NCBI GenBank assembly: GCA_020425695.1
Contig: JAGQRE010000017.1
Location: 1-42,784, forward strand
Direction of reading: 5' to 3'
DNA from: Planctomycetota bacterium
GTDB taxonomy: Bacteria > Planctomycetota > UBA8742 > UBA2392
Length of the DNA stretch: 42,784 nucleotides
The notes below the pieces were generated by a model, which worked only from the letters and a program-made list of their open reading frames with translations, made no database searches and was not told the DNA's origin. The translations under genes were made by a program, and so were the position numbers. This document shows positions 1-42,784 of the stretch, piece after piece (the stretch's first letter is position 1; each line of letters opens with the position of its first letter).

Positions 1-2
1 CA

Positions 3-3000
3 AAGCGCCAAAAAACAATCGCTGAGCAACAAGCTGTTGAAGCTCGCCGGCAGGAAGCCATCGCCGACAAGAGCGCGAAAGACGCAGCAGACGCACGAGA
101 CGAAGCGAAGCTGAAGGCGGCAGAAGCCGAGAGACAGCGCAAGCTCGCCGACCAAAGCGCGAAAGACGCCGAGGCCGCACTCAAGCAATCGCAAAACAAC
201 CTGGCACAGGCGCACCTGGGCTATGCAACTCTGGCCGCCGAGCGCGACCAGCCGGGCGAGCACGTAGTACACCTCGCGGCTGCGCACGCCGCCGACTCCA
301 CCGTGGTCGGCGTGGACCGTGTGGTTTCAACGTTGAATCAGACAGTCTTTCCACTGTGGCGCACTCGAAGCTACGTTGACTTGCCGGCCGACATCAGCGC
401 TTTCAGTACTGATTGCCGCCTGTGCGCAGCGCCGATTCAAAAGCCTCGCCGCAATTTCACCGAGATCACCCAGCCCACTGAGACAACCGGAATGTCAGAC
501 ATCGGCATCTGGGACGTCGCAACAGGAACGCTGCTGCGACGGATCGAAACGCAAAATGTTGCCGAACGCCGAGTGCTGCTGAACTCCGATGGAACGCGAC
601 TGGCTGCCTTGGACACGTACGGCAGCCTGGTGCTGTGGGACGTAACCACGGGCGCCGAAGTCGCACGCCGAACACCCTATGACTGGGTTGACAATCCGAT
701 GCTGGTTCCCGGTCCCGGCGGGCGCACGTTCTTCACTGCTTCGCCCGCAGGTCTGATTTCGGAATGGAACTTCGCAGACGGGACGCCCGGTCGTCGCATC
801 AAGGATGACGACCTGTTCTCCGTTGCGCTGGCCGTCTCTGCTGACGGCAAGTACGTCGCCTCGTCGGATGGACAGGGCGACCTTCTGGTGTGGGAACTCG
901 GAAGCGGGCGCCCCCCGATCAAGAAGCCCATGGGCACGGGGAGCCGTGTTGTAGGCTTCGGCCCTGACGGACCGCTCGTCGCGTACACCGACAGCGGACT
1001 CATCAACGCCACGGTTGAAATACAGCTGTGGGACCTCAAGCTCGAAGGGAAGTTGCGGAGCTTCCCGACAAGAGCGAGCGAGATTTCGTCCGTTGCCATC
1101 AATGGCGCCGGCTCGCATCTCGCGGCCGGATTGTTCAATGATGGCTGGAAGCTTTACGACTACAGCAGCGGGAAAGTGATCCAACAGCGCGGTAAATCAG
1201 GCGGTGTCGTTGTCGGCGTGAACTTCTCGCCGGACGGCAACTCGCTTGTGTTAGCGCAGCAGGGTGAAGGTTTTGACGTCGTCGAGATCGGCGGTAACCC
1301 ACTGGTAAAGCGCGCCCCCGACCACGCCCTGAGCTCAATGGCCATTGAGTTCAGTCCTGACGGTCGCCACTACGCCAGCGGCGGTCTGGATGGTCGCGTG
1401 CTTCTGCGCAACGTTTCGGATGGTTCATCAGTCTGGTCCGTGGACGTCAGCGACACCATGATCCATCGCCTTACGTTCAGCCCTGATGGCTCAAAGATCG
1501 CGGTCTACAGCGGGAACCAGCAACTCTCGTTCATCGATGTCGAAGCGGGCAAATTGTCCGCGAAAATGACGCTCGAACTCTACGCGTACAGCATGAAGTT
1601 CAGCACCGATGGAACGTGTCTGACCGCGCCAACGCGTGCAGGACCCATCCATCTGGTTGACCCGACCACCGCAACCATCATGCAGACTCTGACGCTGGAA
1701 AAGTCCGCGTTCGTCATGTCGCTTGCGTTTGATCCCAACACCGACGCGATCTGGATGGTTGACCAGCACCTCGTCATGTGGGAGTGGCGCTGGAAAGAAG
1801 GCGATTCACCGGAACGCCTGGGGCAGGTCACGCTTGCCGGCACAGTCTCAGTGTACAACACGACGCTCAGCGCCGACGGGCAACTCTTCGTCATGTCCCT
1901 CGGCGACGGACGGATTCTCGGGTTGACGCCGAAACCCTTTTCTCAGCAGTTCGAACTGAACGTCGGTGCAGGGCCGATTCACAACAGCTCATTCGGGACA
2001 TCGCCCGGGTTTCTGGTTTGTGGCACGGGTGATGGACAACTCTGTTTCGTCGACGTGACAAGGTCGGAGGTCGTGAAACGCCAGAGCGCTCACCGCGCAG
2101 CCATCATCGCCGTTGCTGTCTCTCCGGATGGTCGCAGCATCATCACGTCCGGCGTTGACGGCGAATTCAAGGCGTGGGAATCACCGACGATGATGTACCC
2201 GGATGTCCGACGTGTCGGCATCTACAGCTCTTACCAACCAAGTATGTCGTCAGACGGAAGACGGCTCGCACTCAACGTCGACGCCAATCTTATACGGGTG
2301 ATCGATCACGCAACTGGCGATGTGATTGATGAATTCCCGGTTACCGAAAGTGTATCGGACCTCAGGTTCACGCCTGATGATCGCGAACTCGTGGTCGTGA
2401 CAAGCGACGGGTCGATATCGGTACGTGACCTTGAGTCGAAGGACATCCGTAAGCTGCGCCTGTATGACAGTCCGGGCGAGGTTGATTTTGACAACCGCGG
2501 CCGCCTATTGGTAACCGGCTATTACTACGGGCTGCAGGTCTGGGACTTGAAGACCGACACACTGGTGTCAACCGTACCTGACTCGGCCAACTACTCCAGC
2601 GTCCGCTCTCTGCCTGGCAATAATCTGGTTTTACTGACCGGGTGGGATCAGGAGCCTCGAATCCTCAACATCGCAAGCGGCGAGACAATCGCGACTCTGG
2701 AACGCGGTGGTTATGGCCTGGCACCCAGCTGCATCTCACCCGATAAAAGAACTTTGGCGATCGTACGTGACGTTGGGTTGATTGGGCTTCATCGCCCAAC
2801 GGACGGCAAACACATCAGCTTCCTGCGCGTACGAAACCAGGAGATCACGTCACTTGAGTATCTGCCGGACGGCAAACGAATCTTCTATCTGACTGCTGAG
2901 GGTCTCGCGGGCATCGTTGACGCGACCACTGGTCAGGAACTGCTCGTAACCTGGGTGCCGTTCTACTCCGCCGACGGATTACTTACGCGGGATGGCAACA

Positions 3001-4313
3001 TCGCCATTCTCGTCGGCGGCAGCGGAGAGATACAGTACTGGCACATTGCGCCACAGTTGCAGCATCTTGAAGGCCTTGCGGCCCTCAAAGTTGAAGACTT
3101 GAGTGCCCTGACTCAGTTACTTTCCGACCTGCAGCTCGAGAAACTAAAGACGCAACCGCTCTCGCGCCGAACGGCTGACATCACGTGGCTGACCGAGGAC
3201 GCCAAGCCTCCTGCATTTCTTTCAGGGGGGCTTCCCGACTGGGTACCTCAACTGACCGGAGACCGCTTTGCCGCGGCGAATGCCTACCTCACGAGACTGG
3301 AAGAACAACGCATTGGCCGGATTGAGGGCTTCGCGACTCAATGGCTCGCGCGATTTGAAGCCTATCGCTACGAGATTCAGACGAACGAAGATGGCTCTAG
3401 CGTCCGAATCGACCTGCCCCCGCGGGCCCGAGACGAAAATGGAAACTACGTCGGCGAGCCCAAGGGGCTGATCGACTACGCGAAGTGCGTCAGCGATGAA
3501 TGGTTGCAGAGCGGGCAGGACCTTCGCACGGAAGTGGCCAAATACGAAGAGATGCTGAACCAGGCCGAACAGCAGCGCAACTGGCCGTTGGCGCTGGGCT
3601 TCTGCAACATGCTGATGCAGATTGATCCCGACACCGTCGAGTGGTGCCTTCGTTACACCCGAATCCAGTTGGAGGTCCCGAATACGTGGAGCTCAACGTG
3701 GGCGCTTGAGCGTTGTCTCGACAACGCCGGCCCCGAGCAACTACCTGAGCTGCAGATGCTGTGGGCGCGCCAACTGGGCAGAGGCTGGAGCATCAGCTCA
3801 CTGACTGAGCGATTCGATATTGCACGCAAGGCCGGATACAAGAACGATGATTGGCACCTCTATCGAGCCGAAGCACTTGAAGAGATTGGCGCATACGAAG
3901 AGGCCGTGGCCGGCGGCATCCAGGGCATGACCGAGTGTAAGGATCAACGGATAGTCCAGCAGCTCAGTGAAATCAAAGAGCGTTGCCTTGAATGGATCAG
4001 CATGCGGAGTGTCAATGAAGACCTACCCAAGCCGATGGTTACCCATGTGCCGGAGGACTCGCTTGCCCGCAAAGTCGGATTGAAGCGCGGCGACTTGATC
4101 ATCGCGCTAAGCACCGGGCTCGATATGTATGACTCGAACATCTACGACGCGCGGATGATGATCCTTAATTGGAATAGCTTGCTCAATCTGGCACCCAAGA
4201 CTTTGCAGAAAGTGACGCTGAAAGTCAGGCGAGGCGGAATTCAAATTGACATTGAGTACCCGCGCAGCGAATTCGATGCGGAGTTGATGACGCTGAAAGC
4301 CAAATTGAACTGA
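3..4313 (+). CDS. WD40-repeat protein with coiled coil and PDZ-like C-terminus (5' partial)
   Basis: The frame is open from the window edge to the TGA at 4311, so the gene starts upstream; the GTG at 303 is only an internal codon. Residue numbers count from the window edge. Residues 1-75 are an Ala/Glu/Lys-rich coiled coil with repeated A-D-[KQ]-S-A-K-D-A units. Residues about 165-1010 carry many WD40-type blades (F/V-S-P-D-G followed by W-D/W-E about 25 residues later), enough for two or more propellers. Residues about 1015-1335 are helical and TPR-like. Residues about 1340-1425 resemble a PDZ domain (A-x-K-V-G-L-K-R-G-D-L-I). Coiled coil followed by WD40 is the usual tail of planctomycete-type membrane Ser/Thr kinases (kinase, TM, coil, propeller), but no kinase motif lies in the window, so kinase identity is inference. 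Its position just before the fha genes would suit a kinase acting on the T6SS. Confidence 0.8.
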   Translation, partial: KRQKTIAEQQAVEARRQEAIADKSAKDAADARDEAKLKAAEAERQRKLADQSAKDAEAALKQSQNNLAQAHLGYATLAAERDQPGEHVVHLAAAHAADSTVVGVDRVVSTLNQTVFPLWRTRSYVDLPADISAFSTDCRLCAAPIQKPRRNFTEITQPTETTGMSDIGIWDVATGTLLRRIETQNVAERRVLLNSDGTRLAALDTYGSLVLWDVTTGAEVARRTPYDWVDNPMLVPGPGGRTFFTASPAGLISEWNFADGTPGRRIKDDDLFSVALAVSADGKYVASSDGQGDLLVWELGSGRPPIKKPMGTGSRVVGFGPDGPLVAYTDSGLINATVEIQLWDLKLEGKLRSFPTRASEISSVAINGAGSHLAAGLFNDGWKLYDYSSGKVIQQRGKSGGVVVGVNFSPDGNSLVLAQQGEGFDVVEIGGNPLVKRAPDHALSSMAIEFSPDGRHYASGGLDGRVLLRNVSDGSSVWSVDVSDTMIHRLTFSPDGSKIAVYSGNQQLSFIDVEAGKLSAKMTLELYAYSMKFSTDGTCLTAPTRAGPIHLVDPTTATIMQTLTLEKSAFVMSLAFDPNTDAIWMVDQHLVMWEWRWKEGDSPERLGQVTLAGTVSVYNTTLSADGQLFVMSLGDGRILGLTPKPFSQQFELNVGAGPIHNSSFGTSPGFLVCGTGDGQLCFVDVTRSEVVKRQSAHRAAIIAVAVSPDGRSIITSGVDGEFKAWESPTMMYPDVRRVGIYSSYQPSMSSDGRRLALNVDANLIRVIDHATGDVIDEFPVTESVSDLRFTPDDRELVVVTSDGSISVRDLESKDIRKLRLYDSPGEVDFDNRGRLLVTGYYYGLQVWDLKTDTLVSTVPDSANYSSVRSLPGNNLVLLTGWDQEPRILNIASGETIATLERGGYGLAPSCISPDKRTLAIVRDVGLIGLHRPTDGKHISFLRVRNQEITSLEYLPDGKRIFYLTAEGLAGIVDATTGQELLVTWVPFYSADGLLTRDGNIAILVGGSGEIQYWHIAPQLQHLEGLAALKVEDLSALTQLLSDLQLEKLKTQPLSRRTADITWLTEDAKPPAFLSGGLPDWVPQLTGDRFAAANAYLTRLEEQRIGRIEGFATQWLARFEAYRYEIQTNEDGSSVRIDLPPRARDENGNYVGEPKGLIDYAKCVSDEWLQSGQDLRTEVAKYEEMLNQAEQQRNWPLALGFCNMLMQIDPDTVEWCLRYTRIQLEVPNTWSSTWALERCLDNAGPEQLPELQMLWARQLGRGWSISSLTERFDIARKAGYKNDDWHLYRAEALEEIGAYEEAVAGGIQGMTECKDQRIVQQLSEIKERCLEWISMRSVNEDLPKPMVTHVPEDSLARKVGLKRGDLIIALSTGLDMYDSNIYDARMMILNWNSLLNLAPKTLQKVTLKVRRGGIQIDIEYPRSEFDAELMTLKAKLN
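63..169 (+). repeat. 23-bp direct repeat in the coiled-coil coding region
   Basis: Two near-identical 23-base copies at 63-85 and 147-169 differ at two positions and encode ADKSAKDA and ADQSAKDA. They sit in the coiled-coil part of the WD40 protein and reflect duplication of a heptad-containing segment rather than a mobile element. Confidence 0.6.
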
Positions 4314-4373
4314 TAGGCTGTAAGGTACGTCGGGCGGAAAACACGCATACCTGCCGGACAAACTGGAGAACCC

Positions 4374-5372
4374 ATGAAGATTCACGCGGGCATCATCACA
4401 GCACTTTGCCTCTTGCTGGCTGCATCGCTGCAAGCACAAAAGATCGAAGGTAAGGACGCACCCGACTTCACGATGGGCGGCACCGTCAACTGTGTAGGCG
4501 ACGTCGACAAGTCGAGCCTCATGGGTGAGGTAATCGTCATCAAGGTCTGGGGAATCACCTGAGGCCCTTGCCTGCGGCAGTTGCCGCACTTTCAGAAGAC
4601 CTTTGAAGCATACAAGGATAAAGGCGTAAGCTTCTTCGCAGTGGAAGGCGACGGGTTGACGAAGTACGAGAATCAGGCCTTTGCGGGCGAATGGGGCTAC
4701 ACCTTCCCGATCGTTACTCTGGCTGACAGCAAATTGTCAGGCTACGACATGGTCACGATGCCGATTGTGTTCGTGATCAACTCGTTCGGGCGCGTCGTGT
4801 TTCAGGGTAACGGCGACTACGAAAAGTACATCGAATCATCCCTTGAAGATCTGAAGTACCCGTACCTCGGTAAAGACGAAGTCGTCGGTGACGCCGAAAA
4901 GGCAGCCGAGGCATTCGGCAAAGGCGAGTACGCGAAGGCAAAGGAACTCGCAAATGAGCTGCTCAGTACTGAGCCGGGCGACGATGTCGCAGCCGATGCA
5001 AAGTACATCGTTGCGCGTACAGATTCGATCGCCTCGGATTGGCAGGCAAAGATCGACGCAATGAAGGGTGAACGACGCTTCGACGAAGCCACGACCTACC
5101 TTGAAAAGCTCGCGGACCACTTCAAAGGCTCGGAGATTGGCGACAAGGCCGACGAGGAATTGAAGGCCCTGAAAAAGGACAAAGATGCCAAGGCCGAGTC
5201 CAAAGCCCGCGCAAGCCTTGCCAAGACCCTGGCCGCGAACAAGAAAATGAAGACCAAAGAGGACAAACTTTCAGCGCTCTATAAGTTCTATGAGAAGAAC
5301 GAAGGAACAGCCGCTGCCGACGACGCCAAAGCCATGGCGGAGGCAATCAAGAATTCCTCGAAATACAAATAG
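4374..5372 (+). CDS. Secreted TlpA/ResA-like thioredoxin, predicted selenoprotein (Sec63, in-frame TGA)
   Basis: Periplasmic thiol-disulfide oxidoreductase. ATG 4374 follows a GGAG about 8 bases upstream. Residues 1-22 are a signal peptide (hydrophobic core, then LQAQ). Residues about 25-160 are a TlpA/AhpC-type thioredoxin domain: G-E-V-I-V-I-K-V-W-G-I-T, codon 63 TGA (4560-4562), then G-P-C (C66), with the cis-Pro loop T-M-P at P130. The family motif is W-x-x-x-C-G-P-C, so TGA replaces exactly the attacking Cys. The frame stays open for 270 more codons without a plausible start after the TGA: the first candidate, TTG 4581, lies inside the active-site helix and has no ribosome binding site. 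TGA is an ordinary stop elsewhere in the window. Residues about 165-332 are Lys/Ala-rich helices of TPR type. It ends 12 bases before the FGE-like gene, so the two are probably cotranscribed. Alternatives are a nonsense mutation or a sequencing error changing TGC/TGT to TGA. Confidence 0.8.
4560..4588 (+). promoter_or_regulatory. Predicted bacterial SECIS element (Sec-directing hairpin after in-frame TGA)
   Basis: TGA is at 4560-4562. A perfect 6-bp stem TGCGGC (4573-4578) / GCCGCA (4583-4588) closes a four-base loop AGTT. There are 16 bases between the TGA and the loop, and G is the second loop base. The published bacterial SECIS consensus asks for a loop 16-37 bases after UGA with a G in its first two positions; both conditions hold. 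SelB recognition is inferred, not shown. Confidence 0.65.
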
Positions 5373-5384
5373 CCGGAGCAGAAC

Positions 5385-6887
5385 ATGCGCTTGTTGTTGA
5401 TTGTCATTGCATGCTGCACGGCATTCTGCGTTGTCCCGGCCACAACGGCCCAGGATGCGCCGACGAAACCGGTTGTCTTCGAGACACCAGCCGGCAAGCT
5501 CACCGACCTCGGGTTGAACGCACAGGGTTACCGCGAGTTTCGGCGTGAAAAAGACAGCACGGTCATGGTGCTTGTGCCGGGCGGCTACTTCCAGAAGCGC
5601 AACTACGTCGGGAACCCCAGCATCGACGGCGGCGCTTTTCAGCTACATACGGAAGCCTTCCTAATCGACAAGTATGAGGTCACGAACTCGCAAGTTTTGA
5701 AGTACCTCAAGACACTGAGCGCGCTGAAAGTTGATGGCGACTCGGCCAAGGTAGGCGAAACGCTGCTGGCACGTAACGAAACCTGGGGGCTGAGCATCGC
5801 CGACGGCAAGGTGAAGCTCAATGACGGGCTGGCCGCCTATCCAAGCGTCGGGACAACCGGCGACTTGGCAGTGGCCTATGCCAAATGGGTCGGCGGTGAC
5901 CTGCCTTGGGGTTTTGAATGGGAGAAGGCCGCAGCGGGCCCCTCCGGGCTCACCTTCCCTTGGGGTGAAGCCGCTGTCGATAGCACCCGTGCAAACAGTT
6001 TTCTTCACGGGCCAAAACATCCGATGCCGGTAGGCAGTTTCGCCGATGGTGTTTCGCCATACGGCTGCTTTGACATGGCTGGCAACGTCTACGACCGATG
6101 CTACTGGTTTGAGACAGACAAACAGATCGACCCCAAAGCCAAACCACACATGCTGCGCGGTGGAAGCTGGGTCTCGCCCCATTGGGCAAACCTCCGTTGT
6201 GTTGACCGTTGCGCGCAGCCTATGGACGCAGCCGAAGGTTCCGTCGGCTTTCGGTGTGTAATCCGCGATCCGAAGGTACTGGCTGCCATTGGTGTGGAAA
6301 GTGATCCTGCCCTGCGCATCCACGACGACGTCCAAGCAGCCTTTGCGGAAGCATCGGCACGAAACGTACCAATCTTACTGTTCCTCGCCTTCGAGACTTG
6401 CGGGCAATGCGACCGCACCCGCGCTCAGGTCTTTACCGACCCGAAGTTCATCGAGTACGTCAACCAAAATGCTGTGTTGCTGGTCGGGCACAACCCCGGC
6501 CACGGTGTTGATGACCCTATCGAGCCAGAGGAGGGTTCATCGATACTGTATCCCGGCTGCCAGGCCGAAAACCTGCGCGAGACCTTCGACTATTTCTGCT
6601 ACACCGTGAACACTCGGGTTGTGCCGAAGCAGATCAGCGAATTCAGCATCAGCCCCGGCGAGTTTGTCCTAAACCCCCACCTTGAGTTGCAGGAACGACC
6701 AGACCAGATGGTGCTCGTCGGCGAAGCTGACTTGCCGAAAAGTGGCAACGACCCGACCGCATTCATCGACGCCCTCAAACGTGCCCAGGATGAGTTGGGC
6801 ACGGGGCAGACGCGCACGGACTTCCTGGCTGGCAAGCCGGGGCCAAAAACAAGCTGGGCCCCACCCGAAGATTCAGACGACGAATAG
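5385..6887 (+). CDS. Secreted FGE-like (SUMF1-fold) protein fused to a CGQC thioredoxin-like domain
   Basis: ATG 5385 is preceded by GGAGCAGAAC. Residues 1-23 are a signal peptide. Residues about 55-305 carry formylglycine-generating-enzyme landmarks: V-P-G-G-Y-F, F-L-I-D-K-Y-E-V-T-N, L-P-W-G-F-E-W-E-K-A, F-D-M-A-G-N-V-Y, L-R-G-G-S-W and S-V-G-F-R-C. Lined up on the final G-F-R-C, the two catalytic Cys of FGE fall on Trp residues, so sulfatase-activating chemistry is unlikely and the fold is probably a binding scaffold. Residues about 315-375 look like a thioredoxin-fold domain (P-I-L-L-F-L-A-F-E-T-C-G-Q-C, C339/C342) of the thioredoxin_7/DUF255 sort. The C-terminus is Pro/Asp-rich. It lies 12 bases after the predicted selenoprotein gene, which suggests a shared extracytoplasmic redox task. 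The substrate is unknown. Confidence 0.85.
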   Translation: MRLLLIVIACCTAFCVVPATTAQDAPTKPVVFETPAGKLTDLGLNAQGYREFRREKDSTVMVLVPGGYFQKRNYVGNPSIDGGAFQLHTEAFLIDKYEVTNSQVLKYLKTLSALKVDGDSAKVGETLLARNETWGLSIADGKVKLNDGLAAYPSVGTTGDLAVAYAKWVGGDLPWGFEWEKAAAGPSGLTFPWGEAAVDSTRANSFLHGPKHPMPVGSFADGVSPYGCFDMAGNVYDRCYWFETDKQIDPKAKPHMLRGGSWVSPHWANLRCVDRCAQPMDAAEGSVGFRCVIRDPKVLAAIGVESDPALRIHDDVQAAFAEASARNVPILLFLAFETCGQCDRTRAQVFTDPKFIEYVNQNAVLLVGHNPGHGVDDPIEPEEGSSILYPGCQAENLRETFDYFCYTVNTRVVPKQISEFSISPGEFVLNPHLELQERPDQMVLVGEADLPKSGNDPTAFIDALKRAQDELGTGQTRTDFLAGKPGPKTSWAPPEDSDDE

Positions 6888-6961
6888 CCCAACTTGACGG
6901 GGCGACTTGCTAAGTCACTATGGGCGTGAGCTTTCTGCCGCTCACACGGAGCAGCCGCAGC

Positions 6962-8071
6962 ATGCCCATTCGAATTCTCGTTCGTGTTCCCCGTGGCAGC
7001 ACGGTTGACGTCTCGGACCACACTTTTACCCGCGCCGTGATCACGGTCGGCCGTTCACCGGAATGCGACTTGGTCCTTCCGGGTGACGAGGTCCGCGTAT
7101 CCCGCCAACACGTCCGTATTGAGCGCCGGGAAGCCGGCTATCTGCTTGTGGACATGGGCAGTCGCAACGGAACTCTACTCAACGACGCAACGATCGAGCC
7201 CAGCAGCACCCATCCCCTCAACGAGGGTGACGTGGTCAAGATGGGCACGGTCGAAATGATTATTGAGGCCGTGATTCTTGACCGGCGTGCAGAAGACGAA
7301 GCCGGCGCGATCCGCAAGTCAGTGAACACAGACCGGCGCGAAGCCACCGCCGTTCGAACAGACCCGCGTGAAGCGGCAGCCCTGCGTGCCATGCAATCGG
7401 TTTCAAAGCATTTTTTGGGACGAGACGACTTCGAGAACCCGGAGCAGATCACTCTGTTCGGCGAATTGATCCGCGTTAGCCTCGATATCCTGCTTGAGGG
7501 GCTGTTCCAGACATTGTCCGCGCGTAAAGAATTCGAAGGTGAATTCGACGCCAACGTGACCATGGCATTTCAGCGTGAGGCCAACCCGATCAAGATGATG
7601 CAGGAACTGGAGCGGTTCAAACGCTTCCCCATCGACTGGACCAGCTCCAGCGACGTGATGGCCGTGAAGGATTCACTCGAACGCGCGTTCAAGGACGTCA
7701 GCCAGCATCAGATGGGGCTACTCGCGGGCATGCAGCAGGTACTTGAAGCGATCATCAAGCGTCTCGACCCGATTGAGATTGAAAAGACGGCCATGAGCAA
7801 GGCCAGCATGCTCGGGCGCATGAGCAAGGCGCGCGTCGCATGGCAGGAGTACCTGGACACCTACAGCGAGTTTCTCAATGAAAGCAGCAAACTATTCAAT
7901 GAGATGATCTACCCTAACCTCCAGAAGGGGTACTTGCTGAGCCATAAAGAGAAAACGCGCATCCTTCAGTCGGCCATGGATCTGCAAACGAAGGCAGCGC
8001 AAGCCGCAAAGCTGGCTGAGGAAAAGTCTGCCGAAGTCGTGTCAGAGGCCGACGAATCCGACAGTGCTTGA
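6962..8071 (+). CDS. tagH: T6SS FHA-domain protein, intact phosphothreonine site (Fha/TagH/ImpI-like)
   Basis: Residues about 1-95 are an FHA domain with all phosphothreonine-contact landmarks: V-G-R-S-P-E-C-D, S-R-Q-H, and S-R-N-G-T. Residues about 140-290 are the T6SS FHA C-terminal domain, including H-Q-M-G-L-L-A-G-M-Q, a signature of T6SS Fha proteins. In Pseudomonas-type systems Fha, phosphorylated by PpkA, promotes assembly of the envelope complex. ATG 6962 (M-P-I-R-I) is chosen because the FHA fold begins right there and a GGAG lies 10 bases upstream; an in-frame ATG at 6920 adds 14 residues of no recognisable kind. First gene of the T6SS cluster and followed by a paralogue. Confidence 0.88.
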   Translation: MPIRILVRVPRGSTVDVSDHTFTRAVITVGRSPECDLVLPGDEVRVSRQHVRIERREAGYLLVDMGSRNGTLLNDATIEPSSTHPLNEGDVVKMGTVEMIIEAVILDRRAEDEAGAIRKSVNTDRREATAVRTDPREAAALRAMQSVSKHFLGRDDFENPEQITLFGELIRVSLDILLEGLFQTLSARKEFEGEFDANVTMAFQREANPIKMMQELERFKRFPIDWTSSSDVMAVKDSLERAFKDVSQHQMGLLAGMQQVLEAIIKRLDPIEIEKTAMSKASMLGRMSKARVAWQEYLDTYSEFLNESSKLFNEMIYPNLQKGYLLSHKEKTRILQSAMDLQTKAAQAAKLAEEKSAEVVSEADESDSA

Positions 8072-8127
8072 CCTGCACCCCCCTAAGCCCAATACTGACC
8101 GCCCTCATATAGAAAGTGGCGGGTGGA

Positions 8128-9123
8128 ATGGCGCTTAAGGTGGTAGTCACCAAGACGGGGTCTACAGAGCCGATCTCCGAGCATGTTTTCGGCAAGGAGG
8201 CTCGCGCCCGCGGCATCAGTGTCGGCAGCGGTCCTGAGTGCGATATCAAGCTGGAAACCGCCGCTGAGGCCGAAGGGCGTGTCGAGCGGCAGTCGTCTGG
8301 CTACTTCTACGTCGATCTTGGCAGCAAAGAGGGCTACACCGCCGATGGTCGCAAGCAGGACCCCGGTACATCGTTTCAAGTCACGGTCGGCACCAAGATC
8401 GGGCTTCATGACTGGGTGCTTGAGTTTGCCCGTGGCGAAACGCCGAAACGTGAGCCGGTCCCGACCCAGACTGAAGCGACCATTGTTGCGGCTCCGGACG
8501 ACGTAAACGCTGCGGCCTACAAGCTGATCTCTGAAGTATCACTTCACTTCCTTGGTGAAGGACACTTTCACACGGTGGACGAAGTTGAGCGCTTTGGCGC
8601 CCTGATTCGCCTGACCCTTGAAGTCGCTATGGAGTGGATGGGGCGCTCGCTGAAGGGCCGGGACGAATTCAAAGACCAGTTCAGCGCGCCCTTAACCCAG
8701 ATTTTCGCGCGCAGTCTGAACCCGGTCAAGAAGGGTCAGGACATCACCCAGATCGCCAACTTCCTGCTGGACTGGCGCGAAGAGCGCGACCTGGACGAGA
8801 TCAAAGGCTCGCTGCAGCACGCCTTCCAGGACATGGCGAAGCACCAGATGGGGTTGCTGGCCGGCGTACAGCAGTTCGTGTCAGAGCTTCAAACCAAGTT
8901 GGACCCGGTGACAATCGAGAAAGACGCCGGTGGCGGCATTTTCGGCGGCGCCAAGAAGGCTTGGGAGCGCTACGCAGACCTCTACGGTGAGACCTTTGCC
9001 GAAAGCAGCAAACTCTTTAACGAGTTGATCTATCCAAGCATCCGGAAGGGCTATATTTTCTCGCACGAAGACATTCAAAGTGAAGATGTTCCAAGTGTGA
9101 AGAAGCCGCAGAACGGCTCATAA
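8128..9123 (+). CDS. Second T6SS FHA-like protein with a degenerate FHA domain
   Basis: This is a paralogue of the gene just upstream. The C-terminal T6SS FHA domain (residues about 130-285, with H-Q-M-G-L-L-A-G-V-Q) is well kept. The N-terminal FHA-like region (about 1-95) has lost the phosphothreonine contacts: V-G-R-S has become V-G-S-G, S-R-x-H is absent, and S-R-N-G-T has become S-K-E-G-Y. It may therefore act as a structural partner, perhaps dimerising with the intact Fha through the shared C-terminal domain (inference). ATG 8128 is preferred over GTG 8116, which adds four residues; neither has a strong ribosome binding site. tssJ follows after 22 bases. Confidence 0.85.
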   Translation: MALKVVVTKTGSTEPISEHVFGKEARARGISVGSGPECDIKLETAAEAEGRVERQSSGYFYVDLGSKEGYTADGRKQDPGTSFQVTVGTKIGLHDWVLEFARGETPKREPVPTQTEATIVAAPDDVNAAAYKLISEVSLHFLGEGHFHTVDEVERFGALIRLTLEVAMEWMGRSLKGRDEFKDQFSAPLTQIFARSLNPVKKGQDITQIANFLLDWREERDLDEIKGSLQHAFQDMAKHQMGLLAGVQQFVSELQTKLDPVTIEKDAGGGIFGGAKKAWERYADLYGETFAESSKLFNELIYPSIRKGYIFSHEDIQSEDVPSVKKPQNGS

Positions 9124-9145
9124 CGCCAGATCAGGGAGAACAACT

Positions 9146-9616
9146 ATGCGCAGAGCGCTGATTCTACTGACCCTCAGCACGGCACTGACCATTCTTGCCG
9201 GCTGCACGGCCACGTCAGTCACCATGGAGTTCAGGGCCATCAAGCCGGTCAACCAGCTTGAGGAAGGCTCAGCCGGTGACTCCCGAGTCGTGGAAGTTCG
9301 CCTTTACCAGCTAAAGGACGACGCCAAGTTCCAGGCCGCAACTGTTGACGAGGTATGGACTAACGCAGAGGAAGCACTGGGGGACTCACTGATCGAAGTG
9401 AAGCTCGGCGAGTCGATCTTCCCAGAAGACAAGGCTCAGGCTGAAGGCAAGCAGATCACAATCGATCCGCTTGATGCGAACACCAAATTCATCGGCATTC
9501 TGGCGCTTTTCAGCAACAGTGACGACGGTGACCGCAAGGTGGTGGTAACGCTCGACCAGGCAGACGATGTGTTGTTTGAACTGACCGGCTATCACATTAC
9601 GGTGAAGCAGGACTAG
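9146..9616 (+). CDS. tssJ: T6SS outer-membrane lipoprotein TssJ
   Basis: ATG 9146 follows AGGGAGAACAACT. The signal peptide ends in lipobox L-A-G-C, with C20 as the lipidated residue and Thr at +2, which fits outer-membrane sorting. The mature part is a small beta-sandwich with the VasD/SciN/TssJ landmarks V-V-E-V-R-L-Y-Q-L-K-D and an F-x-x-A...W-x-x-A stretch. At 156 residues it matches the family. TssJ anchors the periplasmic end of TssM to the outer membrane. Placement directly before tssK-L-M is the common arrangement. Confidence 0.92.
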   Translation: MRRALILLTLSTALTILAGCTATSVTMEFRAIKPVNQLEEGSAGDSRVVEVRLYQLKDDAKFQAATVDEVWTNAEEALGDSLIEVKLGESIFPEDKAQAEGKQITIDPLDANTKFIGILALFSNSDDGDRKVVVTLDQADDVLFELTGYHITVKQD

Positions 9617-9637
9617 ATAGCGGGACCGGGGGTAACG

Positions 9638-10993
9638 GTGGAGCAGCAGCAGAAGGTACTGTGGACCGAGGGGATGTTCCTGACCCCTCACCATTTTCAG
9701 CAGTGGGATCGATACTACGAGCATCTCCTTCAGCAGCGCCTGCACAATCTTGCGCCGCTGGCTTGGGGTGTGCGTGAACTGGCAATTAACGAAGAAGCGC
9801 TGGCCAACGGGCAGGTTTCCGTCAGCCGCCTGTCTGCAACGCTGCCTGACGGTTTGCTGATCAACGCACCGGGCACTGATGACCCGCCGGCGGCACGCGA
9901 TGTTGGCGACAAGTTCCCAGCCGAGAAAGAGCGTCTGGGCGTGTTTCTGGCCGCCCCTATTGCGCCGGAAGGCGGAGTCGCGCAGGACCCGACGGGGCAG
10001 CACGACGGGCGTCCGACACGCTATCGCCAGAAGACGGTTCGCTCGCGTGACGAAAATGCGGATGCCGGGCATCGCGACATCCACGTCGCGGCCAAACACC
10101 TGCGCATTCTGTTTGAGGGTGAATCCCTCGATGATCACAGCTGGATCAAGATTGCCGAGTTAGGCAAAAGCAGCACCGGCGGCTTCACGCTGGATGAACA
10201 CTTTGTCGCGCCCTGCCTAAGCGTTGGCGCTTCAGCCGTGTTGATGGGCCGCCTGCGCAAGATTCTCGACATCCTTGCAACCAAGAGCACGGAGTTCTCG
10301 CGTCAGCGCCGCAACCGCGGCGCCGGGCTCGCCAGCTTCAGTACGTCCGAAAGCGCGAGCTTCTGGCTGCTGCACACGGTGAACGGCTTCATCCCGCCGT
10401 TGCAGCACATGTTTAACGCCGGCACACACCACCCTGAGCAGATCTATCTGACTCTGTCTCAGCTAACCGGCTACATGTACACGTTCGCAGGTGAAGGTCA
10501 CCCCAAGGACGTCACGCCCTACCAGCACGAAGACCTTGGCGGAACCTTCCTGCGCCTCGAAGAAAAACTGCGCGGGCTGCTGGACACGATCATCCCGACC
10601 AAGTGCACGAACATCCCGCTCGATATCACGCGCGACAACATGTTCGTCGCCAAGATCCAGGACGACCGCGTGCTTCAGCCGGAAGGGGCTATTTACGTCG
10701 CCATCCAGGCCGACGTGCCCGCCGAGAAGGTCGTGCGCGAGGCGCCGCTCAAGATCAAGATCAGCAGCCAGGATCGCGTCGACCAGCTGATTACGGCGGC
10801 CTTGCGCGGCATCACGGTCCGTCACGTACCGGTACCGCCGCCGGATGTGCCCGTTCAGCCTGGTCGAAACTACTTCCAGATCGACAAAGCCGGCGACCAC
10901 TGGGATGCGGTTCGAAATTCACGCAGTCTCGCATTGTATCTGCCACCTGAGTTCCAGGGCTTGAAGCTCGAACTCATGGCAGTGAAGGAATAG
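9638..10993 (+). CDS. tssK: T6SS baseplate subunit TssK
   Basis: The N-terminus V-L-W-T-E-G-M-F-L-T-P-H-H-F-Q-Q is the hallmark of TssK (VasE/ImpJ). TssK is a trimeric adaptor that ties the TssEFG wedge to the cytoplasmic parts of TssL and TssM. Length (451 residues) is normal. The start is GTG 9638, preceded by a G-rich GGGGGTAA sequence. It ends three bases before tssL, so the two are translationally close. Confidence 0.95.
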   Translation: MEQQQKVLWTEGMFLTPHHFQQWDRYYEHLLQQRLHNLAPLAWGVRELAINEEALANGQVSVSRLSATLPDGLLINAPGTDDPPAARDVGDKFPAEKERLGVFLAAPIAPEGGVAQDPTGQHDGRPTRYRQKTVRSRDENADAGHRDIHVAAKHLRILFEGESLDDHSWIKIAELGKSSTGGFTLDEHFVAPCLSVGASAVLMGRLRKILDILATKSTEFSRQRRNRGAGLASFSTSESASFWLLHTVNGFIPPLQHMFNAGTHHPEQIYLTLSQLTGYMYTFAGEGHPKDVTPYQHEDLGGTFLRLEEKLRGLLDTIIPTKCTNIPLDITRDNMFVAKIQDDRVLQPEGAIYVAIQADVPAEKVVREAPLKIKISSQDRVDQLITAALRGITVRHVPVPPPDVPVQPGRNYFQIDKAGDHWDAVRNSRSLALYLPPEFQGLKLELMAVKE

Positions 10994-10996
10994 ACA

Positions 10997-11683
10997 ATGA
11001 GTGAAACCGACCAACGCCCGAAGCTTTCCGACCTGTGTGCGGAGCTTTTTGCGTTCACATTCCAGCTTCGCGCCAGCAAAGACCCGGGCACTGCTGAGGA
11101 AGTGAAGCAGCGCGTCGGGAACCTCTTTAGTGAATTCGAACGCAAAGCCCACGCTGCAGAGTTCCAGCCGGAAGCGGTTCAGAACGCCAAGTACGCCATG
11201 GCGGCCTTCATGGACGAAACGGTACTCAGCAGCAAGTTCCCCATGAAGGATGAATGGGCCGGCAGCCCGTTGCAGCTCGAGTACTTCAACGATTTTGCGG
11301 CCGGCGAAGAGTTCTACACAAAGCTGAAGGCTCTTCGTGCAGGGTCGGACAAAGATAAACGCGATGTGGTCCAGATCTACTTCCTGTGCCTGACCCACGG
11401 CTTCAAGGGCATGTACATCGACCTGAAGGGTATGGAGGAACGCAAAACCCTGATGGATTCGCTCGCACAGGAACTCAAGGTCAACATGCCAGGCGACCCG
11501 GTGTTCATGTCATCGTCGTGGCAGCCACCGGATGACCTGCCACGACTCGTGCGCTCGACACCTACGTGGCTGGTCCCTGCCATCTGCGCCGTGCTGTTGA
11601 TTGCTTTGCTAGTCGTTTTAGCCGCAACCGCCGAGTTTATGTCGCGGGATGTTGTTGAGACTTTGACCGGACAGGAGTCCTAA
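10997..11683 (+). CDS. tssL: T6SS inner-membrane protein TssL (DotU family), short form
   Basis: DotU/IcmH-type cytoplasmic helical domain (residues about 10-185, with A-A-F-M-D-E-T-V and C-L-T-H-G-F-K-G-M-Y) followed by one C-terminal membrane segment (about 190-212, V-P-A-I-C-A-V-L-L-I-A-L-L-V-V-L). It lacks the OmpA-like peptidoglycan-binding extension that some TssL proteins carry, and no separate OmpA-type gene (TagL) is seen in the cluster, so the cell-wall anchor is elsewhere or absent. It is followed immediately by tssM: its TAA stop (11681-11683) abuts the tssM ATG at 11684 with no gap. Confidence 0.93.
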   Translation: MSETDQRPKLSDLCAELFAFTFQLRASKDPGTAEEVKQRVGNLFSEFERKAHAAEFQPEAVQNAKYAMAAFMDETVLSSKFPMKDEWAGSPLQLEYFNDFAAGEEFYTKLKALRAGSDKDKRDVVQIYFLCLTHGFKGMYIDLKGMEERKTLMDSLAQELKVNMPGDPVFMSSSWQPPDDLPRLVRSTPTWLVPAICAVLLIALLVVLAATAEFMSRDVVETLTGQES

Positions 11684-14600
11684 ATGCGCTCATTCTTGGC
11701 CGCACTTATGAAGGAAGGCGTGATCAGCATCGTTGTGCTGATTCTGCTGTGCCTGCTCGTCTGGTTTGGTGGCGAATACCTGAAGACGGAAGACAACGAC
11801 CTCTTCAAGGAACGCATCCTGATCATCGCCATACTGATCGGCATCTTCCTGCTGTTGTTCGTGATCCAGAAAGTGCTCGCCGTTCGTAGTGCGGTCCGTA
11901 TCGAGCAACAGCTGAAGGCGCAGAGCGGATCACAGCTTGAAGGGGCTGACGCAGACAAGAAGGCCGAAATCGAGTCCCTCAGCAAGACCTTCAACGAGTC
12001 ACTCGAAGCGCTGAAGAAAACCAAGGGTGGCAAGAGCGCCCTGTTTACCCTGCCCTGGTACATCATCATTGGCCCTCCCGGCAGCGGTAAAACCACAGCG
12101 CTGCAAGAGTCCGGGCTGAACTTTCCGGCCGCGCAGGGCGGCGCGAAAGTCCGCGGGATCGGCGGCACACGCAACTGCGACTGGTGGTTCACGGAAGACG
12201 GCATTCTGCTCGATACGGCCGGTCGCTACACGACAGTCGCAGAGGACCAGGAAGAGTGGTTCGCCTTCCTTGAGATGATCCGGACAAGTCGCAAAGATAA
12301 GCCGATCAACGGCGCCATCGTGGCCATTGCCATTGACGAGCTGTTCCGCGCGACACAAAGCGAGCTTGACCAGATCGCCAAGGATGTCCGTAACCGACTT
12401 GATGAACTGGCGGCACGCCTGCAAGGCGTGTTCCCGGTCTACATGATGTTCACCAAGTGCGACCTGATTCAGGGGTTCGTTGAGTACTTTGAAGACCTGA
12501 ACAAGGAACAGCGCAGCCAGGTATGGGGCTTTACTTTCCCCTACTCGCTGCCTGACAAGCAGTACACCGAGATATTCACCGAGCAGGTCACGGCGATGGG
12601 TAAGAACATCCAGGCCCGCCAGCTTGAGTTGCTTTCCACCGAGCGCCCGCCACAAAAGAAGCAGAACATCTACCTGTTCCCACGCCAGTTTGATCTGGCG
12701 TCAGAGAAGATGAAGGAGTTCCTGGGTTCGTTGTTCAGCGCGAATGCGTTCCAGGAAAGCGCCATGCTGCGCGGCATCTACTTCACCAGCGGTACGCAGA
12801 AGGGCACACCGATCGACCAGATCCTCTCCCGGATGGGCGAGGCGATGGGGCTTGGTGCGTCACCGGAAGGCTCTGAAGACCGCGTCGAGAAGAAGAGCTA
12901 CTTCATTCACAACCTGTTCACGAAGGTGATCTTCCACGACAAGACGCTGGCGCGCAGCAGCAGCAAAGTGCTTCGCCGCCGCCGCGCCGTGCGCCTGTCG
13001 CTGCAGATCGCGTCACTGGTTGCGCTGGCCGTGTGCAGTTGGGTGCTCGTGACGTCGTTCTACGGCAACTACGAACTCATCAGCGACGTGGAAGCAGCTG
13101 GCGGCAGCGTCAAAGAAATGCACTCGCACCAGGACCCGCATCTGGAGGATTTGCAGGAACTTGAAGCCCTGCGTAAAGAGCTGGCAGAGTTAGACCGGTT
13201 CAAGCAGGAGGGCCGCCCGATTCGCCTCAGCTTCGGCATGTACCAGGGCGATGACCTGCTCGACGCGGGGAACAAGCTGTATTTCGCGCGACTTCGTCCC
13301 GTGTTTATTGAACCCAGCGGCAAACGGATCGAAGCCGAACTTGGTGAGCTGGTCTCCTCTTTGAAGTCAAATTCACCCTCCAGCGAATATGTACGTCTGC
13401 TTGAGGTGTGGCGTGTCTACCGCATGCTCTCAGGAAAACTGCCGGCCAAGCCCGACATGGTCAGCGTCATTCTCAAGAAAGACGGACGCTGGGCTCCAAA
13501 GTCGGGCGACACCACGAACGCAGAACAGATCGAAAATCTGGCGGGTGAACAGCTCGAGTACTACGCATCACAACTTTCGCGTATGAAGCCTGATTCCGAC
13601 CCGCTGGGGTTGCTGATCCCGCTGAACCCGCAGTTGGACAAGCGCGCGTCTGACAAGCTTCAGAACGCGTTCTGGACCGTGTCGGCGTACGACGCAATCA
13701 TCCAGCACGCCAGCGAGAAGCTGAAGAAGCTGACGCTTCAAGACCTCGTGCCTGAAAACAACCAGTACCTTGAGTTGAGCACCGAAGGCACCAGCGGAAC
13801 CAACCTTACACGGCTGAATGCATTCACGCAGGAAGCCTGGGACACAGAGGTCAAGGACCTCATCGACAACCGAGCAAAAGAACTGGCTGAGCTGTACACC
13901 GAGCTCGGCATAACCAAGAGCGCCGACGAAATCCGCGCGGACCTTTACAAGCGACACCGCAACTCACACATCTCGGTCTGGAATCTGGTGCTGGATAAGG
14001 CACGTCCCAAACCGAGCATGTTCCTCGACGACTTCAACCAGGAACACGTCAAGCGAACCAACGAATCGCTCAAGCTGCTTGTCGGTGATACTTCGCCGTT
14101 GCGTACACTGATTCAGGCCGCGTGGAAACGCCGCCAGCTCACGCTTGAGCCGGGCGACGAAATCCCTGGTCCTGACGACGCGGAACTGAAGGGGCTTGAG
14201 TCCGCCATGGGCGAGCTATCAAAGTTCGCTGACGCGTACAACGCGTTCTGGAATGGCTCAGCCAAGGGCAAGCGCGTCATCACAGGCAGTGACAGCACGG
14301 AAGTGCTGGATGCCCTTGCCGGGCAGTTCCGCACCACGACGCAGGAGCTGCCAAAGCCTTTCCCGTCGCGGGACGCGGACGCAGCAAGGTTCCTGATGCG
14401 CGTGGTGGATATCAGCTTCAAGGCCCTGCTCACCGAGGGCGACGCCGAGATCAAAAAGAACTGGTCAAGCAAGGTCTACGAGTACTGGAACGACAACTTC
14501 AAAGGCAAGTACCCCTTCAAAGCCAGCACGTCACAAAGCGTTTCGATGGCGAATTTCTCGTCGATGTTCAACCCGAAGACCGGGCGTATCTGGACACTCG

Positions 14601-15220
14601 ATAATCGCCTGAGTGCCCTCGAAAAGATGTCCTTCGGTGACCAGGACCAGGGCTCAACGAAAACACCCAGACGTCTCGTAATTCTCTCGAATGAGTATGA
14701 GAAAACGATCGAACTGGCCGCCAAGATCCGCGATGCGATGTTCGCGCAGAAGGGCGATATCGACAAGAATGGCGAGTTGATGAACGTCGAGTTCACCCTC
14801 AAGGTCGAGCCTGTCGGTCTGCTGAACGGCTACACCGTCGAGATCGGCTCAAAGCGGCTCAGTTGGAATGACAACCCGGACAACTCGCTGTTGTTCAACT
14901 GGCGTCAGACTGGCACCGTGACAGACAAAATCGGCGCCCGAATCACCGCCAGCGTCCGCGTAAGCCGAGAACGCATGCCCGCCAAGGACTTGCTGGACGA
15001 TCAATGGGGCGTGTTGCGAATGGTCAACTCGCCGTACACACTCGGACTTGAAGAAGAAAAGTCAGGCGACAACCCCGTCTACAAGTGCACCTGGATATTC
15101 AAAACGGCCGACGGGCAGCCCTACGAGTTGAAGGGCACGATCACGCCGCAGCAAAAGCTGAACCCCTTCCAGAAGGGGCTGTTCACTGACTTCATGATGA
15201 CTGAAAAGGTGAGCAGGTGA
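11684..15220 (+). CDS. tssM: T6SS inner-membrane core protein TssM (IcmF family)
   Basis: TssM is the scaffold that spans the inner membrane and periplasm to meet TssJ. Two N-terminal membrane segments (about 8-28 and 42-62) are followed by a cytoplasmic NTPase-like domain with Walker A G-P-P-G-S-G-K-T at about 130-137 and a D-T-A-G-R-Y switch (I-L-L-D-T-A-G-R-Y). A third membrane segment lies near 440-460 (L-Q-I-A-S-L-V-A-L-A-V-C). The rest is the long periplasmic helical region and the C-terminal beta domain. At 1178 residues it is a full-length member. The start ATG directly abuts the tssL stop, and the last four bases overlap tagF (GTGA). Confidence 0.96.
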   Translation: MRSFLAALMKEGVISIVVLILLCLLVWFGGEYLKTEDNDLFKERILIIAILIGIFLLLFVIQKVLAVRSAVRIEQQLKAQSGSQLEGADADKKAEIESLSKTFNESLEALKKTKGGKSALFTLPWYIIIGPPGSGKTTALQESGLNFPAAQGGAKVRGIGGTRNCDWWFTEDGILLDTAGRYTTVAEDQEEWFAFLEMIRTSRKDKPINGAIVAIAIDELFRATQSELDQIAKDVRNRLDELAARLQGVFPVYMMFTKCDLIQGFVEYFEDLNKEQRSQVWGFTFPYSLPDKQYTEIFTEQVTAMGKNIQARQLELLSTERPPQKKQNIYLFPRQFDLASEKMKEFLGSLFSANAFQESAMLRGIYFTSGTQKGTPIDQILSRMGEAMGLGASPEGSEDRVEKKSYFIHNLFTKVIFHDKTLARSSSKVLRRRRAVRLSLQIASLVALAVCSWVLVTSFYGNYELISDVEAAGGSVKEMHSHQDPHLEDLQELEALRKELAELDRFKQEGRPIRLSFGMYQGDDLLDAGNKLYFARLRPVFIEPSGKRIEAELGELVSSLKSNSPSSEYVRLLEVWRVYRMLSGKLPAKPDMVSVILKKDGRWAPKSGDTTNAEQIENLAGEQLEYYASQLSRMKPDSDPLGLLIPLNPQLDKRASDKLQNAFWTVSAYDAIIQHASEKLKKLTLQDLVPENNQYLELSTEGTSGTNLTRLNAFTQEAWDTEVKDLIDNRAKELAELYTELGITKSADEIRADLYKRHRNSHISVWNLVLDKARPKPSMFLDDFNQEHVKRTNESLKLLVGDTSPLRTLIQAAWKRRQLTLEPGDEIPGPDDAELKGLESAMGELSKFADAYNAFWNGSAKGKRVITGSDSTEVLDALAGQFRTTTQELPKPFPSRDADAARFLMRVVDISFKALLTEGDAEIKKNWSSKVYEYWNDNFKGKYPFKASTSQSVSMANFSSMFNPKTGRIWTLDNRLSALEKMSFGDQDQGSTKTPRRLVILSNEYEKTIELAAKIRDAMFAQKGDIDKNGELMNVEFTLKVEPVGLLNGYTVEIGSKRLSWNDNPDNSLLFNWRQTGTVTDKIGARITASVRVSRERMPAKDLLDDQWGVLRMVNSPYTLGLEEEKSGDNPVYKCTWIFKTADGQPYELKGTITPQQKLNPFQKGLFTDFMMTEKVSR

Positions 15221-16161
15221 CCGAGTTCCCCTCTGGCTGTCTGGGTAAGCTTCCCCTGCATGGGGACTTCATCCGCTATAACGCGGGCTCGGCCGAGGTA
15301 CAGGAATTCGACACGTGGATTCAGGAAGGTATCTATCAGGGCTATCAGGAACTCGACAGCCGCTGGGATTCCAGCTTCGACAACGCGCCGGTTGCTCGTT
15401 TCATCTACTGCTCGCCGAAAAGCCGCCGCATTCTGGCAGGGCTGTTCAAGCCGTCCGTTGACAAAGCGGGGCGGCGCTACCCGTTCATGGTTTACACCAT
15501 CATTGAACCTGGAGCGCTGGGAAACGACGCCGGATATCTGCCCTGGGCCATGGAGCCGTTCTTGCTGAAAGCCACAGAGCTTGCGGCATGGAGCGACTCG
15601 GCCATTGACCTAAAGACGTTCTTGAAAAGTTTCGAATCGCTGCATTTTGAGCCGGACCTGACGGAAGCCCGAAAGTCGTTTGCAAAATTCGTGCTTAGCC
15701 ATGCAACCGGTGATTACTGGGCCGGCAGCTTCGGCAGCGCCGACGATGACCGACGCTATGCGGCCGTTCAACTGACGGCATGGGCCGCTGACTTACGCAG
15801 CCCCGAAAGCTCCGCCTTGCGCTTCCCGGCCGTTGAACCTGAACCCGAGACGGCATTCTGGATGGAGTTGTCACGTCGCATGAGTGCCGCAAGCGACCTA
15901 CCGACTCTGGCCTTCTGGAATGAAGCCGGCGGGACCGCCACACGCATGAACTTCGCCTACGGGGCGCTGCGACCGGCCTACTTTCTGCCGTTTGTCCTAC
16001 CGGAACATCAGGCAGGACAGGTAACCGACTTAAGCGCGATGCAACATGTGGATGCATCGCTGGTAGATCGTGCGCGGAGTCAGTTTGAAGAGGTCTTGAG
16101 CGATCCTTCACTCAAGCTGTCGGATCTATTGCAAAGATTACCCCGCGCCAAAGGTGTTTGA
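15217..16161 (+). CDS. tagF: T6SS-associated regulator TagF (DUF2094)
   Basis: The N-terminus G-C-L-G-K-L-P-L-H-G-D-F-I-R is the signature of TagF/ImpM (DUF2094), with R-R-Y-P-F further on. In Pseudomonas aeruginosa and Agrobacterium TagF represses T6SS post-translationally, in the latter together with Fha. Translation starts at GTG 15217 inside the tssM stop (GTGA overlap), implying coupling. The C-terminal half is less conserved. Here TagF is a separate protein, not fused to a PppA phosphatase, and no pppA is seen in the window. Confidence 0.9.
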   Translation: MTEFPSGCLGKLPLHGDFIRYNAGSAEVQEFDTWIQEGIYQGYQELDSRWDSSFDNAPVARFIYCSPKSRRILAGLFKPSVDKAGRRYPFMVYTIIEPGALGNDAGYLPWAMEPFLLKATELAAWSDSAIDLKTFLKSFESLHFEPDLTEARKSFAKFVLSHATGDYWAGSFGSADDDRRYAAVQLTAWAADLRSPESSALRFPAVEPEPETAFWMELSRRMSAASDLPTLAFWNEAGGTATRMNFAYGALRPAYFLPFVLPEHQAGQVTDLSAMQHVDASLVDRARSQFEEVLSDPSLKLSDLLQRLPRAKGV

Positions 16162-16210
16162 TTTACGCCATTTAGACGGATATGTTGACCGGCCCGCTGG
16201 AATTCACAGA

Positions 16211-16229
16211 CAAAGAACAAAGGTCTTTG
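16211..16229 (+). promoter_or_regulatory. Small hairpin exposing the tssA ribosome binding site
   Basis: CAAAGA (16211-16216) can pair with TCTTTG (16224-16229); the seven-base loop ACAAAGG contains the AAAGG ribosome binding site that lies 7 bases before the tssA GTG. The stem is only 6 bp, so this is a suggestion. Confidence 0.3.
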
Positions 16230-16230
16230 C

Positions 16231-17088
16231 GTGACTGAAGGAATGATGACCCCCTTGGGCACCGATCCGATCCCCGGCGACAAGCCGGCAGGTGCCGCTG
16301 CACGCTACGAGCCGGAGTTTGAAGAACTCGAAAACGAAATCAGCAAGCTGAACAACCCCGCAGGTGGCGAGATCAAATGGCCCGACGTTGCCAGCCTTGC
16401 GCGAACCATCCTTAGTCAGAAGTCAAAAGACCTGCTTGTAGCCTCGTATTACGCATACGGGCAACTGCAGCTTCTGGGCTTGCAGGGTTTGCTTGAAGGC
16501 ATCCAGACGATAAATGGGATGTGCCAGACCTTCTGGGAAGACCTGTTCCCCGAAGCACGCCGCATGCGCGCCCGTGAGAGCGCGCTGGACTGGCTGATCG
16601 ACCGCGTTACCAGCATGCTCGAAAAGGCGCCGCCGCCCGGTGGCGATGAAATTCCAGTAATGCAGCAGTGCGTTGCCGTATGGGACAACCTGACTGAGTA
16701 CGTGAACCCCAAACTGGAAGCACCAAACCCGAAACTGCCTGCGTTCAGTCGCCTGCTGGCGTCGCGCGTTGCAAGCGCATCTCCGGCTGAAGAGTCATCC
16801 GAATCCGCCGGTACAACGGGCGCTGGCGCACCAACCAACACGGTCATGATTGCGGGCGGTGCTGCCGGACCGATCACGAATCGAAAGGTCGCGTTTGAGC
16901 GTCTTCGTGAAGTTGCGGACTACCTGAAACGCACCGAGCCCCACTCGCCCGTCGCCTATCTCGTGCAACGAGCGATCAAGTGGGGCGATATGCCTCTGGA
17001 GTCGGTGATCGCTGAGCTGGTTAAGAACAACGATGTGCGTAAGCAGGTTTATGAGACTCTGGGGCTTAAGCAGGAGGGGGCGGAGTAG
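16231..17088 (+). CDS. tssA: T6SS assembly-cap protein TssA (short ImpA_N type)
   Basis: ImpA_N domain at about 10-130: D-P-I-P-G-D-K-P-A-G, then K-D-L-L-V-A-S-Y-Y-A and the Q-L-L-G-L-Q-G-L-L-E-G block, W-E-D-L-F-P-E. A Pro/Ala/Gly-rich linker at about 180-205 leads to a short C-terminal helical segment (about 215-285, F-E-R-L-R-E-V-A-D-Y-L-K and R-T-E-P-H-S-P-V-A-Y-L). TssA primes the baseplate and follows the growing sheath tip. The 285-residue length fits the short TssA class. GTG 16231 has AAAGG seven bases upstream; the ATGs at 16243 and 16246 are alternatives. Confidence 0.9.
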   Translation: MTEGMMTPLGTDPIPGDKPAGAAARYEPEFEELENEISKLNNPAGGEIKWPDVASLARTILSQKSKDLLVASYYAYGQLQLLGLQGLLEGIQTINGMCQTFWEDLFPEARRMRARESALDWLIDRVTSMLEKAPPPGGDEIPVMQQCVAVWDNLTEYVNPKLEAPNPKLPAFSRLLASRVASASPAEESSESAGTTGAGAPTNTVMIAGGAAGPITNRKVAFERLREVADYLKRTEPHSPVAYLVQRAIKWGDMPLESVIAELVKNNDVRKQVYETLGLKQEGAE

Positions 17089-17096
17089 CGTTAGTG

Positions 17097-17174
17097 TACG
17101 ACAGCGTGGATTTTCGATTCCGGGTTTCGTGGTCAAGTTGCCACTGAACCCGGAATCAAAAGTCCACAGTCGTA
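17097..17174 (+). repeat. Long imperfect inverted repeat (78 bp) between tssA and tssB
   Basis: The arms pair in nested blocks: TACGAC (17097-17102) with GTCGTA (17169-17174), GTGGA (17106-17110) with TCCAC (17163-17167), TTTT (17111-17114) with AAAA (17158-17161), GATTCCGGGTT (17116-17126) with AACCCGGAATC (17147-17157), and GTGG with CCAC closest to the loop. That is about 30 pairs, and the loop is about 8 bases. No T-tract follows, so it is not a classic intrinsic terminator. It could be a transcript processing or stability element before the abundant sheath subunits, or a small inverted-repeat element. Confidence 0.75.
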
Positions 17175-17229
17175 AGTGACCACCGCCCGCATCGGGTTCG
17201 GTCACGCGAATTAGAGAGGGAGTACAGGG

Positions 17230-17733
17230 ATGGCGAAGGAAGGATCCGTAGCGCCGCGCGAGCGCGTAAACATCGTTTACAAGCCCTCAACGGGAGGCGC
17301 CGCAGAAGAGAAAGAGCTTCCGCTCAAGCTGCTGGTGATGGGCGACTTCACACTCGGGCAGGACGACACACCGCTCGAAGACCGCAAGCCGGTCAACATC
17401 GACAAGGACAACTTCAACGACGTCCTGAAGAACCAGAACATCAACATCAACGTCAGCGTAAAAAACACGCTGAGCGGCAAGGATGATGAAGAACTGTCGG
17501 CCAACCTGAAGTTCAAGAACCTCAAGGACTTCGACCCCGACGCCATCGCGCGCCAGGTGCCTGAGCTGAACAAGATGCTGGAGCTACGCGAAGCGCTTGC
17601 GGCCCTGAAGGGTCCGATGGGTAACTTCCCGGCCTTCCGCAAGAAGATCCAGTCCATCATCAGTGACGAAGCCACCCGCGAGAAGATCCTGGGCGAAATT
17701 GCCAAGGGTGGTGAAGAAGGCGGCGACGCCTAA
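17230..17733 (+). CDS. tssB: T6SS sheath small subunit TssB (VipA)
   Basis: TssB pairs with TssC to form the contractile sheath. Landmarks: R-V-N-I-V-Y near the N-terminus, E-L-P-L-K-L-L-V-M-G-D-F, and L-K-F-K-N-L-K-D-F-D-P-D, then the C-terminal helix L-R-E-A-L-A-A-L-K-G-P-M-G-N. The length, 167 residues, is typical. ATG 17230 has a GAGAGGGAG sequence upstream. It sits right after the 78-bp hairpin and 65 bases before tssC. Confidence 0.96.
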   Translation: MAKEGSVAPRERVNIVYKPSTGGAAEEKELPLKLLVMGDFTLGQDDTPLEDRKPVNIDKDNFNDVLKNQNININVSVKNTLSGKDDEELSANLKFKNLKDFDPDAIARQVPELNKMLELREALAALKGPMGNFPAFRKKIQSIISDEATREKILGEIAKGGEEGGDA

Positions 17734-17798
17734 AGGCAGTAAGCAGTCCACGCATTCGAAACCTATCGAGGCTATGCCTCGTTGCCGGAGAAATCGAT

Positions 17799-19286
17799 AT
17801 GGCAGACGCAGAAGGACAAGAACAGGCGCAAGCGGGCGAGGCGCAGGCAGCGGAGGGTTCGCTGCTGGACGATATCATGTCCCAGTCAAAGATGGCGCCC
17901 AGCGACGAAGGCTACGAAGTAGCGAAACTCGGCGTACAGGCCTTCTTGAAGGAAATTCTCGCACCCGACAGCAAGTTCGCCAAGGCAGACAAGGCCGCGG
18001 TGGACCTGATGATCGGTGAAATCGACAGCAAGCTCAGTCAGCAGGTTGACCAGATCCTGCACAACCGCGAAGTCCAGAAGCTGGAAAGCGCATGGCGCGG
18101 GCTGAAGATGCTCGTCGACCGCACCGACTTCCGTGAAAACGTAAAGATCGAGCTTCTGAACATCAGCAAAGATCAGCTGATGGAAGACTTCGAAGATGCA
18201 CCGGAGCTGGTGAAGTCAGGGCTCTACAAGCACGTCTACACGTCTGAGTACGGTACGTTTGGCGGCGAGCCCTACGGCGCAATCATCGGCAACTACGACT
18301 TCGGTCCTGGCCCGCAGGATGTCGCGCTACTCAGCAAAGTCGCGTCGGTCGCGACCATGTCGCATGCGCCGTTTATCGCCGCAGCCGGCCCGAAGTTCTT
18401 CGGTATCGACGACTTCCAGGGTCTGCCGAACCTGAAGGACCTCAAGTCCATCATGGAAGGTCCGCAATACACCAAGTGGCAGAGCTTCCGAGAATCAGAA
18501 GATGCACGCAGCGTCGGTCTGACCTGCCCGCGTTTCCTGCTGCGCCTGCCGTACGGTGCCGACACCAAGCCGGTCAAGGCATTCAACTACGAAGAAACGG
18601 TGCGCGACGACCACGAGAATTACTTGTGGGGCAACACCGCATTCGCCTTCGCCACGCGCTTGACTGAAAGCTTCGCCAAGTATCGCTGGTGCCCGAACAT
18701 CATCGGCCCGCAGTCCGGCGGTGCGGTGGAAGACCTGCCGTTGCACCAGTACGAAGCCATGGGCGAGATCGAAACCAAGATCCCGACGGAAGTGCTGATC
18801 TCTGAACGTCGTGAGTATGAGCTCTCTGAAGAAGGCTTCATCGGGTTGACCATGCGCAAGGGCAGCGACAACGCCTGCTTCTTCAGTGCAAACAGCGCCC
18901 AGAAGCCCAAGAACTTCGGCCAGAGCGCCGAGGGCAAGGAAGCCGAGCTGAACTATCGCCTCGGTACGCAGCTTCCGTACCTGTTCATCGTCAACCGTCT
19001 CGCACACTACATCAAGGTGCTTCAGCGCGAGCAGATCGGCTCATGGAAGGAAAAGGAAGACCTTTCCCGCGAACTCAACAAGTGGATCGGCCAGTACGTC
19101 GCAGACACCGACAACCCGTCTCCCGCCATCCGCAGCCGCTGCCCGCTGAGAAGCGCCAGCATCACGGTTGAAGACGTTGCAGGCGAGGCCGGGTGGTACA
19201 AGGTCGGCATGCAGGTACGCCCGCACTTCAAGTACATGGGCGCGTTTTTCACGCTTGGATTGGTCGGCAAACTCGACAAGAAGTAG
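17799..19286 (+). CDS. tssC: T6SS sheath large subunit TssC (VipB)
   Basis: The core signature L-E-S-A-W-R-G-L-K-M-L-V-D-R-T, the region P-Y-G-A-I-I-G-N-Y-D-F, and the end P-H-F-K-Y-M-G-A-F-F-T-L identify TssC/VipB. Its N-terminal helix region and C-terminus form the sheath handshake and the ClpV-accessible surface. At 495 residues it is full length. The ATG at 17799 follows GGAG (CCGGAGAAATCGAT). The bases following the stop hold a strong hairpin (19342-19379). Confidence 0.97.
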   Translation: MADAEGQEQAQAGEAQAAEGSLLDDIMSQSKMAPSDEGYEVAKLGVQAFLKEILAPDSKFAKADKAAVDLMIGEIDSKLSQQVDQILHNREVQKLESAWRGLKMLVDRTDFRENVKIELLNISKDQLMEDFEDAPELVKSGLYKHVYTSEYGTFGGEPYGAIIGNYDFGPGPQDVALLSKVASVATMSHAPFIAAAGPKFFGIDDFQGLPNLKDLKSIMEGPQYTKWQSFRESEDARSVGLTCPRFLLRLPYGADTKPVKAFNYEETVRDDHENYLWGNTAFAFATRLTESFAKYRWCPNIIGPQSGGAVEDLPLHQYEAMGEIETKIPTEVLISERREYELSEEGFIGLTMRKGSDNACFFSANSAQKPKNFGQSAEGKEAELNYRLGTQLPYLFIVNRLAHYIKVLQREQIGSWKEKEDLSRELNKWIGQYVADTDNPSPAIRSRCPLRSASITVEDVAGEAGWYKVGMQVRPHFKYMGAFFTLGLVGKLDKK

Positions 19287-19610
19287 GCCGCGGAGCCGCG
19301 AGTACAGTCGGCAGGTGGTTCCGCACGGCGGTTGCACACAGGGGAATGAGACAGGGCAGTTTGGGCCCATCTCATTCCCTCGCCGCCTGAGGAGAGGGGC
19401 TACGGCAAGTCAGGGGCGCTGGCAGACATCAGAGAGACCCAAAAGACGTAAGATTCTTTGATAGATTTGATGTTCTAAAGTTTTTTGTTTCATTCTTGTC
19501 GCTTTTTCGAACATGGCGTACTGTTGAAGTGTCGCCGAAAGGGACGAGAGGCCAAGTAAAAACTAAACTAACTGTACGATTTAAGGCAATTCATCACCAG
19601 GAGATCTGAC
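19287..19610 (+). other. tssC-hcp intergenic region: hairpin, then AT-rich hcp leader
   Basis: This 324-base gap contains no credible gene. The first part is GC-rich and holds a strong hairpin at 19342-19379. From about 19440 composition turns sharply AT-rich with T-runs (19481-19486 and 19503-19507), up to the hcp ribosome binding site AGGAG at about 19599. The change suggests a separate hcp promoter with a long leader, but no -35/-10 pair with good spacing could be picked with confidence. Confidence 0.5.
19342..19379 (+). terminator. Strong hairpin after tssC (terminator or 3' stabiliser)
   Basis: A perfect 10-bp stem GGGAATGAGA (19342-19351) / TCTCATTCCC (19370-19379) encloses an inner GGGC/GCCC stem (19354-19357 with 19365-19368). 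It lies 55 bases after the tssC stop. No T-tract follows, so Rho-independent termination is uncertain; it could instead protect the tssBC transcript end. Confidence 0.5.
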
Positions 19611-20096
19611 ATGGCCAGCATGAAAGTTTTTGTGAAGATTGACGGAATGCCAGGCAGCAGCAGCGATGCCAACCACGGTGACTGGTGCGATGTGCGCGGC
19701 TTCAACCACGGCATGGAATATCCGTTTGACATGCGTGAGAACAAGGGTCGTGGCGAGCCTGTCCACGGCGCTTGCTCGATCGTCAAGGAAATCGACAAGG
19801 CATCACCGAAGATCTACGAAGCGCTGGCCAAGAAGAAGAAGGTCAACAAGGTCGAGCTCGAGTTCTGGCGCGACCACCCGACTGAAGGCGGCAGCGAGAA
19901 GTACTTCACCATCGAGCTTGAGGACTGTCGCATTGTCCAGGCTCGCCCGTACATGCCGACCGGCGGCAGCGCCGGCGCCGAAGACGCCATGAGCCATATG
20001 GAAGAGGTTGGTTTCGCCTATCGCAAGATTGGCTGGACGTTCCTCTCCGGTGGTCAGGTCCCGACGACCTTCGACTTCAGCGACCCGGACGCGTAG
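19611..20096 (+). CDS. hcp: T6SS tube protein Hcp (TssD)
   Basis: Hcp forms hexameric rings that stack into the inner tube and is secreted. The 161-residue length and beta-barrel pattern fit: M-K-V-F-V-K-I-D-G at the start, then G-F-N-H-G-M-E-Y-P-F, and the C-terminal Y-R-K-I-G-W-T-F strand. The ATG at 19611 has a textbook AGGAG seven bases upstream (AGGAGATCTGAC). It has its own AT-rich leader and is followed by a perfect GC hairpin, so it is probably expressed as a separate, abundant transcript, as is common for hcp. Confidence 0.96.
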   Translation: MASMKVFVKIDGMPGSSSDANHGDWCDVRGFNHGMEYPFDMRENKGRGEPVHGACSIVKEIDKASPKIYEALAKKKKVNKVELEFWRDHPTEGGSEKYFTIELEDCRIVQARPYMPTGGSAGAEDAMSHMEEVGFAYRKIGWTFLSGGQVPTTFDFSDPDA

Positions 20097-20105
20097 TCAA
20101 CTCGC

Positions 20106-20135
20106 CAAACGGGGCGGCGACCGCCGCCCCGTTTG
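20106..20135 (+). terminator. Perfect GC-rich hairpin after hcp
   Basis: CAAACGGGGCGGCG (20106-20119) is followed two bases later by its exact reverse complement (20122-20135), giving about a 12-bp stem with a short loop, only nine bases after the hcp stop. No T-run follows. It probably blocks 3' exonucleases or attenuates read-through so that hcp transcript exceeds that of tssE onward. Confidence 0.6.
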
Positions 20136-20141
20136 CGCGGG

Positions 20142-20191
20142 GTTTGGGCCCGGGGCTCGGGGATCGTGTAGCGCCCCGAAGCCCCAAGCCC
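20142..20191 (+). repeat. GC-rich inverted repeat between hcp and tssE
   Basis: GGGGCTCGGGG (20152-20162) pairs with CCCCGAAGCCCC (20174-20185) with one bulge, and the outer GGGCCC/AAGCCC blocks extend the stem. The motif GGGCTT next to a GGGG run also occurs in the repeat after tssE, suggesting a small family of intergenic repeats. Confidence 0.5.
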
Positions 20192-20216
20192 GGAGTCCCG
20201 GACCCATGGAGTCACA

Positions 20217-20633
20217 TTGTTCCAGAAACGCACGCTATTCGAGAGGTTGAAGAACCCCGACGGCACGACCGCCCGCACGCTGGAAGAAGACACCAACGCG
20301 CAGCTACGGTCGATCCTTCGAAACCTCATGAGAATCTTGAACGCCCGTGTAGGCCAGGCGCCCGCGCAAATGGACTTCGGCATTCCTTCACCCAGTGAAA
20401 TCGCCCAAGGTTACCCCGAGTCACTGACAGCCATGCAGAAGACGATTCGCAAGTGCATTGAGCGCTATGAGCCAAGACTACGCGACGTCCAGGTCATGCA
20501 GATCGAGAGTGACGACATCAGGCTCGCGGTTCGGTTCCAGGTTACAGCGCGACTGGCAACATCCAAAGAAGGACGACAGATCAGCTTTGACACACTGATG
20601 GACCCGTCAGGACATGTAAATCTGAATGCGTAG
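20217..20633 (+). CDS. tssE: T6SS baseplate subunit TssE (gp25-like)
   Basis: TssE is the gp25/lysozyme-like baseplate wedge subunit that starts sheath assembly. Landmarks: L-F-E-R-L at the N-terminus, L-R-N-L-M-R-I-L-N-A-R, then I-R-K-C-I-E-R-Y-E-P-R-L-R-D-V-Q-V, in which I-x-x-x-I-x-x-Y-E-P-R-L is the gp25 motif. The start is TTG 20217 with GGAG five bases upstream; the nearby ATG at 20206 is in another frame. A weak TTG start suits a protein needed in few copies. It lies between two GC-rich inverted repeats. Confidence 0.93.
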   Translation: MFQKRTLFERLKNPDGTTARTLEEDTNAQLRSILRNLMRILNARVGQAPAQMDFGIPSPSEIAQGYPESLTAMQKTIRKCIERYEPRLRDVQVMQIESDDIRLAVRFQVTARLATSKEGRQISFDTLMDPSGHVNLNA

Positions 20634-20699
20634 GTTTCGGGCTTAGGGCGTTGGGCTTGCAAAAACACAGGCCTCGCACCCCAAACCCAAAGCCCCGAC
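20634..20699 (+). repeat. Imperfect inverted repeat between tssE and tssF
   Basis: The left arm, about 20634-20657 (GGGCTTAGGG and TTGGGC), is an imperfect reverse complement of about 20679-20699 (CCCCAAACCC and AAAGCCCCGAC). It starts at the tssE stop and resembles the repeat before tssE. It leaves only about 20 bases before tssF. Confidence 0.45.
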
Positions 20700-20720
20700 T
20701 CTTGGCACCGACTTGGACCG

Positions 20721-22469
20721 ATGTTCAACAAATACTACCAGGACGAGCTAGTTTTCCTTCGAGACATGGGGCGTGAATTCAGCGCCGCCAATCCCGAGGC
20801 CGCACGCTTCCTGGCAGAGCCGGGCAGCGACCCCGACGTCGAGCGCATGCTTGAGGGCGTGGCTTTCCTGACAGCACGCCTGCGCCAGAAGCTCGACGAT
20901 GAACTACCTGAATTCACGCATTCGCTGACCGAGATGTTCTGGCCGCATTACCTGCGCCCGATCCCAAGCAGCACGATCATCCAGTTCGAGCACGCAAACA
21001 AGGCCACAGCCGAGCTGAAACCCTTGAAATCCGGCATCGAAATCGACTCCGCGCCCGTAGACGGCACGCGCTGCCGGTTTCGAACGGCCTATGACTTCGA
21101 TCTGTTGCCGCTTGAGCTGAATGAAGTTGAGCTGCGGCGCGAGGCACCCGCGCGTCTGCGCTTGAAATTCAGTGGCCCGGAGAAGACGCCGCTTGAAAAA
21201 CTTGGGCTGCAGACCTTGCGCCTGCACTTGTCCGGCGAAGCCACAGTGACTCGTGCGCTCTACGTCGCGTTGATGCGCCACGTACGCCGCGTAGTTATCC
21301 GCAAGGGCAATGGCGCTGACGACCAGCCCAGCTACGAGTTACCACCGTCGGCCATCAAGCCCGTCGGTTTCCGCAACGAGGACAGCCTGTTCGGTGGTCC
21401 CGGCCCAAGCTTTCCCGGTTTCCGCTTGTTGCAGGAGTACTTCACGGCGCCGAACAAGTTCATGTTCATTGATCTTGACCGTCTGGACGGCACTGCAACG
21501 TTTGAAGGCGCAACCGAATTCGTCGTTGATTTCGAATTCAGCCGCCTGCCCGACAACATGCCGCCCGTTAGCAAGGTCAACGTCCAGTTGAACTGCACGC
21601 CGGCGGTGAACCTCTTCAAGCACGATGCCGACCCAGTACGACTGGAGCGTGGACGCACCGAGTACACGGTAAGGCCCTCCGGTGAAAGCCCAAGACACTA
21701 CGAAGTACATTCAATTGATCGCGTCTACGGGCTTGAGATCGGCTCGGCCGCGGAACGTGAATACCATGCCCAGTTCCACCTGAATCGTACCGGCAAGCGT
21801 GACGAGTTGTTCTTTCACGCACGCCGCCGGGTCGCGATTACGGGCAGCGGCAGTGAAATGCAGATCACGTTCCTTGACCCGGAAGATCCGGCGGCTCGAC
21901 CGAATATCGATACGGTCACCGTTGACCTGACATGCACGAACGCGACTCTGCCTTCGCGGCTTGATGTCGGGGACGTGTCCGTGAAAACAGGCAACGCGCC
22001 GATCTTTGCCAGGTACCGCAACATCACGCGTCCATCCCCCACAGTGCCGCCGCCTCTGCAAGGTGACCTGCACTGGCGCCTGATATCGCACCTGTCTCTG
22101 AATTACATGACCATGCTCAGCGTGGACGCACTGCGCAGCCTTATCGGTCTTTACAATTTCCGCGCACGCGTCGACCGCCAGACAGAGCAGGCACACGCCC
22201 GTTTGCTGGAAGGCATCGTTGCAATTCACGGTGAACCGACCTCGATTCTGGTCGAAGGCACACCGGTACGCGGATTGGACGTAGAACTCACAATCGACGA
22301 GGAACTGCTGGGTGGAGAAGGCGAGACCTATCTCTTCGGCTCAGTCCTCAATGAATTCTTCGCGCAGTATGTCTCACTGAATTCGTTCAGCAGACTAACC
22401 CTCAAGGGCGCGAAACGTGGAGAGGTGTTCGAATGGCCGGGACGGATAGGCAAACGAGCCATCCTGTAG
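20721..22469 (+). CDS. tssF: T6SS baseplate subunit TssF
   Basis: The N-terminus Y-Y-Q-D-E-L-V-F-L-R-D-M-G-R-E-F, followed by D-P-D-V-E-R-M-L-E-G-V-A-F-L and F-W-P-H-Y-L-R-P-I-P-S, is characteristic of VasA/ImpG/TssF. Two TssF and one TssG form the wedge on each TssK set. At 582 residues the length is normal. The last 37 bases overlap tssG, so the two are translationally coupled, matching their fixed stoichiometry. Confidence 0.96.
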   Translation: MFNKYYQDELVFLRDMGREFSAANPEAARFLAEPGSDPDVERMLEGVAFLTARLRQKLDDELPEFTHSLTEMFWPHYLRPIPSSTIIQFEHANKATAELKPLKSGIEIDSAPVDGTRCRFRTAYDFDLLPLELNEVELRREAPARLRLKFSGPEKTPLEKLGLQTLRLHLSGEATVTRALYVALMRHVRRVVIRKGNGADDQPSYELPPSAIKPVGFRNEDSLFGGPGPSFPGFRLLQEYFTAPNKFMFIDLDRLDGTATFEGATEFVVDFEFSRLPDNMPPVSKVNVQLNCTPAVNLFKHDADPVRLERGRTEYTVRPSGESPRHYEVHSIDRVYGLEIGSAAEREYHAQFHLNRTGKRDELFFHARRRVAITGSGSEMQITFLDPEDPAARPNIDTVTVDLTCTNATLPSRLDVGDVSVKTGNAPIFARYRNITRPSPTVPPPLQGDLHWRLISHLSLNYMTMLSVDALRSLIGLYNFRARVDRQTEQAHARLLEGIVAIHGEPTSILVEGTPVRGLDVELTIDEELLGGEGETYLFGSVLNEFFAQYVSLNSFSRLTLKGAKRGEVFEWPGRIGKRAIL

Positions 22470-23494
22470 CGCAGCCTGGCGGACGCAAACCCTCCGCCAG
22501 AAAGGACCTGCTCACGAACGGGAGACACTACTCGTTCTATGAAGCAGTGCGCCTGCTGCACGGCTTGCACCGTGACGCGCCAAAGGTCGGCTACCAGGGC
22601 CCAGCCGAGCGCGAGCGCATCCGTTTTCGTCCGTTGCTCAGCATGTCATTTCCGACGGCCGACGTTGACCACGTTGAAGCCCTTGAACTGCCGGACGGCT
22701 CGGACCGATACCGCCTGAACGTCACGTTCATGGGTCTGTACGGCGCGTCGACGCCGCTGCCGAATTTCTACACAGAAGACTTGCTGCGCATGGAGGATGA
22801 CGAAAGCCTCCTTCGTGGCTTTCTGGACTTGTTCCACCATCGCCTCTACAGCCTGCTCTTCCGCGTGTGGGAGAAGTACCGCCACACGGTCCAGTATGAC
22901 GCGAACGCAAGCGATTATTACTCGAAGCGCCTGCTGACACTCGTTGGTGCGTCGCTAGAGATGCTCCCCCACGACGAAGCGACACGTCCGGGGCGCCTGC
23001 TGGCCTACGCCGGATTGCTGACCCAGCAACCGCGCAGCGCCGCCGCACTACAAGCCCTGCTGGCAGATCACTTCCCGGAAGCTCCTGTCGAAATTGACCA
23101 GTGCAAGGGGCGCTGGTGCGAGATCTCAACGCGCGGGCGGAATCGCCTGGGCGAAACCAACTGCACGCTGGGCGCTGACACCACCCTCGGCAGCGCAGTC
23201 TTTGATCGCGCCGGCAACTTCGGCGTCGTTTTAGGCCCCATGGACCATGACGCCTACATGGGCATGCTGCCTGACAGCGACAACCTGGCGCAGTTGCGTG
23301 AACTGGTCGACATGTTCAACAACGACTGCCTTGATTACGAAGTCACGCTGATTTTGCGCGGCCATGAAGTGAAACGCGCTCAGCTTTCGAGCAACCACAC
23401 ACGCCTCGGCTGGTCAAGCTGGCTGGGCGAGTCATCCCCCCGAGATGAGTCAGTCACCTTCAAGTTCAAAGGATGGAAACATGGTCGAGGTTGA
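22433..23494 (+). CDS. tssG: T6SS baseplate subunit TssG
   Basis: VasB/ImpH/TssG family: S-F-Y-E-A-V-R-L-L-H, R-F-R-P-L-L-S-M-S-F-P, F-M-G-L-Y-G-A-S-T-P-L-P and F-L-D-L-F-H-H-R-L near the middle, and the C-terminal R-L-G-W-S-S-W-L-G. ATG 22433 lies inside tssF with GAGAGG upstream. The first 30 residues are polar and not conserved. The 3' end overlaps the chosen start of tssH by 14 bases. Confidence 0.95.
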   Translation: MAGTDRQTSHPVAQPGGRKPSARKDLLTNGRHYSFYEAVRLLHGLHRDAPKVGYQGPAERERIRFRPLLSMSFPTADVDHVEALELPDGSDRYRLNVTFMGLYGASTPLPNFYTEDLLRMEDDESLLRGFLDLFHHRLYSLLFRVWEKYRHTVQYDANASDYYSKRLLTLVGASLEMLPHDEATRPGRLLAYAGLLTQQPRSAAALQALLADHFPEAPVEIDQCKGRWCEISTRGRNRLGETNCTLGADTTLGSAVFDRAGNFGVVLGPMDHDAYMGMLPDSDNLAQLRELVDMFNNDCLDYEVTLILRGHEVKRAQLSSNHTRLGWSSWLGESSPRDESVTFKFKGWKHGRG

Positions 23495-26246
23495 TCTCAA
23501 GCGGCTGGTGGGCCGACTTAACCGCTTCTGCACGCGTGCCCTTGAGGCCGCGGCGGGCAACTGCGTATCGCGCACCAACTATGAGGTCACGGTTGAGCAC
23601 CTGTTTCAGGCGCTGCTCGAGGACCCGAATGCCGACGTCCAACAGGCGTTGCAGAAGTTCGAGATCGACCCGGGTCGCCTGAACAAAGCCCTGACTCGCG
23701 ACCTGGACAACCTGAAGACCGGCAATGCCGGGCGTCCTGTTTTCAGCCCACTGCTGACGACCTGGTTCCAGAACTCGTGGCTGCTGGCAAGTATTGATCA
23801 CGGGCTAGGCGAAGTGCGCAGTGGCAACCTGTTCGAAGCGCTGCTCGCAAACCCCGGGCGTCTGGCATCGGGTGACTATGTTGACATCCTGAGCGAGATC
23901 AACCTGTCGGAGTTGCGCAAGAATTTTGCCGACATCGTCTCCACATCAAGAGAGACGGCCGCCGTCGCAAGCACCGCAGCGGGTGCACCCAGCGGCGCGC
24001 CGGGCGCAGAATCCAGCCGCGACGGCACGGCCTTGCAGCGCTTCTGCCAAAACTTCACCGAGCGCGCCCGCAATGGCGAGCTCGACCCGGTGTTCGGGCG
24101 CGACAATGAAATCCGCCAGATGATCGACATCCTCGCCCGCCGCCGTAAAAACAACCCGATCTGCGTGGGTGAGCCCGGCGTGGGCAAGAGCGCCGTGGTC
24201 GAAGGGCTCGCCATGCGCATCGTCGAAGGCGACGTACCTGAAGTTCTTCAAAACGTGGACATCATCGGGCTCGATGTCGGTCTGCTGCAGGCCGGCGCTA
24301 GCGTAAAGGGTGAGTTCGAGAAGCGGCTCAAGGGTGTGATCGACGAGATCAAGGCCAGCCCGAAACCACTGATTCTGTTCATCGACGAAGCCCACACTCT
24401 GATCGGTGCAGGCGGCGCGGCCGGAACCGGCGACGCCGGGCAATTGCTTAAGCCGGCCCTGGCACGCGGCGAGTTGCGCACGGTCGCGGCCACTACGTGG
24501 TCGGAATACAAAAAGTACTTTGAGAAAGACGCTGCGCTGGCACGCCGCTTCCAACTCGTGAAACTCGACGAGCCCAGCCCGGAGCTAACGGTCACGATGC
24601 TGCGCGGGCTGCGTGCGAACTACGAGAATGCCCATAAAGTGGTGATCCGCGACGAAGCGCTGGTGGCGGCTGCACATCTTGGGTCGCGCTACATCGCCGG
24701 GCGACAGCAGCCCGACAAGGGAATCGACCTGGTCGATACCGCGGCAGCACGAGTAAAGGTCGCGTTCATCAGCAAGCCTGCAGAGTTGCAGGACCTTGAG
24801 CGCAGCATCGAAACCGACAAGCGCACGCTGAACGCACTAAGGCGCGACGCGGACACAGGTGGCAGCTCCGACCCGGAGGCCATGAAGGAAATCGAAGACC
24901 GGATCGAAGCGACAGAGAAGAAGGTCGAAGAGTTCAAAACCCGCTGGCTGGCTGAGCGCGAAGCAGCGCACAAGGTCGTCGCGATTCGTACCAAGATGAA
25001 CGACCTGGCCGATGGCAAGAAGCAAGAGCCCGGAGCGCCAGCGACGGGTAAACCGGCGGACACACCAGAGGCTAAGTCCAAAGAAACCACCAAAGACAAG
25101 GCATCTGACAAGGCACCTGAAGAAGAAGCGCCAAAGTACGACCTTCCGGACGACCCGGGCGCTCTCAAGGAAATGTTCGAGGGCGCACTCGGCGCATTGC
25201 GCGAAATGCAGGGCAAGGACCCGCTCGTGCCTGTTGAAGTTACCAGTGAAGTCGTCGCCAAGGTGGTCGGAGACTGGACCGGCATCCCCGTCGGCAACAT
25301 GGTGAAAGATCAGGCAGCGCAATTGCTGCACATGGAAGAAGAATTGCAGCGCCGCGTGAAAGGCCAGAACCACGTCATGAAGGCTATCGCCACAGGCGTA
25401 CGTGCGAACAAGGCCGGGCTCGGCAGCCCGGAAGCTCCAATGGGCGTGTTCCTGTTCGTCGGCCCCAGCGGCGTCGGCAAAACGGAAACGGCACTGGCCG
25501 TCGCCGATCTGCTGTTCGGCGGCGAGCGTTTCATGACTGCCGTGAACATGTCCGAGTACCAGGAGAAACATTCGGTAAGTCGCCTGATCGGCTCACCTCC
25601 GGGCTACGTTGGCTACGGCGAAGGCGGCCAATTGACGGAGGCCGTGCGCCAGCGTCCCTACAGCGTTGTGTTGCTAGACGAGGTCGAGAAGGCCGACCTT
25701 GAAGTGATGAACCTGTTTTACCAGGTGTTCGATAAGGGCGTCCTGAACGACGGCGAAGGCCGCGAGATCGACTTCAAAAACACCGTCATCTTCCTGACCA
25801 GCAACCTCGCCACAGACATCATCACCGAAGCATGCAGCGACGGCGACCAGCCGGACATGGACGAACTGGTCAGCATGATCCGCCCGCAACTCAGTGCGCA
25901 CTTCAAGCCGGCGTTGCTGGCGCGCATGTCGATCCTGCCGTTCTTCACGATTGATCAGTCAGCGATGAAGATGATCACCGAGCTGAAGCTGAACAAAATC
26001 GTGCGCCAGATGCATGCCACACACCACATGGCCCTGAAGTTCGACCCCAAGGTCACCGAGGCGATTGCCGCCCGCTGCACCGAAGTCGAAACGGGTGCCC
26101 GTAACATTGACCACATCATCCGCGGCACGTTGTTGCCGCAGATGTCGACAGAGCTTCTGCAGAAAATGAGTGAGGGTGACCTGCCACCGACGATGGAAGT
26201 CAGCATCGGCGAATCGGGCGACTTCTCATTCAGTTTCGGCGGCTAG
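23481..26246 (+). CDS. tssH: T6SS sheath-recycling ATPase TssH (ClpV)
   Basis: ClpB/ClpV-type AAA+ unfoldase that disassembles contracted TssB/C sheaths. The N domain begins [10 protein letters not shown], which matches the usual ClpV start, so ATG 23481 (AAGGATGGAAAC upstream) is preferred to the in-frame ATG at 23445. First AAA+ module: Walker A G-E-P-G-V-G-K-S at about 230-237 and Walker B F-I-D-E-A-H near 300. Second: Walker A G-P-S-G-V-G-K-T at about 660-668 and Walker [10 protein letters not shown]. Between them the middle-domain coil is followed by an unusual Lys/Glu/Pro-rich, low-complexity linker (about 513-553). 921 residues. Confidence 0.95.
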
Positions 26247-26306
26247 TCAGGCAACGGAGCAAGGCGAGACCTGTCGCTCACGACGGGACAACCAGAGGAC
26301 CGAGCC

Positions 26307-28691
26307 ATGGTAGACATAGCAATGACGCAGGTGATGCAGTTCCACAGTGACGCCGTTGACGACGGCGAACTGCAGATCACCGGTTTGGAAGGCGACGAGT
26401 CGATCTCGAAGCCGTACGAGTTTCGTCTGGAGCTTGCGTCAACAAAGCCGGACATCGACTTCGCTGAGGTACTGAAGAACCCTGCCTGGATCGGCATTAA
26501 GCAAGGCGTCCAGCTGGCGGGCAGCGCCACGCGTGCGGCCACGACACTCAAGATCCATGGCGTGGTCGAGAGCTTCGAGCAGATCGGCAAAGAACTCGAG
26601 ATGGTTAAGTATCGCGCGGTACTCAAGGCAACGCTGTCACGTCTCGCGCTAACGAACCAAAGCCGCATCTTTCAAGACATCAAAGTCCCTGATCTCGTGA
26701 AGAAGATCTGTGACCAGCATGACGTCATCATCGATACCGGCAAACTCAGCGGCAGCTTCGACACCCGCGAGTACATCGTTCAGTACGAAGAGTCCGATCT
26801 CGACTTCATCCATCGCTGGATGGAACACGAGGGCATCTACTACTACTTCGTCCAGAGCGAAGACCACGAAAAGATGGTCCTCGGCAACAAGCCCGAAGGC
26901 TACGGCGACATGCAAAGCACGGAAAGCCTGTCCTACAAGCCAAGGTCGAACGAGGGCAAACAGACCGAAGCCGAAGACACCGAGGCTGCGGCCGACGACT
27001 GGTTTAAGGAAGAGGTCGTCTACTCACTTGCCGGCAACGTGAAGATGCTGCCGAAAGAAGTCATCCTGAACGACTACAACTGGCGCGACCCGCAGACTCT
27101 GCTTGAGTGCAAGGCCGAAGTCAGCAAAGACGGCAAGGGCATCGTCTACGAATACAACGATCACTACCAGACGAAGGACCAAGGCAAGCACCTCGCCCAG
27201 ATTCGCGCCGAAGCGATCAGCGCCACTGAGAAGATTTTCAAGGGCAAATCAGAAAGCCGCGGGTTCAGGGCCGGTCTCAAGTTCACGCTCAAGGACCACT
27301 ACCGCAACGACTTCAACATGGAGTACCTGCTGACCGAGGTGAAACACTTCGCAACGCAGTCCGTCGCGTTGGGTAGTGGCAAGGGGCATGGCGCAAGCTA
27401 CCACAACGAGTTTACGGCCATCCCCAAAGCCAAAAGCTATCACCCACCATGCGTTACGCCGTGGCCGAGCATCAAGGGCGTCATGCATGCCAGGATTGAC
27501 GGCGGCGACTCCGGCACGCCCTACGGACAGATTGACGACAAGGGGCGTTACAAGGTGAAACTGCCGCTTGATCGCGGTGACGCGCAGGACGGCAACGCCA
27601 GCAAGTATGTCCGCAAGTCGGAAGTCTACGCCGGCCCCAACCAGGGCATGCACTTCCCGCTGCTGAAAGACGCGGAAGTTCTGATCACGCACATCGACGG
27701 TGACCCGGACCGCCCGATCATTTCCGGCGCCGTCTACAACGAACAAAGCACTACGGTCGTGAACAACACCAACGTAACGCAGAACGTGTTGAACACACCC
27801 GGCGGAAACTCGATCACGCTTGATGATACGGTCGGCGCACCGTTCATCACCATCAGCACCATCAGCGTGAAGAACAAGATCAAGCTTGATGGCACGGACG
27901 GATCCGAGCTGATCACGATCGAGAACCCGAAAAACAAGTTCGAACTCAACGGCGACGACCGCATCACCATCTATTGCGAGAACGAGAAGAGCCTGATCCG
28001 ACTGGGCAAGAAGGGCGGCGGCTCCAAGGCCGGAGCAGAAAAGGTCAAAGACACTGACGGCGTATGGATTGGCACCGACAAGGACATCAACCAACTCGCC
28101 GGCGGCGACATGAACGTAGAAGTCACCGGAGAGAAAAACGAAAAGATTCACGGAGCATCGAAGTGGACCATCAGTGGTCGTAGCGCTGAGTACAAATACA
28201 GCGACTGGTTCAGTTTCAAAGCGGCCGCGAGCGTTGCCACTTCAATCGGTGCAACCGCCGTCGCACAAATTGGGATCGAAGCCAAAGTAGCCTACGCCGC
28301 TTCGGCGAGCGTCACACGCGGTGACGGCTTCGCCGCAACGTGGGGCAAAATGTACAAGTTCGACAAATCCAGTTCAGTCGGGCTGGCCTTGCAAGACCGG
28401 AAGATTACGACGGTCAAGGACTCAACGCTCGACTCCAAGCTTGGCAACGTGATCATCGATTCGCTGGTGGGCCAGGTGAAGATCAGCGCGACGCAGAAAA
28501 TCGTGCTTGAGTGCGGCGCCAGCAAAATCGAAATCGGGCCCAGCGGCATAAAGCTTACCAGCGGTGCGGGCGCGGCCGGTTCGCGCACGACGCTCGGTGC
28601 AGCGATGACCCAGATCAAGGGCTCCAACATCAACATCGCATCCCGCGGCCCGTTGTCGGCCAAGGGTACGCCGGGCGGTCAGTACAAATAA
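26307..28691 (+). CDS. vgrG: T6SS spike protein VgrG (TssI)
   Basis: VgrG is the gp27/gp5-like trimeric spike. Residues about 10-370 are the gp27-like part, with L-D-F-I-H-R-W-M-E-H-E-G-I-Y-Y-Y-F. Residues about 385-475 are the gp5 OB-fold (G-R-Y-K-V-K-L-P-L-D, then G-M-H-F-P-L-L-K-D-A-E-V-L and I-S-G-A-V-Y-N). The remainder is a beta-helix needle with repeats such as I-T-L-D-D and a Ser/Ala-rich stretch (about 630-680), ending in a Gly/Ser tail. No enzymatic toxin domain is evident. ATG 26307 has AGAGGA upstream. The adaptor and tip genes follow after only nine bases. Confidence 0.94.
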   Translation: MVDIAMTQVMQFHSDAVDDGELQITGLEGDESISKPYEFRLELASTKPDIDFAEVLKNPAWIGIKQGVQLAGSATRAATTLKIHGVVESFEQIGKELEMVKYRAVLKATLSRLALTNQSRIFQDIKVPDLVKKICDQHDVIIDTGKLSGSFDTREYIVQYEESDLDFIHRWMEHEGIYYYFVQSEDHEKMVLGNKPEGYGDMQSTESLSYKPRSNEGKQTEAEDTEAAADDWFKEEVVYSLAGNVKMLPKEVILNDYNWRDPQTLLECKAEVSKDGKGIVYEYNDHYQTKDQGKHLAQIRAEAISATEKIFKGKSESRGFRAGLKFTLKDHYRNDFNMEYLLTEVKHFATQSVALGSGKGHGASYHNEFTAIPKAKSYHPPCVTPWPSIKGVMHARIDGGDSGTPYGQIDDKGRYKVKLPLDRGDAQDGNASKYVRKSEVYAGPNQGMHFPLLKDAEVLITHIDGDPDRPIISGAVYNEQSTTVVNNTNVTQNVLNTPGGNSITLDDTVGAPFITISTISVKNKIKLDGTDGSELITIENPKNKFELNGDDRITIYCENEKSLIRLGKKGGGSKAGAEKVKDTDGVWIGTDKDINQLAGGDMNVEVTGEKNEKIHGASKWTISGRSAEYKYSDWFSFKAAASVATSIGATAVAQIGIEAKVAYAASASVTRGDGFAATWGKMYKFDKSSSVGLALQDRKITTVKDSTLDSKLGNVIIDSLVGQVKISATQKIVLECGASKIEIGPSGIKLTSGAGAAGSRTTLGAAMTQIKGSNINIASRGPLSAKGTPGGQYK

Positions 28692-28700
28692 GGGACGGTC

Positions 28701-30980
28701 GTGGATATCAAAAATCGCACTCCGTTCGCGTTTGCCCCGGTGATGGGATGGGTCAACTTTCCATCCCACACCGCGACTCTCGTCGTCAAGGCGGGTTTCC
28801 GCATCATGCCCGACGGTGTGTGCGAACCGCTTGATGAGCAACCGTCGTTTGAAGGCGACGTGATGTCCAAGGCCTCGGAGCCTGAGTGCCTGTACGACGC
28901 CGATCTCGCCCAATACAAGCCGCACGCCGACGTGCTGCTGAGCGGCAGCTGCCACGCGCCCGGCGGCAAGGCTGTCACGGCCACAACCGCGACCTTCCGG
29001 GTAGGCGACTGGTCAAAGTCGGTCGCGTGCATCGGCAACCGGACGTGGCAAAAAGGTCTGATCCGCTCAACCATGTCCGAGCCGGAACCTTTCACCAAAG
29101 TCGCAATCACGTGGCACAATGCTTTCGGGGGCCCGAAGTTCGCGCACAACCCGGCCGGCAAAGGGCACAAGGACGTGTTACTGCCAAACATCGAAAACCC
29201 GAACGACCTGATTGGCGGCGCAGGCGACAAGCCGAAACCCGCCGGGTTTGGTCCGCTGCATCGCAGCTGGAAGCACCGCACCAAGAAGATGGGCACGTAT
29301 GACAAGAAGTGGCTCAAAGAGCGCTTCCCCGCGTGGCCAAAGGACTTTGACTGGACATACTTCAACGCTGCACCGGACGACCAGCAGCTCGACGGTTTCC
29401 TGAACTGCACCGAAGAGGTCGTGCTTGAAGGCATGAGTGCCGATCACCCGGTACTCAAAACGAGGCTGCCGGGTATTCGCGTACGCTGCCTGATTCGCGA
29501 AGGCGATGAACTGGCATTGCGCGAAGTTCAGATGAACCTCGACACCATGCACGTCGACGCCGACAAGCAGGAAATCTACCTGCTGTGGCGCGGCATTGCG
29601 GACGTCAGCGACGGCGACTGGACAGCTTGCCGCGACATACTGGTCGTTTCAGAAAAGCTCGAAGACAAAAAGCAAACTCACGAAGAACTGCTGCCCCTCT
29701 TTGAAGAAGAACCCGAAGAGGGCGAAGTCGAAGAAGGCGACGAGCCCGAGTCAGTCGAAGAAAAAAGCGCAGCCATCGACAAGCTGATCAAAGAAATGGA
29801 AGCCCGGGCCGCGAAGGTCGAAGGTGACGTTTCTGCGGCGGCGAAGCGCGCGGCCGGTGACGAGTTTGACCCCGTCAAACAGGCCGCAAGCGCACCCAAG
29901 ACCGAATACAGCCACGCCGTAAACGCGGTCAATTCGAACTGGCAGGGTGTCGCAGGCGCGGGCGGGAAACTGCCGCCCGGCGTTTCAGCCAACGACTTCA
30001 ACCCGGCGGCAGACCCTGGGATGCAGGAGTTGATGAAGCTTGAGCAAGCCATGAAGCCACCCAGGCCAACCGAGCCCGGAAAGCTTGCAGCCATGATGAA
30101 GTCAGGCGAAGCCAAGGGGGGTGACTTCGGCGGGGCTGAGTTGAAAGAGCAAGACCTAGAAGGCTCCGACCTGAGCGAGAGCTTCCTGAACGACGCTGAC
30201 CTGTCCGGCGCGAACCTGAAAGGCGCGGATCTCAATGGCGCGTCCCTGAGTAACGCAAACCTCAGTAACGCCGACCTCAGTGGCGCCGATCTTTCTGAAG
30301 CTGACCTTACGGGCGCGGACTTGTCAGGCGCGAAACTCGATGGGGCCAACCTGTCTGAGTCCGTGCTGATGAAAACCAAGGCCGACGGCGCCTCTTTCAA
30401 AGGCGTAAAAGCGGTCGGCGCAATTTTCGCGGAAATGCAGGCCGACGGCGGCATCTTCAGCGAGGGTGATTTCACACAGGCCGTGTTCTCGGATGTATCT
30501 CTCGTGAAGGCAGACTTCACCGGTTCGATTCTCAAGGACGCCGCCTTCGATGGTGTGAACGCCACGGAAGCCATCTTCACTGGCGCAATCATGCCCGGCT
30601 TCCGCGGAGGTGAGGCAAGCGACTTCACGAAAGCCAAAGTCGATAAGGTCAATGGCACCGGCAGCGTTTGGGAAAAGTCGACACTGGTCGAGACTGACTT
30701 CGCGGAGTCAGAGCTTGGCGGCGCACTCTTCCCGGACTCAAACCTGACCGGCGCGCGTCTCTTCGGCGCAAACCTGACACGCAGCGTCATGCGCAAGGCG
30801 GTGTTGAAGGGTGCAAAATGCGGGAACACCAACTTCTTCCGCGCCATGCTTGAACAGGCAGACTTGACCGAGGCATCGCTGGTGAACGCGAATTGTTACG
30901 AAGCCGACTTCATGGACGCAAAGACGGAAGGCACCAACTTTGAAGGCGCCAACCTGAAGATGACTAAACTGGCCAAGTGA
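28701..30980 (+). CDS. DUF2169 T6SS adaptor fused to a pentapeptide-repeat domain
   Basis: Residues about 1-320 look like DUF2169, a family found beside vgrG/PAAR genes and treated as a T6SS effector adaptor: P-F-A-F-A-P-V-M-G-W near the start, H-N-A-F-G-G-P-K-F-A-H-N-P-A-G-K and H-R-S-W. An acidic linker follows (about 330-350, E-E-E-P-E-E-G-E). Residues about 476-759 are tandem pentapeptide repeats (A-[DN]-L-x-x), which fold into a right-handed four-sided beta-helix. The start is GTG 28701 with AGGGAC upstream. The stop overlaps the next start (TGATG). Role as a loading adaptor is inferred from family and position. Confidence 0.85.
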   Translation: MDIKNRTPFAFAPVMGWVNFPSHTATLVVKAGFRIMPDGVCEPLDEQPSFEGDVMSKASEPECLYDADLAQYKPHADVLLSGSCHAPGGKAVTATTATFRVGDWSKSVACIGNRTWQKGLIRSTMSEPEPFTKVAITWHNAFGGPKFAHNPAGKGHKDVLLPNIENPNDLIGGAGDKPKPAGFGPLHRSWKHRTKKMGTYDKKWLKERFPAWPKDFDWTYFNAAPDDQQLDGFLNCTEEVVLEGMSADHPVLKTRLPGIRVRCLIREGDELALREVQMNLDTMHVDADKQEIYLLWRGIADVSDGDWTACRDILVVSEKLEDKKQTHEELLPLFEEEPEEGEVEEGDEPESVEEKSAAIDKLIKEMEARAAKVEGDVSAAAKRAAGDEFDPVKQAASAPKTEYSHAVNAVNSNWQGVAGAGGKLPPGVSANDFNPAADPGMQELMKLEQAMKPPRPTEPGKLAAMMKSGEAKGGDFGGAELKEQDLEGSDLSESFLNDADLSGANLKGADLNGASLSNANLSNADLSGADLSEADLTGADLSGAKLDGANLSESVLMKTKADGASFKGVKAVGAIFAEMQADGGIFSEGDFTQAVFSDVSLVKADFTGSILKDAAFDGVNATEAIFTGAIMPGFRGGEASDFTKAKVDKVNGTGSVWEKSTLVETDFAESELGGALFPDSNLTGARLFGANLTRSVMRKAVLKGAKCGNTNFFRAMLEQADLTEASLVNANCYEADFMDAKTEGTNFEGANLKMTKLAK

Positions 30981-32845
30981 TGGATCAAGTGAAGAACATA
31001 GAGACGGTAGAGGCATTTACGCAGTTCGTGAAATCGGGCGATTCGCCTGAAGGCGTTCTGCTGGCCGAGCTTGAACTTGCAGGGCTTGATCTCGTCGGCG
31101 TGAACCTGGCCGGTGCAATTATCCAGGGTTGCAACCTGGGTGCGGCAAACCTCGGTGACGCAAACTGCGCGGGCACAAAGTTCATCGCATGCGTGCTTGA
31201 AAGCGCACGCTTCATAAACGCTAACCTCGAAGACGCCGCACTGATTCAATGCACTGCCCAGGGCGCTGACTTCAGCAACGCAAACCTCAGCAAGTCGGTC
31301 CTGACCTCGAGTAACTTCACGGGCGCGAAGTTCGTTGACGCGAACCTGTTCAGCACAGGCGCTGAGCAGGCCGGTTTCAGTGATGCCGATTTCACCAACG
31401 CCAACCTTGAGGAAACCGGTTTCACGCTTTCCGACCTGACAAACGCCAACTTGTCCGGCACAAGGCTCGTGACTACCCAGTTCATGGGCTCACAGGCGAC
31501 CGGTATCGATTTCCAGGATGCAAGGATCGAAGGCGTATTCGCATTCGACGCGCTGCTGACCGGCGCAAAGAACCTGCCGCAACGCGTTTCAGGCAGTTTC
31601 GCCGGGGCGGATCTGTCAGGGCTGGACCTGTCAGGGCGGGACTTCACCGACTCCGACTTCAGCAAGGCAAACCTCGGCGGTGTGAACCTGAGCGGCGCTA
31701 CGCTATCCAAGTGCAACCTGTCCGAGGCTGACCTGACAAGCGCAGACCTGACCGGATGTACGGCCAGCTACGCCCGCTTTCCTCAAGCCAAGCTGGACGG
31801 CGCAAAGCTGGCAAAGTCAGACTTCACATGCAGTGACTTCAGCGACTGTGACCTTACCGGCAAAGACTTCAGCGGCTGCAACCTTACCGGCGCAATGTTC
31901 AGCAACGCCGTTGTCAAAGACTGGCGCATCAAAGACGCGACTCTTGAGTCTGTCGTTCTCGACAACGTTGATCTGGAAGCCTATGACTTCAGCGGGTTAG
32001 CGATGCAGGGCGCGGACTTCACCGGCAGCCGACTCAAAGGCGCCAAGTTCGCGGGCTGCAATCTTGACGGCGCGGACTTTGCCCAGGCCGACGTTTCCGC
32101 GGCGAATTTCACCGGCGCGAACCTGAACAACGGCAGCATGATCCTCGCTGACGCGACCGGCACCAAATTCCGCGACGCAACCCTGGAAGAGACGACGCTG
32201 CATGATGCCAAGCTGGAAAAGGCGTCGTTCGCGGGCGCATCTTTGCTCAGTGTCAGCTTCGCGGGCGTCGATATGACCGACGTCGGCATTCTCGGCGGAA
32301 ACTTCCTGCGCTGCGAGTTCCGTCAGTGCAAGCTGAACAGCATGAACCTGCGCGGGGCAAAGTTTCCACTGTGTGACTTCGAAGAGGCCGACCTGTCTGC
32401 TACCAACCTGACAGACGCCGACCTGACCCAGTGCATGTTCAAGAACGCCAACCTGAACGGGCTCGGTGCGAAGGGCGCGCTGCTCGTGGCGGCTGACTTT
32501 AGCTCCGCGAACCTCAGTCAAGCCGTTTTCGCAGATGCCGACCTGCACATGAGTATGTTCATCGGCACAAATATCAACGAAGCAAACTTCGACAACGCCG
32601 ACATGCGTCAGTGTTACATGGACGGCGCCACGGCGCTTAAAGCCCGCTTCCAGGACGCGCAACTGAACTACGCCGTAATGAGCCACGCCGATCTGCGATT
32701 GGCCGATTTCTCAGGCGCGGACATGCAGGGCGTTGATCTGCACGCCGCAATTGAAGAAGGCGCCAAGTACGACAAGGCAAACATGAAGGGGGTCAAGCGC
32801 ACCGACGCTGACCTCTTCGAAGCTGAGAATTACAAAGGCAAGTAA
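30980..32845 (+). CDS. Large pentapeptide-repeat protein in the vgrG module
   Basis: Almost the whole 621-residue protein (about 25-605) is A-[DN]-[LF]-x-x pentapeptide repeat, around a hundred or more units, so it should form a long rod-like beta-helix or several stacked rods. ATG 30980 shares its A with the upstream TGA (TGATG), a coupling arrangement; GTG 30977 is a one-codon alternative. There is no signal peptide or membrane segment. Pentapeptide proteins can mimic DNA or act as structural rods; here, between a DUF2169 adaptor and tip genes, it may be cargo, an extension of the spike, or a protective partner. Function unknown. Confidence 0.85.
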   Translation: MDQVKNIETVEAFTQFVKSGDSPEGVLLAELELAGLDLVGVNLAGAIIQGCNLGAANLGDANCAGTKFIACVLESARFINANLEDAALIQCTAQGADFSNANLSKSVLTSSNFTGAKFVDANLFSTGAEQAGFSDADFTNANLEETGFTLSDLTNANLSGTRLVTTQFMGSQATGIDFQDARIEGVFAFDALLTGAKNLPQRVSGSFAGADLSGLDLSGRDFTDSDFSKANLGGVNLSGATLSKCNLSEADLTSADLTGCTASYARFPQAKLDGAKLAKSDFTCSDFSDCDLTGKDFSGCNLTGAMFSNAVVKDWRIKDATLESVVLDNVDLEAYDFSGLAMQGADFTGSRLKGAKFAGCNLDGADFAQADVSAANFTGANLNNGSMILADATGTKFRDATLEETTLHDAKLEKASFAGASLLSVSFAGVDMTDVGILGGNFLRCEFRQCKLNSMNLRGAKFPLCDFEEADLSATNLTDADLTQCMFKNANLNGLGAKGALLVAADFSSANLSQAVFADADLHMSMFIGTNINEANFDNADMRQCYMDGATALKARFQDAQLNYAVMSHADLRLADFSGADMQGVDLHAAIEEGAKYDKANMKGVKRTDADLFEAENYKGK

Positions 32846-32856
32846 GGGAGACCGTA

Positions 32857-33375
32857 ATGATTCAAACCGACACAGCGACAAAACTCGGACCGGGCATGAT
32901 TCACAGCCAGGCGGACGGGCGTGTGATCGCAACATTCGAGGGTGAACAGGTCTCCGCCATCAACGCGATCGCTTTCCCGTGGACACCTCACGAGGGTGAT
33001 GTCGTGCTGATGATCGCCCAGGAGGACAGCCACTACATCATCGGTGTGCTGCAAACCCGCGGCGACTTCACGATGACGTTCCCGGCCAACGTGAACTTCC
33101 AGGCCCCCAAGGGCGCAATCAACTTCCACAGCGGCGAAGCAATCGACATGCACGCCCCGGAGGTAAAGGTCACCGGCGGCAAGATCACGTTGCTGGCGAA
33201 GACCATGACCGAGAAATTCGGCAATGCGTTCCGCTGGGTTACGGACCTTGTGCAGGTGAAATCAGGGCGCTCACGGAATCTGGTCGAGGGCGCCAGCTAT
33301 GAACGCTGCGAGCGCCGCGTCATCAAAGCCAAGAAGGACGTGCGCGTGAACGGCAACCGGATTCACCTGGGCTAA
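32857..33375 (+). CDS. DUF3540 family protein of the T6SS tip module
   Basis: 172 residues with a small beta-barrel-like N-terminal half (G-D-V-V-L-M-I-A, then Y-I-I-G-V-L) and a beta-helix-like middle (F-T-M-T-F-P-A-N-V-N-F-Q-A-P and A-I-D-M-H-A-P-E-V-K). This pattern, and the neighbours DUF2169, pentapeptide and DUF4150, fit DUF3540, found in T6SS loci with no proven function. The beta-helix part resembles the end of a VgrG needle, so it may extend or plug the spike (inference). ATG 32857 has AGGGAGACC upstream. Confidence 0.75.
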   Translation: MIQTDTATKLGPGMIHSQADGRVIATFEGEQVSAINAIAFPWTPHEGDVVLMIAQEDSHYIIGVLQTRGDFTMTFPANVNFQAPKGAINFHSGEAIDMHAPEVKVTGGKITLLAKTMTEKFGNAFRWVTDLVQVKSGRSRNLVEGASYERCERRVIKAKKDVRVNGNRIHLG

Positions 33376-33413
33376 CGAAACTTCGCTCGCTCGCGATTGA
33401 GCAGGAGATTGCC

Positions 33414-33824
33414 ATGTTACCAGCATCAACAAAAATGAACGGACAGTGCATGGGCACACCCGACGTCTGCAAGACGCCGGCCGCACCTTCGCCAATCCCC
33501 ATACCGTATCCAAACATCGCCCAGTGCATGATGGCCAACCCGGGCACCTGCACGATGACCGCCAAGATCGAGAACTTCCCGATCATCGTCGTGAACAGCC
33601 AAATTACTCTGTCCAACGGCGACGAGGCAGGCACCCTTGGCGGTGTGGTTTCAAATGTCTTCATGGGGCCGGGAACCTACAAGCGCGGCAGCTCTAAGGT
33701 GAAGGCCGAGGGCAAGCCCGTCTGCTTTATCACTTCAACCGTCGGTCAGAACGGCGCAAACCCGAATGTGCCGGCCGGCACCCAGATTGCACCCAGCCAA
33801 GTGATGGTGCTCGTCGCCCCATAG
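33414..33824 (+). CDS. PAAR-like spike-tip protein (DUF4150)
   Basis: 136 residues that resemble DUF4150, a PAAR-like family: P-D-V-C-K-T-P-A-A-P-S-P-I-P-I-P-Y-P-N near the N-terminus, then V-N-S-Q-I-T-L-S-N-G-D-E-A-G-T-L-G-G-V and a Cys after K-P-V. PAAR-type proteins cap VgrG and bring cargo. There is no C-terminal toxin domain; the chain stops right after the fold. ATG 33414 has AGGAGA upstream. It closes the T6SS run. Confidence 0.88.
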   Translation: MLPASTKMNGQCMGTPDVCKTPAAPSPIPIPYPNIAQCMMANPGTCTMTAKIENFPIIVVNSQITLSNGDEAGTLGGVVSNVFMGPGTYKRGSSKVKAEGKPVCFITSTVGQNGANPNVPAGTQIAPSQVMVLVAP

Positions 33825-33855
33825 ACGCGGGCCGCAACGTTCTTAGCTTCTCAAC

Positions 33856-33876
33856 CCGGGCCAATGATTGGCCCGG
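33856..33876 (+). promoter_or_regulatory. Perfect hairpin overlapping the sdaA ribosome binding site
   Basis: CCGGGCCAAT (33856-33865) and ATTGGCCCGG (33867-33876) are exact reverse complements around one base. The last two G are part of the GGAG (33875-33878) that serves the ATG at 33887. The hairpin could therefore hide the ribosome binding site, or end transcripts coming from the T6SS operon, although no T-tract follows. Confidence 0.5.
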
Positions 33877-33886
33877 AGTTGTGTTT

Positions 33887-35122
33887 ATGGAATCACTTCG
33901 CGAACTCTACCGCATCGGCGCAGGCCCTTCCGCCAGCCACACCATGGGTCCCAAGCGCGCCGCTGAGCTTTTCAAACAGCGTACGCCGGGTGCAGCGAAG
34001 CATCGCGTAACACTGTACGCCAGCCTGGCAGCGACCGGGCGCGGACACTTGACCGACGTCGCCATGCAACAGGTATTCGAGGGCAGAGACTTTGTCATCG
34101 ACTGGAAGCCCCGCGAAAGCATGCCCCTGCACCCGAACGGGATGCGCTGGGAAGCCTTGGACGCCAACGGCGAGCCTACCGAAAAATGGGAAGTCTACAG
34201 CGTAGGTGGCGGCGCGCTTGCCGAGGAAGGCCAAACTCCACCACCGGACCTCTACGTGCGTCACAGCATGCGCGAGATTCTTCAGTGGTCACGCGAAACC
34301 AACATGCCGCTGTGGAAATTCGTTGAGGAACGCGAAGGCCTTGAAATCTGGGATTATCTCAGCACCTGCTGGCTCGCCATGCAGGAAGCCATTGAACGCG
34401 GGCTTGAGGCCCACGGCGTTTTACCCGGAAGCCTGAAACTAAAGCGCAAGGCGCACCGCCACTATGAGCAAGCCAAAGGGCGACCCGGTGCGCTGCAACG
34501 CACGGGGCTGCTGACCGCCTACGCGCTCGCCGTCAGTGAAGAGAATGCCAGCGGCGGCACCGTAGTGACGGCCCCCACCTGTGGCGCCTGTGGAGTGCTG
34601 CCGGCCGTGCTACGCTACCTGAAGGAAGTACTGAACCTTGACGACCGCAAGATTCTGCGTGCCATGGCCACGGCCGGCATTGTAGGCAATCTCGTCAAAA
34701 CCAACGCCAGCATCAGCGGCGCGGCCGTCGGCTGTCAGGGTGAAGTCGGAACGGCCTGCGCCATGGCAGCTGCTGCAGCCGCCCAACTCATGGGCGGTGA
34801 CGCCCGACAGATCGAATACGCCGCCGAAATGGGGATTGAGCATCACTTGGGGCTGACCTGCGACCCAGTGGCTGGGCTGGTGCAGATCCCTTGCATTGAA
34901 CGCAACGCCGTCGGTGCCATGCGAGCCGTCGACTGTGGCGACTACGCGCTGCTGAGTGACGGCGAACACGAGATACCCTTCGACACAGTCGTGAAAACAA
35001 TGAAAGCCACAGGCGAAGACTTGCAGGACCGCTACCGCGAAACCAGCGAAGGCGGACTGGCCAAGCTTCATATCCCCCCCGGCGTCGACCCGACGGCCAT
35101 TGAGGGCAACCACTGTGGTTAA
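33887..35122 (+). CDS. sdaA: L-serine ammonia-lyase, iron-sulfur type (single chain)
   Basis: Deaminates L-serine to pyruvate and ammonia in the cytoplasm with a [4Fe-4S] cluster. The N-terminal beta domain begins [16 protein letters not shown]. The alpha domain carries [15 protein letters not shown], then [10 protein letters not shown], and [14 protein letters not shown], which supplies the cluster Cys. Both domains are in one chain, as in SdaA of E. coli. ATG 33887 is preferred because GGAG lies eight bases upstream; GTG 33881 is too near it. It is a metabolic gene with no obvious tie to the T6SS. Confidence 0.93.
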
Positions 35123-35155
35123 AGCCCTGAATCGGGGGCTTCGCGCTCTCTCAAA

Positions 35156-35183
35156 ATGACCGATGAGTCAATAAATTTATTAT
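35156..35183 (+). promoter_or_regulatory. Possible sigma-70 promoter before the receiver-like gene
   Basis: ATGACC (35156-35161) and TATTAT (35178-35183) are separated by 16 bases within an AT-rich island in an otherwise GC-rich gap. The -10 matches the consensus at five of six positions, the -35 at four. Position, about 50 bases before the next gene, is suitable. Confidence 0.3.
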
Positions 35184-35234
35184 TGTCACATCGTAACACC
35201 ATTCTAGGGTGACGCGCTTCGAGGCTGTCATGAG

Positions 35235-35666
35235 GTGCCATTCGTGAAGCGTTCGTACATCCATCTGCGCCTTGGCGTGATTCTTGCCAGCGAGAAGCAG
35301 GCGAGTCTCGTTGCCCGCCCGCTGGCCGAAGAGTACTCCGTGCGTCTTGAGCAATTTGAGCAAGCCCACGATGCGCTCGACTTTGTACGCAAGAAGCACC
35401 CGCAGGTCGTCATCGCCGACTATGAACGTTTTGGCGCATCTGGGATCTATGGACTCGCCGACCTGATGGGCGAGGCCGACGCACCGGTCATCCTGATTGT
35501 GCGCGACGTTAGCGAATGGGAACGTGAGCAATTCAGCGCCTTGAACGTTTTCCATGTGTTTGAAGGCAGCTTCAAGATTTCAGAGTTAGGCGAGAAGGTA
35601 ACGCTCGCAATGAAGCGCCGTTTCCGCATCGGCAGCAGCGACCGTCTGCCGGTCGTTGGCGTCTGA
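35235..35666 (+). CDS. Divergent receiver-like (CheY-fold) protein
   Basis: Alternating beta/alpha pattern typical of a receiver domain: L-G-V-I-L-A-S-E at the start, V-V-I-A-D-Y (possible phospho-acceptor Asp), A-P-V-I-L-I-V-R, and a late strand before E-G-S-F-K. The acidic pair after the first strand and the usual T/S and K-P are not kept clearly, so phosphorylation is doubtful. No output domain follows. 143 residues from GTG 35235; GTG 35244 is also possible. Ends nine bases from the convergent minus-strand gene. A stand-alone degenerate receiver is the best reading, not a firm one. Confidence 0.6.
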   Translation: MPFVKRSYIHLRLGVILASEKQASLVARPLAEEYSVRLEQFEQAHDALDFVRKKHPQVVIADYERFGASGIYGLADLMGEADAPVILIVRDVSEWEREQFSALNVFHVFEGSFKISELGEKVTLAMKRRFRIGSSDRLPVVGV

Positions 35667-35675
35667 GAAGTCTCG

Positions 35676-36251
35676 CTAGAAAATGCCTTGCAGGAAACTG
35701 AGTACTCGCCTGACACACGACTCCGCGGCCTCTGCGTCATACGAGGGAAAGCTCGCATCGACGAATAGGTGACGGTTGCCGGCGTAGGTAAACAGTTCGG
35801 CGCCGGACGTGCTCTCAACCAGCGCGCGAGCCGCTTCCAAGTCGCCCTCTCCTGCAAAAAACTCGTCGCCTTCCATGCCGTGGATCTGCACCGGCAGGTC
35901 TGAAGGCCAAGTCCCAAACTCCGAAGCCGGTACACAAGCCTCGAACAGCAATGCCCCCTTAGCGCCCGCCCGGGTTTGGGCAAGCATCTGGGCAGGTAGA
36001 ACGCCAAGCGAGATGCCGGCGTACACCAAATCGGTTGGCAACTGCTCCGCTGTAGCGCGTCCCCGTTCAAGGATTGTCTCGAAGCCGATCCGCTCCGCAT
36101 GGGCGACACCTGCCTCCAGATTGTCGAAAACACGCCCGTCGTAGAAGTCCGGGATGTCGACCGTGTGACCAGCCAGCCTAATTCTGTCGGCGAAATCGCG
36201 AACCCCGGGCGTCACTCCGAGCGCATGATGGAACAAGAGGACAGCCGCCAT
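35676..36251 (-). CDS. Dienelactone-hydrolase-like alpha/beta hydrolase
   Basis: 191-residue alpha/beta hydrolase. The start H-H-A-L-G-V-T-P-G-V and the length fit the dienelactone hydrolase family. Nucleophile elbow A-G-I-S-L-G (S81), Asp in H-G-M-E-G-D (D129) and His in N-R-H-L-F (H161) form a complete triad, but the nucleophile is Ser where classical dienelactone hydrolases have Cys. The substrate is therefore open. ATG at 36251 on the minus strand has GGGAG six bases upstream; an upstream in-frame ATG at 36305 would add 18 unrelated residues. Confidence 0.8.
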   Translation of the reverse strand: MAAVLLFHHALGVTPGVRDFADRIRLAGHTVDIPDFYDGRVFDNLEAGVAHAERIGFETILERGRATAEQLPTDLVYAGISLGVLPAQMLAQTRAGAKGALLFEACVPASEFGTWPSDLPVQIHGMEGDEFFAGEGDLEAARALVESTSGAELFTYAGNRHLFVDASFPSYDAEAAESCVRRVLSFLQGIF

Positions 36252-36384
36252 GTAATCTCCCTCAACAGACGACGCAGCATACCCGCTTGGGTGCAGCGCA
36301 ATCAACGAGGTCTAACACACCCGCCCAGTTGGTGGCGCACGCATTTGTAGGCTTCTTGTGGCTATTGATCACGAGGAGCTTGTT

Positions 36385-36615
36385 ATGCCGAAGAAGAAGT
36401 ATCGCAGGCAGGTCGGGGGTACGGATGTAGCCACTCATCCCGCTCCGCCGGATGATTCTACGCCGGCTATCGCTGCGGATGGCTTGATCAGTGTTGAGGA
36501 AGCCCGGCGAATGCTGGGCGACGCGGCACGGTTTCTGCACGACTCCGTGAAGCTGGCCGGCAAGGCGTTGGTGTTGCTGGGCCTCGGCAAGCAGCTCGCT
36601 GCGATCGGGGTTTAG
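36385..36615 (+). CDS. Small hypothetical protein (76 residues)
   Basis: Not recognised. ATG 36385 follows GAGGAG with six bases between, a strong ribosome binding site; an in-frame GTG at 36358 lacks one. The N-terminus is basic (M-P-K-K-K-Y-R-R), the middle Pro/Ala-rich, and the C-terminus an amphipathic or hydrophobic helix (V-K-L-A-G-K-A-L-V-L-L-G-L-G-K). It could bind nucleic acid or membrane, but there is no evidence. It stands alone between minus-strand genes. Confidence 0.5.
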   Translation: MPKKKYRRQVGGTDVATHPAPPDDSTPAIAADGLISVEEARRMLGDAARFLHDSVKLAGKALVLLGLGKQLAAIGV

Positions 36616-36765
36616 TGGTGGCTGGCGACTGGAGTTTGCTTGCCGGCTGGAAGAATAGCAGTCGGTGTGAACCGACGGCGTTGGGTGAGTGATTATCCTG
36701 TCGGGTTGGCGGCTGCCCGGACGCTGTGAATCTGCCTTCAGTTGACTGAATTGGGGCGCGTACGC

Positions 36766-36791
36766 CCCCCGGATTTACACCGGGGGCTGGG
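36766..36791 (+). repeat. GC-rich hairpin in the gap after the small gene
   Basis: Within 36616-36865 there is no convincing gene. GCCCCCCGG (about 36764-36772) can pair with CCGGGGGC (36780-36787) across an ATTTACA loop; directly before it GGGGCG/CGCCCC forms a competing small hairpin. The spot lies between two convergent genes, so it may act as a terminator for both. Confidence 0.4.
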
Positions 36792-36865
36792 CTGATTTGG
36801 CTTGCTGCCGATTGTCAATCACCCGCGATGGGCTGTGACCAAACCCACCTAGTGAATAAGAGCAG

Positions 36866-37627
36866 CTAGTCTTCCAGGAACTCGATCGGGTTGCGCAGGA
36901 TGATGCCGTCCCGCTTCCTCAGTTGCTCGAGGAAGAACCACTTGTGCCAGTTGCCGAACATGACCAGAAAGCGCTTGCCCTCGCCACGGTGCTGATCAAG
37001 CGCTTCGGCAATCAGGGCATAGTGTGCGTCGGTAATGTTGGCGAACCCGCCTTGGCCGAGATCTTCATTGAAGAGGCGGATGTACGGCTCCATCCCCTCA
37101 CGGACAATCTCGTCGAACTCATCCGTGTGCATCTTGCGCGGGTCGCCGCCGATCTCGTCACGCATTCGCGCGAACATGCGGCTTTTGGCTGTCTCAATCT
37201 CCTGTGTGTCACCGGGACGAGTGTGCTTCCACTCCTCCAGCTTGGCGCTTCGCTCCTTCGCCATGTCGAGCGTCCAGGCTGAGACAGGAATCAACTCGAA
37301 TTTCAACTCGCTTCGCAAAGGAAGCACGACGTCGGTGAATTCGGGGTAAAGCACGCTTCGCGGCTCAGTAACCACGCCGTCCTGCTCGTATTGCTGAATG
37401 GCCTTGTCGATGCGGTCCGGCGGAATCTCGACCATGATGTAGTCGGGTTTAATGGCACGGACCCACGCTTCGACAACCTCAAGGCTGTAAAACTCACTGG
37501 TCTTATGCTGCGAGTGGATCATCCCCATCACGACAACTTCGTTTCGGTTGGACAGCGCCACGGGGTGCTGCGTCGAAACACATCCTGCCAATACAGTTAC
37601 AACCAGAAGTAGCCAAAGTCGTTCCAT
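36866..37627 (-). CDS. Putative lipoprotein, possibly TraB/GumN/ChaN-like
   Basis: Signal peptide with lipobox L-A-G-C (C16). The mature part starts with V-V-M-G-M-I-H-S-Q-H, then I-K-P-D-Y-I-M-V-E-I-P-P-D-R, and near the end M-F-G-N-W-H-K-W-F-F. A G-x-x-H motif, a following K-P-D-x-x-x-x-E and a later G-N-x-H resemble the TraB/GumN (TIKI-like) and ChaN groups, which may be metal-dependent. Family membership is a guess from these motifs. 253 residues. ATG 37627 on the minus strand has AGGTAA eight bases upstream. It is transcribed away from the surface-protein gene. Confidence 0.65.
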   Translation of the reverse strand: MERLWLLLVVTVLAGCVSTQHPVALSNRNEVVVMGMIHSQHKTSEFYSLEVVEAWVRAIKPDYIMVEIPPDRIDKAIQQYEQDGVVTEPRSVLYPEFTDVVLPLRSELKFELIPVSAWTLDMAKERSAKLEEWKHTRPGDTQEIETAKSRMFARMRDEIGGDPRKMHTDEFDEIVREGMEPYIRLFNEDLGQGGFANITDAHYALIAEALDQHRGEGKRFLVMFGNWHKWFFLEQLRKRDGIILRNPIEFLED

Positions 37628-37674
37628 GTGGGTTACCTAAGACATCAACAACCGGGTTAAGGCATACATTCCGT

Positions 37675-37687
37675 GTGCAATTTGCAC
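37675..37687. promoter_or_regulatory. Candidate operator: 13-bp palindrome between divergent genes
   Basis: GTGCAA (37675-37680), T, TTGCAC (37682-37687) is a perfect palindrome in the region between the minus-strand lipoprotein gene and the plus-strand surface protein gene. Such sites often bind dimeric repressors, but the sequence alone does not prove it. Confidence 0.35.
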
Positions 37688-37860
37688 CGTTTGCAGGCGA
37701 GCTAATGGTTCGAACCTGCTGAAAATGAAAGGCTTGCGCAAAAAGGGCAAGGTCGATAGGATTTTCCGGCTCTAACGCGCAATTTGAAACTTGTACACAG
37801 GCCCGCGACGACCTGCGGTCCCTGACACTGTAAATTGCCTTGGCGGGCAGAGGTGAGACC

Positions 37861-40380
37861 ATGCGCATATCCTGGCTATCAATACTCGCAGCATTCCTGT
37901 TTCTGGCAGTCCCAGCGGCTCTCTCGGCGCAGGCGGATCACCTGACGATTACAACAGTACCAAGCACAGTTCAGGCGAACGCGACCTTTACCATCGTGGT
38001 TGAAGCCCGGGATGCAGGCAACGCAGTCGACACTGGCTATTCAACCAACGTAACACTGGCCCGAAACGGTGGATCGGGGACACTTGGCGGCACACTGACA
38101 GTCGCTGCAACAGCCGGTGTCGCGACATTCAACAATCTGACCCTGGATACAATCAGCACAACTGTAACCATTGACGCTACAAGCGGTGCGCTCACACCCG
38201 ACACGTCAACAACAATCAGCGTTACGGCTGATCGCCTGATAATCACCGCGCAACCTGGCAACGCAGCCGCAAACGCAACCATCTCGACAGTGTCGGTCGC
38301 CGCCCGCGATGGTAACGGTAACACAGATACATCGTTCACCGGAAACATCGCCGTGGCCCTGAACTCAGGCTCAGGTGCGCTCTCCGGCACCACACCTGTC
38401 GCCGCGACTGCCGGCGTCGCGGACTTCACGGATCTATCAGTCAACGCGATCGGCACCAAAGACCTGATTTTCACGTCAACTGGACTTTCTGCTGCGACCT
38501 CGTCCAGCTTCGACATTTCCGCGGATCGTCTAGTGTTTACCACCCAGCCAGTGAACACGACGGCCGGCCAAACCATGGCAAACGTCGTCGTAGAGGCCCG
38601 AGACGGATTGGGAACGACCGACACGGCATTCACAGGGTCGGTCGCACTCACGATTGCTTCTGGCACGGGTACACTCAACGGAACGACTTCGATCGCTGCA
38701 GCATCCGGCGTCGCCACTTTCAGCACGCTTAGCATCAACGAAGCGGACGCCTTCACCCTGGACGCTGACTTCGGCACACTGACAACCGGCACCTCCAGCT
38801 CATTCACAATCAACCCGGATGCTGACGCTGCTGTCGTCTTCGTCGTGCAGCCCAGCAGTGTGGTCGTCTCAACCCAGATCAGCCCTGCAATTACCGTTCA
38901 GATCCAGGACCAGTTCGGTAACAACACCACAAGCACCGCCAGCGTTACGCTGGCAATCAATAACAACCCGGGAGGGGCAACCCTCGGCGGCACAACCACG
39001 GTGGCTGCGACGTCCGGCCTTGCGACATTTAGTGACATCACACTGGACGCAGCAGGCACCGGTTACACTCTGGACGCGACGTCAACCGGGTTGACCTCAG
39101 ATACCTCAAGCGCTTTCAACGTAACTGCAAACCCGGCACCAACGTTCACTGTTTCCGGTGGTGGCGGGGGTGTTACGAGTGGTGGCACAATCAACGTACT
39201 CACCGGATCGACTGTTGCAGCCGCGAACATCAGCATTCAGGTCAATGACAGCAGCACTGGCGACTCCCTGACCCTGACGGCCGGTATCACCAATGTCGGC
39301 ACAACCGGCATTCTGCAGTCTGAGTTCGAAGGCAGCAGCACGTCGCCGACAGCAATCAACGCAAACCCGACAACCGGGACATTCAACGCAGTCACAACCC
39401 ATGTAGTTACTCTTACGGCCAACGACGGCGTAAACACCGCCGTCGTGTTCACGTTCAGCATTGTGGTCAGCAACGCTCCGACGATTACCGTCGTCGGCCC
39501 CAACGGCGGCGAGAACTTTGTCGTGGGCGGGAACATGACCGTTACCTGGAGCAGCGCCGGCGTTGCCGGTACAGTCGACATCCTGCTTTCAACGAACAGC
39601 GGCGGCGCATTCAGCGTAACGCTGATCAGCGCGACAGCGAACGACGGCACCGAAACCATCACCGTGCCCAACAACCCGGCCACGACTTGCCGCGTGCGTG
39701 TTCGCGACACTGCCAATCCGGGCACCACGCTGGACGACTCTGACGCCGACTTCACGATAGCGGTACCGGCACCGGCCGCTGGTACGCTGTCGGCATCCGG
39801 CAACCCGGGCACCCAGAACGCCAACCCGGGCAGTACTCGCTCGGCCCTTGGGTTCCGCATCACGGAGACCGGCGGCGCGTCAACGCTGACGGTTACGGGA
39901 GTTACTGTCCGCGTCACGATGTTCAACAACACGGGTGGGCTTGCCGAGGCTGCGGTCACGTCAATCTCACTACGACGCGGCAGCACCTTGCTTGCAACGC
40001 AGACCAGCTCCGGCTGGACAGCGAACGCCACAACCATCACCTGCAACTTCACCGGGCTCAGCGAGGCAATCACGGCCAGCGGCACCGGTGACTTTACTGT
40101 GTCGATGACTTTCGCCGGCACGACCGTCCCGACTCCGAACCCGTCATACTCGGCACAGGTAACGACGGCGGACATCAGCAGTGCTTCAACCATCAGCGGA
40201 ACAACCGTGACAGGCGGCACGATTACCTTGATCGACTCCCTGCCAAGCGACCCGCTGGATGAAGACAACGACGATGATTCATGCGACCTCGCCAGCCACG
40301 GTGGCCCGGCTTGGCCATTGGCGCTTCCGGTACTGTTTGCTTTCATGCTGGCGTTGCGCCGTCGGCGTGAAACGATTTAG
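37861..40380 (+). CDS. Secreted Ig-like repeat surface protein with Cys-hydrophobic-Arg sorting tail
   Basis: 839 residues from ATG 37861 (GAGGTGAGACC upstream; TTG 37840 would put a polar stretch before the signal peptide). Residues 1-24 are a signal peptide. Four Ig-like repeats of about 97 residues follow (about 24-425), each with A-D-x-L/V-x-[IF], V-x-x-R-D-G/D-x, T-x-x-A-A-T-[AS]-G-V-A-T-F and T-S-S-S-F. About 540-640 starts P-N-G-G-E-N-F-V-V-G and resembles the Ser-Thr-rich/Kre9-type bacterial domain. The C-terminus has an acidic D-E-D-N-D-D-D stretch, C808, a hydrophobic run and R-R-R-R. This is the architecture of MYXO-CTERM/Synerg-CTERM-type tails that anchor or release surface proteins. 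Likely an adhesin or envelope protein. Confidence 0.82.
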   Translation: MRISWLSILAAFLFLAVPAALSAQADHLTITTVPSTVQANATFTIVVEARDAGNAVDTGYSTNVTLARNGGSGTLGGTLTVAATAGVATFNNLTLDTISTTVTIDATSGALTPDTSTTISVTADRLIITAQPGNAAANATISTVSVAARDGNGNTDTSFTGNIAVALNSGSGALSGTTPVAATAGVADFTDLSVNAIGTKDLIFTSTGLSAATSSSFDISADRLVFTTQPVNTTAGQTMANVVVEARDGLGTTDTAFTGSVALTIASGTGTLNGTTSIAAASGVATFSTLSINEADAFTLDADFGTLTTGTSSSFTINPDADAAVVFVVQPSSVVVSTQISPAITVQIQDQFGNNTTSTASVTLAINNNPGGATLGGTTTVAATSGLATFSDITLDAAGTGYTLDATSTGLTSDTSSAFNVTANPAPTFTVSGGGGGVTSGGTINVLTGSTVAAANISIQVNDSSTGDSLTLTAGITNVGTTGILQSEFEGSSTSPTAINANPTTGTFNAVTTHVVTLTANDGVNTAVVFTFSIVVSNAPTITVVGPNGGENFVVGGNMTVTWSSAGVAGTVDILLSTNSGGAFSVTLISATANDGTETITVPNNPATTCRVRVRDTANPGTTLDDSDADFTIAVPAPAAGTLSASGNPGTQNANPGSTRSALGFRITETGGASTLTVTGVTVRVTMFNNTGGLAEAAVTSISLRRGSTLLATQTSSGWTANATTITCNFTGLSEAITASGTGDFTVSMTFAGTTVPTPNPSYSAQVTTADISSASTISGTTVTGGTITLIDSLPSDPLDEDNDDDSCDLASHGGPAWPLALPVLFAFMLALRRRRETI

Positions 40381-40514
40381 TTGGTTTTCGGGGGGACCGG
40401 GCAACTGCGTAGTTGACCCGGCGGAGATCAGCGGACTATCTTGTTGATTGCGCATCCTGTACCTAACCTCGTATGGCGAAAGCACGTAGAATGAGTAATG
40501 AACTGGGGGGCGTG

Positions 40515-41291
40515 GTGAACGCGACAAAGAAAATGACGAGCAAACTGGTCATGGCTGCCGCCATTGTCGGCGCCTTTGTGATGATGTCGGCCTGCGCCAG
40601 CGGGAAGACCATCAAGCAAGGGTCCGAGGAGTTCTCGATTCCTGAAGACAAGTACTTCGAGGCTCTGGAGCTGCAAGATGACGGTATGTACTTCGAGTCG
40701 ATCAGGGCCTGGACGGAAGTTCTCGACTCCGAGCCACGGTTTGCACAGGGCCATTTCAACCTTGGTCTGATCTATGACCAGCTGAATCTGGTGCCGGAAG
40801 CAACCCAGCACTATGAGCTGGCCGTGCAGTACGCCGAAGGGCTGAAGCCGGACGAAAGTCTTTACAACCTGCACCTCGGCGCGGCATACCTGCGCTCAGG
40901 GCTCGTCGACGAGGCCATCGAAGCGCTGAAGCAGGCGCTGACGGACGACCCCTACAACGCCACCATTCACTACAATCTTTCCGCCGCTTACATGGCGCGG
41001 AAGAACTACGACAACGCGCTGCTTGAAGCCGACACTGCTGTCGATCTCCTGGCTCAGCCCGATGCGAAGCGCGCCGACGGTCTCAACGAAGGCGTCGACC
41101 GCACACGACTCGGCAACTACCTGCTACGCCAGGCGGCTTGTCACATCGCCCGCGAAGAATGGGACAAAGCACGCGCCGGTCTCGAACGCGCCGAAAAGCA
41201 GTGCGGCACGACGGTTCCAGCCGAGATGTGGGAACAGCTTGACGCAGCCACCAAGCCGATGGAGCCGGAAGAGGGCGGCGAAGAAGGCTAG
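40515..41291 (+). CDS. TPR-repeat lipoprotein
   Basis: Basic start, hydrophobic core and lipobox M-S-A-C (C27 from GTG 40515), then several tetratricopeptide repeats (about 55-220, with A-Q-G-H-F-N-L-G-L-I-Y-D-Q-L and A-T-I-H-Y-N-L-S-A-A-Y). TPR lipoproteins often act as pilotins or assembly factors, and the next gene is a GspE/PilB ATPase, so a role in pilus or type II secretion assembly is possible. GTG 40515 has GGGGGG four bases upstream; ATG 40473 and ATG 40491 lack a ribosome binding site. The acidic tail E-P-E-E-G-G-E-E is notable. Confidence 0.8.
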   Translation: MNATKKMTSKLVMAAAIVGAFVMMSACASGKTIKQGSEEFSIPEDKYFEALELQDDGMYFESIRAWTEVLDSEPRFAQGHFNLGLIYDQLNLVPEATQHYELAVQYAEGLKPDESLYNLHLGAAYLRSGLVDEAIEALKQALTDDPYNATIHYNLSAAYMARKNYDNALLEADTAVDLLAQPDAKRADGLNEGVDRTRLGNYLLRQAACHIAREEWDKARAGLERAEKQCGTTVPAEMWEQLDAATKPMEPEEGGEEG

Positions 41292-41335
41292 AGTTTCGGC
41301 GCGGCAGCATTTTTAAACATGCAGGAGTGTGTTTC

Positions 41336-42784
41336 ATGGCGGGGCTCCCCCCAAATCCGAACACCGGTCAAAACCGCAAGCCAACGACGGGTGTCCGCTA
41401 CGTTCGCAGCGTGGCGGTGGCGGGGCAGAATGGCGCCCCCGCTTCCGATGCGGGGAACAGCGCCCCCCGACGTCCTGCCGCACCACGATCAGTGCCTTCG
41501 CGTGTTGGCGCCGGTGGCAAACGCAAGCGCCTCGGCGAATTGCTGCTCGAAGCCAACGTCATTGACGAAGATCAGCTTGAACATGCACTGAAAATTCACC
41601 GGCAGACCGGCAAGCAGTTGGGCCGCGTTCTGGTTGACACCAACCTCGTCGAAGAAACCGAGTTGATCAAGTACCTCGCGATCAACCTTGGTGTTGAGTC
41701 CATTAACCTCAATGACGAAAACCTGCAGATTGAAAGCGACGCCGTTCTTCAGATTCAGGAACGCCAAGCCCGTCGCTTCAACCTGATTGCTTTCCGCCTA
41801 GATGACGACAAAGAGATGCTACACGTCGCCATGGCCAACCCTGCCGACGTGATCGCGATCGACACAATCAAGTCACTCACGGGCAAAGGCGTCAAAGTCT
41901 TTATCGGCTCGCGCATCGCCATCGCCGACGCCATCGACAAGCACTACGCACAGCAGTACAGCCTTGACCAGATGGGCGAAGACCTGAAGAGCGTCGACGC
42001 CGAACTGATTGAGGATATGGACGATGACCTCGGCATGGACAGCGACGCGATTGACGCCGCATCCAACGCCCCGGTCGTAAAGTACGTCAACGCTACGTTG
42101 ATGGAAGCGGTCAAACAGCGCGCGTCGGACATTCACTTTGAGCCCTTCGAGCGTGAGGTCATGGTTCGGTTCCGCATCGACGGTGCACTGCGTGAAGTAA
42201 CGGCACCGCCGAAGCGCCTCATCAACGCAGTAGTTTCACGCATCAAGATTATCTCCGGGCTTGATATCGCTGAGCGTCGCCTGCCACAGGACGGTCGCTG
42301 CAAACTCAAACTCGGTGACCGCGTCATCGACATGCGCGTTTCGACACTGCCGGTAGTCCACGGCGAGAAGGTCGTTATGCGAATTCTGGACAAGTCCGCG
42401 ACGTCGATGGACATCGACAGTCTCGGGTTTGACCCGATGACCCTGAAAGAAATGAAGCGCGTGCTGCAGACGCCTCACGGCGTTATCGTGCTGACCGGCC
42501 CTACGGGTTCAGGCAAAACGACAACGCTGTACTCGTTTCTGAAGCACATCTATTCGCCGGAAATCAACATCGTCACCGTAGAAGACCCGGTTGAGTATCA
42601 GCTTCCTGGCGTGAACCAGGTGCAGGTGCGAAGCAACATCGGCATGTCATTCGCGGCCGCTCTCCGAAGCATTCTGCGTCAGGACCCTGACGTCGTCATG
42701 ATCGGTGAGATGCGAGACCAGGAAACGCTCGAAATCGCCGTCCGTGCGGCGCTTACCGGTCACTTGGTGTTCAGCACAATCCAC
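41336..42784 (+). CDS. GspE/PilB-type secretion or pilus ATPase (3' partial)
   Basis: ATG 41336 has AGGAG eight bases upstream. Residues 1-65 are a basic, Pro/Ala/Gly-rich unstructured segment. Residues about 66-210 are an MshEN/GspE N-terminal domain (R-L-G-E-L-L-L-E-A-N-V-I, G-K-Q-L-G-R-V-L). From about 235 comes the ATPase: S-D-I-H-F-E-P-F, Walker A G-P-T-G-S-G-K-T at 388-395, V-E-D-P-V-E-Y, Walker B-like D-V-V-M-I-G-E-M-R-D near 452, and G-H-L-V-F-S-T-I-H at the edge. The frame is still open at 42784. It powers type II secretion or type IV pilus extension; the two cannot be told apart here. Confidence 0.92.
   Translation, partial: MAGLPPNPNTGQNRKPTTGVRYVRSVAVAGQNGAPASDAGNSAPRRPAAPRSVPSRVGAGGKRKRLGELLLEANVIDEDQLEHALKIHRQTGKQLGRVLVDTNLVEETELIKYLAINLGVESINLNDENLQIESDAVLQIQERQARRFNLIAFRLDDDKEMLHVAMANPADVIAIDTIKSLTGKGVKVFIGSRIAIADAIDKHYAQQYSLDQMGEDLKSVDAELIEDMDDDLGMDSDAIDAASNAPVVKYVNATLMEAVKQRASDIHFEPFEREVMVRFRIDGALREVTAPPKRLINAVVSRIKIISGLDIAERRLPQDGRCKLKLGDRVIDMRVSTLPVVHGEKVVMRILDKSATSMDIDSLGFDPMTLKEMKRVLQTPHGVIVLTGPTGSGKTTTLYSFLKHIYSPEINIVTVEDPVEYQLPGVNQVQVRSNIGMSFAAALRSILRQDPDVVMIGEMRDQETLEIAVRAALTGHLVFSTIH

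What the first reader, a model, noticed from the sequence alone, without database searches (positions are those of the whole stretch)
4374..5372. Probable selenoprotein: a TlpA-like thioredoxin with TGA in place of the first active-site Cys
The only stop in a 333-codon frame is TGA at 4560, exactly at the catalytic Cys of W-x-x-x-C-G-P-C, giving U-G-P-C. Sequence on both sides belongs to one thioredoxin fold (cis-Pro loop at P130), no start with a ribosome binding site exists downstream, and a hairpin with a G in its loop starts 10 bases after the TGA. By established rules Sec replaces redox Cys and needs a SECIS next to the UGA. Automatic annotation would split this into a short fragment and a pseudogene or mis-started protein.
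Basis: partly seen in the sequence, partly recalled or inferred. Interest (0 to 1): 0.9.

Follow-up and report, generated by a model that had tools for sequence, protein, structure and literature searches.

The report
Selenocysteine ResA-like redox protein gene
[quoted passage not shown] the type of protein is known, but the size of this family and its heavy use of selenium look new.

Summary
The frame 4374-5372 holds one TGA (4560-4562), at the first active-site residue of a ResA/TlpA-like thioredoxin fold (WGIT-U-GPC). The same genome has tRNA-Sec (anticodon UCA) beside selA, plus selB and a selD that itself has an in-frame TGA at its usual Sec site. From genomes of the same phylum I collected 138 distinct family copies with a residue at this site: 104 have TGA exactly here, 21 have Cys, 13 have neither. 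A hairpin at 4573-4588 with G in its loop behaves as a bacterial SECIS. In 28 relatives its stem changes compensatorily. Stems in this or two neighbouring registers occur in 68 of 104 Sec copies and in none of 21 Cys or 12 Asp copies. TGA is conserved across orthologues only 68-70% identical, so a read error, pseudogene or split gene is very unlikely. The protein is probably an exported thiol-disulfide reductase with a helical, TPR-like C-terminal domain. UxxC redoxin/TlpA selenoproteins are already catalogued. Apparently new are the two-domain subfamily, its expansion, tandem Sec/Cys/no-thiol triads, and a genus-level link to a type VI secretion cluster. Nothing was shown experimentally.

The parts
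4365..4368 (+). Shine-Dalgarno-like GGAG upstream of ATG 4374
   Evidence: read
4374..5372 (+). selenoprotein gene: exported ResA/TlpA-like thioredoxin-fold protein with helical C-terminal domain, 332 residues with Sec63
4374..4439 (+). probable signal peptide (residues 1-22)
   Evidence: hydrophobic N-terminus ending ASLQAQ read directly; inference, no predictor run
4560..4562 (+). TGA codon 63 = selenocysteine (active-site nucleophile position)
4569..4571 (+). TGC codon 66, resolving Cys of U-G-P-C
4573..4588 (+). SECIS-type hairpin: stem 4573-4578/4583-4588, loop AGTT 4579-4582
4761..4763 (+). codon for cis-Pro 130
4881..5354 (+). helical TPR-like C-terminal domain, shared with the C-terminus of NCBIfam NF041382
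303..4313 (+). upstream WD40-repeat protein, same order in three congeners
5385..6887 (+). downstream FGE-sulfatase-like protein with a C-terminal Thioredoxin_7 domain (CGQC)

Best explanation
4374-5372 encodes a selenoprotein. During translation UGA 4560-4562 is decoded as Sec by SelB, tRNA-Sec(UCA) and the hairpin at 4573-4588. The product is exported and acts as a ResA/TlpA-like thiol-disulfide oxidoreductase. Sec63 makes the nucleophilic attack on a substrate disulfide (or oxidised thiol), and Cys66 resolves the mixed selenylsulfide. The C-terminal helical domain probably binds the substrate or partner. Supported by sequence comparison: recoded TGA, Sec machinery, SECIS covariation, fold family. 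Inferred: export, direction of the redox reaction, substrate, role of the C-terminal domain.
For: tRNA-Sec, 72 bits and anticodon UCA. selA next to it, over the NCBIfam cut-off although cut by the locus edge; selB over the cut-off. selD, 398 bits, with its own in-frame TGA in HGAGUGCK. Homologues: TGA at the same codon in 104 distinct copies, Cys in 21. TGA kept in three orthologues at 68-70% identity, with substitutions mostly at third codon positions on both sides of it. SECIS: covariation score 0.440 against 0.112 in shuffles and at most 0.111 when slid; 21 compensatory cells against 4.6. Hairpin register in 68/104 Sec, 0/21 Cys and 0/12 Asp-form copies. 46 of 49 genomes with Sec forms have a strong tRNA-Sec, against 86 of 150 others. 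Fold: ResA structures E 1.8e-15; with a family profile E 4e-35 to 2e-26 for the best redoxin, ResA and DsbE structures.
Against: No expression, mass-spectrometry or selenium-labelling data. Three genomes with Sec forms (G016, G080, G136) show no strong tRNA-Sec; they are MAGs of about 230-290 contigs. The hairpin of this one gene is not exceptional by folding energy alone (z -1.4); the case rests on covariation. 36 of the 104 Sec copies do not use the same hairpin registers; most have another hairpin, and seven have none by my scan.
Confidence: 0.96

Rival explanations
1. Pseudogene or assembly/read error: codon 63 is really TGC/TGT, or the gene is dead.
For: Cys is the residue found in non-Sec homologues; the assembly is a fragmented one.
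Against: The same TGA in 104 distinct copies from about 50 separately assembled genomes; purifying pattern on both sides; SECIS covariation.
Confidence: 0.01
2. TGA is a sense codon (Cys or Trp) throughout this genome.
For: SelD and several redox genes also have in-frame TGA.
Against: TGA ends 6 of 24 main window genes, among them T6SS genes that overlap the next gene; the UCA tRNA found is tRNA-Sec beside selA; in the family copies in-frame TGA is confined to the active-site codon apart from a few near the end of the gene.
Confidence: 0.01
3. Two products by termination and re-initiation: a 62-residue peptide and a 263-residue protein from TTG 4581.
For: Some termination at Sec UGA is normal, so a truncated peptide is probably made; an ORF from TTG 4581 exists.
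Against: The split cuts the thioredoxin fold at its active site; no RBS seen; TGA and the frame upstream are conserved with the SECIS.
Confidence: 0.02
4. Same selenoprotein, but mainly a peroxidase (Prx-like) rather than a disulfide reductase.
For: Pfam AhpC-TSA and, in 14 of 30 relatives, GSHPx profiles match.
Against: Named relatives and structures matched are ResA/TlpA/DsbE; the WxxxUxPC motif with a resolving Cys at +3 is that of disulfide oxidoreductases.
Confidence: 0.15

Closest known systems
ResA thiol-disulfide oxidoreductase (B. subtilis; PDB 2h1b, 1st9; NCBIfam NF002854)
   Same: Thioredoxin-like fold, W..xCxPC active site, cis-Pro; matches residues 25-148
   Different: ResA has Cys in place of Sec and no C-terminal helical domain; score 68 bits is far under the model cut-off of 170
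Catalogued UxxC 'Redoxin family protein' (PF08534) and 'Thiol-disulfide isomerase-like protein' (cd02966) selenoproteins, Table 1 of PMC13188914
   Same: Same superfamily and UxxC motif with Sec first
NCBIfam NF041054, ResA-like WAxxUGC (probably the catalogue's 'UGC-containing TlpA' entry)
   Same: ResA-like fold with Sec at the same place by its name; 18 of 30 relatives match weakly
   Different: Motif UGC instead of U-x-P-C; the window protein itself is not listed at E 0.01
NCBIfam NF041382, VPGUxxT family thioredoxin-like (seleno)protein type 1
   Same: C-terminal domain (profile 197-347) matches residues 176-322, 48.7 bits; 20 of 30 relatives match
   Different: No match in its thioredoxin half with the VPGUxxT motif; cut-off of 350 bits not reached

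Membership tests
Bacterial selenoprotein gene | In-frame UGA at a position occupied by redox Cys in homologues | tested here: met
   104 TGA and 21 Cys at the site
Bacterial selenoprotein gene | SelA, SelB, SelD and tRNA-Sec in the genome | tested here: met
[quoted passage not shown]
   Loop AGTT, G at its second position, 16 nt between UGA and loop, local hairpin -10.7 kcal/mol; covariation
Bacterial selenoprotein gene | Sec found in the protein | not testable with these tools
   needs mass spectrometry or 75Se labelling
TlpA/ResA-like thiol-disulfide oxidoreductase | Thioredoxin-like fold with C/UxPC and cis-Pro | tested here: met
TlpA/ResA-like thiol-disulfide oxidoreductase | Export or membrane anchoring | tested here: inconclusive
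   signal-like N-terminus read by eye only
ResA (NF002854) | Model cut-off of 170 bits | tested here: not met
   68 bits
NF041382 VPGUxxT type 1 | Cut-off of 350 bits and VPGUxxT motif | tested here: not met
   48.7 bits, C-terminal domain only
NF041054 WAxxUGC | UGC motif and model match | tested here: not met
   window protein not listed; motif UGPC
Catalogued UxxC Redoxin selenoprotein (PF08534) | PF08534 with UxxC | tested here: met
   42.5 bits against the 26.6 gathering score

The most novel reading that the evidence does not exclude
A two-domain selenoprotein family, ResA-like U-x-P-C domain plus helical domain, has proliferated in this phylum. Sec is the norm and Cys the exception, there are five or more Sec copies in some genomes, and in one bacterial family tandem triads pair a Sec copy with a Cys copy and a copy that has lost both redox residues. 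In one genus a copy has become part of a type VI secretion gene cluster and may serve redox folding of its exported parts.
Probability: 0.4. Interest if true: 0.65.

Novelty: new member of a known kind. Interest (0 to 1): 0.45.

Why it matters
Selenoprotein genes are often cut in two by annotation pipelines (established knowledge). Here a whole family with at least 104 Sec copies in about 50 genomes is at risk of that, and no NCBIfam model reaches its cut-off for the window protein. A family in which Sec, Cys and thiol-less copies sit side by side is a natural test of what selenium adds to an exported disulfide oxidoreductase, and of how often Sec and Cys interconvert (at least 11 label changes on the tree). 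It also adds this phylum, probably Planctomycetota, to those that use several selenoproteins; that phylum is not mentioned in the 2026 review searched here, although a few planctomycete selenoproteins were reported before (PMC4807772).

Tried and rejected
Rfam scan of the gene: no SECIS family hit; bacterial SECIS elements are too varied for Rfam models, so this says little. Genome-collection scan with the protein alone: one distant locus, not useful for alignment. Folding energy against synonymous-codon shuffles: mean z -0.95 in Sec and -0.74 in Cys copies, not discriminating, so I used pairing register and covariation instead. Pattern search for TGGGS-N7-TGA-N3-CCNTGY in the own genome: five family genes plus one chance hit on C275. 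16S rRNA to name the organism: not found in the assembly. Structure from a single sequence: thioredoxin half not modelled (pLDDT under 50), helical half fairly confident; the PDB fold search gives only weak TPR (YbgF, BamD) matches, used only as a hint. Other in-frame TGA codons in the window beside redox-like motifs were listed and none looked like a coding gene.

Full report
What is there. Frame 4374-5372 on the + strand is open for 332 codons apart from one TGA at 4560-4562. Residue 63 lies in V-W-G-I-T-U-G-P-C, followed by the cis-Pro at residue 130. Pfam Redoxin (42.5 bits) and AhpC-TSA (42.0 bits) match over residues 25-155, that is across the TGA. A GGAG stands before the ATG. The downstream start listed for the rest of the frame, TTG 4581, lies inside the hairpin.

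Is the TGA read as selenocysteine? The genome (4.14 Mb, 341 contigs, 88.7% complete) has a tRNA-Sec scored 72 bits, called tRNA-SeC with anticodon TCA by ARAGORN. Beside it is a selA stretch over the NCBIfam cut-off (284 bits, cut off by the locus edge), and on another contig selB over the cut-off. selD scores 398 bits and itself carries TGA in HGAGUGCK, the canonical Sec site of SelD. TGA is also an ordinary stop in this genome: 6 of 24 main window genes end with it.

Homologues. A search of 199 genomes of the phylum found matches in 180, and most of the listed matches contain exactly one TGA. I took these out and aligned them. Of 139 distinct copies, 104 have TGA at the aligned codon, 21 Cys, 12 Asp, 1 Ser, and 1 could not be aligned there. 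Later loci were fetched with a preference for TGA copies, so the ratio is not an unbiased census; the position of the TGA is what counts. In the three closest orthologues (68-70% identity) codon 63 is TGA, and substitutions fall mostly at third positions on both sides of it (against G004: upstream 15/14/35 at positions 1/2/3, downstream 61/49/138). That makes a read error or a decayed gene very unlikely.

Presence of the machinery. Of 49 genomes with Sec forms, 46 have a strong tRNA-Sec (at least 58 bits), against 86 of 150 others (Fisher p 5e-7; outside the window's own bacterial family 30 of 33 against 86 of 150, p 2e-4). Genomes are not independent, so the p-values are a guide only. The three exceptions are fragmented assemblies.

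SECIS. The hairpin TGCGGC-AGTT-GCCGCA (4573-4588) has its loop 16 nt after the UGA, with G in second place, and fits the published bacterial model (PMC13188914). Energy alone is not striking (z -1.4). Across 28 relatives in the same register the stem is paired in 97% of cells, with 21 compensatory cells (shuffled mean 4.6) and covariation score 0.440 (shuffled 0.112; slid registers at most 0.111). These 28 were chosen for fitting this register, which favours the percentage paired more than the covariation. Stems in this or two neighbouring registers occur in 68 of 104 Sec copies and in 0 of 21 Cys and 0 of 12 Asp copies. The loop keeps G-U-U or G-G-U while the stem sequence changes.

What protein it is. 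By sequence the nearest solved structures are B. subtilis ResA (E 1.8e-15). A family profile reaches redoxin, ResA, DsbE and TlpA structures. In 30 diverse members the invariant residues correspond to U/C63, P65, C66 and G84, with P130 nearly invariant. Residues 170-327 are modelled as helices with fair to good confidence; they match the C-terminal part of NCBIfam NF041382 (VPGUxxT type 1), 48.7 bits, and 20 of 30 members match that model. One member matches TPR models. So the family joins a ResA-like domain to a helical domain also used by another selenoprotein family. No NCBIfam model reaches its cut-off for the window protein.

Family history. On a tree of 135 copies (103 Sec, 20 Cys, 12 with no active-site Cys) the labels need at least 11 changes. 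In the window's bacterial family there are tandem triads: a Sec copy, a Cys copy and a copy with W-H-x-R-D in place of the motif. In this genome the triad is on contig C23.

Neighbourhood. In three congeners (G002, G003, G004) the order is WD40 protein, this gene, (FGE-like protein in two of them), FHA proteins, T6SS genes, at 62-95% identity for the T6SS proteins over the stretches taken. In the next genus the orthologue (45-46% identical) shows none of these neighbours in the stretch taken. The link to the type VI cluster is therefore a genus-level fact, with no evidence yet of function.

Mechanism. By analogy with ResA/TlpA (established knowledge), Sec63 would attack an extracytoplasmic disulfide and Cys66 would resolve the selenylsulfide, with re-reduction by a membrane thiol donor that I did not look for. 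Recoding and fold are supported by tool results; export, direction and substrate are inference.

Known or new. UxxC selenoproteins of the Redoxin and TlpA superfamilies are listed in the current catalogue, which credits marine metagenome and comparative genome work (PMC1088965, PMC2398784, PMC5029168), and several planctomycete selenoproteins have been reported (PMC4807772). So the kind is known. I found no description of this two-domain subfamily, its expansion, or the triads in the papers searched, but that library is incomplete and I read few papers in full. The phylum is inferred to be Planctomycetota from the very large DUF1559 (PF07596) families in several relatives together with established knowledge; it was not named by any tool.

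Noticed in passing
L051:1-3600 (own genome contig C23): Tandem triad of paralogues: one with U-G-P-C, one with C-G-P-C, one with no active-site Cys (WHIRDGT); the same arrangement recurs in several genomes of the family.
   Followed up: partly
L093 (own genome contig C58, about 8883-9071): Short frame with FIEFGSYT-U-PPC and YTREAHPDDG, resembling the deiodinase-like selenoprotein family (resemblance from memory).
   Followed up: no
L077 (own genome contig C297, 35358-35741 -): PrxQ/Bcp-like peroxiredoxin with TGA at what looks like the peroxidatic position (NTSG-U-TKEA).
   Followed up: partly
own genome contig C306:14046-14225 - (L168): Weak match to the thioredoxin half of NF041382 with one in-frame TGA: a possible VPGUxxT selenoprotein.
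   Followed up: no
window 6920-30980: Nearly complete type VI secretion cluster with FHA-type regulators, TssJKLM, TagF, ImpA, VipA/B, Hcp, TssF/G, ClpV, VgrG and a DUF2169/pentapeptide protein.
   Followed up: partly
window 5385-6887: FGE-sulfatase-like domain fused to a Thioredoxin_7 domain with CGQC, directly downstream of the selenoprotein; absent from this place in G002.
   Followed up: partly
L138 (G173 contig C11): Family relative with Cys at the usual site but an in-frame TGA elsewhere in the matched stretch; may be a different Sec position or a misalignment.
   Followed up: no
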